Shown in pieces: positions 1-64,000 of a stretch of 64,000 nt of DNA. The position numbers were made by a program, and so were the translations under genes. The stretch spans positions 1-64,000 of the forward strand of contig JAFVRD010000013.1 in NCBI GenBank assembly GCA_017504435.1. Reading direction: 5' to 3'. The notes under the pieces were generated by a model. That model was given only the letters and a program-made list of their open reading frames with translations. It had not been told where the DNA came from and made no database searches. The DNA comes from Lentisphaeria bacterium. GTDB lineage: Bacteria > Verrucomicrobiota > Lentisphaeria > Victivallales > Victivallaceae. Within the stretch, counting starts at the first letter, position 1. Every line of letters begins with the position of its first letter.

Positions 1-3000
1 AAATTGACCGTTCCGGCAGTGTGGGTGGTGGTGGTATCTGCCGCAGTTACCCGGCTGCCGCCGACCACATACTGATTGAAAGTACCGCCGGAAACCGTCA
101 AATTGCTTTCGCCAAGCGAAATCGCATTGGTCGTTTCTTTGATCAGCAATCCGCCGTAAACATCTTTACCGACCGTGCCGCTTTCAACCGTCAATTCGGT
201 GGATTCGGCGGAAACTTTGCCGCCGCCGTAGAGGTGTTTAACGATTTCGCCGCCGGTAACGGTGGTGGTGATTTTGCCGTCCACACCTTTTTCACTTCCG
301 GCAAAGACCGTTCCCTGTTTCACCCCGGAAGCGATCGTCTGGGTGATGTCAGTGCCGTAATTGGTCTCTGAACCTCCGCCATATACTGAACCACTGGAGT
401 TATCTTCCAGAACACCGTCTTTGACGTATGCCTGCAGCATGAGAGCACCGTTTTTGACCGCAAAGCGATACTGGGCTTCATTCAATTCAAACCACTGATC
501 CATGGCTTGAGCATTACCATCAAGAATGATGGTCAGATCATCGGCTTGAGCAATGTTGACATTGTCGATCATCAAAAAATGCCCGGTCATTCCGGTAAAC
601 AATTCACTGTTGACCGTCAGAGTAAGTGCATCAAGTTCCACCGCATTACCGGAGACTGTCAATGCGGAAGCCAATACGAAATTTCCGGTCAGGGTCAATT
701 TTGCTTCAGCTGCGACGGTAACAGTTCCGCCGATACTGGAGGTCCCGCCGCCGATCAATGCCGTGTCGGAAGCGATCGCAATATTTCCGCTTTGAGCGAA
801 GTCAAACAGCAGAATGTTTCCGGCATTTGCGGTTTGAGCATCCGCAAGTGTTGCATAAGATGAGGTGATCCAATTTTCCATTACCGATGCGCTGATCGTA
901 ACCAGATTGTGATTGTTCATGACCAGCGCATCGGCATTGGTCACATACATATCACTATTATTGCTGTCCGCCAGTACGAAAATGCGGTAACCGTTTTCGG
1001 CAGCGATTTTACCGTTACTGCGATGGTCGAACCAGCTGCCGAAAGAACCGTTTGCATCCACTGCTTTGGCAACCCCCAACCCGGTAAAAAATGAACTGCC
1101 GGAAACCCGGAATTCATTGTGCGCCCCGTCATAACGGAAACTCTGACCTGCGCCCATCGTCACCAGACCATTGACGTAAACATACGCTTTGGCGGAGGAG
1201 GAGCCATAAATATAGAACGTATTGGTTCCGGTGTTGTTTTCCACCGTAACATTGGCAAGGGTGATCGTACCGCCGGCATTGAGACGGATCACGCCGCCCT
1301 GTGCGCCGGATTTATTATCACGGAAAGTGGAATTGGAAACATTGAATACCACTCCGGCTGAATCATGGCCCAAAACGGCACTGTATGAGGTTGACTGATT
1401 GCCTTCAAACAAACATTTGTCAATGTTGATAACCGTATTGGTACCGCTGAATATCGCGCCGCCTTTGACAGCTTTATTATTCCGGAATACCGTATCGCTG
1501 ACTGTGACTCCGCCATTGACCATGATAGCACCGCCGTTAGCGGACGCGGTATTGCCAGTAAATGTACTGCCGGAAATCTTATTGATCGCGGCACTGCCGG
1601 TTTGTAAAAAAACGACTCCGCTTGTACTTTGATTTTCTGAAAAATCAGTTCCGGAAACGGTCATATCTCCCATACGTTTATAAATACCGGACCCGCTTTC
1701 AGCACTATTGCCTTTGATCACACAGTCGATCACCTGAATGGAACCGTCGTAGAAATACAATGCACCACCTTTGTCGTCAGCGGTATTGTTGGTGAAGTGC
1801 AGATTTTCCACCTTGTAATTATAACCGGAATGATCTCCGAAATAAATACCGCCGCCCTGGCTGTAACTGCCATTGCGGAAACCGGAATCTCCGGAACCGA
1901 TCAGGCTGATATCTTTGGCATAATTGGCGTGAAGCCGGCTATCCCGGTAAGTGTCAACCAGAACAAATGTGTTGGAGTCGTAGGAAATATCCACGTTGTC
2001 AAGCAGGACCCCGCCGTAGTACACTGTGCCGCCGACTACTGCGATATCCTTGCTCTTGTCAGCAGAAATGATAATGGCGTTGTCGATGATTTTTTCACTG
2101 GAAGCATTGGTAACATACAAATCTTTGGTTGCGGTGGTGATCAGAGTCCCGTTGTTATCAGCACTCCACGAACCGGAACCTTCTTTCCACGAACCGGTGC
2201 CGTCGACGACTTGCGCCAGTTGGATCTCATTTTTCTCAAGCTCCAGAAAACTACCGGTTTGGACGGTAACAGTACCGCCATTCCGGAAAGTTTGACTTGC
2301 GCCGAATGTCAGCAATCCGGTGATCGTGACTTTACCGGTACTTTCATTGTATATTGCCGAACCCTGCGAGCCGACATTTTTATAAAACTCCGTATCGCCG
2401 ATATACAAAATACCGTCGTTACGGATACCGCCGCCGGCGTTGGTGGTGGTGTTGCCGGTAAATACTGCATTTGAAACGATCAAAACACCGCCCGGTTCAT
2501 CATTGTATATGGCCCCGTTACCGCCACCCGTGTTGTTGTCGGTAAAATTTGTGTTATTGATACTCACCGTACCGCCACTTTGCGACATCAGTATGGCACA
2601 GGTGCGGTTGTTGGAAAATTCGGAATTGGTAATACTGACCAGCTTTCCGTAACTCCGGATCACACCGACATTGTTTGTGGACAGATTATTGTCAAAAAGA
2701 CAGTTGTCAAAGGTGACGGTCACGCTGCCGCCGACCCGGGAAACAGCGGGACGGCCGGTATTGCCGGAAAAGGTCATTCCGCTGATCGTACGATTGGAAT
2801 TTACAGGCATGATACCGTATCCGGTCGTGTCGACCAATCCGGAAATCGCTGCGTTATTGACACCGATCAGAGTGCCGCCTTTGAAACCGAGTTGTGAACT
2901 TTCGGTGAGCACCACCCCGTCCATGACAATATTCATTTGCCCGGCATCAGACCCGGCGACAGCATCGCTGAGCGTGGTATATCCGGAATCGGCAACATAA

Positions 3001-3074
3001 GTGACATCGCCTACGGTTACGGAGAGTTTATCTCCGGTTTCGGATACAATTGCGGAAACTTTTACTTCAGACAT
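1..3074 (-). CDS. Giant surface beta-helix protein with Pmp-like repeats (C-terminus beyond window)
   Basis: The frame is open from the ATG at 3074 to the window edge, about 1,024 residues, so the C-terminus is missing. AAGGAG lies 8 bases before the start. The protein is rich in Gly, Ser, Thr and Asn and carries FxxN and GGA(I/L) tetrapeptides like those of chlamydial polymorphic outer-membrane proteins, for example FTNNTADDKGGALYF near residue 427, then FTGN...GGAI and FRNN...GGAI further on. Later parts have repeated TVSGGT and YGGG strands, as in parallel beta-helix adhesins. The N-terminus (MSEVKVSAIVSETGDK) is not a Sec signal, so a type I-like or other route is possible. It follows the pseudopilin-like gene by about 120 bases. 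A surface adhesin role is inferred; any anchor would lie outside the window. Confidence 0.75.
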   Translation of the reverse strand, partial: MSEVKVSAIVSETGDKLSVTVGDVTYVADSGYTTLSDAVAGSDAGQMNIVMDGVVLTESSQLGFKGGTLIGVNNAAISGLVDTTGYGIMPVNSNRTISGMTFSGNTGRPAVSRVGGSVTVTFDNCLFDNNLSTNNVGVIRSYGKLVSITNSEFSNNRTCAILMSQSGGTVSINNTNFTDNNTGGGNGAIYNDEPGGVLIVSNAVFTGNTTTNAGGGIRNDGILYIGDTEFYKNVGSQGSAIYNESTGKVTITGLLTFGASQTFRNGGTVTVQTGSFLELEKNEIQLAQVVDGTGSWKEGSGSWSADNNGTLITTATKDLYVTNASSEKIIDNAIIISADKSKDIAVVGGTVYYGGVLLDNVDISYDSNTFVLVDTYRDSRLHANYAKDISLIGSGDSGFRNGSYSQGGGIYFGDHSGYNYKVENLHFTNNTADDKGGALYFYDGSIQVIDCVIKGNSAESGSGIYKRMGDMTVSGTDFSENQSTSGVVFLQTGSAAINKISGSTFTGNTASANGGAIMVNGGVTVSDTVFRNNKAVKGGAIFSGTNTVINIDKCLFEGNQSTSYSAVLGHDSAGVVFNVSNSTFRDNKSGAQGGVIRLNAGGTITLANVTVENNTGTNTFYIYGSSSAKAYVYVNGLVTMGAGQSFRYDGAHNEFRVSGSSFFTGLGVAKAVDANGSFGSWFDHRSNGKIAAENGYRIFVLADSNNSDMYVTNADALVMNNHNLVTISASVMENWITSSYATLADAQTANAGNILLFDFAQSGNIAIASDTALIGGGTSSIGGTVTVAAEAKLTLTGNFVLASALTVSGNAVELDALTLTVNSELFTGMTGHFLMIDNVNIAQADDLTIILDGNAQAMDQWFELNEAQYRFAVKNGALMLQAYVKDGVLEDNSSGSVYGGGSETNYGTDITQTIASGVKQGTVFAGSEKGVDGKITTTVTGGEIVKHLYGGGKVSAESTELTVESGTVGKDVYGGLLIKETTNAISLGESNLTVSGGTFNQYVVGGSRVTAADTTTTHTAGTVN

Positions 3075-3195
3075 TTCAGTATCTCCTTAAGTTTGCAAAA
3101 CACAAATTTACTGTAGCAGACATTCCTCCGCCTTGTCACGGCGCAGATGATGGCGGATTGAGTCTTTGTACTCTTTCAGTACATGGTTTTCTATA

Positions 3196-4026
3196 TTAAA
3201 ATCCTTTTTGGAATAATTTGCTGAAATCAGCTTCCACTTCAAATTCCGAACGTTTTTTGTTTTCCACATGACCGTCTGCACAGGCGACGTTGATGCTTTC
3301 ACCTTTGATGCAATAACTGTATTCATTTGAGGTTGACAATTCCCGTACCACTCCGCCGCCGTGACGGGTCGCCAGCTGTTTATATCCGGCTGAACCGTGG
3401 ATATAATCTTTTAACCGGAGATTCCCGTAGTCGGTGTGATCCATCATCATAATAGCCTGTGCGGAATTTTTGACCGATGTCAGTTTACGGATCAAAGCGG
3501 AGGTGAAATCTCTGCCGGTAAGAAAATCGTTGATACCGTAAGTACCGTAATGGAAAAAATCTGTGCCGCCGTTTCGGGCGTTACTGTAATGTCCGATACC
3601 ATTGGGTTCCGATGGACATTGAAACAACGCACAGTTGGCGACATTCAACCGTTCATCCTTGATCATCTGCCCAAAAGGCTGTCTGCGGTTACTGGCAAAA
3701 TTGGCGACTTTACCCATCCGGTAAAGCAATTCGGTCGCCCACGGATATCTGGTGTTGCCATCCGGAGCTCCGGTGACCCACAACGATGCCGGAATCATCC
3801 AATCGGCATAGTCATTGCTGTAAGAGAGAGCTTCGGCGGCAATTTGTTTGAGATTGCTTTGGCAAGCGGTCGTTTTTGCCCGGTTTTTTGCTCCGTTGAG
3901 AGCCGGCAGCAGCATCGCCGCCAAAATGGCTATCATCGCAATAACGACCAATAGCTCGATCAGCGTGAATGCAGATCTGGCAAAGCAATCCTTTGCTTCA
4001 ACACGTTGGATTAAAAGATGTTTCAT
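3196..4026 (-). CDS. Prepilin-type N-terminal cleavage/methylation domain protein (pseudopilin-like)
   Basis: A 276-residue protein. The start at 4026 ([12 protein letters not shown]) is chosen because GGAG sits about 8 bases upstream; the in-frame extension to 4119 is probably not translated. The N-terminus has a prepilin signature, [18 protein letters not shown], with the conserved Glu five residues after the expected cleavage site and a hydrophobic helix of about 20 residues. The body holds short CP and GTYG motifs and ends with a motif of the ADGHV type (CADGHVENK). That pattern is typical of the very large families of type II secretion or pilin-like proteins found in Lentisphaerota and Planctomycetota. 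Most such paralogues have no assigned function, and a surface or extracellular role is inferred. It precedes the giant beta-helix gene on the same strand. Confidence 0.85.
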
Positions 4027-4249
4027 AGTTTGCTCCATTATCAGATACACATATATAATATGAACGGAATTCATTAAAAACGCAATATCACAAAAACGCC
4101 AAATATATAGAGAAATCACCTTTTTGTTCTTACTTTATACCAAATTGCAGATATCCGGAGCCTGATGTAATCAGTTTATAAAATGGCCCCCCTCTTTTCA
4201 GCATTGCCCGTCCGGAAAAATCACTCTCCTGACGGACAGCTTTTTTTCG
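4027..4249. other. Intergenic region, beta-helix gene to pseudopilin gene
   Basis: About 220 A+T-rich bases. The first half (minus strand) probably holds the pseudopilin promoter, with TATTAT- and TATATA-type boxes near 4040-4060 but no convincing -35 box. Near 4210-4245 a short CCGTC/GACGG pairing could form a stem downstream of the beta-helix gene, but it lacks a clear U-run. No gene was seen. Confidence 0.4.
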
Positions 4250-6919
4250 TTAATTTCCCGGAATCATTTGCGGGGTGAGTCCGAGATACGGCGGCAATCC
4301 CGGAAATGCCACATGGCATTTGGCAAAATATCCTCTGGTGGGATGCTTCAAACGCAGCCGCCAGACACCGGCTTTTTTGCGCTGTTCCGGAGTCGGATCA
4401 AATTGGGCACCGTTTGTGTAAGGCACATCAAACACTTTTTTGCCATCGGGATCGTAGATTTCAAAACCGACAAACAGAACCGAGTTTCTGCCCCATACCC
4501 GTACCGCGAATTCCGGAGAATTTTCCGGCACATGGAAATAGATGTCTCCGGTAAAATTCAGGAACGTCCGGGCGTATTTGTCCGCCATCATACCGGCAGG
4601 AAGATTGGCACTGTTCAATTTGATATGCACACGTTCACCGTGAATATCGATCTGATGGAAACCGGTTTCTTCCAGTTTGGTACTGAATTTTTCAGTTGTA
4701 GCCGGGTCCATGCTGCCCAGCCGGATTTTTTTCCCGGACGGAGAGATGAGATCCACCGTCGCATCGTCACTGCTCCGGTTGGTGCCGTATTGCAGTTCAA
4801 ATTCGGCAGTATCTCCGGCTTTGCCGTAGATCCAGAATCCCGCCCGCCAATACTGCGGAACCGGAGGGAATACGGTTTTTTTCATTTCATAGCGGATGGT
4901 TTCTTCACCAGTCCACGGGGCAGGATTTTTGAAAGCTTTGGGTTTGTACTCAATGCCGCGCAGCCAGGAGGTGTCTCCGGTATAGCTGTGGTCATTGACC
5001 TGAATGATTTTATTTTTCGGAGTATTGAGAACTTTCAAACCGGAAAAATCCATTTTTGATTGCGGAGCTTTGCCGTTGGGATCGCTGAAAGCTATCCGGA
5101 TGGCTTCCCGGTCACGGGGAGCGCGTTTCAAGGTGCAATTTTTGAATGCGATATCAAGTTCATGGCTTATATCCATTTCAATATCGATCGGATAACGGTT
5201 GGGAAACGCAGTGGTTTTGCTTTCAAACCGGCAGTTGACGAAGCGTACAAATCCTTTCAGCTCATGACCGATACGTTCCCAGCGGGTACGGGTATAAAGG
5301 AATATATCCGCCTGTACGTTGTCTTTAACCACGCAATTTTCAAATGTGATACCGACATCCCCGGTAAGCCGGGTGTCCATACGGGTCACACTGACCTGGA
5401 TGCCCGTACCGGTATTGCCTTTGATCTCGCAGTTGCGGACGGTAATATCCACCGTGGGTTCAGAGGGATTGTTTGTTTCAATGTCAATACCTGCCATGGG
5501 CATGGTGCCGTTGGTATTATTGAGTTTGCAATCTTCGATCAGAATGTGTTTACCTTGGATAATACTGATCCCCTGCCGGTGATTATCGTCACAGTTGAGT
5601 TTACGCATCACGATATGCTCAGGGAAGCGGCTGCCGAAACTGCTGACGAGAACACCGTCGCCTCCGGACTGGAGCAGATTCATATTTTCGATCCGGATAT
5701 TATGACCTCCCATCACCTGGATGCAGTGACGGCTTTCGGATATGCTGTAAAAACGCGAATCCTGATAATCTTTTTTGTGCATTCGGATCGTACCGCCTTC
5801 ACCCTCGCCGCGAATGGTGATATTATCTTCGCAATTGCATGTGAACACACAATCTCTCGTACGTTTGTAATCACCGCGTTTGGCTTCAATGACTGCTCCG
5901 GATTCAAACACGATCTCCTGATTGCCGCGCAGTCTCAGCGGGCGGGTGATCCACGGAGTCGGCATTTTGTCAATAATCAGCGTTTGGGCTTTGGAGTTGA
6001 TCGCATCCTGTATAATGTCAGTGGCATCATCTTTTTTGAATCCCCACCAGGACAACCGGGCAACTTTTACTTCGCCTTTGCGGGCTTTTTCCACCAATTC
6101 AGCGTTGGCACCTTCGCCAAGAGTTATCGGCCGTGAGGACGGGAGATTATAGGCTGTGAGTGACAAGTCTGCAATATCAAAAGAACCGTTTTCAGCCTGA
6201 ATACCGATATGTACGCGTTCTGTGCCGTACAGGAATTTGCCGTTTTCTCTTCCGAGAGTGGAAATACCGGTGCGTGAAGCACTGTATCCGAGCCAATTCT
6301 GACGCAGCACGGAATTTACCGCAGTATCGTGAGTTCCCAGTGCCAGATGCCGGCGCACCACCGTGCCGGCAGGTATCCGGTTGCGCAGCGGAGCTCTCAA
6401 TTCAACGGTTCCGTCCGCGGCGATGGATTTTACGGCAATGTAATTCCGGTTCGGGACATCCGCACGATCCGCTTTGGCATCAAGAGCCAGCACAAAGCTG
6501 CGGTTGACCGGAGCCCATTTATCCGCGCCGGCAAGCACCAGAGTTCTGGAGCCGGCAGGAGCATCATGTTTCACCGTGGCAAGCGCATTGATATCTGCCG
6601 CCACTGAGGTCGGGTTGAATTTAAATCCTTTGGCACTGACCGATGAGGTGACGAGCCAGAATTTGCATCCCGGGGTGGCATAACGCAGTTTAACATCAAA
6701 TACGTAGGTCGCTTTGGGGTGGATTTTAACAGATTCTTTGCTGAAAAATTCCGGTTTGCCGTTAGGATTGCTGATCCGCCAGCCGCCGGGGATTTTTTCG
6801 CAGACAGTACCTTTGGAAAAATCAACTTTTTCCGGAGAGAACTGCCATATTTTTTCTTCTGCATCGACACCCGCGCAAATGAGCGCGAGCATAGACAGTA
6901 CAATGATTTTCTTAAGCAT
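4250..6919 (-). CDS. Secreted right-handed parallel beta-helix protein (pectate-lyase/GH28-like fold)
   Basis: An 889-residue protein starting at the ATG at 6919, preceded by GGGGG at 5 bases; a GTG two codons upstream is less likely. The N-terminus is a Sec signal peptide (MLKKIIVLSMLALICAGVDA). Residues of about 25-270 form an all-beta domain that is clearly paralogous to the whole of the adjacent upstream gene. From about residue 285, repeated NI.I.N, GDGVLVSS, DDNHRQGISI and GNTGTGIQVS strands mark a right-handed parallel beta-helix as in pectate lyases and GH28 enzymes. A C-terminal portion of about 230 residues looks like one or two beta-sandwich domains. It lies last in the sugar operon, 11 bases after its paralogue. 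The substrate is unknown; a secreted polysaccharide lyase or hydrolase is inferred. Confidence 0.75.
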   Translation of the reverse strand: MLKKIIVLSMLALICAGVDAEEKIWQFSPEKVDFSKGTVCEKIPGGWRISNPNGKPEFFSKESVKIHPKATYVFDVKLRYATPGCKFWLVTSSVSAKGFKFNPTSVAADINALATVKHDAPAGSRTLVLAGADKWAPVNRSFVLALDAKADRADVPNRNYIAVKSIAADGTVELRAPLRNRIPAGTVVRRHLALGTHDTAVNSVLRQNWLGYSASRTGISTLGRENGKFLYGTERVHIGIQAENGSFDIADLSLTAYNLPSSRPITLGEGANAELVEKARKGEVKVARLSWWGFKKDDATDIIQDAINSKAQTLIIDKMPTPWITRPLRLRGNQEIVFESGAVIEAKRGDYKRTRDCVFTCNCEDNITIRGEGEGGTIRMHKKDYQDSRFYSISESRHCIQVMGGHNIRIENMNLLQSGGDGVLVSSFGSRFPEHIVMRKLNCDDNHRQGISIIQGKHILIEDCKLNNTNGTMPMAGIDIETNNPSEPTVDITVRNCEIKGNTGTGIQVSVTRMDTRLTGDVGITFENCVVKDNVQADIFLYTRTRWERIGHELKGFVRFVNCRFESKTTAFPNRYPIDIEMDISHELDIAFKNCTLKRAPRDREAIRIAFSDPNGKAPQSKMDFSGLKVLNTPKNKIIQVNDHSYTGDTSWLRGIEYKPKAFKNPAPWTGEETIRYEMKKTVFPPVPQYWRAGFWIYGKAGDTAEFELQYGTNRSSDDATVDLISPSGKKIRLGSMDPATTEKFSTKLEETGFHQIDIHGERVHIKLNSANLPAGMMADKYARTFLNFTGDIYFHVPENSPEFAVRVWGRNSVLFVGFEIYDPDGKKVFDVPYTNGAQFDPTPEQRKKAGVWRLRLKHPTRGYFAKCHVAFPGLPPYLGLTPQMIPGN

Positions 6920-6930
6920 CTGCACCCCCG

Positions 6931-7704
6931 TTACTGTGCTATTTCAACGAAAGAGAATTCCGCGATCTCAATATCACCGCCGTTGGCATCCAGACCAATC
7001 CGGACTTTGGCAGTACCACGCAGCCATTTGGTGAATATGCGGCCTTTTTCGGACATGCCCTGAAGATCTCTGCGCCAAATCTGAAACTCCGGAGTGAGGG
7101 TGGAACCGATCAGAGTATGGTACGGTCCGTTGAGAAAATGGCGGCGCACCAGAGTTTCGGCACGATAGCCGCGACGCAGCGGTTTGGTAAATTTGACCAG
7201 ACCGTCTTTGTCGATGGATTTGATAACATAGTAATCATGATTGGGCAGGTCAGAACCATCTGCCTGAGCATTGAATACCAATACTCCGGTACGTTTGATC
7301 TCCGGCCATTTTTCTGCGCCCGGAATTTTTATTTCCGTAGTTCCCGGATGAACGTATGAACCGATATTCAGAAGCGTTTTTTCGTCAAAATCAACTGAAG
7401 TCGGGGTGATTTCACGTCCCTTGGCATTGAAATTTTTGGTAACTACCCAAATCCGGGATTTCGGAGTCATGCCGCGAACTTTGATTCTGACATAATATTT
7501 GGCATCCGGTTTGATCTCAAAAGTGTCTTTAGTGAAAAAACGGATCCGGTTTTTAGCCTGACTCAATGTCCAACCGTCTGCAGATTGGGTACAGGTGACA
7601 CCGCTATCCAAATTCACTGATTCAGGAGAAAATTTCCACATTACCTCTGCTGCAGATACCGCAGCGGCAGCAACCGACGCCATAACTAATGCCAATCGTT
7701 TCAT
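6931..7704 (-). CDS. Secreted all-beta protein, paralogue of the N-terminal domain of its neighbour
   Basis: A 257-residue protein. The start at 7704 (MKRLALVMASVAAAAVSAAE) gives a textbook signal peptide and is preceded by GAAAGGAT; upstream in-frame ATGs have poorer spacing. The mature protein aligns end to end with residues of about 25-250 of the next gene. Shared landmarks include (W/K)xFSPE, a W(L)VT or WVVTK motif followed by PTSV, a (G)AxKW motif, the NxxYxxIKSI segment and TLVRRH. It has no beta-helix part. I do not recognise a named domain. The shared module may be a carbohydrate-binding or surface-association domain, which is inference from its fusion to a beta-helix enzyme. Confidence 0.7.
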   Translation of the reverse strand: MKRLALVMASVAAAAVSAAEVMWKFSPESVNLDSGVTCTQSADGWTLSQAKNRIRFFTKDTFEIKPDAKYYVRIKVRGMTPKSRIWVVTKNFNAKGREITPTSVDFDEKTLLNIGSYVHPGTTEIKIPGAEKWPEIKRTGVLVFNAQADGSDLPNHDYYVIKSIDKDGLVKFTKPLRRGYRAETLVRRHFLNGPYHTLIGSTLTPEFQIWRRDLQGMSEKGRIFTKWLRGTAKVRIGLDANGGDIEIAEFSFVEIAQ

Positions 7705-7837
7705 AATCATATCCTTTCTATTGGTTTTATGCAGATTTCTACATGATCTGCTCATGTTTATAATTTGCTGCAACATCAGAAAAAAATCAATGGCATAAAA
7801 AAATCATTTATATAAGTTTTTCACCATTAACAAGATT
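7705..7837. other. A+T-rich gap inside the sugar operon
   Basis: 133 bases between the dehydrogenase and the first secreted protein, very A+T rich on the minus strand. Its size suggests a separate promoter for the two secreted proteins, but no pair of -35 and -10 boxes with good spacing stands out and no terminator hairpin is visible. Confidence 0.35.
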
Positions 7838-8956
7838 TCATATATCGAGCCATTTTGCCGACTGTGCCGATTTCCTGATTTTTTCCATCATATGCTGGAT
7901 ATAAATGCCGCGTGACAGTCCGGGATCTCCAGGAGTTCCGGCATGAACATTGCTGAGGAAATTCCACAGACAATGCATGTGCCCGCGCATCCAGCCGATC
8001 GCCGCTTTGGGGGTGGGGAATCCTGCCGGTTTGGCATAACGCTGACCGCAATCAATGGCACACCACCCTTTTTCGCCCCCCATGGGAGAGGAGGATTTAC
8101 TCATATCATAGAAATGGAGTTTATCCCAATTCATCGGGTCAAGCCGCAATGCTCCTTTGGAACCGTGAATGGCAAATCCGATTTCATCTTCGGCACCGGT
8201 GGCGATTTTGGACGCGGTGACCACTCCGCACGCGCCGTTGGCAAGCGTTGCCAGTACGTGCATATTGTCTTCGGCAGTTACCGGCAGACGTCGGGTTTTG
8301 TCTGCAGCAGACGGCCGGTCGGGATAGGCAATATGAGTTGCCGCGCAAACGGATTTGAAACCACCGGTCAAATAATCGACCAGATCAAGGATATGACTGC
8401 CAAGATCGGCGATCGTACCGGCTTCAAGTTTCCATTTCAACGGTGCATTGGGGTCCGCGCTTCCACTATGCAGATATTGACCGCGGAATTCCAGGATCTC
8501 CCCGATCCTGCCTTCATCGATCAACTGTTTTGCCCGGAGCGTTGCCGGAAAAAAGCGGTTTTGCAGTGTCATCTGGGAAACGCCCCGGTATGAGGGCAAT
8601 ACAGCGGCGATTTGATCGGCTTCAGCGGCATTGGCAGTCAACGGTTTGTCGCAGTAAATATGTTTCCCGGCATTCATTGCCGCCAAAAGCTGTTCACAAT
8701 GACAATCGTTGGGAGACGCAATGTCTATAATATCGATTTCCGGGTCGTCAATGACTGCCCGGAAATCGGTAACTGCCTTTGCCGCCCCGATCTGGGCGGC
8801 AAATTTATCAGCACTGCTCTGATGGGCGGCGCAGACGGTTTTCACGGTCACTTTGAACTCCTGCTGATCGTAGAACAGCGGCAGATTCAAATAACCGTAA
8901 GCGTGAACTCTGGCAATGAAACCTGAGCCGATAATACCGACTTTGTATTCTTTCAT
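7838..8956 (-). CDS. Gfo/Idh/MocA family sugar dehydrogenase
   Basis: A 372-residue NAD(P)-dependent oxidoreductase. The N-terminal Rossmann fold carries GIIGSGFIARVHAYGY, and the family EKP motif appears as DKPL near residue 99. The C-terminal alpha/beta domain follows, with the conserved GSHILDL helix. Its ATG overlaps the stop of the upstream aminotransferase gene by four bases (ATGA), so the two are probably translationally coupled. In this context it probably oxidises or reduces a sugar, an inositol or an amino-sugar intermediate together with the aminotransferase, the kinase and the two TIM-barrel enzymes. The exact substrate cannot be told from sequence alone. Confidence 0.88.
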   Translation of the reverse strand: MKEYKVGIIGSGFIARVHAYGYLNLPLFYDQQEFKVTVKTVCAAHQSSADKFAAQIGAAKAVTDFRAVIDDPEIDIIDIASPNDCHCEQLLAAMNAGKHIYCDKPLTANAAEADQIAAVLPSYRGVSQMTLQNRFFPATLRAKQLIDEGRIGEILEFRGQYLHSGSADPNAPLKWKLEAGTIADLGSHILDLVDYLTGGFKSVCAATHIAYPDRPSAADKTRRLPVTAEDNMHVLATLANGACGVVTASKIATGAEDEIGFAIHGSKGALRLDPMNWDKLHFYDMSKSSSPMGGEKGWCAIDCGQRYAKPAGFPTPKAAIGWMRGHMHCLWNFLSNVHAGTPGDPGLSRGIYIQHMMEKIRKSAQSAKWLDI

Positions 8957-10320
8957 CCCAACAGCTCTTTCTGAGTTTCAAAGATCGCTTCTTCGATGAT
9001 GTCCATACCTTTCTGAGCCACTTCATCGGGCATGACGATCGGCGGACTCATACGGAGAATATGACCGGCAGGGACCCATGCCAAACCTTTGGCAAAGGCT
9101 TTCTGATAAACCATTTTGCCGGCTTCATCAAAGGGGGTCTTTTTAACTTTGTCTTTGACCAGTTCAATACCCAGCAGACAGCCTTTGCAGCGGGTATCAC
9201 CGACGATCTCATATTTTTCCGTCCAGTCGGCCATCCGTTTTTTGAACAGCTCTTCCAGATGCATGGAGTGTTCGAGCAGACCTTCTTCTTCAATGACTTC
9301 AAAGCAGGCCAGAGCCGCCGCGCAAGCCATCGGGTTGCCGCCGTAACTGGTGGATGCGGAAATTTTGTCCACCGCATCAGCATACGGTTCCCGCACTGCC
9401 ATTGCCGTTACCGGGAAACCATTGCCGAAACCTTTACCGATAGTGACTACATCCGGAACGACATCCCAATGTTCACAGCAAAGTGTTTTGCCGCAGCGGC
9501 CCATGGAGGTCAATACTTCATCCGCCATAAACAGGATGTTGCGTTCTTCGAGGAATTTTTTGAGTTTCGGGAAGAAATCATCCGGCGGCATGATCGAACC
9601 TGCCCAGCCCTGGATCGGTTCCGCCACGAGTGCGGCAATCTGTCCGGTGGTACATTCTTTGATGATTTTATCATAGAAATCCAAATAAGCATCGGTATCG
9701 ATCACACCGTCGGCATCCACCCACAGCGGACGGTAGGTATCGGGACGCGGCATCAGATAGAATCCGGGTTCACGGGACGCGCCGCTGAATTTGGTCATCC
9801 GCGCCAAACTGATGGAGTGACCGCTTTTGCCGTGAAAATCCTGAAAGAAACTCAGGAATTCATGTTTGCCGGTGGCGGCACGGCAGGTACGCAGACCGGC
9901 TTCAACGGCGGCAGTGCCGCAATCGTAAAGCTGAAAACATTTCAGATCGCCGGGCAGGGTCGCCGCCATTTTTTCCAGCAGCCGGGTTTTGATTTCGGTG
10001 GTGAAATCGTGGCAGTTCATCAGCCGTTTGGCATATTTGACCACCGCTTCGGTAACTTTCGGGTGGCAATGACCGAGGGAAGTTACATATATACCGCTGG
10101 AAAAATCGATATACTGATTGCCGTCAACGTCTTCCATCATGCAGCCCTGAGCTTTTTCAAAAGCCACCGGAAAAAGGCGCACCTGACCGGAAATGCCCCG
10201 GTAATGCTGTTTGGCACGGTTATGCAATGCGGTACTTTTCGGACCGGGAAGCGTGGGAGAGATGATTTTCGGAATGGCGTTAAGATCAAGTTGATAGGGG
10301 GTCGGATCGTATTTACCCAT
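8953..10320 (-). CDS. Class III aminotransferase (PLP-dependent)
   Basis: A 455-residue class III (ornithine/acetylornithine/GABA type) aminotransferase. The start at 10320 (MGKYDPTPYQ) has AAGGAG 9 bases upstream; an extension to 10368 is in frame but unsupported. Landmarks are YIDFSSGIYVTSLGHCHP, the LYDCGTAAVEAGLR phosphate-binding segment, DEVLTSMGR, and TIGKGFGNGFP with the PLP-binding Lys. It overlaps the dehydrogenase gene by four bases and follows an isomerase gene after 75 bases. In this operon it may act on a keto sugar or on a degradation product rather than on an amino acid. That role is inferred only from context. Confidence 0.88.
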   Translation of the reverse strand: MGKYDPTPYQLDLNAIPKIISPTLPGPKSTALHNRAKQHYRGISGQVRLFPVAFEKAQGCMMEDVDGNQYIDFSSGIYVTSLGHCHPKVTEAVVKYAKRLMNCHDFTTEIKTRLLEKMAATLPGDLKCFQLYDCGTAAVEAGLRTCRAATGKHEFLSFFQDFHGKSGHSISLARMTKFSGASREPGFYLMPRPDTYRPLWVDADGVIDTDAYLDFYDKIIKECTTGQIAALVAEPIQGWAGSIMPPDDFFPKLKKFLEERNILFMADEVLTSMGRCGKTLCCEHWDVVPDVVTIGKGFGNGFPVTAMAVREPYADAVDKISASTSYGGNPMACAAALACFEVIEEEGLLEHSMHLEELFKKRMADWTEKYEIVGDTRCKGCLLGIELVKDKVKKTPFDEAGKMVYQKAFAKGLAWVPAGHILRMSPPIVMPDEVAQKGMDIIEEAIFETQKELLG

Positions 10321-10395
10321 GATGTTTTCTCCTTTTTTGAGATTTTTTAACCTGTTATTAATGGACATTCTGCAATGTCCGGAAAATTATTTGTT

Positions 10396-11370
10396 TCAGC
10401 GGAACAGTTGATCCCAGATATAGCGTTGTGCCGCCATGGCATCATCGCGCAAAGCAATATCCGCCATGACCGCAGGATCGAGCCGTCCGGCAAGTTCCAG
10501 CAGTTTCTTTGCGTGACGGATGGACAATGTGCAGGCTTCGACCGACTCTTCGCGGAACGGACAAATATCAAAATTCATCCAGCCGCTGTAGCCGGTTTTT
10601 ACCAATGTCCAGTAAAATTCCAGCTGTTCCCAGAAGTGGACACTTCCGGGGATCATATCGTAATCCCAATCACCGTAATTATCATTGTTATGCAAATGGA
10701 ACAAGCGTTTTTCCCGGATCAGCAAAGCGGCTTCTTCCGCCGGATTTTCCATTGCCAGCAAACTGTGCCCGATATCCATGATGACACCGACATTGGCACA
10801 ACCGGTGCTTTCTGCCAGACGCAGAGCTTTTGCGGCATTCGGAACCAGCTGATGGGTACGGGGTTCCCGGGGTTTGTATTCGATACCGATATTGATTTCC
10901 GGATCGACCTGTGCCAAATCGCGCAATGCACCGCGCAGCAGATCATGTTTTTTCAGATAATCGGTCTGGAAATAATAGTCGTAACCGTCATGAGCCGGCC
11001 AGAACACCACCATTTTGGAACCGAGTTTTTTAGCGGCTTGAACAGCTCTTGCCCCCAGCTCAAAAGATTCTTTACGGACAGCCGGATCATCGGAAGTCAC
11101 TCCGCCGCGCTGAAATCTGGCGGCGGCAAAATTACCGATACCCACCGCAGATACTTCCAGTTTACGCGCCTGCAGTTCCGGCAGCAGATCTTCGGCTTTT
11201 TCGAGATCATAAGGCAGATACAATTCAACACCGTCAACGCCTTCGACTTTGCTGACCAGTTCGTAAACCTGAGAGGCATCAATGCTCTCTTTATATCCGG
11301 ATGCCACGACACGGTCGGCAGGCGGCCAGAAAACGCTGGCTTCAATCGCAAACTTAAGATTGGATCCCAT
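10396..11370 (-). CDS. Sugar phosphate isomerase/epimerase, xylose-isomerase-like TIM barrel
   Basis: A 324-residue protein of the AP-endonuclease family 2/xylose isomerase-like TIM-barrel superfamily. Supporting features are conserved metal-ligand positions (IGIEYKPRE, MDIGHS, LFHLHNNDNYGDWDYD) and the usual length. The start at 11370 has AAGGAG 8 bases upstream and lies two bases after the kinase stop. Relatives include inosose isomerases, erythrulose-phosphate isomerases and hydroxypyruvate isomerases. With an FGGY kinase next to it, a ketose or inosose-like phosphate is a reasonable substrate class, but no specific assignment is made. Confidence 0.82.
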   Translation of the reverse strand: MGSNLKFAIEASVFWPPADRVVASGYKESIDASQVYELVSKVEGVDGVELYLPYDLEKAEDLLPELQARKLEVSAVGIGNFAAARFQRGGVTSDDPAVRKESFELGARAVQAAKKLGSKMVVFWPAHDGYDYYFQTDYLKKHDLLRGALRDLAQVDPEINIGIEYKPREPRTHQLVPNAAKALRLAESTGCANVGVIMDIGHSLLAMENPAEEAALLIREKRLFHLHNNDNYGDWDYDMIPGSVHFWEQLEFYWTLVKTGYSGWMNFDICPFREESVEACTLSIRHAKKLLELAGRLDPAVMADIALRDDAMAAQRYIWDQLFR

Positions 11371-11372
11371 GA

Positions 11373-12884
11373 TTATTTCTCCTTGAATAATGGTTTGAGT
11401 TGCTGATAAAATTTCTGATATCTGGCAAAAATTTTTGCGCCGGTACCGGTAAGTCCATTTTCCGGCAGGAATTTGTCACCCGGTTTGACCATGACTGCAA
11501 CTGCCTGTTCCGGAGACGCGAAAATTCCGGCCCCCACCCCCGCCAGCATAGCGGCACCGAGACATCCGGATTCACTTTGCTGCATCGTTCGGCAGGGGAT
11601 GGCGGCGATTCCGGCTTTGATCCGGTTCCATATTTTACTGCGGGCGGCACCGCCGGCAAGTACCAGTTCTTTAACGGTCACGCCGCAATCATTGAGCAGC
11701 TCCAGATTGGCACGCGCCATGCACGCTACTGATTCCAGCATCGCCCGGAGAATATCCGCCCGGGAAGTTTGCAAAGTCAACCCCATGACGGCACCGGTGG
11801 CATCCGGATCAAGTTCCGGACAGAGAGCTCCCGCCAGATGCGGCAAAAAAGTCACGCCATTGGCTCCCGGGGGGGAATTTTCAGCCAGCCGGTCAAGTTC
11901 GGAATAAAAATTTTTACCGTTGCGTTCCAATTCTGCCGCCCATTCGGCACCCAGTACATCCCGGAATGCCCGGAGCAGTACTCCTCCGGATGTCGACCAC
12001 GCCACAGCGAGATAGGTATCATCCACTACGTGTACCTGACAGGGCAAACGGTACTCCCGGTCGAAAACCGCTTTTTTACAGCTGGCGGCGAGATTGAAAC
12101 TGGTTCCGGTATTGTCAGTGGCTATCCCATCGGAAATATTCCCGCTGCCCAGCGCACTGCAAGCCTGATCCATACCGCCGGAAACCGCAATCACTGCCGT
12201 AGTGAAACCGATTTCAGCAGCAATATCCGCTTTGACCGGAGCAATGGCTCTGCCGCTGGGAATTTGTTCCGGCAGCTGAGTGCGGGAAATCCCGAGATAC
12301 TCCAGCATTTCATCAAAATAATCCAGTTTGCCGATGTCGTAAAGCAGTGTGGAACACCACAACGCTCCGTTGCCGCAGAAACGGCCGGTCAGGCGGTAGA
12401 TCAGATAATCTTCCGCCAGCATGATTCTGGCACACTGTTTCCAGACTTCCGGTTCATGTTTCTGCAAATAAAGCAGTTTGGTTCCGAGCCATACCGGATC
12501 CACGGTGGGGTCGCCGGTTATCCGGTAGAGGCGTTCCCTGCCGAAATGTTTTTCGATTTCGGAACATTCGGCGGAACTGCGGGAATCCATCCAGACAATG
12601 GCGTTACGCAACAGTTTATCATCCTTATCAAGCAGAACGAAACTTTCACCCTGACTGGATATCGCCAGTGCGGCACATTCTGATGTACCGGCGTTTTCCA
12701 TTGCAGTATGCACTGCACTTTTCAGTGCGGAAAACCAGGTTTCCGGGTTGATTTCCACCCAATCCGGTCGGGGAGTGAGTAATGAATATTCCACATATCC
12801 GCTGCCCAGTTCCGATCCGGAGACCGAATCGAATAAGACCGCTTTCAATCCGGTCGTGCCAACATCTATGCCCAGAAGATTCAT
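11373..12884 (-). CDS. FGGY-family carbohydrate kinase (xylulokinase-like)
   Basis: A 503-residue protein. The start at 12884 (MNLLGIDVGTTGLKAVLFD) has GAGG 8 bases upstream; a TTG two codons earlier is in frame. The first ATP-phosphate loop is GIDVGTTGLKA. The substrate-side catalytic Asp lies in SGGMDQACSALGSG, and the adenosine motif is LVLAGGAARSKIWNRI. The nearest described group by motif is the xylulokinase type. It lies between two TIM-barrel isomerase genes with gaps of two bases on each side, so the three are almost certainly one transcriptional and functional unit: isomerise a sugar, phosphorylate it, isomerise or epimerise again. Confidence 0.88.
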   Translation of the reverse strand: MNLLGIDVGTTGLKAVLFDSVSGSELGSGYVEYSLLTPRPDWVEINPETWFSALKSAVHTAMENAGTSECAALAISSQGESFVLLDKDDKLLRNAIVWMDSRSSAECSEIEKHFGRERLYRITGDPTVDPVWLGTKLLYLQKHEPEVWKQCARIMLAEDYLIYRLTGRFCGNGALWCSTLLYDIGKLDYFDEMLEYLGISRTQLPEQIPSGRAIAPVKADIAAEIGFTTAVIAVSGGMDQACSALGSGNISDGIATDNTGTSFNLAASCKKAVFDREYRLPCQVHVVDDTYLAVAWSTSGGVLLRAFRDVLGAEWAAELERNGKNFYSELDRLAENSPPGANGVTFLPHLAGALCPELDPDATGAVMGLTLQTSRADILRAMLESVACMARANLELLNDCGVTVKELVLAGGAARSKIWNRIKAGIAAIPCRTMQQSESGCLGAAMLAGVGAGIFASPEQAVAVMVKPGDKFLPENGLTGTGAKIFARYQKFYQQLKPLFKEK

Positions 12885-12886
12885 GC

Positions 12887-13813
12887 TCAATCCTCAATAA
12901 AGTTGCGCCAGTAATCCACAGAACGTTTCAGCGCATCGATCACCTGAGCATCGTTTTGAGAAAGAGAGAAGAAAATTTCAAAACAGAGCAGACAGTTGTC
13001 GGCACCGGCTTCTCCGAGAGTATCAATGGTGCGCTGCGGATCAATAATGCCTTTGGCATTGTATTCCGGAGTAAAGGGCCAGTGGGGACTGCCGAAACCA
13101 TCACACTGCTGCAAATGCACCACCCGGGTGATATTGCCCAATTCTTTCATCCATTGGTACGGATCATCATCTCCGGGGTCATGCGGGAAATTCTGACAGC
13201 ACATGTGACCGGTATCAATTACCAGTTCCACGGGAACCGCACCGGGATTGTTCTCATTGGCACGGGCAAAGAAATCTTTACTCTGGGCAATGGTATACGG
13301 CACTTCGCATGGCGCATAAATCTGTTCCCAGAGGAGAAATTCATGCTTCTGTTCCGCAGCTTTACGGGCAAGATGCCGGGCACACTCCACCAGATGGTCA
13401 ATGCGTTCAGCATAACGGACGGGATCGGCGATATCAGCAGAACTGATGGTGTCGAAATGTCCGCCCAGACCGCGGGTACCAAGCGCGGTGGCGACTTCCA
13501 GAGCTTTTTCGCACCAGATCATACCATCCTCACGGAAATCGGCACGGGGATGACTCAACAAATTGACGCAGTGGGTCATTGTCCCGGTGAAATAGTTGTG
13601 GATTTCCAGACCGGCTTCAGAGGCAAGTTTATTGATCCTGGCAGCTTCACTTTTCCATGAAGATTCCCGCAGATAAAGCGGATCGATAAAATCGCTGTCA
13701 AATTCCAGATATTTGATACCAAGCTGATTTCTGACGATATCTATAAAAAGTTCCGGTTCCGGCCAACGTTTTTTGGCAAACGAAAGATCAAGTCCGAGTT
13801 TGAATTTTCCCAT
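12887..13813 (-). CDS. Sugar isomerase/epimerase, TIM barrel
   Basis: A 308-residue protein of the xylose-isomerase-like TIM-barrel superfamily. The start at 13813 (MGKFKLGLDLSFAKKRWPEP) has GGGAGGA about 6 bases upstream; the longer frame to 13885 is unsupported. Metal-site landmarks are FLLWEQ, LVIDTGHMC, VVHLQQCDG and CFEIFF. It is only distantly similar to the second barrel at 10396. It resembles the subgroup that includes erythrulose-phosphate isomerases, and the adjacent kinase fits that type of tetrulose or pentulose chemistry. This is a hypothesis. Confidence 0.8.
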   Translation of the reverse strand: MGKFKLGLDLSFAKKRWPEPELFIDIVRNQLGIKYLEFDSDFIDPLYLRESSWKSEAARINKLASEAGLEIHNYFTGTMTHCVNLLSHPRADFREDGMIWCEKALEVATALGTRGLGGHFDTISSADIADPVRYAERIDHLVECARHLARKAAEQKHEFLLWEQIYAPCEVPYTIAQSKDFFARANENNPGAVPVELVIDTGHMCCQNFPHDPGDDDPYQWMKELGNITRVVHLQQCDGFGSPHWPFTPEYNAKGIIDPQRTIDTLGEAGADNCLLCFEIFFSLSQNDAQVIDALKRSVDYWRNFIED

Positions 13814-13934
13814 GTCATTTCCTCCCGATTTGATGGGCGAGGCAATTGCAGAAGTTTTCAAAAATTTTTTAAATTTCTCTGGCAATCAACTCTGGTTCAA
13901 AAATTTATTTTCGCATCCGGAAATTACGGCAGAA

Positions 13935-16256
13935 TCAATTTTTTTCCGCCAGTAATGTTACCGGTCCGTAAAGCCCGCTGGGCAAACTTTCCACTTCGTA
14001 CCCCCGCTGTCTGCGTTCATAGTAACACTCAAACGGGAATTGCTGCCAGGTCTCCCAAATCCCATCCGCATTGATAGCATTGGCAAGCGTATTGACCACG
14101 CGTACTTCCAGATGGTTGCGCCCCGGACGGAGAGCCGGAGAGAGATCGAAAACATACGGTTTCCAGAGCCGCAAACCGACCTTTTTCCCATTAAGCCGGA
14201 CTTCCGCGGAATAGCAGACTTCACCGAGATCAAGAAAACGCATTCCCGGCTTGAATTCAAAATCCGCAGTATAAGCGGCACAACCGCTGAAATCGCGCCC
14301 CAGAACCGGTGCCCAGTCCCCCGGTTTTACCGGTTTTGAACGGGCGGATACTTTTTCAATTTTGAAGTCATCTGCTCCGGCGGAGTGTTTGATCAGAGGA
14401 CGGATCTGCCACTTATCCAAACGGCATATTTCCCTGCCGGGGACAGCCGGGGCGGAAGAGATCGCCCCGGAATCGGCACCGAGCAGAAATACTTCCGTAC
14501 GGTAAGGGGCGAATTCCCATTCCCAACTGCCGTTACTGCCTGCCGGGAACAAGCTGCCGGTTTCACAGTCGCAGTGGGCAACAGAAAGTTTTTCTTCGGC
14601 GGTCAAAACCGTTTTTACCGTCCGGCATGAGCTGTTGAATACAAAATACAATACCCGTCCACCGGGCAGTATCCGTTTACGTACCTGCAGCCGCCAGTCG
14701 CGGCATTGAAGTGTGGGAGAAATATCGGCAATATCATCGGAACTCAAAATCCGGATACCGGCTTTGCGAAGCCGTGCCACACTTTTTTCCGAACCTGGAG
14801 AAAGCATGGCTCCGGTCGGAATCACCACTTGATCATAACGGGCTTTGCCGATTTTGATTTTACCGTGTTCGATTCTGGCAGTTTCCAATACATCATCATC
14901 AATATAGTCAAAATCGATTTGTCTGTCCATCATACGGTGGGCAATCAGTTCCCGGAGTTCATCAGCATATCCGGCTTTGCTGGTACTGCCGCACAGTGAT
15001 CTGACATCAAAGAACAGAGCCGTTGCCGCAGCCGGAGTGCCGAGAGTGCCAAGCATGGAAAGCCGGGCGATATATTCATTCAGCGGACGGATATGCTGCC
15101 ATTGCGGATTTACCGGACCGAAATGCGGACGTTCTCCCTCCTGACGACCACCGGCAGTGGACAGCGGATGCACACAAAACAGAAATGTATTTACCCCGCA
15201 TACCACACAGTAATCCACCAGAAAACGCATCTGATCAAAGGTCAAACCGGAACCGTAAACGCCGAATAATTCACCCACCACGAATTTGTTCCCCCCCTGA
15301 GCCGCCACACTGGAGGCAAATTTCGGGAAACTGTGCTGCCGGGTTCCCATCCACAACTGCCGCCATATCACGTCGATACCGGGAGCATCCAGATGCCGGA
15401 GCGTCCGCAAAATCTGACCGTAACCGCTGCCGCCCATACATGCCATGGCATCATCTCCGCCCATGTGGCCGGTGGAGATCAACCCGTGTTTCCGGCACCA
15501 ATCCCGGATCGGGATCATGAACCGGTCTACAAATAATTGCGAACACACATCCAGAAAATCGATCCGGTATTGAACTGCATCCTGCCGGGGATCATTATCC
15601 AATATCCGGCGCAAATGCGGAGTTATATCATACCCTTTGGCGGCTTTGAATATTTCCGGTAAATCTTTGGTCCAGGTCAGCTGACTGCCGTTGGTACGAA
15701 TCATTTCCGGTTCATCCATAAAGACAAAATTAATGGTTTTTCCGAACTTTTTTCCGACCTGTCCGGCATATTTTTTGTGAGTAAGCTCCAGAAATTTTTC
15801 AACTGCCCCCGGAGCGAGAATATCGACACGCTGACAGTGTCCTTCGACTGGAGGGACAGAAACTTCTGCAACTCCGTTGGGCGCGTTGTTATCGGCGATC
15901 AGTTTTTTCCGGGAAAATTTCTCCGGATCACTTGCCCACACCTGTCCGCAGGCATTACCGGATGGCCAGCCGCCTTCATCATAGATGTAGCAATTCAAAT
16001 TCAATTTACTGCATTCATCAACGATGGCGTTGTAAAGTTTGAAATATTCCTCTGACAGATATCCGGTCATGGTACTCATCATGGAATCCCGGAACTCTTT
16101 GGGCAGCGGGTGCGGACAAATGGTTCGTGCGCCTTTAGCAGCCATTTCCCGGATTTGAGTGCGCAAAGTTTCTTCTTTCAGCTCTGAATTCAAAAACCAG
16201 AAGTAACCGGGCGCGTGGATCGCTCCGGGGCGGCGGAATTTTTGCTCAAATGACAT
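13935..16256 (-). CDS. GH106-like glycoside hydrolase (alpha-L-rhamnosidase type)
   Basis: About 773 residues from the MSFEQKFRRPGAIHAPGYFW start; a TTG-started extension to 16325 is possible but unlikely, since GGAGA precedes the chosen Met. YIYDEGGWPSGNACG matches the YDExxWPSG signature of GH106-like enzymes. FVFMDEPEM and VVGELFGVYG are further acidic motifs of the barrel. The C-terminus contains a GH2-type jelly-roll module (RFLDLGEVCYSAEVRLNGKK, then GRNHLEVRVVN). No signal peptide is seen, so it may act on imported oligosaccharides or be periplasmic by another route. It is the first gene of the minus-strand operon and diverges from the AraC gene. Rhamnose release is inferred, not proven. 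Confidence 0.7.
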   Translation of the reverse strand: MSFEQKFRRPGAIHAPGYFWFLNSELKEETLRTQIREMAAKGARTICPHPLPKEFRDSMMSTMTGYLSEEYFKLYNAIVDECSKLNLNCYIYDEGGWPSGNACGQVWASDPEKFSRKKLIADNNAPNGVAEVSVPPVEGHCQRVDILAPGAVEKFLELTHKKYAGQVGKKFGKTINFVFMDEPEMIRTNGSQLTWTKDLPEIFKAAKGYDITPHLRRILDNDPRQDAVQYRIDFLDVCSQLFVDRFMIPIRDWCRKHGLISTGHMGGDDAMACMGGSGYGQILRTLRHLDAPGIDVIWRQLWMGTRQHSFPKFASSVAAQGGNKFVVGELFGVYGSGLTFDQMRFLVDYCVVCGVNTFLFCVHPLSTAGGRQEGERPHFGPVNPQWQHIRPLNEYIARLSMLGTLGTPAAATALFFDVRSLCGSTSKAGYADELRELIAHRMMDRQIDFDYIDDDVLETARIEHGKIKIGKARYDQVVIPTGAMLSPGSEKSVARLRKAGIRILSSDDIADISPTLQCRDWRLQVRKRILPGGRVLYFVFNSSCRTVKTVLTAEEKLSVAHCDCETGSLFPAGSNGSWEWEFAPYRTEVFLLGADSGAISSAPAVPGREICRLDKWQIRPLIKHSAGADDFKIEKVSARSKPVKPGDWAPVLGRDFSGCAAYTADFEFKPGMRFLDLGEVCYSAEVRLNGKKVGLRLWKPYVFDLSPALRPGRNHLEVRVVNTLANAINADGIWETWQQFPFECYYERRQRGYEVESLPSGLYGPVTLLAEKN

Positions 16257-16484
16257 TTTTTGTTCATCTCCCAAAGTTGCAGTGCTGACAATATATCCTG
16301 AATCCGGTATCCGAACCGTATACAAAAATCCTCAATGCTATTAATGTACCATATATACTACTAAAAAAAAATAGCATAAAATCACAAAAAGTATCATTTT
16401 TTTACCAAATATAATTTGATTTTTACTTTTTATTTGCTAAATTTATATCCGGAGTAAAAAAACAACAGAAAAATAAAAAAACTT
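16257..16484. promoter_or_regulatory. Divergent AraC / glycosidase-operon intergenic region
   Basis: About 228 bases, extremely A+T rich with long A and T runs, between two divergent transcription units. This is where the AraC-type regulator would be expected to bind. TATGCTATTTT on the minus strand and AAATTTAT on the plus strand are possible -10 regions, but no -35 box of good quality is visible. The nearest GGAG to the araC start is about 30 bases away, so that gene may be poorly translated. Confidence 0.5.
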
Positions 16485-17417
16485 ATGATTTCCGAATCTT
16501 GTACAGAACGTTATTTATCCAATCAGCGGTATTTTATTTCAGACCGTCTTATGCTGCGGGGATTTTACAATAACCAGCGTGATATGGCTATGCACCATCA
16601 GGAGTTTGCAGAAATCGTATTTGTACTGTCGGGAGAAGCCGATCATTTTTCCCGGAACGCTGAAGAACCCATCCGGCGCGGCAGTATTCTTATCGTACCT
16701 CCCGGAGGACATCACGGTTATTCCAACTGCCATGATCTCCGGATATTTGTCATGATTTTCGCTCCGGATCGTTTGCCGATCCCGTTGCTGGATTTGTATG
16801 TCACGCCCAAGTACCGGCAGATTTTTACTCCCACCCAGAAATCTTACGAAGAATTGAATAAAAACTATCCCATGCAGTTTTTTTCGGAGGCAGAATTCAA
16901 AGAATTTGAACGTTTGCTGGAAATTTTTGATGATTTGCAGCAGCAGAAAAATAATCCCGGAAGAGATTGTGAAATTCTGGGGATATTCATGTGCATTCTG
17001 GGACGAATCTGTGATTTGTGGCGGGATGAAAATACGGTGCAGCGCGTTGATTTGTCATTTGATATGAAGTACATTACGGCATACATCACTAAAAATATCA
17101 ACCGGAATATTTCACTGACGGAATTGTCCGCGCTCTGTTGTATGTCGCAGAATACGCTGTTGCGGAAATTCCGCAAGGCATTCGGTAAATCTCCGATGAA
17201 CTACATCCGGGAACAACGTTTGCGTCTTTCGATGGAGCTGCTGCAGAATTCCAGTTTGCGGATCGAAGAGATCGCTACCCAGTGCGGTTTCAACAGCAGT
17301 TCGCATTTTATTTCCATGTTCCATAAAAAATACGGGTGCACTCCGTCGGATTTCCGTATCGGTTCAGCCCCGGGAAACGATAATTTGATTGATATAGTAA
17401 AAACAGGAGAAAAATAA
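16485..17417 (+). CDS. AraC-family transcriptional regulator
   Basis: A 310-residue protein. The N-terminal cupin-like sensor carries the usual pattern HHQEFAEIVFVLSGEADHF...GSILIVPPGGHHGY. The C-terminal AraC DNA-binding domain of about 100 residues has two helix-turn-helix motifs: ISLTELSALCCMSQNTLLRKF, and IEEIATQCGFNSSSHFISMF followed by KKYGCTPSDFR. It is divergent from the glycosidase operon, which it most likely activates in response to a sugar. Its stop codon overlaps the start of the downstream transporter gene (TAATG), so the two are co-expressed. Confidence 0.93.
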   Translation: MISESCTERYLSNQRYFISDRLMLRGFYNNQRDMAMHHQEFAEIVFVLSGEADHFSRNAEEPIRRGSILIVPPGGHHGYSNCHDLRIFVMIFAPDRLPIPLLDLYVTPKYRQIFTPTQKSYEELNKNYPMQFFSEAEFKEFERLLEIFDDLQQQKNNPGRDCEILGIFMCILGRICDLWRDENTVQRVDLSFDMKYITAYITKNINRNISLTELSALCCMSQNTLLRKFRKAFGKSPMNYIREQRLRLSMELLQNSSLRIEEIATQCGFNSSSHFISMFHKKYGCTPSDFRIGSAPGNDNLIDIVKTGEK

Positions 17418-18307
17418 TGGTTACAGGTATTCTTTTGATGGTGCTTGCCGGTTTCGGATGGGTGGGAGTCGGATGTGTGGTCAGTTATTGTGCTGCAAAA
17501 AAAGTAAATTTGGCGGTAACTCAGCTGGTGCAGGCATTGATGTGTGCAGCAGTGGGCGGCGTGCTGTTATATTTTCAGGATACAGTCGGGGTATCTGCGA
17601 AAATAAAATACCTTACTTATGGGTCGCTGTTCCTTTCCGGGATCGGAAATTTTGCCGCATACGATTTGATGAACCGGGCAATGAAAGTCGGGCCGAATGG
17701 AATCATCTGGAGTTTTGTACAGTCGGCATTGATTTTCCCATTTCTCACCGGGGTGATATTTTTCGGAGACAGCCTGACTCCGGTCCGGATGTGCGGCATG
17801 GCGGCGTTGATCGTAAGTATTCTGCTGCTGGGAGCTGCCAAAGGGAATACCGGAAGTGAACAAAGCAGCAGACGTTGGTTTTGGATCGCATTGGCAGCAT
17901 TTATTGCCGCAGGATTCACCCAGGTGACTACAAATTTGCCCTCATATTGGCAGGAAGCGAAACAAATTACGCCGGTAATGCGGACGGTTTGGTTCCAATT
18001 GGGGATCGCTGCCGGATTTTTCCTGCTGTGGGCGGGAGAACGCAAACCGATTCCGCTGACCGGAGTGTTGAAACCGGCAATATGTTTAAGTGTATTTTAT
18101 ATTCTTTTGTATTTTGTTTTGATGTTCAACGGGTTGGATAAACTTGCCGCCGACGGTGCAGGTTCAGTGGGATTCCCGGTCATGCTCGGTTCCTGTATTG
18201 TAGGATTTTTCCTTTACAGTTTGATTTTCCTGAAAGAAAAGCTGACGCTGACGGGGGCATTGGGATTTTTGCTTTGTCTGGGTGGCATTATTTCCATCAG
18301 CCTTTGA
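17417..18307 (+). CDS. DMT-superfamily (EamA-like) permease
   Basis: A 296-residue, highly hydrophobic protein with about ten predicted transmembrane helices in two similar halves, as in EamA/RhaT-type drug/metabolite transporters. The start has AGGAG 7 bases upstream and overlaps the stop of the AraC gene by one base. It is the only transporter in the sugar locus and so a candidate uptake system for the monosaccharide or small glycoside processed by the divergent operon. Similarity to RhaT-type carriers would suit a rhamnose-like substrate, but the assignment is by context only. Confidence 0.8.
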   Translation: MVTGILLMVLAGFGWVGVGCVVSYCAAKKVNLAVTQLVQALMCAAVGGVLLYFQDTVGVSAKIKYLTYGSLFLSGIGNFAAYDLMNRAMKVGPNGIIWSFVQSALIFPFLTGVIFFGDSLTPVRMCGMAALIVSILLLGAAKGNTGSEQSSRRWFWIALAAFIAAGFTQVTTNLPSYWQEAKQITPVMRTVWFQLGIAAGFFLLWAGERKPIPLTGVLKPAICLSVFYILLYFVLMFNGLDKLAADGAGSVGFPVMLGSCIVGFFLYSLIFLKEKLTLTGALGFLLCLGGIISISL

Positions 18308-18533
18308 GCGCAAAGCAACTTTATCAATCCAGAACAATACATCGGTAAGCGCGGCGGCGGATAATTTACAAATGGCGGGGAACTTATTTCACTCACGCAC
18401 ATCACGCTATGATGAAGCTGTTTGAGAAAAGGTGGATCGGATATATTTTGAGGAAATTCAAAAATCCGGAATTGTTTTTATCGTTGCCGATAAAAACAAT
18501 TCCTCTCAAAAGTTTTTGAAAAAGGTGGTTTCA
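18308..18533. other. Convergent intergenic region with bidirectional hairpin
   Basis: 226 bases between the DMT gene (plus) and ilvA (minus). Apart from the perfect hairpin at 18468-18503, listed separately, no gene or repeat was seen. Confidence 0.6.
18468..18503. terminator. Perfect 16-bp hairpin between convergent genes
   Basis: GGAATTGTTTTTATCG pairs perfectly with CGATAAAAACAATTCC around a TTGC loop. U-rich runs inside and near the stem, together with its position between convergent genes, fit a transcript end for ilvA and for the DMT gene. It lacks a long external U-run, so efficiency is uncertain. Confidence 0.6.
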
Positions 18534-19724
18534 TCAATTCAATAGCTGATAACCGGAAGCTGCGAGAGCCTGACGGATCTGTTTTAATTGTTCAAAGTTG
18601 CGTGTTTCCATTTTGATATGCAAAAAACAGCCGATGATATCAGCGTGTTCGCCGCCGGGATCGTGGCGCACCTGAATAACGTTTGCTCCGCAGTCGGCGA
18701 TGATGGCCGATACCTCCCGCAACTGACCGGGCTTATCCAGCATGGCGATTTTCAACTCCGCCACTCTGCCGCTGGAGAGCAATCCGCGATTGATAACACG
18801 GGAAAGGATGTTGACATCGATATTTCCACCGGAAACCACTGCACAGACATTTTTTCCGGCGAGGTCAAGTTTTTTTGCCAACACCGCCGCCACTCCCACA
18901 GCTCCGGCTCCTTCGGCGACCAGTTTCTGTTTTTCCATAAGAGTCAATATGGCAGTGGCTATCTCATCGTCGCTGACAGTGACGATACCATCAACATATT
19001 TACAGCACAATTCTCTGGTCAGAGTGCCGGGTGTTTTCACAGCGATACCGTCGGCAAAGGTGGAAACTTTTGCCAGTGTAACGCCCTGTTTTTCGGCGAA
19101 TGCTTTACACATTCCCGGTGCGCCTTCCGCCTGAACACCGTAAACTTTGCACTCCGGTTTGAGTTGTTTCAACGTGAATGCCACTCCGGAAGCCAATCCG
19201 CCGCCGCCCACAGGTACGAGTACAGTATCGACTTCGGGAAATTGTTCCAAAATTTCCAGAGCGATCGAACCTTGCCCCGCGATCACATCCTCATCATCAA
19301 AGGGATGGACAAAAATGGAATCATGTTCTTGACAATATTTTTCTGCCGCCAGATAAGCATCATCGTAAACACCATCGACCAAATGGACTTCAGCACCGAG
19401 TTTTCTGGTCGCTTCCACTTTGGATATCGGAGCAATGCTGGGCATGAAAATTACTGCCTTGCGGCGAAGTTTTCCGGCGGCAAGTGAAACGCCTTGCGAG
19501 TGGTTGCCGGCTGAACAGGCAACGATCTCCCTGCCGTCCGGAGGCAGAGAAGCGATTTTGAAAAATGCTCCCCGCAATTTGAATGAGCCGGTAAGCTGCA
19601 AATTCTCCGCTTTCAAACGCAACTGGCAATCATCGGTCAAGCCGTTGCTTTCGATCATATCGGTATAGCGTGCCACACTTTTAAGCAAATGGCTGGCTTT
19701 GTAAACTTTATCCAGCGTCAACAT
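18534..19724 (-). CDS. ilvA: Threonine ammonia-lyase (threonine deaminase)
   Basis: A 396-residue PLP enzyme converting threonine to 2-oxobutanoate, the first step toward isoleucine. The PLP Lys lies in TGSFKLRGA, the Ser/Gly phosphate loop is VGGGGLASG, and SAGNHSQGV is conserved. A single ACT-like domain (residues of about 320-396, beginning [13 protein letters not shown]) follows, as in the short form of threonine deaminase rather than the two-ACT E. coli IlvA. It is the last gene of ilvBNCDA and its ATG overlaps the end of ilvD, so co-translation is likely. Isoleucine feedback through the ACT domain is inferred. Confidence 0.93.
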
Positions 19725-21349
19725 AATTTTGCTCCTTTATCGGCAGAAGAAACCAGTGCCGCATAGCGTTTGAGATAGCCGGTCAACTGCCGTTGGGGGG
19801 CAAAATCTTTTCTGCGACGTCTTTCTGCAAGAAGATTTTCATCCACCAGAAGTTCCAGAGAATAGTTCGGGATATCTATTTTTATCATATCGCCCTCTTC
19901 GACCAGAGCGATAGTGCCGCCGGAAACGGCTTCCGGTGAAACGTGTCCGATCGCCGCTCCGCGGGTCGCTCCGGAAAATCTGCCGTCAGTGACCAGTGCC
20001 ACATCGGCATCCAGCCCCATTCCGGCGATAGCACTGGTGGGAGAAAGCATTTCCCGCATGCCCGGCCCTCCGGCAGGGCCTTCGTTGCGGATGACGACAC
20101 AATCGCCTTTGACGATTGATCCTGCAAGGATCGCTTTTACCGCCTCTTCTTCCCCCTCAAAAACTCTTGCCCGTCCGGTAAACCGGAGCATCTCTTTTCT
20201 TACCGCACACCGTTTGACGATCCCCCCATCCGGAGCAAGATTGCCGTACAACACCGCCAGACCGCCCTCATCGGTGTAGTGTTGGATAACTTCCCGGTCT
20301 CTGACTTGCGCATCGGCCACAACTTCGCCGAGCGTAACCCCGGAAACAGTAAGACAATCCAGATCCAGCAAATGGGAGACTTCTTTCATCACAGCCGAAA
20401 CACCTCCGGCACAGTGCAGATCCTGCATGTGGTGCTTACCTGCCGGAGCAAGGCGGCACAGATTCGGGGTACGCGAACTGATTTCATTTACAGTATGCAG
20501 ATCGAATTCCACGCCCGCTTCAGCGGCGATGGCAGGCAGATGCAGTGCCGTATTGGTGGAGCATCCCAGAGCCATATCCACGGTCAACGCATTATGAAAT
20601 GCTTCTGCGGTCATGATATCACGGGGGCAAAGATCACGTTTGAGCAATTCCAGCACCATCATTCCCGCCCGTTTGGCAAGATGGGTTCTTTGTGAATAAA
20701 CTGCCGGGATCGTGCCGTTGCCGGGCAGAGCCATACCGATCGCTTCGCAAAGACAATTCATGCTGTTGGCAGTGAACATCCCCGAACATGAACCGCACCC
20801 CGGACAACTGGAACACTCCACTTCTGAGAGTTCCGCATCGCTCATTTTACCCGCATTTACCGCCCCGACGGCTTCAAAAACGGTATTCAAATCCCGCCCG
20901 TCAAGCGAAAGCATGGGACCGCCGGAAACGAAAATTGCCGGCAGATTGCACCGTGCCGCCGCCATCAGCATTCCGGGAACGACTTTGTCGCAGTTGGGAA
21001 TGAAAACCAATGCATCGAAACAGTGGGCTTTGACCATACATTCGATACTGTCGGCAATCAATTCTCTGGAAGCAAGGCTGTAATGCATCCCGTCATGTCC
21101 CATGGCAAGTCCGTCACAAACTGCGATGGTATTGAATTCCATCGGCGTACCGCCGGCGGCAAGCACCCCGTCTTTGACGGCACGGGCAACTTGCTGCAGG
21201 TGCATATGTCCCGGTACAACTTCATTGAAACTGTTGACCACCCCGACCAGCGGGCGTTTCATCTGCTCCGGGGTGAACCCCAGCGCACCCAATAAGGCGC
21301 GCTGGGGGGCGGCAGATACTCCGGTTGTAAGTTTTTCGCTGTTCATCAT
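19718..21349 (-). CDS. ilvD: Dihydroxy-acid dehydratase
   Basis: A 543-residue Fe-S dehydratase catalysing the third common step of valine and isoleucine synthesis. Cluster-ligand motifs are [12 protein letters not shown] and [13 protein letters not shown], with [19 protein letters not shown] near the C-terminus. The length is typical. The ATG at 21349 overlaps the ilvC stop by four bases (ATGA); a second ATG follows immediately. It ends inside the start of ilvA. Confidence 0.96.
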
Positions 21350-22335
21350 TTATTCCAATTCATTTTAGCGCGCAATTCTGCGCCGACAGTTTCCAGCTGA
21401 TGCGCTTTGGCAGCTTCCCGCTGTTTGGAAAAAAGCGGTCTGCCGTCGGCATTTTCCTTGAGCCATTTGCGGGCAAAAGTACCATCCTGGATTTCGGCAA
21501 GTACCTGTTTCATTTCCGCTTTAGTAGCATCGGTGATCAAGCGGTGACCGGTATTGTAATCGCCGTATTCTGCCGTGTCACTGATGCTGTAACGCATGAA
21601 AGAAAATCCGCCTTTGACCACCAGATCTATGATGAGTTTCATCTCGTGGATACACTCGAAATAGGCACTTTCCGGCTTGTATCCAGCTTCGACAAGGGTC
21701 TCAAATCCAGCCTGCATCAAAGCGGTAACACCCCCGCAGAGAACCGCCTGTTCACCAAAGAGGTCGGTTTCGGTCTCTTCTTTGAATGTAGTTTCAAGGA
21801 TTCCTGTCCGTCCCGCACCAAGTCCGGCGGCGTAAGCAAGAGCCAATTCCATAGCATTGCCCGAAGCATCCTGTTGAACCGCTACCAGACAGGGAACGCC
21901 TTTGCCCTCAACGAATTGACTGCGCACAGTGTGACCGGGGCCTTTAGGGGCGATCATCACCACATTGACAAAATCCGGCGGCACGATCTCTTTGAAGTGC
22001 ACGTTGAAACCGTGGGCGAAACTCAAGGTCATACCCGGTTTCAAATTATCTCTGACTCCGTTTTCGTAGATGGAACGCATCTTTTCGTCATTGACCAGCA
22101 TCATTACCCAATCGGCTTTTTTGACGGCATCTGGAGTATTGAGAACTTCAAAACCATCGGCTTTGGCAGCGGCGGCACTTTTGGAGTTTTCATACAGACC
22201 GACCACCACATTAACACCGCTGTCCCGCAAATTTTGAGCGTGAGCATGGCCCTGACTGCCGTAACCGATCACGGCAACGGTCAGATTTTTGAGAAGTTCA
22301 AGGTTGCAGTTTTCATTGTAGTACATTTTGCTCAT
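21346..22335 (-). CDS. ilvC: Ketol-acid reductoisomerase, class I
   Basis: A 329-residue short-form enzyme that isomerises and reduces acetolactate or acetohydroxybutanoate with NAD(P)H and Mg2+. The nucleotide-binding loop is [19 protein letters not shown]. Metal-binding acidic motifs are [21 protein letters not shown] and the ECIHEMK segment of the C-terminal knotted domain. It follows ilvN after 18 bases and overlaps ilvD, in the conserved order ilvB-ilvN-ilvC. Confidence 0.97.
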
Positions 22336-22353
22336 TTTCTTTTTTTCCTTATT

Positions 22354-22602
22354 TTAGAGCGTTGAGTTGTTCAACAGAACAACGGTTTTAACATCAAATA
22401 ATTTCCGTAATTGTCTGGTCATCTGCTGTTGTATGGCGGTATCTCCGCAGGAGACTATCCGCATTACGGACAGCGCGGGATCACGGGTCTCATGGACGGT
22501 CAGACTGTCGATATTGTACTTGCGTTTGGCATAAAGTCCGGTGATCCGGTTGAGTACACCGCAGTGATTTGCCACGGTGAGTTCCACGATAAAGCGTTCC
22601 AT
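22354..22602 (-). CDS. ilvN: Acetolactate synthase small (regulatory) subunit
   Basis: An 82-residue protein consisting of one ACT domain (MERFIVELTVANHCGVLNRITGLYAKRKYNIDSL). It is shorter than IlvH (about 160) and close to IlvN/IlvM in size. The start lies three bases after the ilvB stop. It should confer valine sensitivity on, and stabilise, the large subunit. The absence of the IlvH C-terminal domain is clear from length alone. Confidence 0.92.
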   Translation of the reverse strand: MERFIVELTVANHCGVLNRITGLYAKRKYNIDSLTVHETRDPALSVMRIVSCGDTAIQQQMTRQLRKLFDVKTVVLLNNSTL

Positions 22603-22605
22603 TTT

Positions 22606-24261
22606 TCAATTCCTTTGGGTTATAAGGTCACTGACACTGCCGCCGGGAGGGATCATCGGCAGTACAAATTCATCCATATCCAGTTGGCAATCAAGTACCA
22701 GCGGAGTATCAGCAGGCGGATTAAATAAAGCGCGCTCCAATTCAACCAGTCTGGTGATTTTTTTACCCTTTGCGCCGAATGCCCTTGCCAGAGCGGCGAA
22801 ATCGGTTTTCCGGTTCAACGTAGTGTGCGAATAGTGTTTGTCATAAAACATCGTCTGCCACTGCCGTACCATACCCAATACTCCGTTGTTGAAAATCACG
22901 ATCGTAAGCGGCAAATTTTGCGATACCGCTGTGGCAAGTTCCTGCAGACACATTCCGAAACTGCCGTCACCGGTGAAAAGTACCGTCGGTTTGCGGTCAT
23001 TGGCGATACATCCGCCGATCGCCGCGCCCAGACCGAACCCCATCGTACCCAATCCGCCGGAAGTCAACAGCGTGCGGGGCGTTTGAAAAGGAAAATATTG
23101 CATCGTCCACATCTGATGCTGTCCCACATCAGTAGCGATCACCGTATCCGGAGTACAGTATGAAGCGACTGTTTTCAGCAAATTAACAGGATTAAGCTGA
23201 TCGCTAACCGGATGAAAATCCAGCTTTTTCGCTTTGGCACACGCTTTTTCCCATTCCGGATGGGCAATCCGGGGCAATTTCTGCAGAAGTTGTTGTAACA
23301 CCGCTTTTACCTCCCCGCACAACTCCACATCAGCGGCGGTATTTTTGTTGATTTCGGCATGGTCGATATCGACATGGATGATCTTTTTGCCCTCTTTATA
23401 TTTTGCCGTATTACCGGTGGCGCGGTCAGAAAAACGGACCCCCAGAGCGATTATAAGATCACACTCTGTGAACATTTTAGCGGAACTTGCGGTGCCGTGC
23501 ATACCGCACATCCCCAGATTCAGCGGTTCATTTGCCGGCAGCGCAGTCAGCCCCATCATACTGAAGGTCACCGGAGCAGAAATACGCTTTGCCAGAGCCA
23601 GAAGCTCGTCACTTGCCCCGGAAGAAACCACTCCGCCGCCGGAGTAGATCAACGGGCGTTCAGCAGATTCAATCAGACGGAGCGTTTCACTTAAATCCAC
23701 TTCCGGCAGGGAGTTGAAAAACAGTTCCTGCGAAGTGTATTCGCTTTCATCACACATATCGGTCTGGATGCTTTTAGGAATATCCACCAACACCGGACCG
23801 GGACGGCCGGATGAGGCGATTTGGAATGCGGCATCCAGTATGCCATTTAAATCTTTTATATCGCTGACGGCGAAATTGTGCTTGACAATTTCCTGGGTTA
23901 TTCCGGTGATGTCCACCTCCTGAAAACTGTCCCGTCCCAACAGCGGCACAGCCACATTGCCAGTGATGGCAACCAGAGGTACGCTATCCAGATAAGCGTT
24001 GGCGATACCGGTGACCAGATTGGTCGCTCCGGGACCGCTGGTAGCGATGACCACGCCCGGCTTGCCGCTCACCCGGGCAAAACCGTCGGCGGCGTGAGCG
24101 GCATTCTGCTCATGGGCGCACAAGACATGGTTAATGCGGTGGGCGTTTTTATAAAGTTCATCATAGATGGGCAGAACTGCGCCGCCGGGATAACCGAAAA
24201 CGGTGTCCGCACCATTGCGGCACAATGCGTCGATAACTATTGCTGCTCCTGATTTTTTCAT
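22606..24261 (-). CDS. ilvB: Acetolactate synthase large (catalytic) subunit
   Basis: A 551-residue thiamine-diphosphate enzyme condensing pyruvate with pyruvate or 2-oxobutanoate. The catalytic Glu is in HEQNAAHAADGFAR. The ThDP motif GDGSFGM, followed about 25 residues later by FNNGVLGMVRQWQ, and the SGPGATNLVTG loop are present. It is the first structural gene of ilvBNCDA. The start at 24261 has no strong Shine-Dalgarno and lies about 30 bases after the second attenuator's terminator, so expression depends on read-through of the upstream hairpins. Confidence 0.96.
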   Translation of the reverse strand: MKKSGAAIVIDALCRNGADTVFGYPGGAVLPIYDELYKNAHRINHVLCAHEQNAAHAADGFARVSGKPGVVIATSGPGATNLVTGIANAYLDSVPLVAITGNVAVPLLGRDSFQEVDITGITQEIVKHNFAVSDIKDLNGILDAAFQIASSGRPGPVLVDIPKSIQTDMCDESEYTSQELFFNSLPEVDLSETLRLIESAERPLIYSGGGVVSSGASDELLALAKRISAPVTFSMMGLTALPANEPLNLGMCGMHGTASSAKMFTECDLIIALGVRFSDRATGNTAKYKEGKKIIHVDIDHAEINKNTAADVELCGEVKAVLQQLLQKLPRIAHPEWEKACAKAKKLDFHPVSDQLNPVNLLKTVASYCTPDTVIATDVGQHQMWTMQYFPFQTPRTLLTSGGLGTMGFGLGAAIGGCIANDRKPTVLFTGDGSFGMCLQELATAVSQNLPLTIVIFNNGVLGMVRQWQTMFYDKHYSHTTLNRKTDFAALARAFGAKGKKITRLVELERALFNPPADTPLVLDCQLDMDEFVLPMIPPGGSVSDLITQRN

Positions 24262-24290
24262 TTTTAGTCTGCTTTCACTGGAATAAGGTT

Positions 24291-24334
24291 AAAATTAAAA
24301 AGCCCTGCCGGAAATCTTCGCTTCCGGCAGGGCT
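24291..24334 (-). terminator. ilv attenuator 2 intrinsic terminator
   Basis: On the minus strand AGCCCTGCCGGAA pairs perfectly over 13 bp with TTCCGGCAGGGCT around an 8-base loop, followed by TTTTAATTTT. It starts 20 bases after the stop of leader peptide 2 and ends about 30 bases before the ilvB start. The ascending-arm segment CCCTGCCGG (24324-24332) can instead pair with CCGGCACGG (24359-24367) at the end of leader 2, eight of nine positions matching, forming an antiterminator. Confidence 0.85.
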
Positions 24335-24353
24335 GAAACTGACTTGCTTGATT

Positions 24354-24497
24354 CTATACCGTGCCGGGGGGCATAATAATAATTACGCTGATAATAATGG
24401 TAATAATAATGACGGCGGCAACGGATACGACAACAGAACCGGACACAGAAAGTGCCGGGACAAAATTGATGTTGCTGTTAAAAAGTGTCGTATTCAT
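24354..24497 (-). CDS. ilv leader peptide 2 (47 aa, Ile/Val-rich)
   Basis: The small frame starts ATG-AAT-ACG at 24497 and ends TAG at 24354. It encodes 10 Ile and 9 Val in 47 residues, with the cluster VIIITIIISVIIIMPPGTV at the end, reminiscent of the enterobacterial IlvL pattern VVVIIIPPCG. Codons are mainly ATT. A ribosome stalled on the Ile run would leave the last codons (CCGGCACGG) free to pair with the terminator arm; a ribosome at the stop would cover them. There is no strong Shine-Dalgarno. A short TTG frame after the GGAGA of terminator 1 ends ATGA exactly at this start, so coupling is possible. Translation is inferred from composition and layout. Confidence 0.8.
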   Translation of the reverse strand: MNTTLFNSNINFVPALSVSGSVVVSVAAVIIITIIISVIIIMPPGTV

Positions 24498-24512
24498 TTT
24501 CGTTTTCGTTTC

Positions 24513-24551
24513 AAAAAAAAATCTCCCTGCGGCTGATCACCGAAGAGAGAT
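24513..24551 (-). terminator. ilv attenuator 1 intrinsic terminator
   Basis: On the minus strand ATCTCTC pairs with GGGAGAT (one G-U), with an inner CGG/CCG stem around TGATCAG, followed by nine T. It starts about 24 bases after the stop of leader peptide 1. The segment ATCAGCCG (24530-24537) is perfectly complementary over 8 bp to CGGCTGAT (24587-24594) in the last codons of leader 1, giving a competing antiterminator. Confidence 0.8.
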
Positions 24552-24581
24552 ATTATAAATCATTCAAGTTTATCTCAACAA
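24552..24581 (-). promoter_or_regulatory. Possible internal promoter between the two ilv attenuators
   Basis: A perfect TATAAT (24552-24557) lies 18 bases from TTGTTG (24576-24581), which overlaps the leader 1 stop codon. Transcripts from here would start inside terminator 1 and meet only attenuator 2. The -35 box matches four of six consensus positions, so this is a candidate only. Confidence 0.35.
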
Positions 24582-24664
24582 CAGCAATCAGCCGTACCGA
24601 CGCCGATAATTACGACGACGGCAATAATAATAACGCTGATAATGTTGTTGAAAAATTTGTTCAT
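24575..24664 (-). CDS. ilv leader peptide 1 (29 aa, Ile/Val-rich)
   Basis: The frame starts at ATG 24664 with GGGGA 5 bases upstream and ends TGA at 24575. It encodes 7 Ile and 5 Val but no Leu in 29 residues: NNIISVIIIAVVVIIGVGTA then D and three Cys. The last codons contain CGGCTGAT, which can pair with the loop and descending arm of the following terminator. The layout is that of a ribosome-mediated attenuator sensing charged tRNA-Ile and tRNA-Val. It shares an ATTATCAGCGT-ATTATTATT core with leader 2, which suggests a tandem duplication. The start lies about 25 bases downstream of the predicted transcription start. Confidence 0.82.
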   Translation of the reverse strand: MNKFFNNIISVIIIAVVVIIGVGTADCCC

Positions 24665-24695
24665 TTTTTCCCCGTTTCATTTCAAAACACCTTTT

Positions 24696-24723
24696 AATAT
24701 ACCATTGTTTTTTTTACTGTCAA
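24696..24723 (-). promoter_or_regulatory. Main promoter of the ilv leader/ilvBNCDA operon
   Basis: On the minus strand a perfect TTGACA (24718-24723) is separated by 16 bases from TATATT (24696-24701), with a TG one base before the -10 box. The predicted start near 24689 leaves a short 5' UTR of about 25 bases before leader peptide 1. Confidence 0.8.
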
Positions 24724-24761
24724 GAGGGAAAAAAGAAAAAAAAGAAAATTTTTTTGAAGGC

Positions 24762-24790
24762 TTGACTTGCAAAAAAAACGGTGCTACATT
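24762..24790 (+). promoter_or_regulatory. Promoter of the orphan plus-strand leader
   Basis: TTGACT (24762-24767), a 17-base spacer and TACATT (24785-24790). It is divergent from the ilv promoter, about 40 bases away across an A/G-rich stretch. The predicted start near 24797 lies about 30 bases before the small frame. Confidence 0.7.
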
Positions 24791-24827
24791 AAAGAATACA
24801 CGCAAGAAAAAAGTGCGGAAAACAAAA

Positions 24828-24908
24828 ATGAAAAACATTATTATCAACCTTATTACGCTTGACATTCTTCTGCTTATTCAGGAGAGTGCTGTTCCGTCGT
24901 GCGGTTGA
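24828..24908 (+). CDS. Orphan leader peptide (26 aa, Ile/Leu-rich)
   Basis: The frame is ATG at 24828 to TGA at 24908, with GCGGAA about 9 bases upstream. It encodes 6 Ile and 5 Leu in 26 residues (MKNIIINLITLDILLLI, then polar residues ending SCG). GTGCTGTTCCG (24886-24896), in the codons just before the stop, can pair over 11 positions (three G-U) with CGGAGCAGTGC (24932-24942) in the ascending arm and loop of the following terminator. That is the same design as in the two ilv attenuators. No sense gene follows: the next genes are convergent (rpsS end). It may be an attenuator left behind by a rearrangement, a regulatory small RNA, or a small membrane peptide. Confidence 0.65.
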   Translation: MKNIIINLITLDILLLIQESAVPSCG

Positions 24909-24927
24909 TAGAATCAAAAGCAAACCG

Positions 24928-24962
24928 ATCCCGGAGCAGTGCATGTTCCGGGATTTTTTTAT
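24928..24962 (+). terminator. Terminator of the orphan leader
   Basis: ATCCCGGA pairs with TCCGGGAT around an 11-base loop, followed by seven T. It starts 20 bases after the leader stop codon. An alternative pairing of its left arm with the leader coding sequence would prevent its formation. Confidence 0.8.
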
Positions 24963-24975
24963 ATTACTTCAGCGT

Positions 24976-25015
24976 AAAAAAACTCCCGTCTACCAATTTG
25001 ATAAACGGGAGTTTT
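24976..25015 (-). terminator. Terminator of the rpsS-ending ribosomal operon
   Basis: On the minus strand AAACTCCCGT/ACGGGAGTTT form a 10-bp stem followed by seven T, about 25 bases after the rpsS stop. On the plus strand it is followed by TTTTATT, so it may also stop transcripts coming from the orphan leader. Confidence 0.85.
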
Positions 25016-25040
25016 ATTGCTTGTTGCAAGCTTCCGGTCA

Positions 25041-25307
25041 TTATTTACCGGAAACAACACCGTGGACTTTGAATACACGGGTAGGCACAAATTCGCCGAG
25101 CTTATGGCCGACCATGTTCTCAGTAACGAAAACCGGAACAAAGGTTTTGCCATTATGCACATTGAACGTATGTCCGACAAAATCCGGAATAATCAGAGAA
25201 CGCCGGGACCAGGTTTTGATCGGGGTCTTGTTGGCAGCGTTCATCTTTTCGACTTTGTCGATAAGATACTGATCCACAAAAGGACCTTTTTTGATGGATC
25301 TGGGCAT
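25041..25307 (-). CDS. rpsS: Ribosomal protein uS19
   Basis: An 88-residue S19, a head-domain protein of the small subunit: [15 protein letters not shown] at the start, [20 protein letters not shown], and [11 protein letters not shown]. Its ATG overlaps the rplB stop by one base (TAATG). Unusually, this is the last gene: the normal next members of the S10 cluster (rplV, rpsC, rplP and so on) are absent and a terminator follows. Confidence 0.98.
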
Positions 25308-26134
25308 TATTTCTTCCTCCGTTCAACGATGAATTTCTTTGAACCTTTTTTCGGGTTACGGGTACGTTTGCCTTTGGCAAGTTTACCCCACGGTGACACC
25401 GGATGTCCACCGCCGGACTCACGACCTTCACCACCACCCATCGGATGGTCGACCGGGTTCTGAGCAACACCGCGGACGTGCGGACGGAAACCCATATACC
25501 GTTTTTTACCGGCTTTACCGAGTTTGGTGTTCATCAGATCAAGGTTGCCGATCTGACCGATCATAGCACGGCAGTTGACGTGCAGCATACGAACTTCACC
25601 TGACGGCAGTTTGACCTGCGCGTAGAGTTCTTCTTTACCACGGAGGGTAGCGACCTGACCGGCTGAACGCACCAATTTGGCACCTGCGCCCGGCTGCATT
25701 TCAATGCAGCAGATCTCAATACCGACCGGAATATCTTTGAGTTTCAACCAGTTGCCCGGTTTCAATTCCGCTTTGGGACCATTCATGACCACATCGCCGA
25801 CTTTCAGACCGACCGGAGCAAGGATATAAGCCTTGTCGCCGTCAGCGTAAGAAAGCAGTGCGATATTGGCAGTACGGTTCGGATCGTATTCGATCGTCGC
25901 AACTTTCGCCGGAACGCCCTCTTTATTGCGGTTGAAGTCAACCATACGGTAGACACGTTTATTACCGGCACCACGGAAACGGGTGGTGATACGACCCTGA
26001 TTATTGCGGCCGCCGGTTGATTTTTTGCCCTTCAGCAGCTTTTTGAACGGCGCGACCTTGCTCAATTCAGCAGTGTCGACGACCGACATATGCCGCCGTG
26101 AGGGAGTTGTCGGAGTGTAACTTTTAATCGCCAT
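25307..26134 (-). CDS. rplB: Ribosomal protein uL2
   Basis: A 275-residue L2, needed for subunit association and peptidyl transfer. The conserved [18 protein letters not shown] with its His, [21 protein letters not shown], and a basic C-terminus are present. It follows rplW after 14 bases in the usual rplC-rplD-rplW-rplB-rpsS order. Confidence 0.98.
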
Positions 26135-26148
26135 TTTCTTTAACTCCC

Positions 26149-26430
26149 TTAGATGATCTCAATGGTACCTTCGGCAAGCGTGACCACGGCACGTTTCCAA
26201 TCGGCACGGCGTCCCATTTTGGCGGTACGTCCGGCGCGTTTGGCTTTGCCGAGATAATTCATCACGTTGACCTTTGCGACTTTGACCTTGAAAAGTTCTT
26301 CCACGGCACGGGCAATTTCCACCCGACCGGCATCAGGATGAACCCGGAAGGTATATTTATTTTCCTGAATCAGCGCGTTGCACTTTTCAGTGACGACCGG
26401 CGCGATGATGACATCAAAAGCACTGTTCAT
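26149..26430 (-). CDS. rplW: Ribosomal protein uL23
   Basis: A 93-residue L23, the protein at the peptide exit site that docks trigger factor and [22 protein letters not shown] at the N-terminus, then [26 protein letters not shown] lies 9 bases before the start. A gap of 12 bases follows rplD. Confidence 0.96.
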
Positions 26431-26442
26431 TTCTCTGTCTCC

Positions 26443-27081
26443 TTACGCCAAACGTCCGATGAAAGCATCGAGCGCATCCTTGCAGAACACCAGTTTCTTG
26501 AAACGGAGCAGCTCATACACATTGACCGTAGCCGCACGGCGCACAATCAAATTCGGGATGTTGCCGGTAGCACAGATGGAAGCTTCATCAAATTCATTCA
26601 GAGAAAGCATGATCGTCTCATCCTGAATTTTCAGATTTTTCAACACTGCGTAGGCATTGCGGGTTTTGTGATCCGGCAAAGCAAATTTGTCCAGAACCAT
26701 CACATCACCTTCTTCAATACGCTCAGCCAAAGCACGTTTCAGAGCCAAAGCCAGAACTTTTTTGTTCATCTTTTTGGCATAGCTGCGGGGCTGGGGTCCG
26801 AAGATAGTACCGCCACCGACCCAAACGGGCGAACGGCTGGAACCGGCACGGGCACCGCCGCGGCCTTTCTGACGCCAGGGTTTGGCACCGCCGCCGCGAA
26901 CCAGTCCGCGGGTCTTGGTGCAAGCGGAACCGGCACGGGCTCCGGCGAGATAGGCGACCACTGCATCATGGACAGCCTGCGTACCTTTATTACTCTCGAT
27001 CACGCTGGCAAGAGCTTCCGGCACGGCGTATTCGCCGATCCGGGCACCGCTGCAATCGAGGATATCCAAAGCTTTAACCAT
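26443..27081 (-). CDS. rplD: Ribosomal protein uL4
   Basis: A 212-residue L4, which reaches into the exit tunnel. The tunnel loop TRGLVRGGGAKPWRQKGRGG is conserved. GAGGAGGA precedes the start. In E. coli L4 represses its own operon; a GC hairpin before rplC here (27812-27832) might relate to such control, but this is not established. Confidence 0.97.
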   Translation of the reverse strand: MVKALDILDCSGARIGEYAVPEALASVIESNKGTQAVHDAVVAYLAGARAGSACTKTRGLVRGGGAKPWRQKGRGGARAGSSRSPVWVGGGTIFGPQPRSYAKKMNKKVLALALKRALAERIEEGDVMVLDKFALPDHKTRNAYAVLKNLKIQDETIMLSLNEFDEASICATGNIPNLIVRRAATVNVYELLRFKKLVFCKDALDAFIGRLA

Positions 27082-27096
27082 TTGTATTTCCTCCTC

Positions 27097-27735
27097 TTAC
27101 TTTGCCGCGGGCTTTTTCAGCGCGCTTTTAACCGTGACAATACCACCGTTGCAGCCGGGGATCGCTCCTTTGACCAGCAGGCAGTTGTCATCAGCCATAA
27201 CACGCACGATCTGCAGATTCTGCACGGTACGGCGGTCATTGCCGTAATGTCCGGGCATTTTTTTGCCTTTATTGACGCGTCCCGGCCATTCGCAGCAGCC
27301 GATAGAACCCGGACGACGCTCCCAGGCACCGCCATGGCTGGCACGACCACCACCGAAGTTCCAGCGTTTTACAACGCCCTGAAAACCACGGCCTTTGGTA
27401 ACGCCGATCACGTCAAGATACTCTCCAGCGGAGAAAATATCAGCTTTGAGGATGGCACCGACTTCGGCTTCCGCACCGCGGATCTCACGGAGGAGCGCGG
27501 GAAGCGTTTCACCGGTGATGCCGGCTTTGGCCAAATGACCCTTGCGGGCTTTGGTCACATTCTTTGCTTTGCGACTGCCGAAACCCAGCTGAATAGCAGA
27601 GTATCCGTCGCGCTCGACAGTTTTGACATCGGTGACGACACAGGGTCCGACTTCGATCACAGTGACCGGAGTCAGCACGCCTTTTTCGTCATAGACCTGA
27701 GTCATGCCGAGCTTTTTACCGATTAAACCTTTCAT
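27097..27735 (-). CDS. rplC: Ribosomal protein uL3
   Basis: A 212-residue L3: MKGLIGKKLGMTQVYDEKG at the start, and the central RWNFGGGRASHGG extension that approaches the peptidyl-transferase centre. AAAGGAGA precedes the ATG. A 120-base gap with a hairpin separates it from rpsJ. Confidence 0.97.
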   Translation of the reverse strand: MKGLIGKKLGMTQVYDEKGVLTPVTVIEVGPCVVTDVKTVERDGYSAIQLGFGSRKAKNVTKARKGHLAKAGITGETLPALLREIRGAEAEVGAILKADIFSAGEYLDVIGVTKGRGFQGVVKRWNFGGGRASHGGAWERRPGSIGCCEWPGRVNKGKKMPGHYGNDRRTVQNLQIVRVMADDNCLLVKGAIPGCNGGIVTVKSALKKPAAK

Positions 27736-27811
27736 TTCTTTCTCCTTTACATTAAATAGAGAAACTTACGATACACGCTCCCAATCGGCCGGGAACGGCG
27801 GTATCTTGAAT

Positions 27812-27832
27812 CGCCGGGCACCCCGCCCGGCG
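27812..27832 (-). other. GC-rich stem-loop in the rpsJ-rplC gap
   Basis: CGCCGGGC pairs with GCCCGGCG over 8 bp with a five-base loop. There is no U-run after it, so it is not an ordinary terminator. The 120-base gap is by far the longest inside this otherwise tight operon, which suggests an mRNA regulatory or processing element. Confidence 0.5.
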
Positions 27833-27855
27833 ACCCCGGAACTTCCAACTTCTGA

Positions 27856-28179
27856 TCAGAAGCCCGTTTTGATTGAGATGTCCACACCTGCGGGAAGGTT
27901 GAGTTTTTTCAACTCATCCACGGTGCGTCCATTCGGATTGACAATGTCCAGCATCCGCTTGTGAGTGCGGATTTCAAACTGTTCCATGGATTTTTTGTCC
28001 ACATGGGGGGAACGGTTGACCGTCCAACGTTCAATGCGGGTAGGAAGCGGAACCGGGCCGGCAACCATTACACCGGTACGTTTCGCGGCTTCGAGAATCT
28101 CATTGACCGACTGATCCAGAATCCGGTGCTCATAAGCCTGCAACCGGATGCGGATACGCTGCGTTTTCGCCGTAGCCAT
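27856..28179 (-). CDS. rpsJ: Ribosomal protein uS10
   Basis: A 107-residue S10 (also the NusE transcription factor): [19 protein letters not shown] at the N-terminus, then [20 protein letters not shown]. It begins two bases after fusA, with GGAG upstream inside fusA, so the str and S10 clusters are joined here without tuf between them. Confidence 0.97.
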
Positions 28180-28181
28180 AC

Positions 28182-30284
28182 TTATTTTTTCTCCACGATT
28201 TTATCTTGAATATTTTTCGGAACTTTCTCAAAATGCGCCGGCTCCATCGAGTAGGTCGCACGACCGCGGGAGAGCGAACGGATCGCAGTTGCGTAACCGA
28301 AAAGCTCCGACAGCGGAACATTGGCAAGTACGCGGGTGAAACCATTGTCACCAGCGTTGATCTCAACGATCGTACCACGACGGCTGGTCAAGTCACCGAT
28401 AAGGTCACCCATGTTTTCATCCGGAGTGGTCAATTCAACCTTCATGATCGGCTCGAGCAATTCGATACCGGCCTTTTTGGCAGCATCTTTGAACGCCATG
28501 GAACCGGCGATCTTAAATGCCATTTCAGAGGAGTCGACCGGGTGATAACTTCCGTCAACGATCTCAACTTTGAAGTCCACCAGCGGATAACCGGCAAGCA
28601 CACCGGAAGCAGCGGCTTCACGGATACCGTTTTCGATCGGTTTGATATATTCTTTCGGAATATTACCGCCGACCACCAGGTTTTCAATGGTGATACCGGC
28701 ACCGCGTTCCTGCGGGATCAGGTTGATGATACAGTGACCATACTGACCGCGACCGCCGGACTGACGGACAAATTTGGTATCAGAATTGCTGCTGCCGCAC
28801 AGAGCTTCGCGGTACGCAACCTGCGGAGCACCGGTGTTGGCTTCAACTTTGAATTCACGGATCAAACGATCCAAAATGATTTCCAGATGCAGCTCACCCA
28901 TACCGGAAATAATCGTCTGTCCGGTTTCTTCATTGCTGCTGATGCGGAAAGTCGGGTCTTCATCGGAGAGCGCGATCAAACCTTTGGTCAGTTTATCACG
29001 GTCGCCGGATGATTTCGGCTCAACTGCGATACTGATAACCGGTTCGGGGAAGCTCATGGATTCCAACACGATCGGATCAGTTTCCACACAGATAGTATCA
29101 CCGGTGGTCACATTACGCAGACCGACAGCGGCGGCAATATCACCGGAGAAGATCTCTTCACGCTCTTCACGGCTATTGGCGTGCATCTGAAGCAGACGGC
29201 CCAAACGTTCTTTCTTACCGGTACGCGGGTTCAACACGGTCATACCCTGTTTTGCCACACCGGAATAAATACGGAAGTAGAAAAGTTTTCCCACAAACGG
29301 ATCGCTCATGATCTTGAAGACCAAGGCGGCAAACGGCTGCATATCACCGACGTGACGGGTAATTTCAGCACCGGTAGCCGGGTCGGAACCGACGATATCC
29401 CAAATATCAACCGGACTGGGCAGGTAGTCGACCACAGCGTCAAGCAGCGGCTGAACACCACGGCATTTGAACGCACTGGCAGCGGCAACCGGAACAGCTT
29501 TTGCTTTCAAAGTGGCACGGCGCAAGGCAGCACGAAGAACTTCAACTTCCGGAATTTTATCCTCCAGGAAGCTTTCCATGACTTCATCATCGACCTCGGC
29601 AAGAGTTTCCACGTTGCTGCGGAAAACATTATCGCGGTATTCCTGCAACTCTGCCGGAACTTCACCTTCGGTAATGGTGACACCCTGATCTTTTTCACTG
29701 AAATAGTAAGCTTTATTGGCAAACACATCGATCACGCCCTTGAAATCGGCTTCTTTACCGATCGGCAGAGTGACCGGGATCGGATTTGCCCCGAGCTTGG
29801 AACGGATTTCCGCCACAGCACCATCAAAATCAGCACCGGTACGGTCCATTTTGTTGATCAATGCAACGATAGGCACATTGTATTTCTGAGCCTGACGCCA
29901 TACAGTTTCGGTCTGGGGCTGAACTTTACCAACGGAGCAGAACACTGCGACCGCACCGTCCAGCACGCGCAATGAACGTTCCACTTCAGCAGTAAAGTCC
30001 ACGTGTCCCGGAGTATCAATAATGTTGATACGGTGATTTTTCCAGAAGCAGGTGGTCGCAGCACTGGTAATGGTAATACCGCGTTCGCGTTCCTGTTCCA
30101 TCCAGTCCATAGTGGCGGTACCTTCATGGGTATCACCGATTTTGTAGTTCACACCGCAATAGAACAGGATACGTTCAGTCAAGGTCGTTTTACCGGCATC
30201 AATGTGAGCCATGATACCGATATTGCGCACATTGCGCAACGAAACCTGACGGTTCATTGATTCATGAAATTCTTTGTTGCTCAT
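28182..30284 (-). CDS. fusA: Elongation factor G
   Basis: A 700-residue translocase GTPase. The G1 motif is [13 protein letters not shown]3 is DTPGHVDF and G4 is [10 protein letters not shown]. The five-domain length is normal. It lies 12 bases after rpsG and two bases before rpsJ. Confidence 0.99.
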
Positions 30285-30296
30285 GGCAGCCCCCGA

Positions 30297-30767
30297 TTAC
30301 CAGCGGTAGTGGGCAAAGGCTTTGTTGGCCTGAGCCATTTTGTAGGTATCTTCCTTTTTCTTGACGGAAGAACCGGTATTGTTGAAAGCGTCCAGCAATT
30401 CTCCTGCCAGAGATTCAGTCATGGATTTGCCTTTGCGGCCGCGGGAATAGGTAACGATCCAACGCATCGCCAATGCAACCTGACGTTCCGGATCAACTTC
30501 GACCGGAACCTGGTAGGTGGCACCGCCGACGCGACGGCTTTTGACTTCAAGTTTCGGCTTGACATTCTCAAGTGCCTGAGCAAAAACTTCAATTGCCGGC
30601 ATATCAGCTTTTTTGCTCTGGATCAATTCCAAAGCATCATAAACGATACCTTCAGCAGTGGCTTTTTTACCGCGGGTCATGATCGTATTGATCAGACGGG
30701 CGATCAGCAAGCTGTTGTACTTCACATCGGGAGTAAGCTCCCGTTTGACGACTCTACGTCTTCTCAT
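30297..30767 (-). CDS. rpsG: Ribosomal protein uS7
   Basis: A 156-residue S7, the 16S 3'-domain assembly initiator: [39 protein letters not shown], and [16 protein letters not shown] are conserved. It lies 22 bases after rpsL in the standard rpsL-rpsG-fusA order. Confidence 0.98.
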
Positions 30768-30789
30768 GGCTTTTTATACTCCCAAAAAA

Positions 30790-31194
30790 TTATTTCTTTT
30801 TGCCTTTAGCTTCTTCCTGACCCGGTTTCGGACGTTTGGCACCGTATTTGGAACGGCCCTGACGGCGTTTTTCAACGCCGAGGCTGTCCAAAGAGCCGCG
30901 GACGATATGGTAACGGACACCGGGGAGGTCGCGGACACGACCGCCTTTGACCAGAACCACGGAGTGTTCCTGAAGGTTGTGACCTTCACCGCCGATGTAG
31001 GCAGTGACTTCCTGACCGTTGGTAAGACGGACACGGGCGATTTTACGCAACGCCGAGTTCGGCTTTTTCGGGGTACGGGTCGTTACCTGAAGGCAGACAC
31101 CGCGCCGCTGCGGGCAGGCACTCAAAGCTTTTGATTTGCTTTTCTTCTCTTTTTCTTCGCGTCCAAGACGCACCAGCTGATTGATTGTCGGCAT
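30790..31194 (-). CDS. rpsL: Ribosomal protein uS12
   Basis: A 134-residue S12 of the decoding centre. The conserved loops [20 protein letters not shown] and [20 protein letters not shown] include the Lys and Pro positions known for streptomycin response (KKPNS and GRVRDLPG). A short Lys-rich C-terminal tail (KGKKK) is slightly longer than in E. coli. A promoter candidate lies upstream. Confidence 0.98.
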
Positions 31195-31264
31195 GGTAGT
31201 TTCCTGACTTTTTTTTACACTTTTATCTATGTTAACCCAAATACATAATGCATCAAAGACTTAT

Positions 31265-31293
31265 AAAATAACACCAAATCGTGAAATTTTCAA
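31265..31293 (-). promoter_or_regulatory. Candidate promoter of the rpsL/S10 cluster
   Basis: TTGAAA (31288-31293), a 17-base spacer and TATTTT (31265-31270), in the 128-base gap between rpoC and rpsL on the minus strand. No terminator hairpin was seen after rpoC, so this would add to read-through transcription. Confidence 0.55.
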
Positions 31294-31322
31294 ATCTTTT
31301 CCTGAAATTTTATTAAAAAACC

Positions 31323-34300
31323 TCAGATTTCAGCATCAAAACCCTCCAAATCCTCGTCGACGATCAACTCTTTTGCCTCATCGGGAAGCATATCTTCATC
31401 TTCAGCGGCATCGTCGGCATCACGCCATTGTGCTGCGATATCCTCGTAGGAGCGTTCGGCCTCCTGCGCGGGCAGCTCCGGCTCAATCTCAGTACCGAGG
31501 TACTTGAGTTTGAGTGACTGCATTTTCGCCGTACCTGTTCCGGCTGGGATCAGGTGTCCGGTAATGACGTTTTCTTTGAATCCGGCAAGTTTATCAACTT
31601 TTCCGGCAGTAGCAGCCTCGGTCAGGATGCGAGTGGTGTCCTGGAAGCTGGCTGCCGAGATGAAACTCGTGGTTTCCAATGCAGCTTTGGTAATACCAAG
31701 CAGCACGGGATCAGCTTCCGCCGGGCGTTTACCGTTTGCGATGGTTTCACGGTTGACCCGGTTGAATTCCACCCGATCCGGCTGTTCGCCGGTCAGATAT
31801 TCGGTATCGCCCGGATCGGTGATCCGGACTTTCTGCATCATCTGACGGATGATGATCTCAACGTGTTTGTCATTGATTTCCACACCCTGGGTACGGTACA
31901 CCAACTGGATCTCGTCCACCAGGTGGCGCTGCAATTCGTGAATACCACAGACTTCAAGCAGCGCATGCGGCACGATCGAACCTTCAGTAAGTTTCTGTCC
32001 TTTGTGGACATAGTCACCTTTACTGACGACCAGATGTTTGTGCTGCGGGATCGCATTGTGCTCTTCCACCCGGCCGCTGTTCGGATCGCGGATCTCGATC
32101 TGACGTTTATTGCGTGACAATTTATCCACGGTCACAAAACCGTCGATCTTGGCGATTTCAGCCACATCTTTGGGCACACGGGCCTCAAACAACTCGGCAA
32201 TACGCGGCAAACCGCCGGTGATGTCTTTGTTTTTGGCAGACTGACGCGGCACACGCGCTACAACCATACCCGGAGCAACTTTAGCTCCGTCTTTGATCAT
32301 CAGCACCGCACCGGCCGGAAGCGGATAACTGGATAACAGATTATTATCGGCATCCAGCACGGTGATCTGCGGATGCAAATCTTCACGGTGCTCCATAACG
32401 GTTCCCTGGTCACCGCTGCCGCCGCCGCGTTTCTGTTTCTGAATGGTCACGCCATCGACCAGGTCGGTCAAAGAAACAGTACCGCGTTCTTCAATAATGA
32501 TCGGAACATGGTCCGGTTCCCAACGAACGAATATTTCATTCGCTTTGACTTCATCGCCGTCATTTTTATCCAGAACTGAACCGGGTTCCAAATCGTAGCG
32601 TTCCAATTCAGCTTCAACGATCGCATCGGTACCGAAATCGTAAGCCTGCGGCATCATGCCGAGAATTGCAGCTTCGGCATCACGTTTGGCGCGTTCGCGC
32701 TCTTCTGCCGCGGCAGCTTTTTCCGGATCATAGACGATCACGCAACCGTTCTTGTTGACTACAACTATCTGACCTTTCTGATTGACAACGGTACGGACAT
32801 TGAGCAATTTGATCTTACCATTGTTACGGGCAGAAATAACCGGCTGTTTGTAAGCAGCTTGAGCAGTACCGCCGATGTGGAAGGTACGCATGGTCAACTG
32901 AGTACCAGGCTCACCGATGGACTGAGCTGCAATGATACCCAGAGCATCGCCGGGACGGGCTTCACGGTCACTGGCCAGGTTGCGTCCATAGCATTTCACG
33001 CACAAGCCGTGCAATGTTTCGCAGGTCAGCGCAGAACGGATCAAAACTTTCAGGATACCGCGTTTCTCAATGAGTTCAGCGATTTCCGGAGTGAATTCTT
33101 CACCGGCAGCAATAATCAAACGTTTATCACTGTACGCGGGGTCACGGATATCCTGCGCACTGTAACGACCGACCAAACGGTCGCGCAACGGCAGCATGAC
33201 TTCATCACCCTCGGTAATGGCACTTGTCCAGACACCTTTGGTGGTACCGCAATCTTCTTCACGGCAGATGACATCCTGAGCCACGTCCACCAGACGGCGG
33301 GTCATGTAACCGGAGTCCGCAGTTTTCAACGCGGTATCCGCCAAACCTTTACGGGCACCGTGGGTGGAAATAAAGTATTCCAGCACGGACAGACCTTCAC
33401 GGAAGTTGGAGATGATCGGACGTTCGATAATATCGCCGTTGGGTTTCGCCATCAAACCGCGCATACCGGCAAGCTGACGGATCTGATCTTTACTTCCGCG
33501 GGCACCGGAATCCATCATCGCGTAAACCGGGTTGACTTCGCCGCGGCGGCTGGCATCTTCCAGACGTTTGAACAGCTCGTTTGCCACGGTATTGGAAGTC
33601 TGAGTCCAGATATCGATGACTTTTTTGTGACGTTCACCGTCAGTAAGCATACCGTCAGTGTACTGTTTGACAACTTCCGCGATCTGATTACGGGCACTCT
33701 CAATAAGTTCAACTTTTTTCTCCGGAACTTTCAGGTCGGCGACAGAGATCGACAAACCTGCCAGAGTTGAGTGTTTGTAACCGAGATCTTTCAAATCATC
33801 CAGCAATTTGATGGTCGCCTGATGTCCGGCGATCTGATAGGAATCGCGGATCAGACGGCTGAGGTCTTTTTTCTTGGCAACTTTGTTGAAAAATCCAAGC
33901 CGGGGATCCCAGATCTCGTTGAAAAGACAACGGCCGGGGGTCGTCAGAATAAATTTGGATTCTTTATCGCCGTAAAGCGTATCTTTTCCGAAGTCGGGAT
34001 TCGGAATACGTACTGCATCGTGGATTTTGATGAAGCCGGACTGCATTGCAAACAGCACTTCAAAATAATCCCGGTACAGTTTCGCACTCTTGGCCTGCGG
34101 TTCCAGAGTCAGATAATAACTGCCCAGCGTGATATCGTGGGTGGGGGAAACGATCGGCTTACCGTTGGCAGGTGAGAAGATATTGTTCGGAGAAAGCATC
34201 AGCAGCTTGGTCTCCATCTGAGCTTCGTTTGACAACGGCACGTGTACAGCCATCTGGTCACCGTCAAAGTCCGCGTTGTACGCAGTACAGACCAACGGAT

Positions 34301-35660
34301 GCAAACGCAATGCAGAACCATCGATCAACACCGGATCAAATGCCTGAATACTCAGACGGTGCAATGTCGGCGCACGGTTCAGCATCACCGGATGTCCTTT
34401 GGTCACTTCATCCAGAATATCCCAGACCACGGATTCTCCGCGTTCGATCATCTTTTTAGCACCGCGGACAGTGTGAGCATAACCGCGACCTTTGAGATGA
34501 CGGATAATGAACGGTTCAAAGAGGATCATCGCCATCTTTTTAGGCAAACCGCACTGATGGATCTTCAGCTCCGGTCCGACTACGATAACGGAACGTCCGG
34601 AATAATCCACACGTTTACCGAGCAGGTTCTGACGGAAACGGCCCTGTTTACCTTTGAGCATATCAGAAAGACTTTTCAGAGGACGGTTACCGGCGCCGGT
34701 AACGACACGACCGTGACGGCCATTGTCCATCAAAGAGTCAACTGCTTCCTGCAGCATACGTTTTTCGTTGCGGATAATGACTTCCGGAGTATGGATCTGC
34801 AGCAGAGTTTTCAACCGGTTGTTGCGATTGATGACCCGGCGGTAAAGATCGTTGAGGTCACTGGTTGCAAAGCGACCTCCTTCCAACGGCACCAACGGGC
34901 GCAGATCCGGCGGAATAACCGGCAGCACCGACATGATCATGTGCTCCGGACGGGAACCTGATTCAATAAAGCCCTCGACCAGACGGAGACGTTTGGCAAG
35001 TTTTTTACGGATCGCTTTGTTATTGGTGCTTTTCAAACGGAGTTCAAGATCGATCTTGAGTTCATCAAGATTGATATCTTCCAGCAATGCTTTGATTGCC
35101 GGTGCACCCATATCAGCGATAAAGGAATCGCCATAGTTCTGACGGGCTTCCTGATAACTGATCTCATCCAGCACATCACCTTTAGCAAAATCCAGCACGT
35201 CACCCGGATCGATCACGACATATTTTTCGTAATACAGGACATTTTCCAAATCTTTGCCGGTCATTTCCAGCATCAGACCGATGCGGCTGGGCATACATTT
35301 GAAAAACCAGATGTGCGAAACCGGCACAGCCAATTCAATGTGTCCCATGCGTTCACGGCGCACTTTGGACAAAGTAACTTCCACACCGCAGCGGTCGCAG
35401 ATGATTCCTTTGTTTTTGATGCGTTTGTACTTACCGCAATTACACTCCCAGTCGCGAGTCGGTCCGAAAATCTTTTCACAGAAAAGACCGCCTTTTTCCG
35501 GTTTCAGTGAACGGTAGTTGATGGTTTCCGGATTCTTGACCTCGCCATGTGACCAACTCCGGATCACGTCCGGAGAAGCAACGCTGATGGAGATCGCGCC
35601 GAACGAAGTTGAGGGGTCCTGCCCCAGCAACTCCCGATAAGCATAAGTATTGTCGATCAA
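31323..35660 (-). CDS. rpoC: RNA polymerase subunit beta'
   Basis: A 1,445-residue subunit. The N-terminal zinc site is [20 protein letters not shown]. The catalytic Mg2+ loop [12 protein letters not shown] is present. A second zinc cluster begins with the Cys in CREEDCG and includes the later [13 protein letters not shown]. The length is close to that of other PVC bacteria. It lies 27 bases after rpoB. The acidic tail after about residue 1,400 ([20 protein letters not shown]) is typical. Confidence 0.99.
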
Positions 35661-35687
35661 GGTAAAACCCTCCCTTGAATATTATTG

Positions 35688-39494
<3,807 letters not shown>

Positions 39495-39901
39495 AATTTT
39501 ACCTTATTCTTAAATGGTTAAAATTTCAGCACAATATATCAAAACAATACCTAACTAACTTATTATCAGTAAGTTAAATATAAAACCAACTATCTTTGCA
39601 CAAAACAACCGATCTCATCAGTCCCATCAATTGGGCAAACGAAATCGGAACCAGCCGGAAAAAGACAAAAAACCACATCTTTTTCCGGAAAATCCGCATC
39701 TCAACCGGCAAAAAACCACACCGGCGGGCGGAAAACAAACTTTTTTACAATAATTTCAGAAAATTTTTCAAAAATCATTGCCGGAATGCCACCCTGACAA
39801 AAAAACCACATCTCTGCGGCACTCCCAACTCCGTGTCTGAAACACGAAACCGCGGCGGACAGGGATTTTCCCTGCCGCCGTGGTGATTATCAAGCGGTAA
39901 A
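39495..39901. promoter_or_regulatory. rplL-rpoB intergenic region
   Basis: 407 bases without a gene. On the minus strand it contains a strong hairpin right after rplL (39850-39883), a second small hairpin (39832-39846), a 10-bp stem CCGGAAAAAG/CTTTTTCCGG (39655-39688), three copies of a GTGGTTTTTTG element, and an inverted repeat TAACTTA/TAAGTTA (39556-39576). In E. coli the same gap holds an attenuator and an RNase III site that set RNA polymerase levels. A similar job here is inferred. Confidence 0.55.
39832..39883 (-). terminator. Tandem stem-loops after rplL (likely partial attenuator)
   Basis: On the minus strand CGGCGG-CAGGG pairs with CCCTG-CCGCCG with one bulge and three outer pairs (39850-39883), followed at once by CGTGT/ACACG (39832-39846). 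There is no U-run directly after either stem. This suggests a processing or partial-termination element between ribosomal-protein and polymerase genes. Confidence 0.55.
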
Positions 39902-40291
39902 TTACTTGATTTCGATCTTGGCACCAGCGCCTTCCAGCGTGGCTTTGATCTTGTCGGCTTCGTCTTTGGCGACACCTTCTTTAACAGCTTTCGGTGCACC
40001 TTCGACCAAGTCTTTGGCTTCTTTCAGGCCGAGACCGGTGATGCCGCGGATCTCTTTGATGACCGCAATTTTCTTGCTGTCTTCGAAGCCAGCGAGAATG
40101 ACATCAAATTCGGTTTTTTCTTCAGCCGGAGCAGCAGCGGCAGCAGCCGGAGCAGCAGCAGCGACAGCCACCGGAGCAGCAGCGCTCACGCCGAGACGCT
40201 CTTCGAGGGTTTTGACCAGTTTGGAAAGCTCCAGGACGGTCATGTTCTCAATGTAGGAAACGAACTCTTCCATTTTGTTTTCTTCGGACAT
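39902..40291 (-). CDS. rplL: Ribosomal protein bL12 (L7/L12)
   Basis: A 129-residue L7/L12 stalk protein. The N-terminal dimerisation helices are followed by an Ala-rich hinge of about 25 residues and the conserved C-terminal factor-binding domain ([27 protein letters not shown]). It lies 21 bases after rplJ. Confidence 0.98.
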
Positions 40292-40312
40292 CTTAAATGC
40301 CTCCTATGCTTA

Positions 40313-40840
40313 TTAATTGTTCGCGTTCTCAAGTTTGTCTTTATAGGCGTTGACCACGTTAACGATGCTTGCCGCTTTTGCGTTAAGCACAGTGACGAGG
40401 TTGCGCGACGGAGCCTGAAGGACACCGAGCAGCATTGCCTGAAGAACCGGTTTTGCGGGCAGATCAGCCAGCGCACCGACTTCTGCGGCGGACAGCACCG
40501 CGCCATCCATATAACCGCCTTTGGCCTTGACCTGTTCCTGTTTTTTACCGAACTCGACCAGCAGCTTGGCCACAGCGCTGCAGTCGCCATTGCCGAACAC
40601 CATCGCGGTGCTGGCAGTGAGGTCGATCGCCTCAATACCGTTCAATTCCAACTGACCGGCGGCTTTCTTGATCAAAGTATTTTTCATGACCCGGCAATTA
40701 GCACCCTGAGCGGCGAGCTGATTGCGCAATTCAGAAAAGTTCTTGACCGTAAGACCGGCGTAAGAGACGAAATAAACGAAATCGGAATTTTTGACCGCAT
40801 CAACGATCGAATTCACCAAATATTGTTTCTCGATTCTCAT
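40313..40840 (-). CDS. rplJ: Ribosomal protein uL10
   Basis: A 175-residue L10, which anchors the L12 dimers. The N-terminal RNA-binding domain (SDFVYFVSYAGLTVKNFSEL, then the CRVMKNTLIKKA segment) is conserved. Its ATG overlaps the rplA stop by four bases (ATGA). There is thus no room for a separate L10 leader as found in E. coli, so rplJ and rplL depend on the rplK-rplA transcript. Confidence 0.97.
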   Translation of the reverse strand: MRIEKQYLVNSIVDAVKNSDFVYFVSYAGLTVKNFSELRNQLAAQGANCRVMKNTLIKKAAGQLELNGIEAIDLTASTAMVFGNGDCSAVAKLLVEFGKKQEQVKAKGGYMDGAVLSAAEVGALADLPAKPVLQAMLLGVLQAPSRNLVTVLNAKAASIVNVVNAYKDKLENANN

Positions 40841-41541
40841 TTCGCCGCCCTCACCAGTTCCTTGAGGTTGATCTTGAGTCCCGGAGTCATCGTTGCGGAA
40901 ACCGAGCAGGAAATAACATAAGTTCCTTTTGCGGAGACCGGACGCGCTTTCTGAATCGCGTCATTCAGAGCTTCAAAGTTTTCTTTGAGAGCATCTGCAT
41001 CAAATGACAACTTGCCGATCGGCACATGGACACATGCACCACGGTCAGCACGGAATTCAGCACGACCGGCTTTCGCTTCGCGCACCGCTGCACCGACAGC
41101 ATCGGTGACAGTACCGGTTTTGGGGTTCGGCATCAGACCGCGGGGACCGAGCTGACGACCCAAAGGACGGACCATTTTCATAGCTTCCGGGGTGGCAATC
41201 AGGGTATCGAAATCCTGAAAACCATCCTTGATCTGCTGAACCAGATCTTCATAACCGACCACATCGGCACCGGCTTCACGTGCCTCATCCGCCGCAGGAC
41301 CGTCGCAAACCACCGCAACGCGGACAGTTTTACCGGTACCACGGGGCATCGGACAGACACCACGCACAGTCTGATCCGATTTACGCGGATCAATACCGAG
41401 TTTATACGCGACTTCGACGGTCTGATCGAATTTCACTCCGGGCAGAGCCTTGAGCATTCCGATCGCTTCCTCGATGCCGTGGCGCAGCTGCAGATCGCCA
41501 AGCGATTCAAGCTGCTTTTTGTACAGTTTACTTCTACGCAT
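40837..41541 (-). CDS. rplA: Ribosomal protein uL1
   Basis: A 234-residue L1 of the mobile stalk. The start at 41541 ([14 protein letters not shown]) is chosen because GAGGTGG lies 3-9 bases upstream and the length then matches the family; the frame can be extended to 41712, inside rplK, without support. Conserved segments are [35 protein letters not shown] and [13 protein letters not shown]. It overlaps the end of rplK by eight bases. Confidence 0.95.
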
Positions 41542-41962
41542 CGACCACCTCGATTCCCATGCTGCGAGCGGTTCCTTCGATGATGCGCATCGCCGCTTCT
41601 TCGCTCCGGGCGTTGATATCTTCCCGTTTGATCTGAACGATTTCACGGATCTGCTCGCGGGTGATTTTACCCGCTTTTTCGCTGCCGGGTTTCTTGGCAG
41701 CAGACGCGACACCAGCGGCTTTCTTGATCAGAACTGCAGCCGGGGGCGATTTGCAGATGAACGTGAATGACCGATCCTGATAGACCGTGATCACAACCGG
41801 AATAACCGTACCGCTCTGAGCTTGAGTGGCGGCATTGAACTGCTTACAGAACTCCATGATGTTACAGCCTGCGGCACCGAGCGCCGGTCCGATAGGAGGA
41901 GCCGGATTAGCTGCGCCAGCCGGGATCTGCAACCGGATCAAGCCTGTAATCTTCTTTGCCAT
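41534..41962 (-). CDS. rplK: Ribosomal protein uL11
   Basis: A 142-residue L11: [20 protein letters not shown] with the N-terminal Pro-rich factor-binding face, and the C-terminal rRNA-binding domain. The 95-base gap before it has a GTCACGGGAGGAATCC segment that might be an L1-binding leader, but I cannot confirm the fold. Confidence 0.97.
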
Positions 41963-42057
41963 GATTACTTCCTTTTCTACGACATCTGTCCGGTCAGGAT
42001 TGACAGGATTCCTCCCGTGACCGATGTCAACACTTTTTTAAAAAGTCCCGAACCCGC

Positions 42058-42681
42058 TTAAACTGCCGGTTCGACCTGCCAAAACTCCAATTCAACCGGA
42101 GTTGAACGTCCGAAAATTGAGATGACCACGGTCAATCTGCCGCGGGTATCATCAATTGTTTCGACGTTACCCTCATAACCCATAAACGCACCATCCTTGA
42201 TCCGGACGATATCACCGACTTTCACACCGATAACCAGTGTGGGAGCCGGAGCATCACCTGCCAACGACGGGTTCATATCCAGGAATTCCTGTTCCGTCAA
42301 AGCCGGTGGACGCTGGGCATTTCCGAGGTATCCCAGTACGCCCTGAATGCTGCGCACGAAATACCACGCATCCTTGTTGACTGCCGGTTTTCCGTAGTCA
42401 TCAAGGAAATCTTCATAAAGATCCATACGGACCAATACATAACCGGGGAAGAGTTTTTTGGTCACAGTGACCGCTTTTCCTCCACGGATCTCTTTCACTT
42501 TGCTTTCGGGGATCAAAGCCTCATAAACCGGGATCTGATCTCCAAGATTCAACTGACGATTAATGGTGTCCCGCACTTTGTTCTCGTGCCCGGACAACGT
42601 CTGAATGACAAACCACTGACCGCGGTTATCCTGCTGCTGCTGTTCGACTGCTTCGTCCATTTTTTCCACCGGAACTTCCAT
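42058..42681 (-). CDS. nusG: Transcription elongation/antitermination factor NusG
   Basis: A 207-residue NusG. The N-terminal domain (WFVIQTLSGHENKVRDTI, then KKLFPGYVLVRMDL) is followed by a KOW domain (GVKVGDIVRIKDGAFMGYEG). The start could be the Met at 42681 or the one seven codons later at 42660, which has a better Shine-Dalgarno (GGTGGA); the earlier one lies seven bases after secE and may be coupled. The Gln run near the start (EQQQQDN) is unusual. Confidence 0.95.
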   Translation of the reverse strand: MEVPVEKMDEAVEQQQQDNRGQWFVIQTLSGHENKVRDTINRQLNLGDQIPVYEALIPESKVKEIRGGKAVTVTKKLFPGYVLVRMDLYEDFLDDYGKPAVNKDAWYFVRSIQGVLGYLGNAQRPPALTEQEFLDMNPSLAGDAPAPTLVIGVKVGDIVRIKDGAFMGYEGNVETIDDTRGRLTVVISIFGRSTPVELEFWQVEPAV

Positions 42682-42688
42682 GCGTTAA

Positions 42689-42922
42689 TTAACTGCGAAC
42701 TGTGACCAGATTGATCAACAATTCAGCGACTTTGTCAACACCGGCGACAAAACAGGCAAGTATCACCATAGCCACAACGACCAGCATGGTAGATTCCAAC
42801 AACTGCTGGCGATTAGGCCAGGAGCAACGACGGAGTTCCGCCACTGTATCAGCGCAAAAACGCCGGATGCGTCCGGTTACTGAATCAAAACCGGCACTGA
42901 AACCTTTTTTGCTCTTTTCCAT
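42689..42922 (-). CDS. secE: Preprotein translocase subunit SecE
   Basis: A 77-residue protein with the conserved cytoplasmic amphipathic segment AELRRCSWPNRQQLLEST and a single C-terminal membrane helix (MLVVVAMVILACFVAGV). The secE-nusG-rplK order, with tRNA-Trp just upstream, is the one found in chlamydiae and many other bacteria. Confidence 0.94.
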   Translation of the reverse strand: MEKSKKGFSAGFDSVTGRIRRFCADTVAELRRCSWPNRQQLLESTMLVVVAMVILACFVAGVDKVAELLINLVTVRS

Positions 42923-42967
42923 AAATATTTCCGTTTTGCCTTAGTTTCTTGTCGCTTTCAGAAAAAC

Positions 42968-43044
42968 TGGCAGGAAAGGTGAGGCTCGAACTCACGACCT
43001 GCGGTTTTGGAGACCGCTGCTCTAGCCAACTGAGCTACTTTCCT
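42968..43044 (-). tRNA. tRNA-Trp (CCA)
   Basis: The cloverleaf is complete: acceptor AGGAAAG/CTTTCCT, anticodon stem GCGGT/ACCGC with anticodon CCA, T-arm GTGAGTTCGAGCCTCAC, discriminator G. The 3' CCA is encoded in the genome. It lies between rpmG and secE. Confidence 0.97.
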
Positions 43045-43128
43045 GCACATAAACTATACATTACGTGCTGCACTTTACCGCAACAAACCTCTGTCCCTAT
43101 ACAGGAATTCCTGTATTTAATAAACAGA

Positions 43129-43281
43129 TCAGCGTGTTTCCTTATGCACGGTATGTTTGCGCTCGAAAGGACAATATTTTTTCTTTTCCAACCGTTCGGG
43201 AGTGTTGCGCTTCTCTTTTGTCGTCGTATAATTGCGACGTTTGCACTCGGTGCACTCCAAAATTACCAGTTCACGGGCCAT
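43129..43281 (-). CDS. rpmG: Ribosomal protein bL33
   Basis: A 50-residue protein between tuf and tRNA-Trp. It starts [18 protein letters not shown] and contains [19 protein letters not shown]. It keeps one full CxxC pair (CTEC) but only a single Cys in the second half (YCPF), so the zinc site is incomplete, an intermediate between zinc-binding and zinc-free forms. The context rpmG-tRNA-Trp-secE-nusG is classical. Confidence 0.93.
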
Positions 43282-43321
43282 TTCAGCACTCTACTTTTTA
43301 TAGATTAGTTTATTACACATT

Positions 43322-43353
43322 ATCCCGGACCGTCATTTCGGGCAGTCCGGGAT
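43322..43353 (-). terminator. Stem-loop after tuf
   Basis: ATCCCGGAC pairs with GTCCGGGAT (9 bp) with a 14-base loop, about 37 bases after the tuf stop. No U-run follows on the minus strand, so it is more likely a processing or stabilising stem than a full terminator. Confidence 0.4.
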
Positions 43354-43389
43354 TGAACTCGCTGTTATCAGTTTTACCTGAAACTTTGA

Positions 43390-44589
<1,200 letters not shown>

Positions 44590-44645
44590 TTTTTCCTCCT
44601 GACAGGTTTTTTGGTTTCCAATTCAAGACATCATTAATAAAAACT

Positions 44646-44720
44646 GGAGCCTACATCCGGACTTGAACCGGAGACCTCATCCTTACCAAGGATGTGCTCT
44701 ACCGACTGAGCTATGTAGGC
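44646..44720 (-). tRNA. tRNA-Thr (GGT)
   Basis: Acceptor GCCTACA/TGTAGGC, D-arm with AGTCGGTA, anticodon loop TTGGTAA on a CATCC/GGATG stem giving anticodon GGT, T-arm CCGGTTCAAGTCCGG, discriminator T and an encoded CCA. It lies directly upstream of tuf. Confidence 0.97.
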
Positions 44721-44740
44721 ACTCATTTTTCCACAAGAAA

Positions 44741-44825
44741 TGGTACTCGAGGGGGGACTTGAACCCCCAAGGATCGCTCCATATGGACCTCAACCATACG
44801 CGTCTGCCAGTTCCGCCACCCGAGC
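44741..44825 (-). tRNA. tRNA-Leu (GAG)
   Basis: A class II tRNA with a variable arm. Acceptor GCTCGGG pairs with CTCGAGT (two G-U), then discriminator A and encoded CCA. GGTGGCGGAACTGGCAGACG is the typical Leu D-arm region, the anticodon loop is TTGAGGT (anticodon GAG), and the T-arm is GGGGGTTCAAGTCCCCC. It is the first gene of the tRNA-tuf transcript. Confidence 0.96.
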
Positions 44826-44880
44826 ACTTGGCGCGTTCGACCCGAAAAAAATTTACAGTCGTTTTACGCGAACAGAGCCT

Positions 44881-44909
44881 AATATATCCGCGCTTATTGC
44901 TTTTTGCAA
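44881..44909 (-). promoter_or_regulatory. Promoter of the tRNA-Leu/tRNA-Thr/tuf transcript
   Basis: TTGCAA (44904-44909), a 17-base spacer and TATATT (44881-44886) on the minus strand. A GC-rich discriminator region and a start about 50 bases before the tRNA fit a strong stable-RNA-type promoter. Confidence 0.7.
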
Positions 44910-44967
44910 ATCACTTTTGCAATATTTTTACATTTTTTTCGTGTTTTTTCACTTTTGAAGCCATCTT

Positions 44968-45801
44968 TTACCCCAAAAGCCCCTTTACAAACTGCGGCTT
45001 GGCAAATGCAGCACCATGTATTTCGTCATTATAATAGCGCAGTTCCGCTGCCAAATCCGCCGCAACCCGGCGGGACTGAACCGCCGGTACTTTATCATCA
45101 GAAGCAACACAGCAGCCGATCATACCAGTTGGATAAGTCGGAACCGATATTGCCGCATAATCCACATATTTAAAATTCGCACGTGCAGCACCGGCGAGCT
45201 GCTTGACGACATCCGGAAGCAGCCAGGGTGATTCCGCCTGTGTAGCAACCACACCGCCAGGACGCAAAGCTTTTTTCAACGAAGCATAAAACTCTGCCGT
45301 AAAAAGCGGAGCTCCCGGTCCGCCCGGATCAGTAGAATCAACTATCACCAAATCATAATATTCCGGCTTCTCTTTAATAAACACACTGCCGTCTGCTATA
45401 TTGACGCGCACGCGCGAGTCCGAAAAACCGCAAGCCATTTCCGGCAAAAATTCTTTTGCGGTACGGATCACCTCCGCATCGATCTCACAAATATCCAACT
45501 CTGCGATCTCAGGATGCCGTGCCAACTCCCGCAGCACTCCGCCGTCACCTCCGCCGATAACCAGAACTCTCTCCGGATCACCATGTACATAATAAGGCAG
45601 ATGCGCCATCATCTCCTGATAAGCAAATTCATCGTATGAAGTCAGCTGGATGATTCCGTCAAGCAGCAAAAGCTTACCCAACTTACGGGTCTCATACACA
45701 TCTATTTTCTGAAATTTGCTCTGCCGGGAACAAAGCTGACGGGTAACTTCAATAGTCTGTCCGTAGCCGTTTCCAACCTCAGTGACCCATTGTCCGGACA
45801 T
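44968..45801 (-). CDS. speE: Spermidine synthase (polyamine aminopropyltransferase)
   Basis: A 277-residue protein starting at 45801 (MSGQWVTEVGNGYGQTIEV), two bases after the stop of the PurF-like gene, with GAGG upstream. The SAM-like nucleotide fold carries VLVIGGGDGGVLRELARHP and DICEIDAEV; the catalytic loop is VDSTDPGGPGAPLF and the substrate gate LLLDGIIQLTSYDEFAYQEM. It transfers aminopropyl from decarboxylated SAM to putrescine. The link with the PurF-like gene is only positional. Confidence 0.95.
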   Translation of the reverse strand: MSGQWVTEVGNGYGQTIEVTRQLCSRQSKFQKIDVYETRKLGKLLLLDGIIQLTSYDEFAYQEMMAHLPYYVHGDPERVLVIGGGDGGVLRELARHPEIAELDICEIDAEVIRTAKEFLPEMACGFSDSRVRVNIADGSVFIKEKPEYYDLVIVDSTDPGGPGAPLFTAEFYASLKKALRPGGVVATQAESPWLLPDVVKQLAGAARANFKYVDYAAISVPTYPTGMIGCCVASDDKVPAVQSRRVAADLAAELRYYNDEIHGAAFAKPQFVKGLLG

Positions 45802-45803
45802 AT

Positions 45804-47252
45804 TCACACCTCAAATTCAGGAGCTTCATTTTCCACATCTCTGCCATTCCAGCAGTATGTACAAACCTTTTCAGGAGCAACTCCGATCGCCTTGATAAGC
45901 GATTCAAGTTTCTGGAACTTCAACGTGGTCAAGTTGAGTTCCCGCCGGATCTCTTCCACCATCCGTTCATATTTTTCCGAACCGTAGGTCAGATACTCTT
46001 TCAGAACCTCGCAGGAGACCTCTCCACCCTCCAATTTCCAGATCGCCCGCCGTGCCGCCAGATCCAATTCGCTGCGGGAACGGGAGAAATTCAGGAACCG
46101 GCAGCCAAACACCAGCGGAGGACACGCGGAACGCATATGCACCTCTTTAGCTCCACGCCGGTAAAGCCACCCCACCGTATCGCGCAGCTGGGTTCCACGA
46201 ACAATGGAATCATCGCAAAACAGCAGCCGCTTGCCGCGGATCTGCTCATCCACCGGAATAAGTTTCATCCGGGCAACCTTTTCCCGGATCTTCTGATCCT
46301 GCGGAGTAAAACTGCGCGCCCAGGTGGGAGTATATTTGACAAAAGCACGCTGATAAGGTTTACCGGCAGCATTGGAATAACCCACAGCATGTGCCACTCC
46401 TGAATCAGGAATACCGCAAATAGAATCTATATCTTTCAGTATATCCCTGTCCTGCTCAGCCATACTTGCTCCATTGCGATACCGGGTACTTTCGGTATTC
46501 ACGCCCTCATAGCAACTGGAGGGATAACCGTAATACACCCAGTAAAAACTGCAGATTTTGCAAGTTCTGCCCGGAGTGCGGAGCTGCCGCACCTCATTGG
46601 CAGTGATCTCCACGATCTCGCCGGGACCGAGCTCCCGGAGCAACTCATAATCAAGATTCGGGAATGCAGTAGTCTCCATAGTTACCGCAAATGCATCAGC
46701 TTTCCTGCCGACAATGACCGGAGTCCTGCCGTAGCGGTCACGGGCAGCATAAACCCGGTCACCCCGCAGCACCAGAATTGAGCAGGATCCTTCAATGACC
46801 CGCTGAGCATATTCGATCCCGGCAGCGATCGTATTCCCGCGACTGATAAGCATGGCAACGACCTCAGTAGGGTTGGGTTCTCCGTCACCGGATTCAGAAA
46901 GATGCGAACACCCGGAGGCGAATGCCTGTTCCACGATCTCGTCAATATTATTGATCTTGCCGACGGTACAGACTGCAAATGTTCCCAATTGACTGGTAAT
47001 GATCAACGGCTGATCCTCGGTGTCACTGATCACACCGATGCCGCATTTGCCGCTGAATCCGCCGATCTCATCATCGAATTTAGAACGGAACTGTGAATTA
47101 CTGATATCATGAATACTGCGGTCGATGCCGCCATTATCCCGCGCCACAGCGATACCGCCGCGCCGGGTTCCCAAATGCGAATGATAATCAATACCGAAAT
47201 AAAGATCACTGACGCAATCGCCACTCGACACAACACCAAAAAAACCGCCCAT
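45804..47252 (-). CDS. Amidophosphoribosyltransferase-like protein lacking the N-terminal nucleophile Cys
   Basis: A 482-residue PurF homologue with both halves: an N-terminal Ntn-type glutaminase-like domain and a C-terminal phosphoribosyltransferase domain with LLFCDDSIVRGTQLRDTV as PRPP loop and CGIPDSGVAHAVGYS. True PurF begins MCG, where Cys after processing is the glutaminase nucleophile; here the protein begins MGGFFGVV, so that Cys is replaced by Gly. The same MGGFFG start occurs, as I recall, in Bacteroides homologues, so it is a family trait and not a sequencing error. C-terminal Cys (CKICSFYW and CTYCW) could bind a metal or Fe-S cluster. It may use free ammonia or have another role. 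It shares a transcript with speE. Confidence 0.85.
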   Translation of the reverse strand: MGGFFGVVSSGDCVSDLYFGIDYHSHLGTRRGGIAVARDNGGIDRSIHDISNSQFRSKFDDEIGGFSGKCGIGVISDTEDQPLIITSQLGTFAVCTVGKINNIDEIVEQAFASGCSHLSESGDGEPNPTEVVAMLISRGNTIAAGIEYAQRVIEGSCSILVLRGDRVYAARDRYGRTPVIVGRKADAFAVTMETTAFPNLDYELLRELGPGEIVEITANEVRQLRTPGRTCKICSFYWVYYGYPSSCYEGVNTESTRYRNGASMAEQDRDILKDIDSICGIPDSGVAHAVGYSNAAGKPYQRAFVKYTPTWARSFTPQDQKIREKVARMKLIPVDEQIRGKRLLFCDDSIVRGTQLRDTVGWLYRRGAKEVHMRSACPPLVFGCRFLNFSRSRSELDLAARRAIWKLEGGEVSCEVLKEYLTYGSEKYERMVEEIRRELNLTTLKFQKLESLIKAIGVAPEKVCTYCWNGRDVENEAPEFEV

Positions 47253-47762
47253 ATATGCCTTCCTTCCCGTTCAAGGTATAAATCAACTTTACATACCATA
47301 TAAGGTAACTTGCCAAGTTATTTTTTTCAAGATAACAAAAAAATTTTTCAGAAAAAAGCATATTTTTTTTACAGCAGACTTGAAAAAACCTCCAAAAGGC
47401 AGTATCTTATGTAAAACAGCAGAAGCGTTATGCTCTTTTTTGGCGGCACATCAATTCCACCGCCCGCACAAAAATGGGTGCTTTTGCGGACAAGGCAAGC
47501 TTAGTTTGTACTGCGTCGCGATCCGTTCCCGATCATTTCCGGGAGGGGATGGTTGCGCATCTTTTGTCGTATCGTTACAGGCGGATCGGATTCTTAAAAC
47601 CGGGAAGCAGGCATTGAAAAATCTGCTCTCCGTACCGGATTTCAGGTATGGAGCACAGTGGACATGCCTGATGACCGTACCGGAATGCCGGATGCCGGCA
47701 AAAGAGTAAAAGACAACACAAGTACGGGTTCATACGGAACCGAATTAAATGGGAGAGAGAAA
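47253..47762. other. Divergent region and long leader before rpmJ
   Basis: 510 bases between the PurF-like gene (minus) and rpmJ (plus). The left 130 bases are A+T rich and hold the plus-strand promoter at 47380-47408. The remaining 350 bases would be the 5' untranslated part of the rpmJ operon. It has a TTG-started frame of 109 codons (47380-47709) and shorter ATG frames, but none resembles a known protein and none has convincing start signals. A regulatory leader is possible. Confidence 0.45.
47380..47408 (+). promoter_or_regulatory. Candidate promoter of the alpha (rpmJ-rplQ) operon
   Basis: TTGAAA (47380-47385), a 17-base spacer and TATCTT (47403-47408) at the edge of an A+T-rich stretch. 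It would give a leader of about 350 bases before rpmJ. Confidence 0.55.
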
Positions 47763-47879
47763 ATGAAAGTCAGAGCGTCGGTGAAACGCAGATGTGAATT
47801 CTGCCAGATCATCAAACGTCACGGCAAGATCCGGGTCATTTGTTCCCGCGATGCACGCCACAAACAGTGTCAGGGCTGA
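47763..47879 (+). CDS. rpmJ: Ribosomal protein bL36
   Basis: A 38-residue L36: [20 protein letters not shown] followed by [18 protein letters not shown]. The zinc ligands CEFC, Cys and His are all present, so it is the zinc-binding form. GGGAGA lies 8 bases before the ATG. It is the first gene of the plus-strand operon. Confidence 0.96.
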
Positions 47880-47947
47880 GCCCGGAACGGGATTTTTCAT
47901 TCAACAAAGTCTATTAACAACAACTATAAAGAACAGGATCAGAAATC

Positions 47948-48346
47948 ATGCCTCGTATCATCGGTGTGGATATCCCCGGAAACAAGCGCGTCGAATATTC
48001 CCTGCGCTATCTCTACGGAGTCGGCCCGGCCAAAGCGCTGGAGATCATCGCCAAAGTCGGCATCGACCGCAACCTCATGGCTAAAGACCTTACTCAGGAT
48101 CAGATCGCCGCGATTACCAAAATGCTTCAGGATGACCTCCTGGTCGAAGGTGACTTGCGTCGTGCTGTCGCAGCTGACATCCGCCGTCTGCAGCAGATCA
48201 ACTGCTACCGCGGCATCCGTCATCGCCGCAACCTGCCCGTCCACGGTCAGCGCACCAAAACCAACGCCCGTACCCGCAAAGGTAAAAAAGTTACCATCGG
48301 TGCTATCCGTGACAAAACTCAGCGTCGTCTCGCTGCCAAAGGTTGA
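47948..48346 (+). CDS. rpsM: Ribosomal protein uS13
   Basis: A 132-residue S13: MPRIIGVDIPGNKRVEYSL, YGVGPAKALEII, CYRGIRHRRNLPVHGQRTKT and a basic tail ending in a Lys/Arg-rich segment. It makes bridges to the large subunit and P-site tRNA. It lies 68 bases after rpmJ. Confidence 0.98.
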   Translation: MPRIIGVDIPGNKRVEYSLRYLYGVGPAKALEIIAKVGIDRNLMAKDLTQDQIAAITKMLQDDLLVEGDLRRAVAADIRRLQQINCYRGIRHRRNLPVHGQRTKTNARTRKGKKVTIGAIRDKTQRRLAAKG

Positions 48347-48416
48347 TAAACCTGCAGCTTGAGTACGTACAGAAGTTCAGTTTGAAACATTAAAACCAAG
48401 TTGGGAAATTATAAAA

Positions 48417-48857
48417 ATGTCTGAAGAAGTGAAAGTTGCAGAAGCCGCAGCGCAGGAAGCGGAAGCTCCGGTTGCCGCCGCGCCGAAACAGCGCAGCAAA
48501 AGCGGACGTTACATTCCGAGTGGCATCGCCTATATTCTGGCGACCTTTAACAATACCAAAGTTACTTTTACCGATCTGCACGGCAACGTGATCTGCTGGT
48601 CCACCGGCGGCAAGAACGGTTTCAAAGGTTCCCGTAAATCCACCGCTTATGCAGCTCAAGTCATCGCCGGTGATGCGGCGAAAAAAGCTCAGCTGCTGGG
48701 CATGAAAGAAGTCGAAGTCCGGATCAAAGGTCCCGGCGCCGGTCGCGAATCCGCCGTCCGCGGTATTGCCGCTGCCGGTATGGAAATCAGCGTGATCAAA
48801 GATATCACTCCGGTTCCGCATAACGGCTGCCGTCCCCCGAAACGTCGTCGCGTCTGA
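48417..48857 (+). CDS. rpsK: Ribosomal protein uS11
   Basis: A 146-residue S11 with a longer Ala-rich N-terminal extension of about 30 residues ([20 protein letters not shown]) not found in E. coli S11. The core has [31 protein letters not shown] and [20 protein letters not shown]-type ends (here [20 protein letters not shown]). Confidence 0.97.
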
Positions 48858-48960
48858 TGATGTGCCGCAGCATTCACCGGTGTCTGCTGCGGCTCTAATG
48901 CGGCAAGTTTGATTGAATAAAGTGTCCGAAGTGACACAAGCAATTTGGAGGATAAGAGTT

Positions 48961-49980
48961 ATGAGTTCATCAATCGGTTTCCCGATGCCCAAGTCGATCG
49001 TCGTTGATGAAGCGACTGAGACCCAGACTTATGCAAAGTTTACTGCCCAGCCGCTTCAGCGCGGTTTCGGACACACCATGGGCAATGCTTTGCGCCGGGT
49101 TCTGTTGTCGTCTCTGGATGGCGCTGCGATTTGCTCGGTGCGTATCGATAACGCCAAGCATGAATTTGATTCCCTCGACAACGTGGTCGAAGATATTACG
49201 GAAATCGTACTCAATTTGAAGTGCGTCAAACTCAATATCCACGCTGAAGGTCCGAAAACTCTGGAAATCGTCAAAGACAAAGCCGGTGCCGTCACCGCTG
49301 CTGATATTGTCTGCGACAGCACTGTTGAAGTGCTCAATCCTGAACAGCTGATCTGCACGTTGGATAAAGACAAAAAATTCCATGCGGTCATCGAAGTCAT
49401 CTCCGGCCGCGGCTATCTGCCCGCCGAAGAGATTTCCACCAACCGCACTATCGGAACGATTCCGGTCGATTGCCTTTTCAGTCCCGTTACCCGTGTAAAT
49501 TACCAGGTCGGTGCCGCCCGTGTTGGCGAAGAAACTGAAATGGACAGTTTGGAACTGGAAATCTGGACCGACGGACGGGTTTCTCCGCGCAATGCGCTGG
49601 AAGAAGCTGCCCGGATCCTGAGAGATCACCTGCAGCCGTTCATGGGTTCCCAGGTTCAGGAAAAGAACGTGGTTCTGACCGAGGAAGAAGAAAAACAGTT
49701 CAAAATGCTTTCTCAGGATGTCGAAGTCCTCGACCTCTCTGTCCGCGCTATGAACTGTCTCAACAGCGCGAATATCAAGTTGGTATTTGAGTTGTGCAAC
49801 AAGACCGAAAGCCGGATGCTGAAATACCGCAACTTCGGCAAAAAGTCATTGGATGAAATCAAAGAAAAAATTGAAAAGCACGGCTTGGAACTGGGCATGA
49901 CCCTCAGCGACCGTCTGCTTGCCGCCCTCGAAGCGGAAGCTGCCAAAGTCCGCGCCAATGCCGAAGAGGAGAGTAACTGA
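48961..49980 (+). CDS. rpoA: RNA polymerase subunit alpha
   Basis: A 339-residue subunit. The start at 48961 ([17 protein letters not shown]) has GGAGG 8-12 bases upstream; an upstream in-frame start at 48913 is unlikely. N-terminal assembly domain: [22 protein letters not shown]-terminal helix-hairpin-helix domain: [20 protein letters not shown] and [20 protein letters not shown]. No rpsD precedes it, unlike in E. coli. Confidence 0.99.
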
Positions 49981-49982
49981 TC

Positions 49983-50357
49983 ATGCGTCATAAAGTCGCT
50001 ACATTCAAAGTCGGACGCTCCGGCGCCCATCGCCGGGCCATGCTCGCCAACATGGCGAACAGCCTTTTCATCAACGGTCAGATCGAAACCACTCTGGTCA
50101 AAGCCAAAGAGTTGCGCCGTTTTGCGGAAAAGCTGATCACCGTCGGTAAAAAAGGTGATATTCACAACCGCCGTCTCGCGTTTGCGAAACTCCGCAGCCG
50201 TGACGCAGTCAAAAATCTTTTCGATGTCATCGCCCCTCAGTATGCTGAGCGCAACGGCGGTTACACCCGGATCTACAAACTGGGTTTCCGTCGCGGTGAT
50301 GCCGCTGAAATGTGCCTGATCCAGCTGGTCAAAGAAGAGGCCGCTAAAGCTGAATAA
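49983..50357 (+). CDS. rplQ: Ribosomal protein bL17
   Basis: A 124-residue L17: [40 protein letters not shown], and [20 protein letters not shown]. It begins two bases after rpoA and is followed by the operon terminator. Confidence 0.98.
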
Positions 50358-50380
50358 GGTTCAGTACCGTCCAGGTATAC

Positions 50381-50424
50381 ATTAAAGGGAACAGGATCAA
50401 TTCCTGCTCCCTTTAATTTTTTGG
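50381..50424 (+). terminator. Terminator of the rpmJ-rplQ operon
   Basis: ATTAAAGGGA pairs with TCCCTTTAAT, continuing inward with CAGGA/TCCTG after one mismatch, followed by TTTTTT. It lies about 24 bases after the rplQ stop. Confidence 0.88.
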
Positions 50425-50683
50425 CGTTGTACTGAAAAGTACTGATAAAACAATGATCTGCCACCGGCGGCTTCGCCGGACGCGGTCAAGCGGAGGAACG
50501 CTTGTCCCGCCATAAGCTGCGAAATATCAGCACAGCGTCAAGGTCGGCTTATGCCGCCACCTCCTGTCAACCAATTTATATCATTTTCAAAAAAAAAATA
50601 AATTTTCTGATTTTTGATTTTGTTTTAACCGCTGAAGCGGTGTAAATTAAGAGTATCGGTTACTCCATAGAAAGGATTGAAAA
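50425..50683. other. Intergenic region before the Gfo/Idh gene
   Basis: 259 bases. The first part is GC-rich with a short CCGGCG/CGCCGG stem-loop near 50463-50480. The last 100 bases are A+T rich and contain the promoter with a palindrome listed separately. No gene was seen. Confidence 0.5.
50620..50648 (+). promoter_or_regulatory. Promoter with a palindromic operator in the spacer
   Basis: TTGTTT (50620-50625), a 17-base spacer and TAAATT (50643-50648). The spacer contains the perfect inverted repeat ACCGCT-GA-AGCGGT (50628-50641). A palindrome exactly between the two boxes is a typical repressor position. It precedes the dehydrogenase gene by 35 bases. Confidence 0.55.
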
Positions 50684-52009
50684 ATGGCAAAAAAACGTTA
50701 TGCTATCATCGGCACCGGCGGACGCTCCAACATGTATATCAAAGCGTTGACCGACGGAACTTACAAAGATTATGCGGAATTGGTCGCCATGTGCGATCTC
50801 AACCGGGGCAGACTGGATTACTACAATGAACGTATTCAGAAAGAGTATAAATACCCTCACGCGCTGCCCACCTACTCCCATTTACAATTTGAGCAGATGA
50901 TCCTCGATCATAAGCCGGATGTCGTTATTGTCACCACGATCGACCGCACTCACCATATCTATGCCTGCAAAGCCATGGAAATGGGTTGTGATGTCATCAG
51001 TGAAAAACCCATGACCATCGACCCGGAAAAATGTCAGATGATCATTGACACTCAGAAACGTACCGGCAGAAACTTCACTGTTACATTCAACTACCGCTAT
51101 GCTCCGCGCAACACCAGAATCAAAGAATTGCTGGATTCCGGCATTTGCGGCGAATTGACCTCCATCAACTTTGAATGGCTGCTGGATACCAACCACGGAG
51201 CAGACTATTTCCGCCGCTGGCACCGCAATAAACGCAATTCCGGCGGTCTGATGATCCACAAATCCACCCACCACTTTGACCTGATGAATTGGTGGATCAA
51301 TTCCAAACCGGAAACTGTTTATGCGATTGGCGATCTGCGTTTCTACGGCCGTGAAAATGCAGAAAAACGGGGCATCACCCAATTCTATGAACGGGCGACA
51401 GGCAGTGAAATCGCCAAGCAAGATCCTTTTGCATTGCGGATCACCGGGACGACCCTGATCGAAGACCTCTATTTCAAAAATGAGAAATATGATGCCTATA
51501 TCCGCGACCGGAGCGTATTCTCCGACGGTATTGACATTGAAGACAATATGAGTGTAATGGTGCGCTATGAAAATAAAGCGGTCATGAACTATACCCTCTG
51601 CGCCCACTGCCCCTATGAAGGCTACCGGGTCGTATTCAACGGCACCAAAGGCCGTCTGGAATTCTTCCATGTTGAACGCGGCACCACTCCGGTCGGCGAA
51701 GACCTCTCGGTTTTCGGCATGCGTGAAAGCGAAGAAGAAGGACGCATGCGTAAAGAAATGTGTCCGGAAATCGTCTTCCAGCCCCATTTCGGCAAACCCG
51801 AGATCTTTGACTACGCCCAAGGCGAAGGCGGTCACGGCGGCGGCGACCCGAAACTGCTGGATAATCTTTTTATCGGCGTGAAAGATGATCCTTTCGGTCA
51901 TGCAGCGGATTACACCGACGGTGCTTATTCGATTCTGACCGGTATCGGCGCCAATATCTCCATGCGTACCGGATTGCCGGTAAAAGTTCAGGAATTGATC
52001 AAGCTCTGA
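50684..52009 (+). CDS. Gfo/Idh/MocA family oxidoreductase
   Basis: A 441-residue NAD(P)-dependent enzyme, longer than the one in the sugar operon. Rossmann motif: YAIIGTGGRSNMYIKAL. Family catalytic motif: SEKPMTIDPEKC near residue 107. The second domain includes GGLMIHKSTHHFDLMNWW with the conserved His pair. AGGA lies 11 bases before the ATG. It stands alone between two terminators, so it is a single-gene unit with its own, probably repressed, promoter. The substrate is probably a sugar or cyclitol, not identified. Confidence 0.88.
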   Translation: MAKKRYAIIGTGGRSNMYIKALTDGTYKDYAELVAMCDLNRGRLDYYNERIQKEYKYPHALPTYSHLQFEQMILDHKPDVVIVTTIDRTHHIYACKAMEMGCDVISEKPMTIDPEKCQMIIDTQKRTGRNFTVTFNYRYAPRNTRIKELLDSGICGELTSINFEWLLDTNHGADYFRRWHRNKRNSGGLMIHKSTHHFDLMNWWINSKPETVYAIGDLRFYGRENAEKRGITQFYERATGSEIAKQDPFALRITGTTLIEDLYFKNEKYDAYIRDRSVFSDGIDIEDNMSVMVRYENKAVMNYTLCAHCPYEGYRVVFNGTKGRLEFFHVERGTTPVGEDLSVFGMRESEEEGRMRKEMCPEIVFQPHFGKPEIFDYAQGEGGHGGGDPKLLDNLFIGVKDDPFGHAADYTDGAYSILTGIGANISMRTGLPVKVQELIKL

Positions 52010-52025
52010 TCAATTCCCGGAAAAC

Positions 52026-52072
52026 GGACGGTTGCAGCTCTTTTTCGGTTGCAGCCGTCTATTTTTATACAA
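52026..52072 (+). terminator. Terminator after the Gfo/Idh gene
   Basis: GACGGTTGCAG pairs over 11 positions (two G-U) with TTGCAGCCGTC, followed by TATTTTTAT. It lies about 25 bases after the stop. Confidence 0.75.
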
Positions 52073-52132
52073 TTTTCGGCAACATTTATCCGGCACATAT
52101 TTGATTAATTCGTAATTATACAGAGAGTAAGA

Positions 52133-52161
52133 TTGCAAACTTGCAAATTTGATGCTATATT
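52133..52161 (+). promoter_or_regulatory. Promoter of the ABC exporter genes
   Basis: TTGCAA (52133-52138), a 17-base spacer and TATATT (52156-52161). It would give a leader of about 90 bases before the permease gene. Confidence 0.6.
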
Positions 52162-52260
52162 GTTAACGTAACGATTACGAAAGACCGGAATGTACGGAAT
52201 CTCCAGAAAACTGCCGCCGGATTTTCCGGAATACTGTGCATACAAAGGAAATATTGATCA

Positions 52261-53061
52261 ATGAATGTATGGAAAAAATTAACAGCAAACAGTATCATTC
52301 AAAAACTGGCACAACACCGTTTTTTATTTGAAGAACTGGTGAAACGTGACTTCAAGCGCAAATATAAGCGTACCGTACTGGGAATGTTTTGGAGTGTGCT
52401 CTTTCCGCTGATAACGCTGATGGTGTTGAAAATCGTTTTCGGCACATTTTTCGGACGGTCTATCCCCAATTATACCATATATCTTTTTTGCGGGACACTG
52501 CTTTTTTCATACTTCCGGGAAACAACCAATACCGGTATGGTGGCACTTTTGAACAATGCACCGATTTTTTCAAAGATCAATGTCCCCAAATATATATTTC
52601 TGCTCTCGGCATCAGTTTCATCATTGATCAATTTTCTGTTGTCGCTGTCAGTATTTTTTCTCTTTTGCATCTTTGATAATATCAGTTTTTCGTGGAAAAT
52701 GCTGTTGCTGATATATCCGATTGCCGGACTGACGGTATTTAATATCGGAGTAGCCATGTTTGTTTCCTGCTTATATGTTTTTTTCAGAGATATGCGGTAC
52801 TTGTATGACATTGTACTGATGCTGCTGATGTATATGTCAGCGATTTTTTATTCAACAGATGCCTTTCCTCCGGTATATCAAAAACTTTTTCTTCTCAATC
52901 CGGTTTATGTGTATATATCATACTTCCGGAGTATTGTCATTAATAGTGCGATCCCTGATTGGCAGATATCGGTATTGGCGATCGTGTATCCGTTTATTGC
53001 CTTGCTTTTTGGCTGCCTGCTGTATAAAAATTTGAACAGGAAATTTCTCTATTATGTCTGA
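52261..53061 (+). CDS. ABC-2 type polysaccharide export permease (Wzm-like)
   Basis: A 266-residue inner-membrane protein with about six transmembrane helices. The cytoplasmic N-terminus has the family segment LVKRDFKRKYKRTVLGMFWSV, and the C-terminal half has the FFRDMRYLYDIVLMLLMYMSAIFYS stretch typical of O-antigen and teichoic-acid exporters. It overlaps the ATPase gene by eight bases. Together they would export a lipid-linked polysaccharide made by the nearby glycosyltransferases. Confidence 0.9.
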   Translation: MNVWKKLTANSIIQKLAQHRFLFEELVKRDFKRKYKRTVLGMFWSVLFPLITLMVLKIVFGTFFGRSIPNYTIYLFCGTLLFSYFRETTNTGMVALLNNAPIFSKINVPKYIFLLSASVSSLINFLLSLSVFFLFCIFDNISFSWKMLLLIYPIAGLTVFNIGVAMFVSCLYVFFRDMRYLYDIVLMLLMYMSAIFYSTDAFPPVYQKLFLLNPVYVYISYFRSIVINSAIPDWQISVLAIVYPFIALLFGCLLYKNLNRKFLYYV

Positions 53062-53875
53062 ATCCAAAAATATCGTTCTCAGCTGCCGGAATGTAAGCAT
53101 CAGGTATATCACCGGAGATTTGAAATCGATCGGCTTGAAAGAATATATATTGCGCAAACTCACCGGAGCGTATTCCATTCAGGAATTCTGGGCGGATAAA
53201 AATATATCTTTTGAATTATGCAAAGGAGATCTGCTCGGTATTATCGGAACTAACGGAGCCGGAAAATCGACCCTCCTGAAAGCAGTTTCAGGCATTATGA
53301 TCCCCTCCTCCGGAAATTTGTACGTCCGGGGCAAAATAGCAGCTTTATTGGAACTTGCCAAAGGCTTCGATAATGAATTAACGGTAAAAGAGAATACCTT
53401 TCTGCGCGGTGCACTGCTGGGATATTCCAAAAACTTCATGCTTGAAAAATACGATGAAATCATTGCTTATGCTGATTTGGAGGAGTTCCAGGAGCATCTT
53501 TTCAAGCAGTTGTCCAGCGGAATGAAAAGCCGCCTGGCGTTTGCGATCGCCTGTTTTGTCAAACCGGATATACTCATCCTTGATGAAGTACTGGCAGTCG
53601 GCGACGGGATGTTCCGCAAAAAGAGTGAACAGACTATGAAAGAGATTCTTGCCAATGGAGTCACCGGGCTGTTTGTATCACATTCTTTGACGAGTGTACG
53701 CAAAATGTGCAACAAGATCCTCTGGCTTGACCATGGTGAACAGGTCACATTTACTGACCGTGTACAGGAGTGTTGCGATGCATATGAACACTTTTTAACC
53801 ACCAAACGGCTGCCGGCAGCCCATGAAATTCCAGTGTATGCGGCGGAGTTTCAAAAGAAAACAGCTCAGAAGTAA
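53054..53875 (+). CDS. ABC transporter ATP-binding protein (Wzt-like)
   Basis: A 273-residue ATPase. Walker A is GTNGAGKSTLLK, signature LSSGMKSRLAFA, Walker B DILILDEVLAVGDG, followed by the switch His in FVSHS. The N-terminal extension before the core (SCRNVSIRY) and the MIPSSGNLYVRGKIAALLEL loop are those of O-antigen exporters. It lacks the extra C-terminal carbohydrate-binding domain of some Wzt proteins, which fits export that does not depend on a chain-end cap. Confidence 0.92.
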   Translation: MSESKNIVLSCRNVSIRYITGDLKSIGLKEYILRKLTGAYSIQEFWADKNISFELCKGDLLGIIGTNGAGKSTLLKAVSGIMIPSSGNLYVRGKIAALLELAKGFDNELTVKENTFLRGALLGYSKNFMLEKYDEIIAYADLEEFQEHLFKQLSSGMKSRLAFAIACFVKPDILILDEVLAVGDGMFRKKSEQTMKEILANGVTGLFVSHSLTSVRKMCNKILWLDHGEQVTFTDRVQECCDAYEHFLTTKRLPAAHEIPVYAAEFQKKTAQK

Positions 53876-53928
53876 CATTATCAGCAATGGTTAATTCCAT
53901 ATATTGAATCTTGCCGGCTATAGAAATA

Positions 53929-54909
53929 TCATACCCGTGAAAAATGCCACGAAATGCTGATGGCAAGTGCTTTCATCTGATTTTGTATGGCAATACGTTT
54001 TGTTCCGCGTGAGAGAAACAGCGGGCCGAGCAAGGCTGCAAGCCGGATAAATCTTGCAGCAGTACGGAAAACAGATTTGCCATGCTCCTGATCTTCGAGT
54101 GCAAATTTCCTGCCGTACTCCATCAAAACCAGTTCTTCAGTATGTTCATAACCAAAATATTCCCGGACGGCTTCAAAGAAGCGTATTGAATAGGGAGATC
54201 TCCTTATAAACCATTCCGGAGTTCTTCTTGCACCATACCATATCCCGCCCGAATGTTTACGGTATACACTCATGATATCCGGCAGCATTTTTATTTTCCC
54301 CAACTGAGCGTGCAGTAAAAAAATGAACCAATCCCCCGGCAAAATCCGGTCGGGGATCAGATCGTAAGAATCCCGGTGAAATCTCCAACGGAGCAATACA
54401 GAATTGGTCTGCATGAAGTTTTGTTTCAGCAGATCTGACAATTCCAATTCAGTTTTGTGAAACCGGAATGAGGGGCTGGGAAACACTGATGAAGCTTTCT
54501 TATCCCCCTCCCATTTTATTTTTACCGGGTGGAAACAGACCGAATGATCGGGATTGGCGTCGAGGAAATCGACCTGTTTCTGCAATTTATTTTCATCAGT
54601 CCAGTAATCATCACCTTCACAATAAGCCACATATTCGCCTTGAATAAGCGGATAAATGAAAGTTTTTGACATAGTTTTGCCTTTGCGCCACTGATTTTCC
54701 GGCTGCAGGACAGGTTTGATGATATGCGGATAATTTGCCGCATATTCCCGGACAATATCAGCAGTACCGTCAGTGGAGGCATCATCGTGAACGATAACTT
54801 CAAAGGGGAAATCCGTTTTCTGTCTGACAAATCCCTCAAGACACTCCCGGATGAATGCCCGGTGATTGTAGGTCGCGCAAATAACTGAAACTTTTGATGC
54901 ATGAACCAT
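53929..54909 (-). CDS. Family 2 glycosyltransferase
   Basis: A 326-residue GT-A fold enzyme: VSVICATYNHRAFIRECLEG, EVIVHDDASTDGTADIV, and the metal motif in YCEGDDYWTDE. The C-terminal 100 residues are basic and amphipathic, probably membrane-associated. It converges on the ABC exporter genes and is last in the minus-strand polysaccharide operon. Confidence 0.9.
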   Translation of the reverse strand: MVHASKVSVICATYNHRAFIRECLEGFVRQKTDFPFEVIVHDDASTDGTADIVREYAANYPHIIKPVLQPENQWRKGKTMSKTFIYPLIQGEYVAYCEGDDYWTDENKLQKQVDFLDANPDHSVCFHPVKIKWEGDKKASSVFPSPSFRFHKTELELSDLLKQNFMQTNSVLLRWRFHRDSYDLIPDRILPGDWFIFLLHAQLGKIKMLPDIMSVYRKHSGGIWYGARRTPEWFIRRSPYSIRFFEAVREYFGYEHTEELVLMEYGRKFALEDQEHGKSVFRTAARFIRLAALLGPLFLSRGTKRIAIQNQMKALAISISWHFSRV

Positions 54910-54918
54910 TGTACAAAA

Positions 54919-55809
54919 TTACTCCGCTAATGCATTTACTATTTCGGTAACAGTATCCGACAAGGTATATTCAGCTTCCCAGTTGAAGTCACGTTTTATC
55001 CGGCTTGTATCAAGCGAAATAGTATGACTTTTATCGCTGTTCAAAAATTCAATTTCAACGGAATCCCCTTTTACACGTTGAATAACGTCTGCTATTGTTT
55101 CGGCAATATCTTTCAGCAAAGTTCCAGCGTCTGATCCTAAATTATATATTTTTTCCCAAGCATCAACGTTATCACTATCGGCAATTTTCATAATACATTT
55201 TACAGCATCATTAACATGTAAAAACGAAAACAGAATGTCTCCTGTTATAATTTGTAATTTGTGCTCTGCAAGTGCTTGCTGGGTCATTCGACAAACCAAA
55301 TGATCAGGATACGCCGCGCCGATTAAACTGGCAAGACGAATATTAGTAAATTTTGTTGTAGAATCTGCAAAAATCACATTGGCTAACTCTTCGCAGGCAT
55401 ATTTAGTTATTCCATAATGGGATGATGGGTTTAATGGACTTTCTTCGCATGACTTCTCCACAGATTTACCACCATAAACTGCTTGAGAAGAAATGTTTAT
55501 AACTTTATTAACACTACCGGAAGCCCATTCAAAAACTTGTTTGGAGAAATTAATGCTTGAAACAAGTTCTGCACCACTTTCTGATCTAGCAAATGCACAA
55601 TGAATTAAGCAATCTATCCCATTTGCGGATATTTTATGTATATCTTTATTCGCAATAACATGAATATTATCTACCGCTGAAAACTCTTTTGAAATACGAT
55701 CCAAACGGGAAGATAAAGCATAAACTTCAACAGTTCGATCTTTCGCAAACTCCTGAACGAGTTTCCCACCTAAAACGCCACCGGCTCCGGTTACCAATAC
55801 TTTTTTCAT
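54919..55809 (-). CDS. NAD-dependent epimerase/dehydratase (extended SDR)
   Basis: A 296-residue enzyme: VTGAGGVLGGKLVQEF nucleotide loop, YGITKYACEEL with catalytic Tyr and Lys, and a Ser in NISSQAVYGG. It probably makes or modifies a nucleotide sugar for the polysaccharide. Its DNA is visibly A+T-richer than that of the surrounding housekeeping genes. It ends nine bases before the GT2 gene. Confidence 0.88.
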   Translation of the reverse strand: MKKVLVTGAGGVLGGKLVQEFAKDRTVEVYALSSRLDRISKEFSAVDNIHVIANKDIHKISANGIDCLIHCAFARSESGAELVSSINFSKQVFEWASGSVNKVINISSQAVYGGKSVEKSCEESPLNPSSHYGITKYACEELANVIFADSTTKFTNIRLASLIGAAYPDHLVCRMTQQALAEHKLQIITGDILFSFLHVNDAVKCIMKIADSDNVDAWEKIYNLGSDAGTLLKDIAETIADVIQRVKGDSVEIEFLNSDKSHTISLDTSRIKRDFNWEAEYTLSDTVTEIVNALAE

Positions 55810-55824
55810 GTTTACTCTCCTGGA

Positions 55825-58218
55825 TCAAAAGCTGTTTGTCCAGACTTCATCCCGCACAGACCGTTCCTTTTTGGAATAATCCTCATGCTTATATTCAATA
55901 AATTCCATATTTTTTTTCATCGCTACTACATTTTTTAATAACAAAATATACTTCCGGTAGAGCGTATAAATTGGCCAGGCGATACGTTTTCCCATCAAGC
56001 ACACCAAAACATTCAATAGTTTCGATTTCGTTTCCATGCGCAACACTTTTTCGTGCCTGTAGTTCGTATATTTGTTAATCATATACCTGCGATAATTATA
56101 TGAATACTGGGTTTCTGTTTTTGTCAGACCACCCCATACGCCATTTTCATGGAACACATATTCCGACATTATCTCATCGCAGTAATAAAAAGGACCTCTG
56201 TCAAGAGCGAAATAAAAAAGATAAATATCCCGCAACCGCACATTGGGATACTCTTTTGTAAAATCTATCGAATTACGATGTATCCTCGCGGAGAGGTGTG
56301 TATAAAAGAAATTCTCAAAAGTATAAGTTTCAGGTGGATTTTCAATTCCTTTTGCCACATGAGTATACGAATATTTTACACCTTTCTTTTTGTTATAAAA
56401 AACTGCATCGTGTGTATACGCCATGTATTCCGGATGGCTTTCCAAAAAATCCAAAGCCTTCTGGATTTTTTGAGGATGACACCAGCGATCATCTCCATCA
56501 AGTCTTGCGAAATATTTTGTCTTTATTTGCCGCACATGAGCTGTTATACTAACAGATCCGGTATTAATCGGCTCTGGACAATATTCTACCCGATCAGGAT
56601 AGTTCACCGCATAAAAAAGGCAACGTTCTGATGTACTGTCAGAAGAACAATCATCTATTATCTTAAGCAAATATGGATAGGTTGTCTCTTGTTCCAAAAC
56701 ACTTAAAATTGCAGCATCAATACTTCCGGAATGATTGTAAGAGGAAAGCAAAACGGTAAGTAAATATTCCTTGTTTTCACGAATTGCTTTTAATTTTTGC
56801 AAACAAGGCTGCATCATCCGCAAGAGCGGCAAAAGTTCCTCCCGTTTTGCCAAAAAAGAATTAACCTGGTCGCGAGTAAATACATCCTTTTTCGGAAAAA
56901 TTCTTTTCGATCGGTATGCATTCCACAACGATTTTTTTTCAGGGAAAAGTGCAAAATAATACAGCGATGATGGCGCAAAAATCAACATGCTACTCCCGTT
57001 TTCGGAAAAGATATTGATAGTATGTTGGACTTGATTTATTAACTCATACAACGCTGTTTTATCCGTTGCTTGTAAAAATACACGAAGTAAAATTTTATTG
57101 AGCGTACCGCAGGCAGCTTCCGGAATTTCTTCTCCTTCGGAATGATTTTTAACAACTCGAATGACTCCAGACAGTTTCTCAACGTCTTCAATGCCGTGAA
57201 ATTTTCCGATTTTGCCAACGCACCCCAAAAATGTGATTTGAGCAGCACTTTCGTTAAATTCAGGATTGATTTTTTCCACCAACCGGTCGTCTCCGAATCC
57301 TTTGCCAAGTGCATAATCAGTCAGCAATTTCAGCGGATTGAACCCACAGACGTTTTCAAAAATAATATGTTCCTGTGTCCCGGAAATCCGCCATCCCATA
57401 TCATAGGGATAAATATGCTCATCTTTGACAATGGCTTGAATGAACACCATCCCGTTTTGTATTCCCATATCGGTCAGGGATTTTTTCATTTTTTCATCGC
57501 AAATTTCCCGGTAAAGTTCCAAATAACGCGATGTCCATATATATCCAACCGGCAGAGGAATATATTTTTTGTCAAAACGGAAAACCAAGCGATCAGCCAG
57601 TGCAGCCAAATACGGCACACCGTCTTTTACAATATAAACGATGGTGATCTCATCTTTATTTTCAATATATTTTTCAGCGATGAAGACTCCTGATTTTGAA
57701 TACTCCAATGCCTTGCTGCAACTTGCCGCCACATCGCTTTCAGAAGCACAAATCGTAATCCCTCTGGCACCACTGCCGTCCACCGGTTTCAGCAAAATCG
57801 GATACTCTATATCACTTTGAGCAAGTTTTTCTGAATCCACCTGATATTCAGGGATTACTTCGATCCCGTTTTTCTCCCAAACAGCCTTGTAATATTGCTT
57901 GTTTGAGCACCTTTCCCACATTTCCAAAGTCGCATAACACGGCAGATTCAAACGTTCACATATTTCAATACAACGGGCAATGTTAAATTCGTGACATCCG
58001 GTAAAAACAGCATCTACACCGCTTGTCTTTGCTTTCTCAACAATCGCATCCACATCTGCCGTTGAAAAATCCCAACATTCATCCGCCAACTGCTTGCATG
58101 GAGACTCTTCCACCGGAAGATAATCGCAAACAATAATGTAATATCCCTGCTCTCTTGCATAATTCAGTATATCTACAGAACCAATTGGCTTGCCACCCAA
58201 CAGCAAAAATTTTTTCAC
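55825..58218 (-). CDS. Bifunctional ATP-grasp ligase - GT2 glycosyltransferase fusion
   Basis: A 797-residue protein. The GTG start at 58218 (VKKFLLLGGKPIGSVDIL) has AGGAG 10 bases upstream; the longer frame to 58254 is unsupported. Residues of about 1-390 are an ATP-grasp domain of the carbamoyl-phosphate synthase type: pre-ATP-grasp Rossmann part, LLKPVDGSGARGITIC, and FIAEKYIENKDEITIVY. From about residue 490 a GT2 domain follows: LLTVLLSSYNHSGSIDAAIL, KIIDDCSSDSTSE, YFARLDGDDRW. The fusion suggests that one protein both forms an amide on a sugar (or activates an amino acid) and transfers a sugar. Low G+C and rare-looking codons suggest horizontal origin. Confidence 0.85.
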   Translation of the reverse strand: MKKFLLLGGKPIGSVDILNYAREQGYYIIVCDYLPVEESPCKQLADECWDFSTADVDAIVEKAKTSGVDAVFTGCHEFNIARCIEICERLNLPCYATLEMWERCSNKQYYKAVWEKNGIEVIPEYQVDSEKLAQSDIEYPILLKPVDGSGARGITICASESDVAASCSKALEYSKSGVFIAEKYIENKDEITIVYIVKDGVPYLAALADRLVFRFDKKYIPLPVGYIWTSRYLELYREICDEKMKKSLTDMGIQNGMVFIQAIVKDEHIYPYDMGWRISGTQEHIIFENVCGFNPLKLLTDYALGKGFGDDRLVEKINPEFNESAAQITFLGCVGKIGKFHGIEDVEKLSGVIRVVKNHSEGEEIPEAACGTLNKILLRVFLQATDKTALYELINQVQHTINIFSENGSSMLIFAPSSLYYFALFPEKKSLWNAYRSKRIFPKKDVFTRDQVNSFLAKREELLPLLRMMQPCLQKLKAIRENKEYLLTVLLSSYNHSGSIDAAILSVLEQETTYPYLLKIIDDCSSDSTSERCLFYAVNYPDRVEYCPEPINTGSVSITAHVRQIKTKYFARLDGDDRWCHPQKIQKALDFLESHPEYMAYTHDAVFYNKKKGVKYSYTHVAKGIENPPETYTFENFFYTHLSARIHRNSIDFTKEYPNVRLRDIYLFYFALDRGPFYYCDEIMSEYVFHENGVWGGLTKTETQYSYNYRRYMINKYTNYRHEKVLRMETKSKLLNVLVCLMGKRIAWPIYTLYRKYILLLKNVVAMKKNMEFIEYKHEDYSKKERSVRDEVWTNSF

Positions 58219-58311
58219 CTTTACAATTCTCCTAACCCAATAAAATCCAATCAATAAACATGCGGAGGTGAGTTCAAAAAATGTGAATCATCAGAACATT
58301 TCGCACAAATA

Positions 58312-59514
58312 TCACTCCGCAAACTCCACAGAGTACAGCGAATTAAAATTACTGATGATCCATTCCATATCGGCACGATCTTTATAACGCATGATCAATA
58401 CTCCAAGTGCATTGTTTGCACCATCAAATTTGCAAATTTGCTCCCCGGGCACCGGATAGATGTGTCTTTCCACAATACGTTTTTCTAATTCATCCGACAA
58501 ATTCAGGCGTTTGAAAATACCATCCCGGTCTGAATGCAAAATCAAATGACTGTAGTAGCGGCAATCCATTGGCTCTGAATAAGCAGGTATTGCCTCTCCT
58601 GCGGCAACTTTTATCGCCCGATCCAGAAAATTGAATCCAGTCGCATATTCAATGATTTTGGGAGTAAAATTCCCACCGTTTCTGGCACCAATATCAATGA
58701 TATAGACCTTGCCATCACGTTTGGAAACGCGCAATTCTACGTTAATCCCGCCATTCTTAAAACCGACTTTACTTATAAATTCCTGTATTTCATCTTTACA
58801 ACGCGTAAAAACTTCCGGTGAATGGGCTGTCGGATATGCAGTTGAATAAGGCACGAAATTATTCATGGCAACATCAAAATAATGATCTCCCAAACACAAA
58901 AATTCCAACTTACCGTCATTAACAAATCCATCTCCGTGAAGCTGTCTGCCTACCGGTTCGATATACTCCTCAACAACAATCCGGCCAGCCCTGGATTTTT
59001 GGATCGCAGTCACAGCTGCAGCCCGGATCGCAGCATGCTCCATGACCAGTGTGACACCCTTGCTGCCGGATGAATCGACCGGTTTTACAATCACCGGAAA
59101 TTGAAAATCCTTTGTCCCGGATACCACTGCATCAACTTCACTGAAACTGCTGAATGCCGGGACATTCAAGTCGTTTTTCCGCAAAAAATCACGGAATAAA
59201 TCTTTTTCCGACATCACTTTTACACTTTGATAAGGATTCCCCGGCAATCCCAGCTTTTCTGCCACATAGGCAACCGTCACCGCAGCAGGATCAGAATTAT
59301 AGGTCATAATCGCATCGATTTGACATTTTTTTGCCAATTCAAGCACCGCATTCAAATCCGTCGTACTGTCAAAATGCGCTTCATCTGCAATTTTATGACC
59401 GGGATTTTCGGGTATATAATCACAGGTTATAACATAGAATCCAATCTCTCTGGCACGCTTGATCAACTCAAGATGCATTGCCATTGCACCCAATATCAGT
59501 AACTTTTTTTTCAC
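58312..59514 (-). CDS. ATP-grasp domain carboxylate-amine ligase
   Basis: A 400-residue protein of the same ATP-grasp type as the N-terminal half of the next gene: MKKKLLILGAMAMHLELIKR, FPVIVKPVDSSGSKGVTLV, IVVEEYIEP, and metal-binding YIIDIGARNGGNF. The GTG start has AGGAG 8 bases upstream and overlaps the aminotransferase stop by four bases (GTGA), so the two are coupled. In sugar loci such ligases typically form amide or peptide bonds; with the DegT enzyme next to it, N-acylation of an amino sugar is the likely role (inference). Confidence 0.85.
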   Translation of the reverse strand: MKKKLLILGAMAMHLELIKRAREIGFYVITCDYIPENPGHKIADEAHFDSTTDLNAVLELAKKCQIDAIMTYNSDPAAVTVAYVAEKLGLPGNPYQSVKVMSEKDLFRDFLRKNDLNVPAFSSFSEVDAVVSGTKDFQFPVIVKPVDSSGSKGVTLVMEHAAIRAAAVTAIQKSRAGRIVVEEYIEPVGRQLHGDGFVNDGKLEFLCLGDHYFDVAMNNFVPYSTAYPTAHSPEVFTRCKDEIQEFISKVGFKNGGINVELRVSKRDGKVYIIDIGARNGGNFTPKIIEYATGFNFLDRAIKVAAGEAIPAYSEPMDCRYYSHLILHSDRDGIFKRLNLSDELEKRIVERHIYPVPGEQICKFDGANNALGVLIMRYKDRADMEWIISNFNSLYSVEFAE

Positions 59515-60653
59515 TTGGATTCTCCTGCGATTTCTTTTACGATCGACGCTATTTTCTCCACATCATGGAGACTCAAATTATCATAAGTCGGCAAAGTCAA
59601 CACCCGCGCCGCCGCATCTTTAGCAACCGGGGTCTCATTACCGCCGAGGTATGGAGTAAAATCCGTCAGCAGCGGATAGAAATAACGCCGGGCAAAGACA
59701 TTATATTTTTTAAGTTCCTTATAAACTTTTTCCCGGGTCTCAAAATCTTTGAACAATACCGGACAGTAAGCATCATTGCGGGAAAAATCATCCGGAGTGA
59801 TATTGGTATTCCCGGAAATCGGGTTGACCATCCGGATATTTTCACAGCGGGCAAACGCTTTCTCGTAGGTTTCGTGAATGCTGCGGCGATAGGCTATCAA
59901 ACGGTCAACGGCATTCATACATAAATTACCCATCGTTGCCTGCAATTCATTCATTTTCGCATTGGTTCCGACATCAATGCATTTGGTTTCAGAAAGAATG
60001 GCAAAGTTGCGGAGCTGTTCCAGTTTTGCTTGCAGTGAACTGTCGGCAAAAGTAAGCAATCCACCCTCGCAGCTGTGGAACAGTTTGGTCGGATGGAAAC
60101 TGAACATGGACATATCGCCATAAGCGGCAATGGAACGATCCCGCAATTTCACCCCGAACGCATGGGCAGCATCGTAAATTATTTTCACCCCGTATTTCTC
60201 TGACAGCCGGGCAAAACCATCCACATCACAGGGATGACCGTAAACATGCACCGGGACAATAGCTTTGGTACGGGGAGTTATCAATTTTTCGCATGCCGCC
60301 GGATCCAAACAGAGGTTTTCCGGGTCGATATCGGCAAATACCGGATTGGCTCCAATCCTTTTGATCGCATGGGCAGTAGCAACAAACGTAAATGGAGTGG
60401 TAATCACATCATATCCGCTTAAATCCAAAGCATACAACCCGACTTCCAATGCCAAAGTTCCGTTATTAAAAAGATCCAGATTTTTGACATCCATTCTGAG
60501 ATAATCGGCAAGCCGCTGCTGAAATTCACGCAATACCGGTCCGTTATTGGTCAGATACTGATTTTGCCAGATTTTCTCACATGCCTTTTTGAAATCCTCA
60601 AGCGGGGGAAAATACGGTCTGGTAACTAAAATTGTTTTCTCAAAAGGTTCCAT
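59511..60653 (-). CDS. DegT/DnrJ/EryC1/StrS aminotransferase (sugar aminotransferase)
   Basis: A 380-residue PLP enzyme that aminates nucleotide-linked keto sugars. Family landmarks: LFNNGTLALEVGLYAL, PVHVYGHPCDVDGF, YDAAHAFGV, and FSFHPTKLFHSCEGG with the PLP-binding Lys; the usual FARRYFYPLL near the C-terminus. GGGAGA lies 10 bases before the ATG and a strong promoter lies about 85 bases upstream. It is the first gene of the operon continuing with the two ATP-grasp genes, the epimerase and a GT2. Confidence 0.93.
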   Translation of the reverse strand: MEPFEKTILVTRPYFPPLEDFKKACEKIWQNQYLTNNGPVLREFQQRLADYLRMDVKNLDLFNNGTLALEVGLYALDLSGYDVITTPFTFVATAHAIKRIGANPVFADIDPENLCLDPAACEKLITPRTKAIVPVHVYGHPCDVDGFARLSEKYGVKIIYDAAHAFGVKLRDRSIAAYGDMSMFSFHPTKLFHSCEGGLLTFADSSLQAKLEQLRNFAILSETKCIDVGTNAKMNELQATMGNLCMNAVDRLIAYRRSIHETYEKAFARCENIRMVNPISGNTNITPDDFSRNDAYCPVLFKDFETREKVYKELKKYNVFARRYFYPLLTDFTPYLGGNETPVAKDAAARVLTLPTYDNLSLHDVEKIASIVKEIAGESK

Positions 60654-60736
60654 TCTTATTCTTATCTCCCTGAAACTGCAACATTTCCCAGTATATCAAA
60701 AGGAGAATCCTACTCCTCGGTAATCCCCCTTGCCAT

Positions 60737-60765
60737 AAGATATATCAACATAATAAAATTGTCAA
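60737..60765 (-). promoter_or_regulatory. Promoter of the aminotransferase/ATP-grasp operon
   Basis: Perfect TTGACA (60760-60765), 17-base spacer and TATCTT (60737-60742) on the minus strand, in the 206-base gap between two GT2/aminotransferase genes. No other feature was seen in that gap. Confidence 0.75.
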
Positions 60766-60859
60766 GGCAAGACAGTTATTATTGTCCCATTTATTATAAA
60801 AATTCACCTGTGGCAGTACATTACCGGCGAATGTTTGGTAATTTGTTATCTGTAATAAA

Positions 60860-61819
60860 TCACACGATGAGAAAAAGACCGGTATTACGCAAAAATCCTT
60901 CCATCCGGAAGCCATTTTTCCAGAGGAACACACGCTTTTCCAACCAACTGAGATTTTTGAAATTGCGCATACCGTCCAGCAACTGCTGCTGCGAAACAGA
61001 AAGCTGTTGCGGATGGCTCTCCAATACTGCGATACCCTGATCGATTTTGCAATACAATTTTTCCCGGACGGCACAGATATCATGGATGGCTTTCCGCAAA
61101 AATCCGCCGATCCCATACCGGAATGCTCCTAAAACATTTTTCCCGTGCTGGCGGTATTTTATCGCCGGTTCATTTACAAAAACGATTTTGCCGAATACCG
61201 CCGCCATCGCCGCCACCCAATGATCGTGCATCAATGCCGCTTTGCTGATCGGCAGAATCAGATTTTTCAATGCGGCATTGAAAAGCATTGTATTGCCGGA
61301 GGCAACATTTTGGATAAAAATACGTTCCGGTGCAAAATTCTCGGTATTCAGACGCTGAGTTTTTACCATTGATTTTCCAGTAGTCACAAGAGCATGATCA
61401 ACTATTTCCGAATCGGTAAACACCAGGATCGGCATAGCTGTCCCCGATTCTGCCTCTGCTTTGCAGCATGCGTCCAGAGAAATCGCGATTTTATTGCTTT
61501 TCCAGACATCATCATGATCGCAAAACATCACATAATCAGCAGCGGCAGCGGCAAGCAATTTCCCGAAATTTTCACATGCCGAAGCCGGTTCAGAGCCCAA
61601 AAAACGGATTTTACCGGGAAAACGCTCCTGATAACCGGAGATTATTTCCAATGTATCATCGCAGGAACCGCCGTCACTTATCAAAATCTCAAAATCCTGA
61701 CAACTCTGCGCCATTAATGAATCAAGCTGTTCTGCCAGAAAAGCATGGGAATTATATGTCGCAAGCAATATCTGTATCATGATCATACTGTTTTCTGATT
61801 TTTTTACCGGCATTGGCAT
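60860..61819 (-). CDS. Family 2 glycosyltransferase (rhamnosyltransferase-like)
   Basis: Up to 319 residues. The start is uncertain: Met at 61819, or more likely one of the Met codons at 61786 or 61780 (MIQILLATYNSHAFLAEQLD), which overlap the end of the preceding gene by about 30 bases. GT-A motifs are ILLATYNSHAFLAEQ, ILISDGGSCDDTLEII, and the metal site FCDHDDVWK. It probably elongates the same polysaccharide. Confidence 0.88.
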   Translation of the reverse strand: MPMPVKKSENSMIMIQILLATYNSHAFLAEQLDSLMAQSCQDFEILISDGGSCDDTLEIISGYQERFPGKIRFLGSEPASACENFGKLLAAAAADYVMFCDHDDVWKSNKIAISLDACCKAEAESGTAMPILVFTDSEIVDHALVTTGKSMVKTQRLNTENFAPERIFIQNVASGNTMLFNAALKNLILPISKAALMHDHWVAAMAAVFGKIVFVNEPAIKYRQHGKNVLGAFRYGIGGFLRKAIHDICAVREKLYCKIDQGIAVLESHPQQLSVSQQQLLDGMRNFKNLSWLEKRVFLWKNGFRMEGFLRNTGLFLIV

Positions 61820-62660
61820 CTTTTATTTTGCGATTCAATTCACGTCTCAGCGGATCCCATATCCAGCCCCATTTATTGAAGTACCGGATCATATTGCAAA
61901 TATGACACCAGAGCATTTTCATACTTTTGTATGATGCTTGAGCATGAGCATGGATCACACTTGCACCGGGGAAATACAATGCTCTGAATCCCGCATGCCA
62001 AATCCGCCTGGTAATGTCGATATCTTCCGGATAAAGAAAAAATCTTTCGTCAAAAAGTCCGGTTCTTTTCAATATCTCATTACGGAATGCCATAAAACAA
62101 CCGCAAAGATACGGCACTGCCAGCACACTTTCATGGTCGTAATCCATCATCATAAAATGCGCCATCCGCCGGCGTTTCAAAAATCCCGGCAGAAAACGTT
62201 TAAAAATCAAATCCGCCGGAGACGGTACAAACTTGCAGTTATATTGTAATGAACCATCCGGATTCAACGTTTCAGGCATGACCAGACCGGCATCCGGGGT
62301 ATTGTCCATAAACGCGATTATCTTTTCCAAAGTTCCCGGCTCAAAGGAAATATCAGGATTGACAATGATGTGAAACGGCACTCCCGCAGAGATCGAATCT
62401 CTCAGCGCGACATTGTGTCCGGCTCCGAATCCGCGGTTTTCCTGCGCGACATAACAGATTTTTTCAGAATCCAGCGCGGCAATATCAGCCGCAAGCCGGG
62501 GATCATTGCCGTTATCAATGATGTAAAATTTTGTACACTCACTGGCAAGAACACCGGAAACAACCGGCATGATTCCGGATAATGTACTTTTATAAATCAC
62601 CAGCGAAACGGTGTATTTACTGCTTGCTCCACCGTCTTTTGCTCCGGCAACATCTCTCAT
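61752..62660 (-). CDS. Family 2 glycosyltransferase
   Basis: A 302-residue protein starting at 62660 (MRDVAGAKDGG), with AGGA 9 bases upstream; the frame extends to 62738 but that part lies in the terminator of the preceding gene. Motifs are YIIDNGNDPRLAADI, YVAQENRGFGAGHNVALRDS, IIVNPDISF and the FFLYPEDIDITRRI acidic motif of rhamnosyltransferase-like GT2 enzymes. It overlaps the next GT2 gene. Confidence 0.9.
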   Translation of the reverse strand: MRDVAGAKDGGASSKYTVSLVIYKSTLSGIMPVVSGVLASECTKFYIIDNGNDPRLAADIAALDSEKICYVAQENRGFGAGHNVALRDSISAGVPFHIIVNPDISFEPGTLEKIIAFMDNTPDAGLVMPETLNPDGSLQYNCKFVPSPADLIFKRFLPGFLKRRRMAHFMMMDYDHESVLAVPYLCGCFMAFRNEILKRTGLFDERFFLYPEDIDITRRIWHAGFRALYFPGASVIHAHAQASYKSMKMLWCHICNMIRYFNKWGWIWDPLRRELNRKIKDANAGKKIRKQYDHDTDIACDI

Positions 62661-62716
62661 TTTGTCCATTCCTGACACCGACCGGTTCCCATTTTCTCCG
62701 GCGATATAAGCAATAT

Positions 62717-62749
62717 AAAAATCAGCCGATTTTTGCAAATCGGCTGATT
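62717..62749 (-). terminator. Terminator of the RTX-like gene
   Basis: AATCAGCCGATTT pairs perfectly over 13 bp with AAATCGGCTGATT around a 4-base loop, followed on the minus strand by TTTTTATATT. It lies 14 bases after the stop codon. Confidence 0.88.
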
Positions 62750-62762
62750 CAATCAGGCACTA

Positions 62763-64000
62763 TCAATCAATCTCGATAAAACCGGTGCCGGCGACTCCGG
62801 ATGCAACACTCATTTTGAAATAATAAGTGCCATTTGCCCACTTGGACACATCCAAACTGCCGTCGGACAATTTATATTTGGATGCCGTCAATTCGGTTCC
62901 GCTGGCATTCAGAACTTTGAAAGTGAAACTCCCATCACCGTAGAAACCGACATCCACTTCATCATCCCCGGAGGTTTTGATGTACTTGACATAGTCGACC
63001 GAATCTGTAAAACCGAAATCAAGTTCAGCCGCTGTTGCACTCCCGCACAGCCAAAAGCCCAGATCATCGTCATAATCTCCGGAACGGCTGATCGTCTGCA
63101 CCGATTGGCCGGTTCTGGTATTATCATTTTGTTCCTGGAAAACACCGTTGAAATAAGAATACCCGCCAGTATTGACCACATCAATATCCGTTCCGGCCAC
63201 CAGATCGTTGATCCAGTCAACGTCAACACCGTCCCAGGCATGGAACGCCAACGTTCCGGAACCGGAAATGTTCTCCAATCCGGTAAGCGCAAGCTTCCCA
63301 TCAGAATTCGCAGTGACCTCCAGTACGCCATCAAGCAGCAAGGTATCTGCACCACTGCCGAAATCGATGTTCCCGAAGGCAACGACTCTTCCCCCGGCAT
63401 CTATGTCGAGAGTATCATTCCCGTCACCAAAAGAAATTTTACTGTACACAGAACACCAGGAATCGTTCTTTACGGTCATCTTATCAGCGCCGCTGCCAAA
63501 GTCCAAAGTTCCCGCGAAGCAATCGGAATCTTCCCCGAAAACAGCCGTATCATTCCCGGAACCGAACACTGCTGACTCCACATTAAACTCACCGTATTTT
63601 GCGACTGAAAGAGTGTCATTACCTGCGCCGAAATCAACTTTACCTGAAAAAGAGTCTAGAGATGTAGATTGGCCGACATATATGCGGTCATTGCCATTTC
63701 CCAAAAACAAATTTCCATTCATTTCGACGTCGGACTCTTCACTATTCGGGATATTATCATCCAACAACGTGATTTTATCATTGCCGTCACCAAGAGAAAT
63801 TGTTCCGATATACCGGCTCTTTCCGGCAGTGAATGTCACCGTATCCGCAAGTTTTGTCCCGGTCACACTCCCATATTTTGCAGCCGCTGGAACACAATTT
63901 TTGTAGTGGTCAGCGGAATCGTAGTTGCAATCATGGCCATCTTCGAGTTTTTCAAAAGTCACACTATCAATACCGCCTATCGTTTTGGTAAGCGGTTTTA
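62763..64000 (-). CDS. RTX-like FGxGND-repeat protein (C-terminal part; N-terminus beyond window)
   Basis: The frame is open to the right edge (the first visible residues are KPLTKTIGGIDSVTFEKLED), so only the last 412 or so residues are seen. Seven glycine-Asp segments recur: LGDGNDKITLL, LGNGNDRIYV, FGAGNDTLSV, FGSGNDTAVF, FGSGADKMTV, FGDGNDTLDI and FGSGADTLLL, at intervals of about 20-35 residues. They resemble haemolysin-type calcium-binding repeats but are more widely spaced. The last 90 residues (SVDYVKYIKTSGDDEVDVGF to FIEID) look like a PPC-type beta-sandwich. Secretion by a type I-like route is possible but unproven. Confidence 0.7.
   Translation of the reverse strand, partial: KPLTKTIGGIDSVTFEKLEDGHDCNYDSADHYKNCVPAAAKYGSVTGTKLADTVTFTAGKSRYIGTISLGDGNDKITLLDDNIPNSEESDVEMNGNLFLGNGNDRIYVGQSTSLDSFSGKVDFGAGNDTLSVAKYGEFNVESAVFGSGNDTAVFGEDSDCFAGTLDFGSGADKMTVKNDSWCSVYSKISFGDGNDTLDIDAGGRVVAFGNIDFGSGADTLLLDGVLEVTANSDGKLALTGLENISGSGTLAFHAWDGVDVDWINDLVAGTDIDVVNTGGYSYFNGVFQEQNDNTRTGQSVQTISRSGDYDDDLGFWLCGSATAAELDFGFTDSVDYVKYIKTSGDDEVDVGFYGDGSFTFKVLNASGTELTASKYKLSDGSLDVSKWANGTYYFKMSVASGVAGTGFIEID

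Follow-up and report, generated by a model that had tools for sequence, protein, structure and literature searches.

Two Ile/Val leader-peptide units in series, a probable two-stage attenuator, ahead of the ilvBNCDA operon of a Lentisphaeria bacterium

The leader of the ilvBNCDA operon in the window (the whole stretch of Lentisphaeria DNA that was analysed, 64 kb long) carries two Ile/Val leader-peptide units in series, and its sequence makes it very probable that the leader works as a two-stage ribosome-mediated transcription attenuator. Between rpsS (25041-25307) and ilvB (22606-24261), the order on the minus strand is promoter, ORF 1, terminator 1, ORF 2, and terminator 2, with unit 1 occupying 24664-24513 and unit 2 occupying 24497-24291. 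The promoter is of the sigma-70 type (TTGACA-16-TATATT, 24723-24696) and agrees with the consensus at 11 of 12 bases. ORF 1 (MNKFFNNIISVIIIAVVVIIGVGTADCCC, 24664-24575) has 29 codons, of which 7 are Ile and 5 Val, and is followed by an intrinsic terminator made up of segments 3 and 4 and a T-run (24551-24513; hairpin 24551-24521, T-run to 24513). ORF 2 (MNTTLFNSNINFVPALSVSGSVVVSVAAVIIITIIISVIIIMPPGTV, 24497-24354) has 47 codons, of which 10 are Ile and 9 Val, and is followed by an intrinsic terminator with a 14-bp stem (24334-24291; hairpin 24334-24301, T-rich tail to 24291). The ribosome-binding sites look weak, that of unit 2 above all. A sequence-only reading of this DNA had described two complete leader-peptide units with a promoter just upstream of the first, and all of its coordinates proved right. 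Both strands of the window were also scanned for ORFs of 14-60 aa with at least 6 Ile/Leu/Val in 7 consecutive residues, followed by a hairpin (< -12 kcal/mol) and a T-run, and exactly two candidates were returned, namely ilv units 1 and 2. Downstream on the same strand, ilvB, encoding the acetolactate synthase large subunit (TIGR00118, 658.6 bits against a cut-off of 538), is the first gene of the operon, followed in order by a short ilvN (82 aa), ilvC, ilvD, and ilvA (22602-18534).

IlvB relatives turned up at the levels of genus, family, order, and class and also in a named genome collection, by which the genomes of the close ones were identified as metagenome assemblies of Lentisphaeria, several of them from the gut of ruminants. 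Both units are present in 15 loci including the window (IlvB identity 65-99%), with ORF 1 having a homologue in 14 other loci and ORF 2 in 15; a further locus, L044, has unit 2 only, which indicates that unit 2 is able to stand by itself, and L059 has neither. In 14 of the 15 tandem loci, a promoter matching 10-11 of 12 consensus bases lies 29-33 nt before the ATG of ORF 1. From the T-run of terminator 1 to the start of ORF 2 there are 5-40 nt in 14 of the 15, and 112 nt in L042. When a second promoter was sought inside unit 1 of the 15 tandem loci, the best match reached only 8-9 of 12 bases. The promoter upstream of unit 1 and the short gap between terminator 1 and ORF 2, where the sequence leaves no room for a promoter, indicate, on sequence grounds, that a single RNA carries the two units in series. 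The leader is thus predicted to have what characterizes serial attenuators, namely a pair of complete units that share a transcript and are not separated by a promoter. It is unlikely that unit 2 controls ilv alone, with unit 1 either transcribed separately as a short RNA or being a copy in decay. L044 does carry just unit 2, and in the window terminator 1 is weaker than terminator 2 (-15.4 vs -26.8 kcal/mol), but the conserved promoter upstream of unit 1, the close spacing, and the poor promoter matches inside unit 1 all speak for a joint transcript, and 15 loci keep unit 1 intact, with a terminator that covaries.

RNA folding and comparison with relatives, two of the checks proposed in the sequence-only reading, both bore out its two serial units. 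The leader folds have z-scores of -3.8 and -4.3 against dinucleotide shuffles, with both leaders beating 200 of 200 shuffles, and alternative antiterminator and terminator structures are predicted in both units; among relatives, the units and their hairpins are conserved, with compensatory changes. To represent a stalled ribosome, RNA was folded from 14-15 nt downstream of the stalled codon up to the terminator apex. With the ribosome at the last control codons, the antiterminator of either unit folds in nearly every homologue, and with the ribosome at the stop codon it is gone.

For unit 1, segment 1 (the FNNIIS codons, 24653-24635) pairs in the minimum free energy fold with segment 2 (the ADCCC-stop codons, 24592-24573), with 87.7% of cells paired across 15 loci; segment 2 thus has segment 1 and the terminator as alternative partners. 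In the predicted folds, segment 2 (UGAUUGCUG, 24590-24582, and GAGAU, 24576-24572) becomes free when the ribosome stalls no later than about codon 21, and it then pairs with CGGUGAUCA (24542-24534) and AUCUC in the 5' half of the terminator; in DNA letters, the segment 3 part CGGTGATCA (24542-24534) has TGATTGCTG (24590-24582) as its partner in antiterminator 1. A ribosome placed at the unit 1 stop codon abolishes this predicted pairing. Terminator 1 has 97.2% of cells paired and three pairs with compensatory changes, counts which here and below are inflated by the relatedness of the compared sequences, and its covariation score was reached by 0 of 500 shuffles. The central helix of antiterminator 1 has 98.1% of cells paired, mostly by way of one-sided changes and with many G-U pairs, and in several homologues shuffling the sequence upstream gives an antiterminator energy at least as good. 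The predicted folds therefore give moderate support for an antiterminator 1 that is mutually exclusive with its terminator and blocked by a ribosome at the stop codon. Since the conserved FNNIIS and ADCCC ends of the peptide are accounted for by RNA pairing, the Cys codons need not signal Cys sensing.

For unit 2, the corresponding prediction is strong. Segment 2 (CCGGCA.GGT in DNA letters, 24367-24358, codons PGTV) forms the 5' strand of the antiterminator and pairs across loci with segment 3, the 5' part of terminator 2 (GCC-C-TGCCGG, 24333-24324), such that CCGGCA.GGU with GCC.UGCCGG constitutes antiterminator 2. This helix has 98.6% of cells paired in 16 loci, with four compensated pairs, and its covariation score was reached by 1 of 500 shuffles; the terminator has 92.8% of cells paired. 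Segments 2, 3, and 4 change in concert, for example with CCGGCG/CGUCGG in L038 and GGU/ACC in L032 and L036, the terminator changing to match. Unit 2 also has an early hairpin within its ORF (CCGGCAC-TTTCT-GTGTCCGG, 24458-24439), with 87.5% of cells paired and two compensated pairs. We also observed a perfect local hairpin, GCGUAAU-UAUU-AUUACGC, within the last unit 2 Ile codons of L033-L036, L039-L041, and L043.

A different account would have the ORFs encode functional hydrophobic micro-peptides, either a type I toxin or a membrane peptide, and stand before ilvB by chance. Both peptides are hydrophobic and conserved, and an attenuator leader peptide acting in trans, peTrpL, is known (PMC7298713). 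We nevertheless consider this account very improbable, as the codon runs vary in length (the unit 2 ORF has 42-60 codons across loci) while the RNA pairing segments persist, the conserved peptide ends, which are FNNIIS and AGCCC for unit 1 and PPG for unit 2, coincide with segments that pair in RNA, and every ORF is coupled to a terminator and to ilvB.

The stall windows permissive for antitermination contain a mean of 6.6 Ile and 2.1 Val codons in unit 1 and 8.2 Ile and 5.1 Val in unit 2. The sequence-only reading had proposed that the units might sense different tRNA mixes, as only unit 2 has Leu codons; this finds no backing, since Ile and Val predominate in the stall windows, and the window's unit 2 has its two Leu codons (codons 5 and 16) outside both its control run and its permissive stall window. 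Judging from codon content, Ile and Val are probably what both units sense, with relatively more Val for unit 2. The Ile codons of the leaders are used in ATT:ATC ratios of 76:31 and 126:27, against 21:74 in six neighbouring genes, where ATC is preferred. As to where the pair came from, a shared core, ATTATCAGCGT, had been taken as a sign of duplication. The core is indeed present in both units, but its roles differ between them. The window's units share an 11-mer that codon-shuffled leaders matched in 4 of 200 trials, and the units of L035 and L037 share 20-21 nt, but several other loci share no more than shuffles do, and thus sequence similarity points only weakly to duplication.

In its sequence, each unit fits the definition of a classical leader-peptide attenuator, with a codon run, an intrinsic terminator, and an antiterminator, and we infer from this that ribosomes stall and transcription terminates at the ilv leader in vivo. 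A single promoter would yield an RNA on which two leader-peptide switches, independent of each other, follow in series. Smooth translation of the Ile and Val codons would bring the ribosome to the stop codon, where it covers segment 2 and the intrinsic terminator forms; scarcity of charged Ile- or Val-tRNA would stall it in the run, so that segment 2 pairs with the terminator's 5' portion, allowing polymerase to read through. RNA polymerase would have to clear both switches before ilvB, making readthrough approximately Q1 x Q2. With both switches passed in series, basal leakage would be multiplied down and logarithmic sensitivities would add, and we infer that control would be multiplicative and steeper, an effect known from tandem homologous riboswitches (PMC9481103). 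In most sequences the terminator is favoured when the full-length RNA is folded at equilibrium, and antitermination would therefore have to be kinetic.

The two stages might also differ in what they do when untranslated. When 160-220 nt RNAs of the related sequences were folded thermodynamically with no ribosome, unit 1 kept segment 2 off the terminator in 12 of 15 loci, as in the default of classical attenuators, where a protector pairing of segments 1 and 2 favours termination, and unit 2 formed its antiterminator in 13 of 16. These folds raise the possibility, which we hold only tentatively, that the defaults are opposite and the stages non-redundant, with an untranslated unit 1 terminating and an untranslated unit 2 reading through. 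The early hairpin of unit 2 (24458-24439) would then perhaps occupy the protector segment and so permit the antiterminator to form with no translation. If so, starvation would be sensed by unit 1, unit 2 would act as a further check, terminating only if its leader is fully translated, and a polymerase that outruns the ribosomes after unit 1 would not be terminated by mistake.

By the IlvB sequences, serial units had a separate origin in a second family of the class. In the IlvB tree they fall in two separately supported clades, that of the window and, within the same class, that of genus g73 (family f21), where both units have predicted antiterminators; the sister genera of g73 have single units (L143, L146, and L147). 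No serial units were found before the distant Lentisphaeria IlvB paralogues. Nor do serial units appear to be a rule for amino-acid operons of the window's genome, where the hisG region has no His leader and trpE was not found. In three loci (L142, L145, and L152), ilvB is preceded by an Ile/Val unit with a terminator and then by a Leu/Val/Arg-rich ORF (MKSKMSVVDRVLSVLRPQPLLLVAVVARITICSVPVQF in L142) with no obvious terminator; this second ORF is perhaps a translational second stage.

The window's IlvB is 60-65% identical to Bacillota and Treponema proteins and only about 45% identical to other Lentisphaeria paralogues, and this closer relationship suggests that the ilv operon was gained by lateral transfer. 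Single Ile/Val leader units were observed before ilvB in Clostridia and Treponema (L047, L049, L051-L053, L055-L058, and others). Among 48 further Bacillota and Spirochaetota ilvB loci, 26 have one unit and none of the 48 has a true second one, the apparent second units of L078 and L105 being spurious overlapping ORFs. These single units resemble the window's in having the same operon, a related IlvB, and a leader ORF with a terminator, and differ in that there is one. T-boxes are common controllers of ilv operons in Bacillota, which supply the closest IlvB relative outside the phylum, but a T-box or riboswitch leader with incidental ORFs is scarcely credible here and the T-box identity was rejected, as Rfam models at gathering thresholds, the T-box covariance model included, matched tRNAs but nothing else in the window and had no hit in 16 related loci. 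The Clostridia and Treponema single-unit loci that were scanned (L058 was not among them) likewise gave no T-box at gathering score.

Serial leaders are also found before leu genes in the genus. All three genomes having leuA (G007, G012, and G018) have two serial Leu/Ile units before it, with terminators and predicted antiterminators (leader loci L153, L154, and L155). In G007 and G012 the divergent neighbour of ilv is leuA-leuC, so that four attenuators would radiate from one intergenic region. In the window, the plus strand carries an orphan leader that adjoins rpsS and has no gene of its own behind it, consisting of a promoter-like TTGACT-17-TACATT (24762-24790), a Leu/Ile ORF (MKNIIINLITLDILLLIQESAVPSCG, 24828-24908) homologous to leu leader unit A of L153-L155, and a predicted terminator from 24927 to 24955-24961. 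No leuA above the family cut-off was found in the window's genome, which is 95% complete. Read from its sequence, the orphan is a relic of a leu operon of which unit A only was kept. The orphan ORF is still open in other genomes with no detected leuA (L130, L135, and L127).

Escherichia coli has single ilv attenuators, ilvL before ilvGMEDA and ivbL before ilvBN. The Lentisphaeria leader is like these in its leader ORF with a string of branched-chain codons, in the mutual exclusion of antiterminator and intrinsic terminator, and in the biosynthetic operon downstream, and differs in having two complete units per transcript, an extra early hairpin in unit 2, and a host of another phylum. The tandem attenuators of Salmonella mgtCBR respond to two different signals, ATP and proline, have additive effects, and do without intrinsic terminators (PMC3641672); there too each of two short ORFs in a leader acts on elongation into the operon, whereas the ilv units would both respond to the same amino acids and come with an intrinsic terminator each. 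Tandem homologous riboswitches give a steeper, more digital response (PMC9481103) and tandem T-boxes are serial transcription switches (PMC7583486), and the ilv leader is like both in placing transcription switches in series, but its sensor would be the translating ribosome rather than direct binding of a ligand or tRNA. In the open-access literature searched, we found no description of serial same-signal amino-acid attenuators before ilv or leu, and none of attenuation in Lentisphaerota; searches for two or tandem leader peptides retrieved mgtCBR, ermBL2, and msrD and otherwise unrelated papers. The mechanism is that of known ribosome-mediated attenuation, and the serial same-signal arrangement is the part that appears new.

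Attenuation theory asks what sets sensitivity and basal leak (PMC1183508), and serial same-signal units offer a natural experiment in which the basal readthroughs of the stages are expected to multiply and their logarithmic sensitivities to add. The natural single-unit variants (L044, the sister genera, and the Bacillota), together with two IlvB clades and both ilv and leu operons, make the serial effect directly testable. The leader points to ribosome-mediated attenuation in Lentisphaerota, and with two sensing switches in a row, the ilv genes of these gut bacteria should respond more sharply to amino-acid shortage.

Follow-up and report, generated by a model that had tools for sequence, protein, structure and literature searches.

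Three short leader units in the 64,000-nucleotide stretch of Lentisphaeria DNA that was analyzed here (the window) are very probably classical four-region, three-hairpin, ribosome-mediated attenuators, two of them standing in series before ilvB on the minus strand and the third, a divergently oriented orphan on the plus strand, being the relic of a leu attenuator. Each unit consists of a reading frame rich in cognate codons before the first gene of an operon, with an intrinsic terminator between the two; for the orphan, the first gene is missing here. The elements, their conservation, and their mutually exclusive pairing are present in the sequence, and from them we infer transcription, ribosome stalling, the kinetic order of folding, and regulation.

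In the mechanism that we propose, region I would lie in the first codons of the leader, followed by the Ile/Val (or Leu) control codons and by region II in the last 4 to 10 codons, and regions III and IV would together form the terminator. When the amino acid is ample, the ribosome would reach the stop codon and cover region II, and the terminator would form. A ribosome stalled on the control codons would melt region I and leave region II free, so that II:III would pair before region IV is made and read-through would follow. Without translation, I:II would tend to occupy region II and favor termination; this predicted outcome is clear for unit 1, the orphan, and the single leaders of a second family in the class and unclear for unit 2. 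With two units in series before ilvB, read-through would occur only when both are open.

Organization of the leader regions

On the ilv side, the minus strand carries a pair of leader frames, each with its own intrinsic terminator downstream, between a putative promoter and ilvB, the first regulated gene, which encodes the acetolactate synthase large subunit (22606..24261, minus strand; TIGR00118, 658.6 bits) and is followed by ilvC, ilvD, and ilvA. The promoter-like, sigma-70-like sequence TTGACA-16-TATATT (24696..24723, minus strand) has 11 of 12 consensus matches and, by eye, is conserved in relatives. Leader 1, MNKFFNNIISVIIIAVVVIIGVGTADCCC plus stop (24575..24664, minus strand), is followed by terminator 1 with its U run (24513..24551, minus strand; arms 24551-24545 and 24527-24521), and leader 2, MNTTLFNSNINFVPALSVSGSVVVSVAAVIIITIIISVIIIMPPGTV plus stop (24354..24497, minus strand), by the 14-pair terminator 2 (24301..24334, minus strand). 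Early in leader 2, ahead of the Ile codons, is a further hairpin, CCGGCAC/GUGUCCGG (24439..24458, minus strand), four core pairs of which are retained in 14 to 15 of 16 sequences.

The orphan would be read from a promoter-like TTGACT-17-TACATT (24762..24790, plus strand; 9 of 12 matches), in which relatives have TATATT. Its leader, MKNIIINLITLDILLLIQESAVPSCG plus stop (24828..24908, plus strand), corresponds to leader A of the leuA operon, and its terminator (24927..24955, plus strand) is followed by convergent ribosomal protein genes, not by leuA.

The ilvB loci compared came from 15 further genomes of the same genus, family, or order and, with the window, numbered 16; two others (L019 and L095) were unusable, as they end at a contig edge, and at L119/L203 neither unit 1 nor unit 2 was found upstream of ilvB. 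The nearest relatives of the window's IlvB, at 89 to 99% identity among the best eight matches, were from Lentisphaeria/Lentisphaerae metagenome-assembled genomes of herbivore hindgut or unstated source. Leader 1 was kept in 15 of the 16 loci (it is absent from L018), and leader 2 was present in all 16.

The composition of the leader peptides tracked the pathway downstream: Ile/Val before ilvB, Leu before leuA, and Phe/Tyr before aroF-pheA. That the frames encode small membrane proteins and that the hairpins are ordinary terminators would fit peptides that are hydrophobic and conserved, but a composition that follows the downstream amino acid product in three pathways, together with a codon choice that favors RNA structure, makes this the least probable of the readings considered, with hardly any weight left to it.

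A search of the window at Rfam gathering scores returned three tRNAs only, with no riboswitch or T-box among the hits. A T-box or other known riboswitch was rejected as a candidate on this result; at lax thresholds, Rfam leader and small-RNA families matched only far below threshold.

Pairing of leader ends with their own terminators

The original prediction had placed an antiterminator strand within the last codons of all three leaders, each complementary to the terminator that follows, and all three complementary pairs lie at exactly the positions given, with helices partly longer than had been claimed. In unit 1, 13 contiguous pairs join CGGCTGATTGCTG (24594-24582, minus strand) to CGGTGATCAGCCG (24542-24530, minus strand); the former is region II, the antiterminator 5′ strand CGGCUGAUUGCUG in the last codons of leader 1 (24582..24594), and the latter region III, the 3′ strand CGGUGAUCAGCCG within terminator 1 (24530..24542). 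In unit 2, region II (CCGGCACGG, 24359..24367, minus strand) meets region III, the 5′ arm of terminator 2 (CCCUGCCGG, 24324..24332, minus strand), through CCGGCA/TGCCGG and GG/CC on either side of one C:C mismatch (6 + 2 pairs). The orphan helix has 11 pairs between region II (GUGCUGUUCCG, 24886..24896, plus strand) and region III (CGGAGCAGUGC, 24932..24942, plus strand) and continues in a second, inner helix at about 24901-24906/24922-24927. As read from these letters, the putative antiterminator and the terminator are mutually exclusive in these units.

Conservation of this design was assessed in 54 units: 15 of leader 1, 16 of leader 2, 6 of leu leader A (the orphan type), 3 of leu leader B, and 3 + 3 + 8 of the second family (f21) of the class, in which three genomes have two units and eight have a single recognized unit, with unrelated letters. 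The orphan of G012 (L038), with its broken terminator, was excluded from the set. As the measure of complementarity, we took the best gapless helix that the final 30 nt of a leader form with the loop and 5′ arm of the terminator belonging to it, with swapped terminators from other unit types as the control; RNA duplexes with interior loops were dropped as too permissive, swapped pairs scoring nearly as well.

In 49 of the 54 units, no other window of the leader had strictly better complementarity than its end, which supports the shared placement of the antiterminator strand, and no unit among the 54 kept its leader peptide while losing the complementarity. Mean helix energies were -21.5 with the own terminator versus -11.0 to -15.1 with swapped ones for leader 1, -14.3 versus -9.8 to -12.7 for leader 2, -19.0 versus -9.2 to -14.5 for leu leader A, -21.1 versus -8.5 to -13.8 for leu leader B, and -19.8 versus -9.9 to -15.7 for the single units of the second family. 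The double units of that family were the weakest by this control (own, -15.1 and -14.8; swapped, up to -13.6 and -14.2). When the last codons of the window leaders were recoded synonymously, none of 1,000 variants of the orphan paired equally well, and pairing as good was reached by 0.6% for unit 1 and 3% for unit 2. The three complementarities in the window are not due to chance, as the best-window count, the own-versus-swapped energies, and these recoding results show.

Compensatory substitutions in relatives, which had been suggested as a check, were clear in one unit and modest in the other. In the unit 2 alignment (16 rows), both-sided changes at three II:III pairs were found, a result reached by 0 of 500 shuffles. 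In the unit 1 alignment (15 rows), 95.3% of the II:III cells pair, with 12 to 59% in slid controls, and none of the 13 pairs is invariant; covariation within the genus was modest, its score being reached by 27 of 500 shuffles, with mostly G:U exchanges and few true double changes. For L016 and the leaders shorter by one codon, which are slightly off register in the MAFFT alignment, the unit 1 counts for II:III and I:II are slightly low.

A pyrBI-like arrangement, in which there is no antiterminator, a closely following ribosome directly blocks folding of the terminator, and the complementarities are by-products, would agree with the terminators being the most stable structures at equilibrium. 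We consider it very improbable: an antiterminator is found in these units, leader ends of seven unit types still match their own terminators although the sequences have turned over, and the double changes preserve the pairing of unit 2. Starvation would, moreover, raise termination under such an arrangement, the wrong sign for biosynthesis genes.

A predicted conserved hairpin within the leaders

According to the original prediction, only two competing structures would be needed. This part of the claim does not hold for unit 1 or the orphan type, where a conserved leader hairpin, I:II, is predicted to use the same terminal codons in 15 of 15 and 6 of 6 leaders, respectively. It is because the leader frames are predicted to form this hairpin as well that we assign the units to the classical I-II-III-IV architecture.

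In unit 1, region I spans 24635..24653 on the minus strand and comprises UUUCAACAACA (24653-24643) and AUCAGC (24640-24635), in codons 4 to 10. Its partners across the last codons and the stop, GCUGAU (24592-24587) and UGUUGUUGAGA (24583-24573), span 24573..24592 on the minus strand and overlap the antiterminator strand. The hairpin was predicted in all 15 unit 1 leaders, in L012 in a different register, and for 11 of the 15, no more than 4 of 100 synonymous recodings were as stable. In equilibrium folding, termination of the window's unit 1 without a ribosome depends on it. In the orphan, region I (UUAUCAACC, 24841..24849, plus strand) pairs with GGUUGAUAG (24903..24911, plus strand), which spans the stop codon, and the helix AUCAACC/GGUUGAU, or one base different, is found in all six genomes with this leader type. 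Second-family leaders have a hairpin in the same role with other letters, for example, CAACCACC/GGUGGUUG in L179. In most unit 1 leaders, and in several from the second family, the I:II strands share bases with the antiterminator strand, in full or in part; the orphan's leader hairpin sequesters the neighboring inner part, not the antiterminator strand itself.

The predicted hairpin is present in unit 1 and the orphan type, but its covariation in unit 1 is weak (30 of 500 shuffles reach the score), and in unit 2 its positions differ between genomes and the synonymous test is nonsignificant in most of them; both points were counted against generalizing I:II. No consistent I:II helix was found in leu leader B. 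Unit 2, with its inconsistent I:II pairing, may have a simpler design.

Many of the ilv, leu, and aroF leaders begin M-(N/K)-x-F-N-(N/S). In unit 1, region I comes from the Phe-Asn-Asn codons, a hint that the leaders descend from one another by duplication.

Effect of ribosome position

The consequences of ribosome position were modeled on RNA extending to the apical loop of the terminator plus 6 nt, with a footprint that took the first base of the A-site codon as its reference and reached 15 nt upstream and 13 nt downstream from there. The antiterminator was predicted with the ribosome at the control codons and lost with the ribosome at the stop codon (a difference of >3 pairs) in 52 of the 54 units, the exceptions being unit 1 of L016 and unit 2 of L018, and the proposal that a ribosome at the stop codon masks the antiterminator strand is upheld by this model. 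Mean expected antiterminator pairs at the control codons versus the stop codon were 12.7 versus 0.1 for leader 1, 8.6 versus 0.5 for leader 2, 17.9 versus 7.9 for leu leader A, and 17.4 versus 5.0 for leu leader B; the second-family groups gave 20.0 versus 2.6, 14.2 versus 0.5, and 11.3 versus 1.1.

The fold comparison with a placed footprint thus showed the switch in transcripts cut before the 3′ arm of the terminator, and in whole transcripts at equilibrium the switch was mostly hidden. There the terminator was favored at every stall position in 29 of 39 units, including the window's unit 2, and termination dropped below 0.5 in only 10 of 39. Since the terminator usually wins at equilibrium, control would have to be kinetic. 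The window's unit 1 behaved at equilibrium as an ideal switch, with termination at 0.95 when no ribosome was present, falling to about 0 with the ribosome stalled at codons 3 to 20 and reaching at least 0.9 from codon 22 onward.

A stall at the control codons exceeded the ribosome-free state by more than one antiterminator pair in 31 of the 54 units, and window units 1 and 2 were not among them. Ribosome-free transcripts cut before the 3′ arm of the terminator gave 15.8, 10.0, and 16.3 antiterminator pairs for unit 1, unit 2, and the orphan. In the model, region I is accordingly not a strong lock in window units 1 and 2, because the ribosome-free leader makes nearly as much antiterminator as the stalled one. 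The same values favor a minimal design in which antiterminator and terminator are the only competitors, the switch consists solely of a ribosome at the stop codon, and read-through follows when the leader is untranslated, as does the want of a consistent I:II helix in unit 2 and leu leader B. Such a design is nevertheless unlikely, given that I:II is predicted in every unit 1 and orphan-type leader and recurs with other letters in the second family and that the whole unit 1 transcript terminates at 0.95 when ribosome free and at about 0 once a stalled ribosome removes the start of the leader.

The leading edge of a stalled ribosome lies about 13 nt ahead. Counted from its first base, the last Ile codon stood 13 to 16 nt ahead of region II in unit 1 (13 in the window) and 7 to 16 nt (median, 10) ahead of it in unit 2, and the last Leu codon stood 11 to 13 nt ahead in five of six leu leader A copies and 11 to 15 nt ahead in leu leader B. 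The sixth leader A copy, whose peptide has two Leu codons near its end, had a spacing of -7, and the second-family spacings from the last control codon were 12 to 17 in one group and 9 to 50 in the others. The close spacings, in the genus mostly 10 to 16 nt from the last Ile or Leu codon, match the leading edge of a stalled ribosome.

In unit 2 of G020 (L008), the stop codon TAG has become CAG, and the frame runs four codons farther, past the antiterminator strand. With the ribosome at the new stop, the model leaves about 6.5 antiterminator pairs and region II unmasked. This unit is a natural test case for the placement of the stop codon.

The orphan unit and probable loss of the leu operon

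The orphan is not an independent third ilv unit. In G015 and G020, the orthologue of the orphan is followed by a second leader and terminator and then by leuA, leuC, leuD, and leuB (leuC, leuD, and leuB identified by eye, by where they lie and how they read), and in G031 a second leader and leuA were seen downstream in the stretch examined. The orphan is most plausibly what is left of the first attenuator in such a leu pair. Searches of the window's genome (G000; 95.5% completeness) gave only paralogues about 30% identical for LeuA and, for LeuC, only matches at about 34 to 40% identity in a 732-residue frame that is aconitase-like by size. Because no close LeuA or LeuC was found at this completeness, the leuACDB operon has probably been lost from the genome.

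Three genomes in which leuA of the orphan type was not found (G000, G001, and G025) retain an orphan with intact reading frame, II:III pairing, and terminator. A role of the orphan in trans, through a small RNA or a peptide that has outlasted the leu operon, is possible in view of this integrity, and attenuator RNAs and peptides can act in trans, as with rnTrpL/peTrpL of Sinorhizobium in the account drawn on here (PMC7298713). We nevertheless give it only a slim chance: the -10 box is weaker in the window (TACATT) than in relatives (TATATT), and the copies in two genomes resemble stages of decay, G012 having kept the frame and lost the 3′ half of the terminator and G028 retaining the promoter region only. 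G001 and G025 were likewise placed among the stages of decay. Read as a leu relic, the orphan illustrates an attenuator outliving its operon.

The lack of a TrpE match and of close LeuA and LeuC in searches of G000 suggests auxotrophy for Trp and Leu despite the ilv genes.

Comparison with known attenuators

In the trp attenuator, the control codons lie within region I and the stop codon comes before the end of region II, whereas the Lentisphaeria units have their control codons after region I and their stop codon at or behind the 3′ end of region II. The units otherwise resemble the trp and his attenuators of Escherichia coli and Salmonella, as modeled in the source used here, in having regions I to IV, the pairings I:II, II:III, and III:IV, control codons, and a switch set by ribosome position (PMC1183508). 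According to that model, little basal read-through is expected from a stop codon located well downstream within region II (PMC1183508).

Also among the closest known systems is ilvBNC of Corynebacterium glutamicum, for which the parts of the report drawn on describe an antiantiterminator (apex, 30-52), an antiterminator (36-79), and a terminator (77-113) that are mutually exclusive (PMC11857589). As in Lentisphaeria, the 5′ strand of its antiterminator lies in the last codons of the leader, whose end at about position 49 is arithmetic from the 15 codons and a start codon one nucleotide from +1 given there (PMC11857589). It differs in being a single unit in Actinobacteria with a leaderless 15-residue peptide and Leu and Val control codons, and its antiterminator overlaps only the base of the terminator, whereas region III in Lentisphaeria is the 5′ arm and loop (PMC11857589). 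Candidate ilvB leaders of Actinobacteria are likewise Ile/Val/Leu-rich frames next to terminators upstream of ilvB, but there the frame overlaps the terminator, and no antiterminator is given in the portion of that account used (PMC1262725).

The attenuator design itself was thus already known; what is new is that it occurs in Lentisphaeria, stands doubled in series, and serves several pathways. A literature search, mainly of openly accessible papers, returned no report of leader-peptide attenuation in Lentisphaeria, and among titles and the beginnings of abstracts none dealt with two leader-peptide attenuators in series. Peptide-leader attenuation is here extended to the class Lentisphaeria. 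We suggest, as a tentative and rather speculative reading, that Lentisphaeria use this attenuator as a standard part in operons for Ile/Val, Leu, and Phe/Tyr, with region II ahead of the stop codon and with doubling before ilvB and leuA. This would be a natural form of the low-leak strategy that Elf and Ehrenberg predicted: the effects of two successive ribosome-gated locks would multiply, keeping basal expression very low with no need of a DNA-binding repressor. Because these units naturally have the stop codon behind region II, they make the predicted effect of that position on basal read-through testable.

Leaders in other operons and other bacteria

In the window's own genome, aroF-pheA (pheA named by eye from its N-terminal sequence) is preceded by a Phe/Tyr leader, MKNFNSIRFSFYYGFAFFRKQGGMSVAAI plus stop, in which AGCAGGGC is able to pair with the terminator segment GCCCUGCU. 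The locus is L210 (G000:C40, reverse strand; positions 1081-1171 of the reverse complement). A related genome (L079) has a similar leader upstream of aroF, with AGCGGGG/CCCCGCU pairing, and at both loci the leader-end antiterminator is accompanied by a leader hairpin. The attenuator search of the window's genome saw no leader before hisG and no match to TrpE.

Outside Lentisphaeria, 60 of 61 ilvB loci had enough upstream DNA, and 31 of the 60 had an Ile/Val/Leu leader with a terminator; the leader end was the best complementary window in 19 of the 31. The Clostridia and Treponema-type leaders resemble the Lentisphaeria units in placing an Ile/Val/Leu leader before a terminator, and they differ in belonging to another peptide family and in having one unit per locus, as seen by automatic detection only. 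Many of these peptides (L094-L158) end in ...LRCAE or LRYAE, which marks a recurrent leader peptide family.

At L185, L186, and L187, the single attenuator is separated from ilvB by a second frame (MKSKM...), which has a good ribosome binding site and no obvious terminator.

A 35-bp match of the window, at about 24954-24988, to other contigs was rejected as part of the attenuators, as it sits behind the terminator. The 17-base motif ACGCTGAARYAATATAA occurs in three copies in the genome (window 24959-24975, G000:C5:151-167, and G000:C49:29056-29072), each just behind a terminator-like hairpin and T run. For two of the copies, the shared sequence extends beyond the motif and is close to contig ends, possibly a repeat or a rearrangement joint.

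Follow-up and report, generated by a model that had tools for sequence, protein, structure and literature searches.

An attenuator without an operon: probable relic of a lost leucine operon in a Lentisphaeria genome

A 64,000-nt stretch of Lentisphaeria DNA (the window, to which all coordinates refer; its genome is called G000 here) carries, at positions 24762-24962 of the plus strand, a leucine attenuator with no leucine genes behind it. Comparison with relatives makes it highly probable that this is the orphaned first attenuator of a lost leuA-leuC-leuD-leuB operon, an ordinary relic that is probably decaying. The element is ordinary in kind, as a leucine attenuator, and unusual in its orphaned state. 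All genomes compared are metagenome assemblies; that of the window comprises 2.26 Mb in 61 contigs and is 95.5% complete.

In enterobacteria, leuABCD is preceded by leuL, which encodes a leader peptide with a run of leucine residues, and alternative antiterminator and terminator structures lie before leuA. According to the classical attenuation model, a stalled ribosome frees the antiterminator arm, while a ribosome that reads on to the stop codon masks this arm and lets the terminator form. The parts of such an element are present in the window (Table 1). A first-pass annotation of the same DNA had proposed a promoter, a 26-codon Ile/Leu-rich frame and an intrinsic terminator on the plus strand, divergent from the ilv promoter, together with an 11-position antiterminator pairing of the coding end with a terminator arm and, downstream, only the convergent end of a ribosomal operon. 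The first three were confirmed, coordinates included, as were the pairing and the downstream arrangement (rpsS, then rplB, on the minus strand).

Table 1. Features in and around the probable orphan attenuator, in window coordinates
Feature	Position	Strand	Details
Divergent ilv promoter and two tandem leader/terminator units	24301..24723	-	MNKFFNNIISVIIIAVVVIIGVGTADCCC and a longer Val/Ile-rich frame
Promoter-like site of the presumed former leu operon	24762..24790	+	TTGACT (24762-24767), 17-nt spacer, TACATT (24785-24790)
Leader peptide L1	24829..24909	+	MKNIIINLITLDILLLIQESAVPSCG; ATG at 24829; 26 codons and stop
Long-range helix closing the leader hairpin (segments 1:2)	24844..24910	+	ATCAACC (24844-24850) with GGTTGAT (24904-24910)
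Putative regulatory codon run	24868..24879	+	CTT CTG CTT ATT (Leu Leu Leu Ile), codons 14-17
Antiterminator arm (segment 2)	24887..24897	+	GTGCTGTTCCG, pairs with CGGAGCAGTGC at 24933-24943
Attenuator terminator and T run	24927..24959	+	stem 24927-24955, 12 pairs, 5-nt loop
23-nt stub fitting the left end of an IS200-family element	24960..24982	+	TATATTACTTCAGCGTAAAAAAA, directly after the first terminator
Hairpin ending the rpsS transcript	24979..25013	.	directly follows the stub; also folds in the plus direction, -15.5 kcal/mol
rpsS	25041-25307	-	end of the S10 operon, neighbour of the leader; then rplB

The promoter-like site matches the consensus at 9 of 12 positions and has a TG before its -10 box; it aligns with the leu promoter of the relative G015 (TTGACT...TATATT), and similar boxes occur in most relatives, the window's TACATT being one departure from the TATATT usual among them. 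The terminator stretch has a folding energy of -20.3 kcal/mol. A terminator scan returned four sites, against 2.0 +/- 1.5 in shuffled sequences, and an Rfam scan of the 64-kb window found tRNAs only. Single consensus matches of this kind are each weak, and the case for the element rests on the conservation of its sequence across genomes. The 26-codon frame of L1 is intact in all seven genomes aligned (G000, G015, G020, G047, G001, G046 and G012), and L1 also stands before leuA in G102. A complete 12-bp terminator is found in six of the seven, with all 12 pairs kept. The conserved parts of L1 include the leucine codon run and the pairing arms; the run reads CTT CTG CTT CTG (Leu4) in five other aligned genomes, and the window is the only one of the six genomes of alignment A2 to have Leu-Leu-Leu-Ile instead.

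Named relatives picked up through ilvB are Lentisphaeria assemblies, and the labels of several give the gut of sheep, goat or deer as their source. In G015 and G020 the homologous promoter, L1 and terminator lie back to back with the same ilv operon and are followed by a second Leu-rich leader (L2), a second terminator and leuA-leuC-leuD-leuB. The L2 of G015, translated by eye, is longer than L1 (MNKQIFNSITTVNTAIILAGALLAALILLLIQLLIIDPGGIRRW), and the LeuA, LeuC, LeuD and LeuB of this genome all score above the curated NCBIfam cut-offs. L1, L2 and the leu genes are also found in G046 and G102. Since the same promoter, leader and terminator precede L2 and leuACDB in relatives, the window's element corresponds to the first of two tandem leu attenuators. 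Leucine genes follow the attenuator region in G015, G020, G046 and G102; in the window the next gene is rpsS, on the other strand. Having no leu genes behind it, the window's attenuator is classed as a relic of a leucine attenuator rather than a working member. The first-pass annotation had looked to synteny in related genomes for the gene that follows the leader, and the answer from G015 and G020 is leuACDB behind a second leader; relatives lacking the frame and the hairpin would have counted against its reading, and several carry both. Its suggestion of a small membrane peptide is so far unsupported, the same peptide heading the leu operon in relatives. A membrane peptide or type I toxin would be expected to be conserved independently of the attenuator structure, and the invariant parts here include the codon run and the pairing arms.

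By sequence, the window's element has a leader frame with leucine codons, an intrinsic terminator and an antiterminator that excludes it. The antiterminator comprises 11 pairs in the window, three of them G-U, and 9-10 pairs elsewhere among the six genomes whose terminator is complete; in these six, the arm begins 7-10 nt 3' of the leucine run. The helix closing the leader hairpin keeps 7 of 7 pairs in six genomes and was also seen in single-sequence folds. Across these six genomes, 100% of the terminator pairs, 88% of the antiterminator pairs and 100% of the leader-closing pairs are kept. Compensatory changes were sought in the terminator and antiterminator pairs of the six sequences, and no pair had changed on both sides; the two structures therefore rest on conservation and geometry. 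Folding with a 13-nt ribosome cover placed after the fourth leucine codon yielded the terminator, a fold of little weight because this footprint already covers most of the arm; the geometry indicates that stalling at earlier leucine codons would leave the arm free.

From this anatomy and from enterobacterial leu attenuation, we infer how the element, including its transcription and ribosome stalling, would have worked while the operon existed. Transcription from a start near 24797 would have produced the Leu-rich leader. When charged Leu-tRNA was scarce, the ribosome would have stalled at codons 14-17, leaving 24887-24897 unpaired; this freed segment would have paired with the 5' arm of the terminator, and transcription would have run on into the second leader and terminator and then into leuACDB. 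When leucine was sufficient, a ribosome at the stop codon would have covered the arm, with termination at 24927-24959. In this lineage everything past the first terminator would since have gone, the junction being joined to the rpsS terminator, and the element, which has probably lost its function, would today yield no more than a terminated transcript some 160 nt long that controls no gene.

The junction itself is marked by the stub that directly follows the terminator. Its pattern, TATATTRCTTCAGCGTAAAAAAA (with R at one position), has only three matches in the G000 genome, and the two others (contigs C5 and C49) each form the start of a longer left end of IS200 type. A full copy of the element in G043 encodes an IS200/IS605 transposase that scores above the NF033573 cut-off; the window's stub itself is only 23 nt. 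Similar IS200-type stubs, ending at an A run, lie just behind terminator-like hairpins in many congeners (L225-L235), where they are possibly a recurrent deletion scar. We infer that an IS200-type element inserted behind a terminator and that most of it was subsequently deleted, perhaps at the A run; the element may have caused the leu loss or arrived afterwards. On the other side of the junction, the congeners compared have a terminator-like hairpin after rpsS, beyond which the sequence is different in nearly every one. These downstream regions showed no recognisable rplV, so rpsS may be the last gene before a split in the S10 operon.

Whether the operon is gone from the genome or only from this place was addressed through its enzymes. 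Among the 34 genomes of the genus searched, close LeuA orthologues were found only in G015, G020 and G046, and these three were also the only ones in which the leuC family model exceeded its cut-off. G000 has a distant LeuA relative of 490 aa (contig C61, L242 427-1899) with 28-31% identity, below every curated cut-off, and its best LeuC-like match is an aconitase. Matches of about 30% identity, like this distant LeuA relative, occur in many congeners. With no close LeuA and no LeuC above the cut-off, loss of the leu operon in the lineage of the window is most likely, although the operon could still lie in the 4.5% of the genome missing from the assembly. It is unlikely that the operon moved elsewhere in the genome under the second attenuator alone and left L1 behind: G102 (RGIG4167), whose ilvB is the closest to the window's (dS 0.13), carries L1, L2 and the leu operon on a different contig (C56) and a second copy of the ilv leader/leu L1 region on C170, so that copying or relocation may happen within the group, yet neither the LeuA and LeuC searches nor the family model found an orthologue in G000. 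The earlier proposal of a remnant of a moved Ile/Leu operon thus holds as to the remnant, relatives keeping leuACDB at this place, and not as to the move, since the operon looks lost. That the rpsS junction is an assembly error, with the leu operon really following L1, is very unlikely. The junction is known from a single metagenome assembly, and its stub resembles an IS end repeated in the genome; however, a one-base (A/G) difference from the C5 and C49 copies limits the exact match to about 18 bases, no LeuA or LeuC orthologue turned up anywhere in the assembly, and the neighbours of rpsS vary among congeners too, so that joins at this place are to be expected.

The persistence of the leader raises the question of whether it still does something. 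The first-pass annotation had envisaged a small RNA linking branched-chain amino acids to ribosomal proteins, and read-through antisense RNA could in principle tie leucine supply to rpsS/rplB expression. Orientation and proximity fit such a coupling, which we consider extremely unlikely: read-through from the leader would run into a second barrier, the rpsS hairpin, which can form on the plus strand too, the window's leader was found downstream of rpsS in none of the congeners compared, and the two sides meet at the IS-like stub, that is, at a rearrangement. Synteny, the second hairpin and the apparent relaxation of the leader leave the small-RNA proposal unsupported. Retention of the terminated leader RNA, or of its peptide, for an acquired job in trans is quite unlikely, and the same holds for the specific form in which, after leu loss, it would serve as a leucine-responsive trans regulator in a leucine-requiring bacterium. 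Frame, terminator and promoter-like boxes do persist without leuA at the locus in G000, G047 and G001, and there is a precedent in the rnTrpL RNA and peTrpL peptide of Sinorhizobium meliloti, for which trans functions have been shown with the operon still present (PMC7298713). The window's element would likewise give a short RNA that ends at the terminator and encodes nothing but a leader peptide; it has no operon, and any function for it is hypothetical. Against a role in trans, some congeners lack the leader or its terminator arm, and private changes have accumulated in the window's leader about as fast as at the third positions of ilvB (6/81 versus 29/543), the codon run and -10 box having drifted as well. 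These counts come from five genomes and cover the 81-nt leader frame and the third positions of ilvB. In the leader frame there are six private changes in the window, 0 and 2 in the leu-bearing pair (G015 and G020) and 0 and 3 in the other orphans (G047 and G001); at ilvB third positions the counts are 29 in G000, 17 in G015, 46 in G020, 28 in G047 and 31 in G001. No private change was found in the terminator of any genome compared. The private changes, the weaker -10 box and the replacement of Leu4 by Leu3-Ile fit relaxed constraint on the window's leader, a weak signal drawn from few sites; residual function would also explain its intact frame and terminator.

The reading of the element as a relic of a lost operon is joined by signs of erosion at the same locus elsewhere in the genus. 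G001 keeps the promoter, L1, the terminator and the start of L2, with L2 fused to the last 21 matched codons of leuB, which on its sequence is a direct scar of the deletion of most of the operon. The break lies inside L2 in G047 and inside the first terminator in G012; only the end of L2 is left in G043, and only the promoter to about the start of the leader in G048. Because the break points differ between genomes, the erosion looks recurrent. G046 presents the mirror case, with leu intact and ilv leaders present, and ilvB absent beside them. A leu operon with orphaned ilv leaders was observed in G046:C104 (L240) and in G102:C56 (L247), adjoined in both by a gene that, judged by eye, resembles a LysR-type regulator. 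Tandem leader/terminator units of the ilv operon are seen in most congeners that have this operon. On contig C170 of RGIG4167 (L252 4101-12439 and 13036-14327), an operon whose first gene is that of DAHP synthase, with a Phe/Tyr-rich leader and a terminator, is transcribed away from ilv; at the end of this contig lie a leu L1 and another, incomplete ilvB with its leaders.

Compared with the enterobacterial leuL-leuABCD system, the Lentisphaeria leader shares in its layout the leucine run, the alternative hairpins and the position before leuA; unlike there, two attenuators stand in series, the gene order is leuA-C-D-B, and in the window the structural genes are missing. A leucine-rich attenuator peptide is also reported to control branched-chain amino-acid genes in Staphylococcus aureus (PMC5794164). 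It shares the Leu-rich leader; it belongs to another phylum, while here divergent ilv and leu operons have separate leaders. The tandem attenuators of Salmonella mgtCBR are described as two short open reading frames in one leader that are anticipated to affect stem-loops (PMC3641672); other genes are concerned there, whereas the Lentisphaeria case has two complete leader and terminator units in series and would sense an amino acid. A literature search made mostly without subscription papers found no description of attenuators in Lentisphaerae and nothing on relic leaders after operon loss.

Leader-peptide attenuators that still work are a familiar class, and relics left behind by a lost operon can hardly be recognised unless relatives are at hand. 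In the genus compared here, a single locus shows a graded series, from a complete pair of divergent ilv and leu operons, each with tandem attenuators, through a deletion scar and several orphan leaders with differing breaks, to the mirror case in which leu was kept and ilvB lost. Such a series makes it possible to measure how quickly a ribosome-sensing RNA decays after losing the genes it controlled, and suggests that these animal-gut Lentisphaeria have lost leucine synthesis repeatedly.
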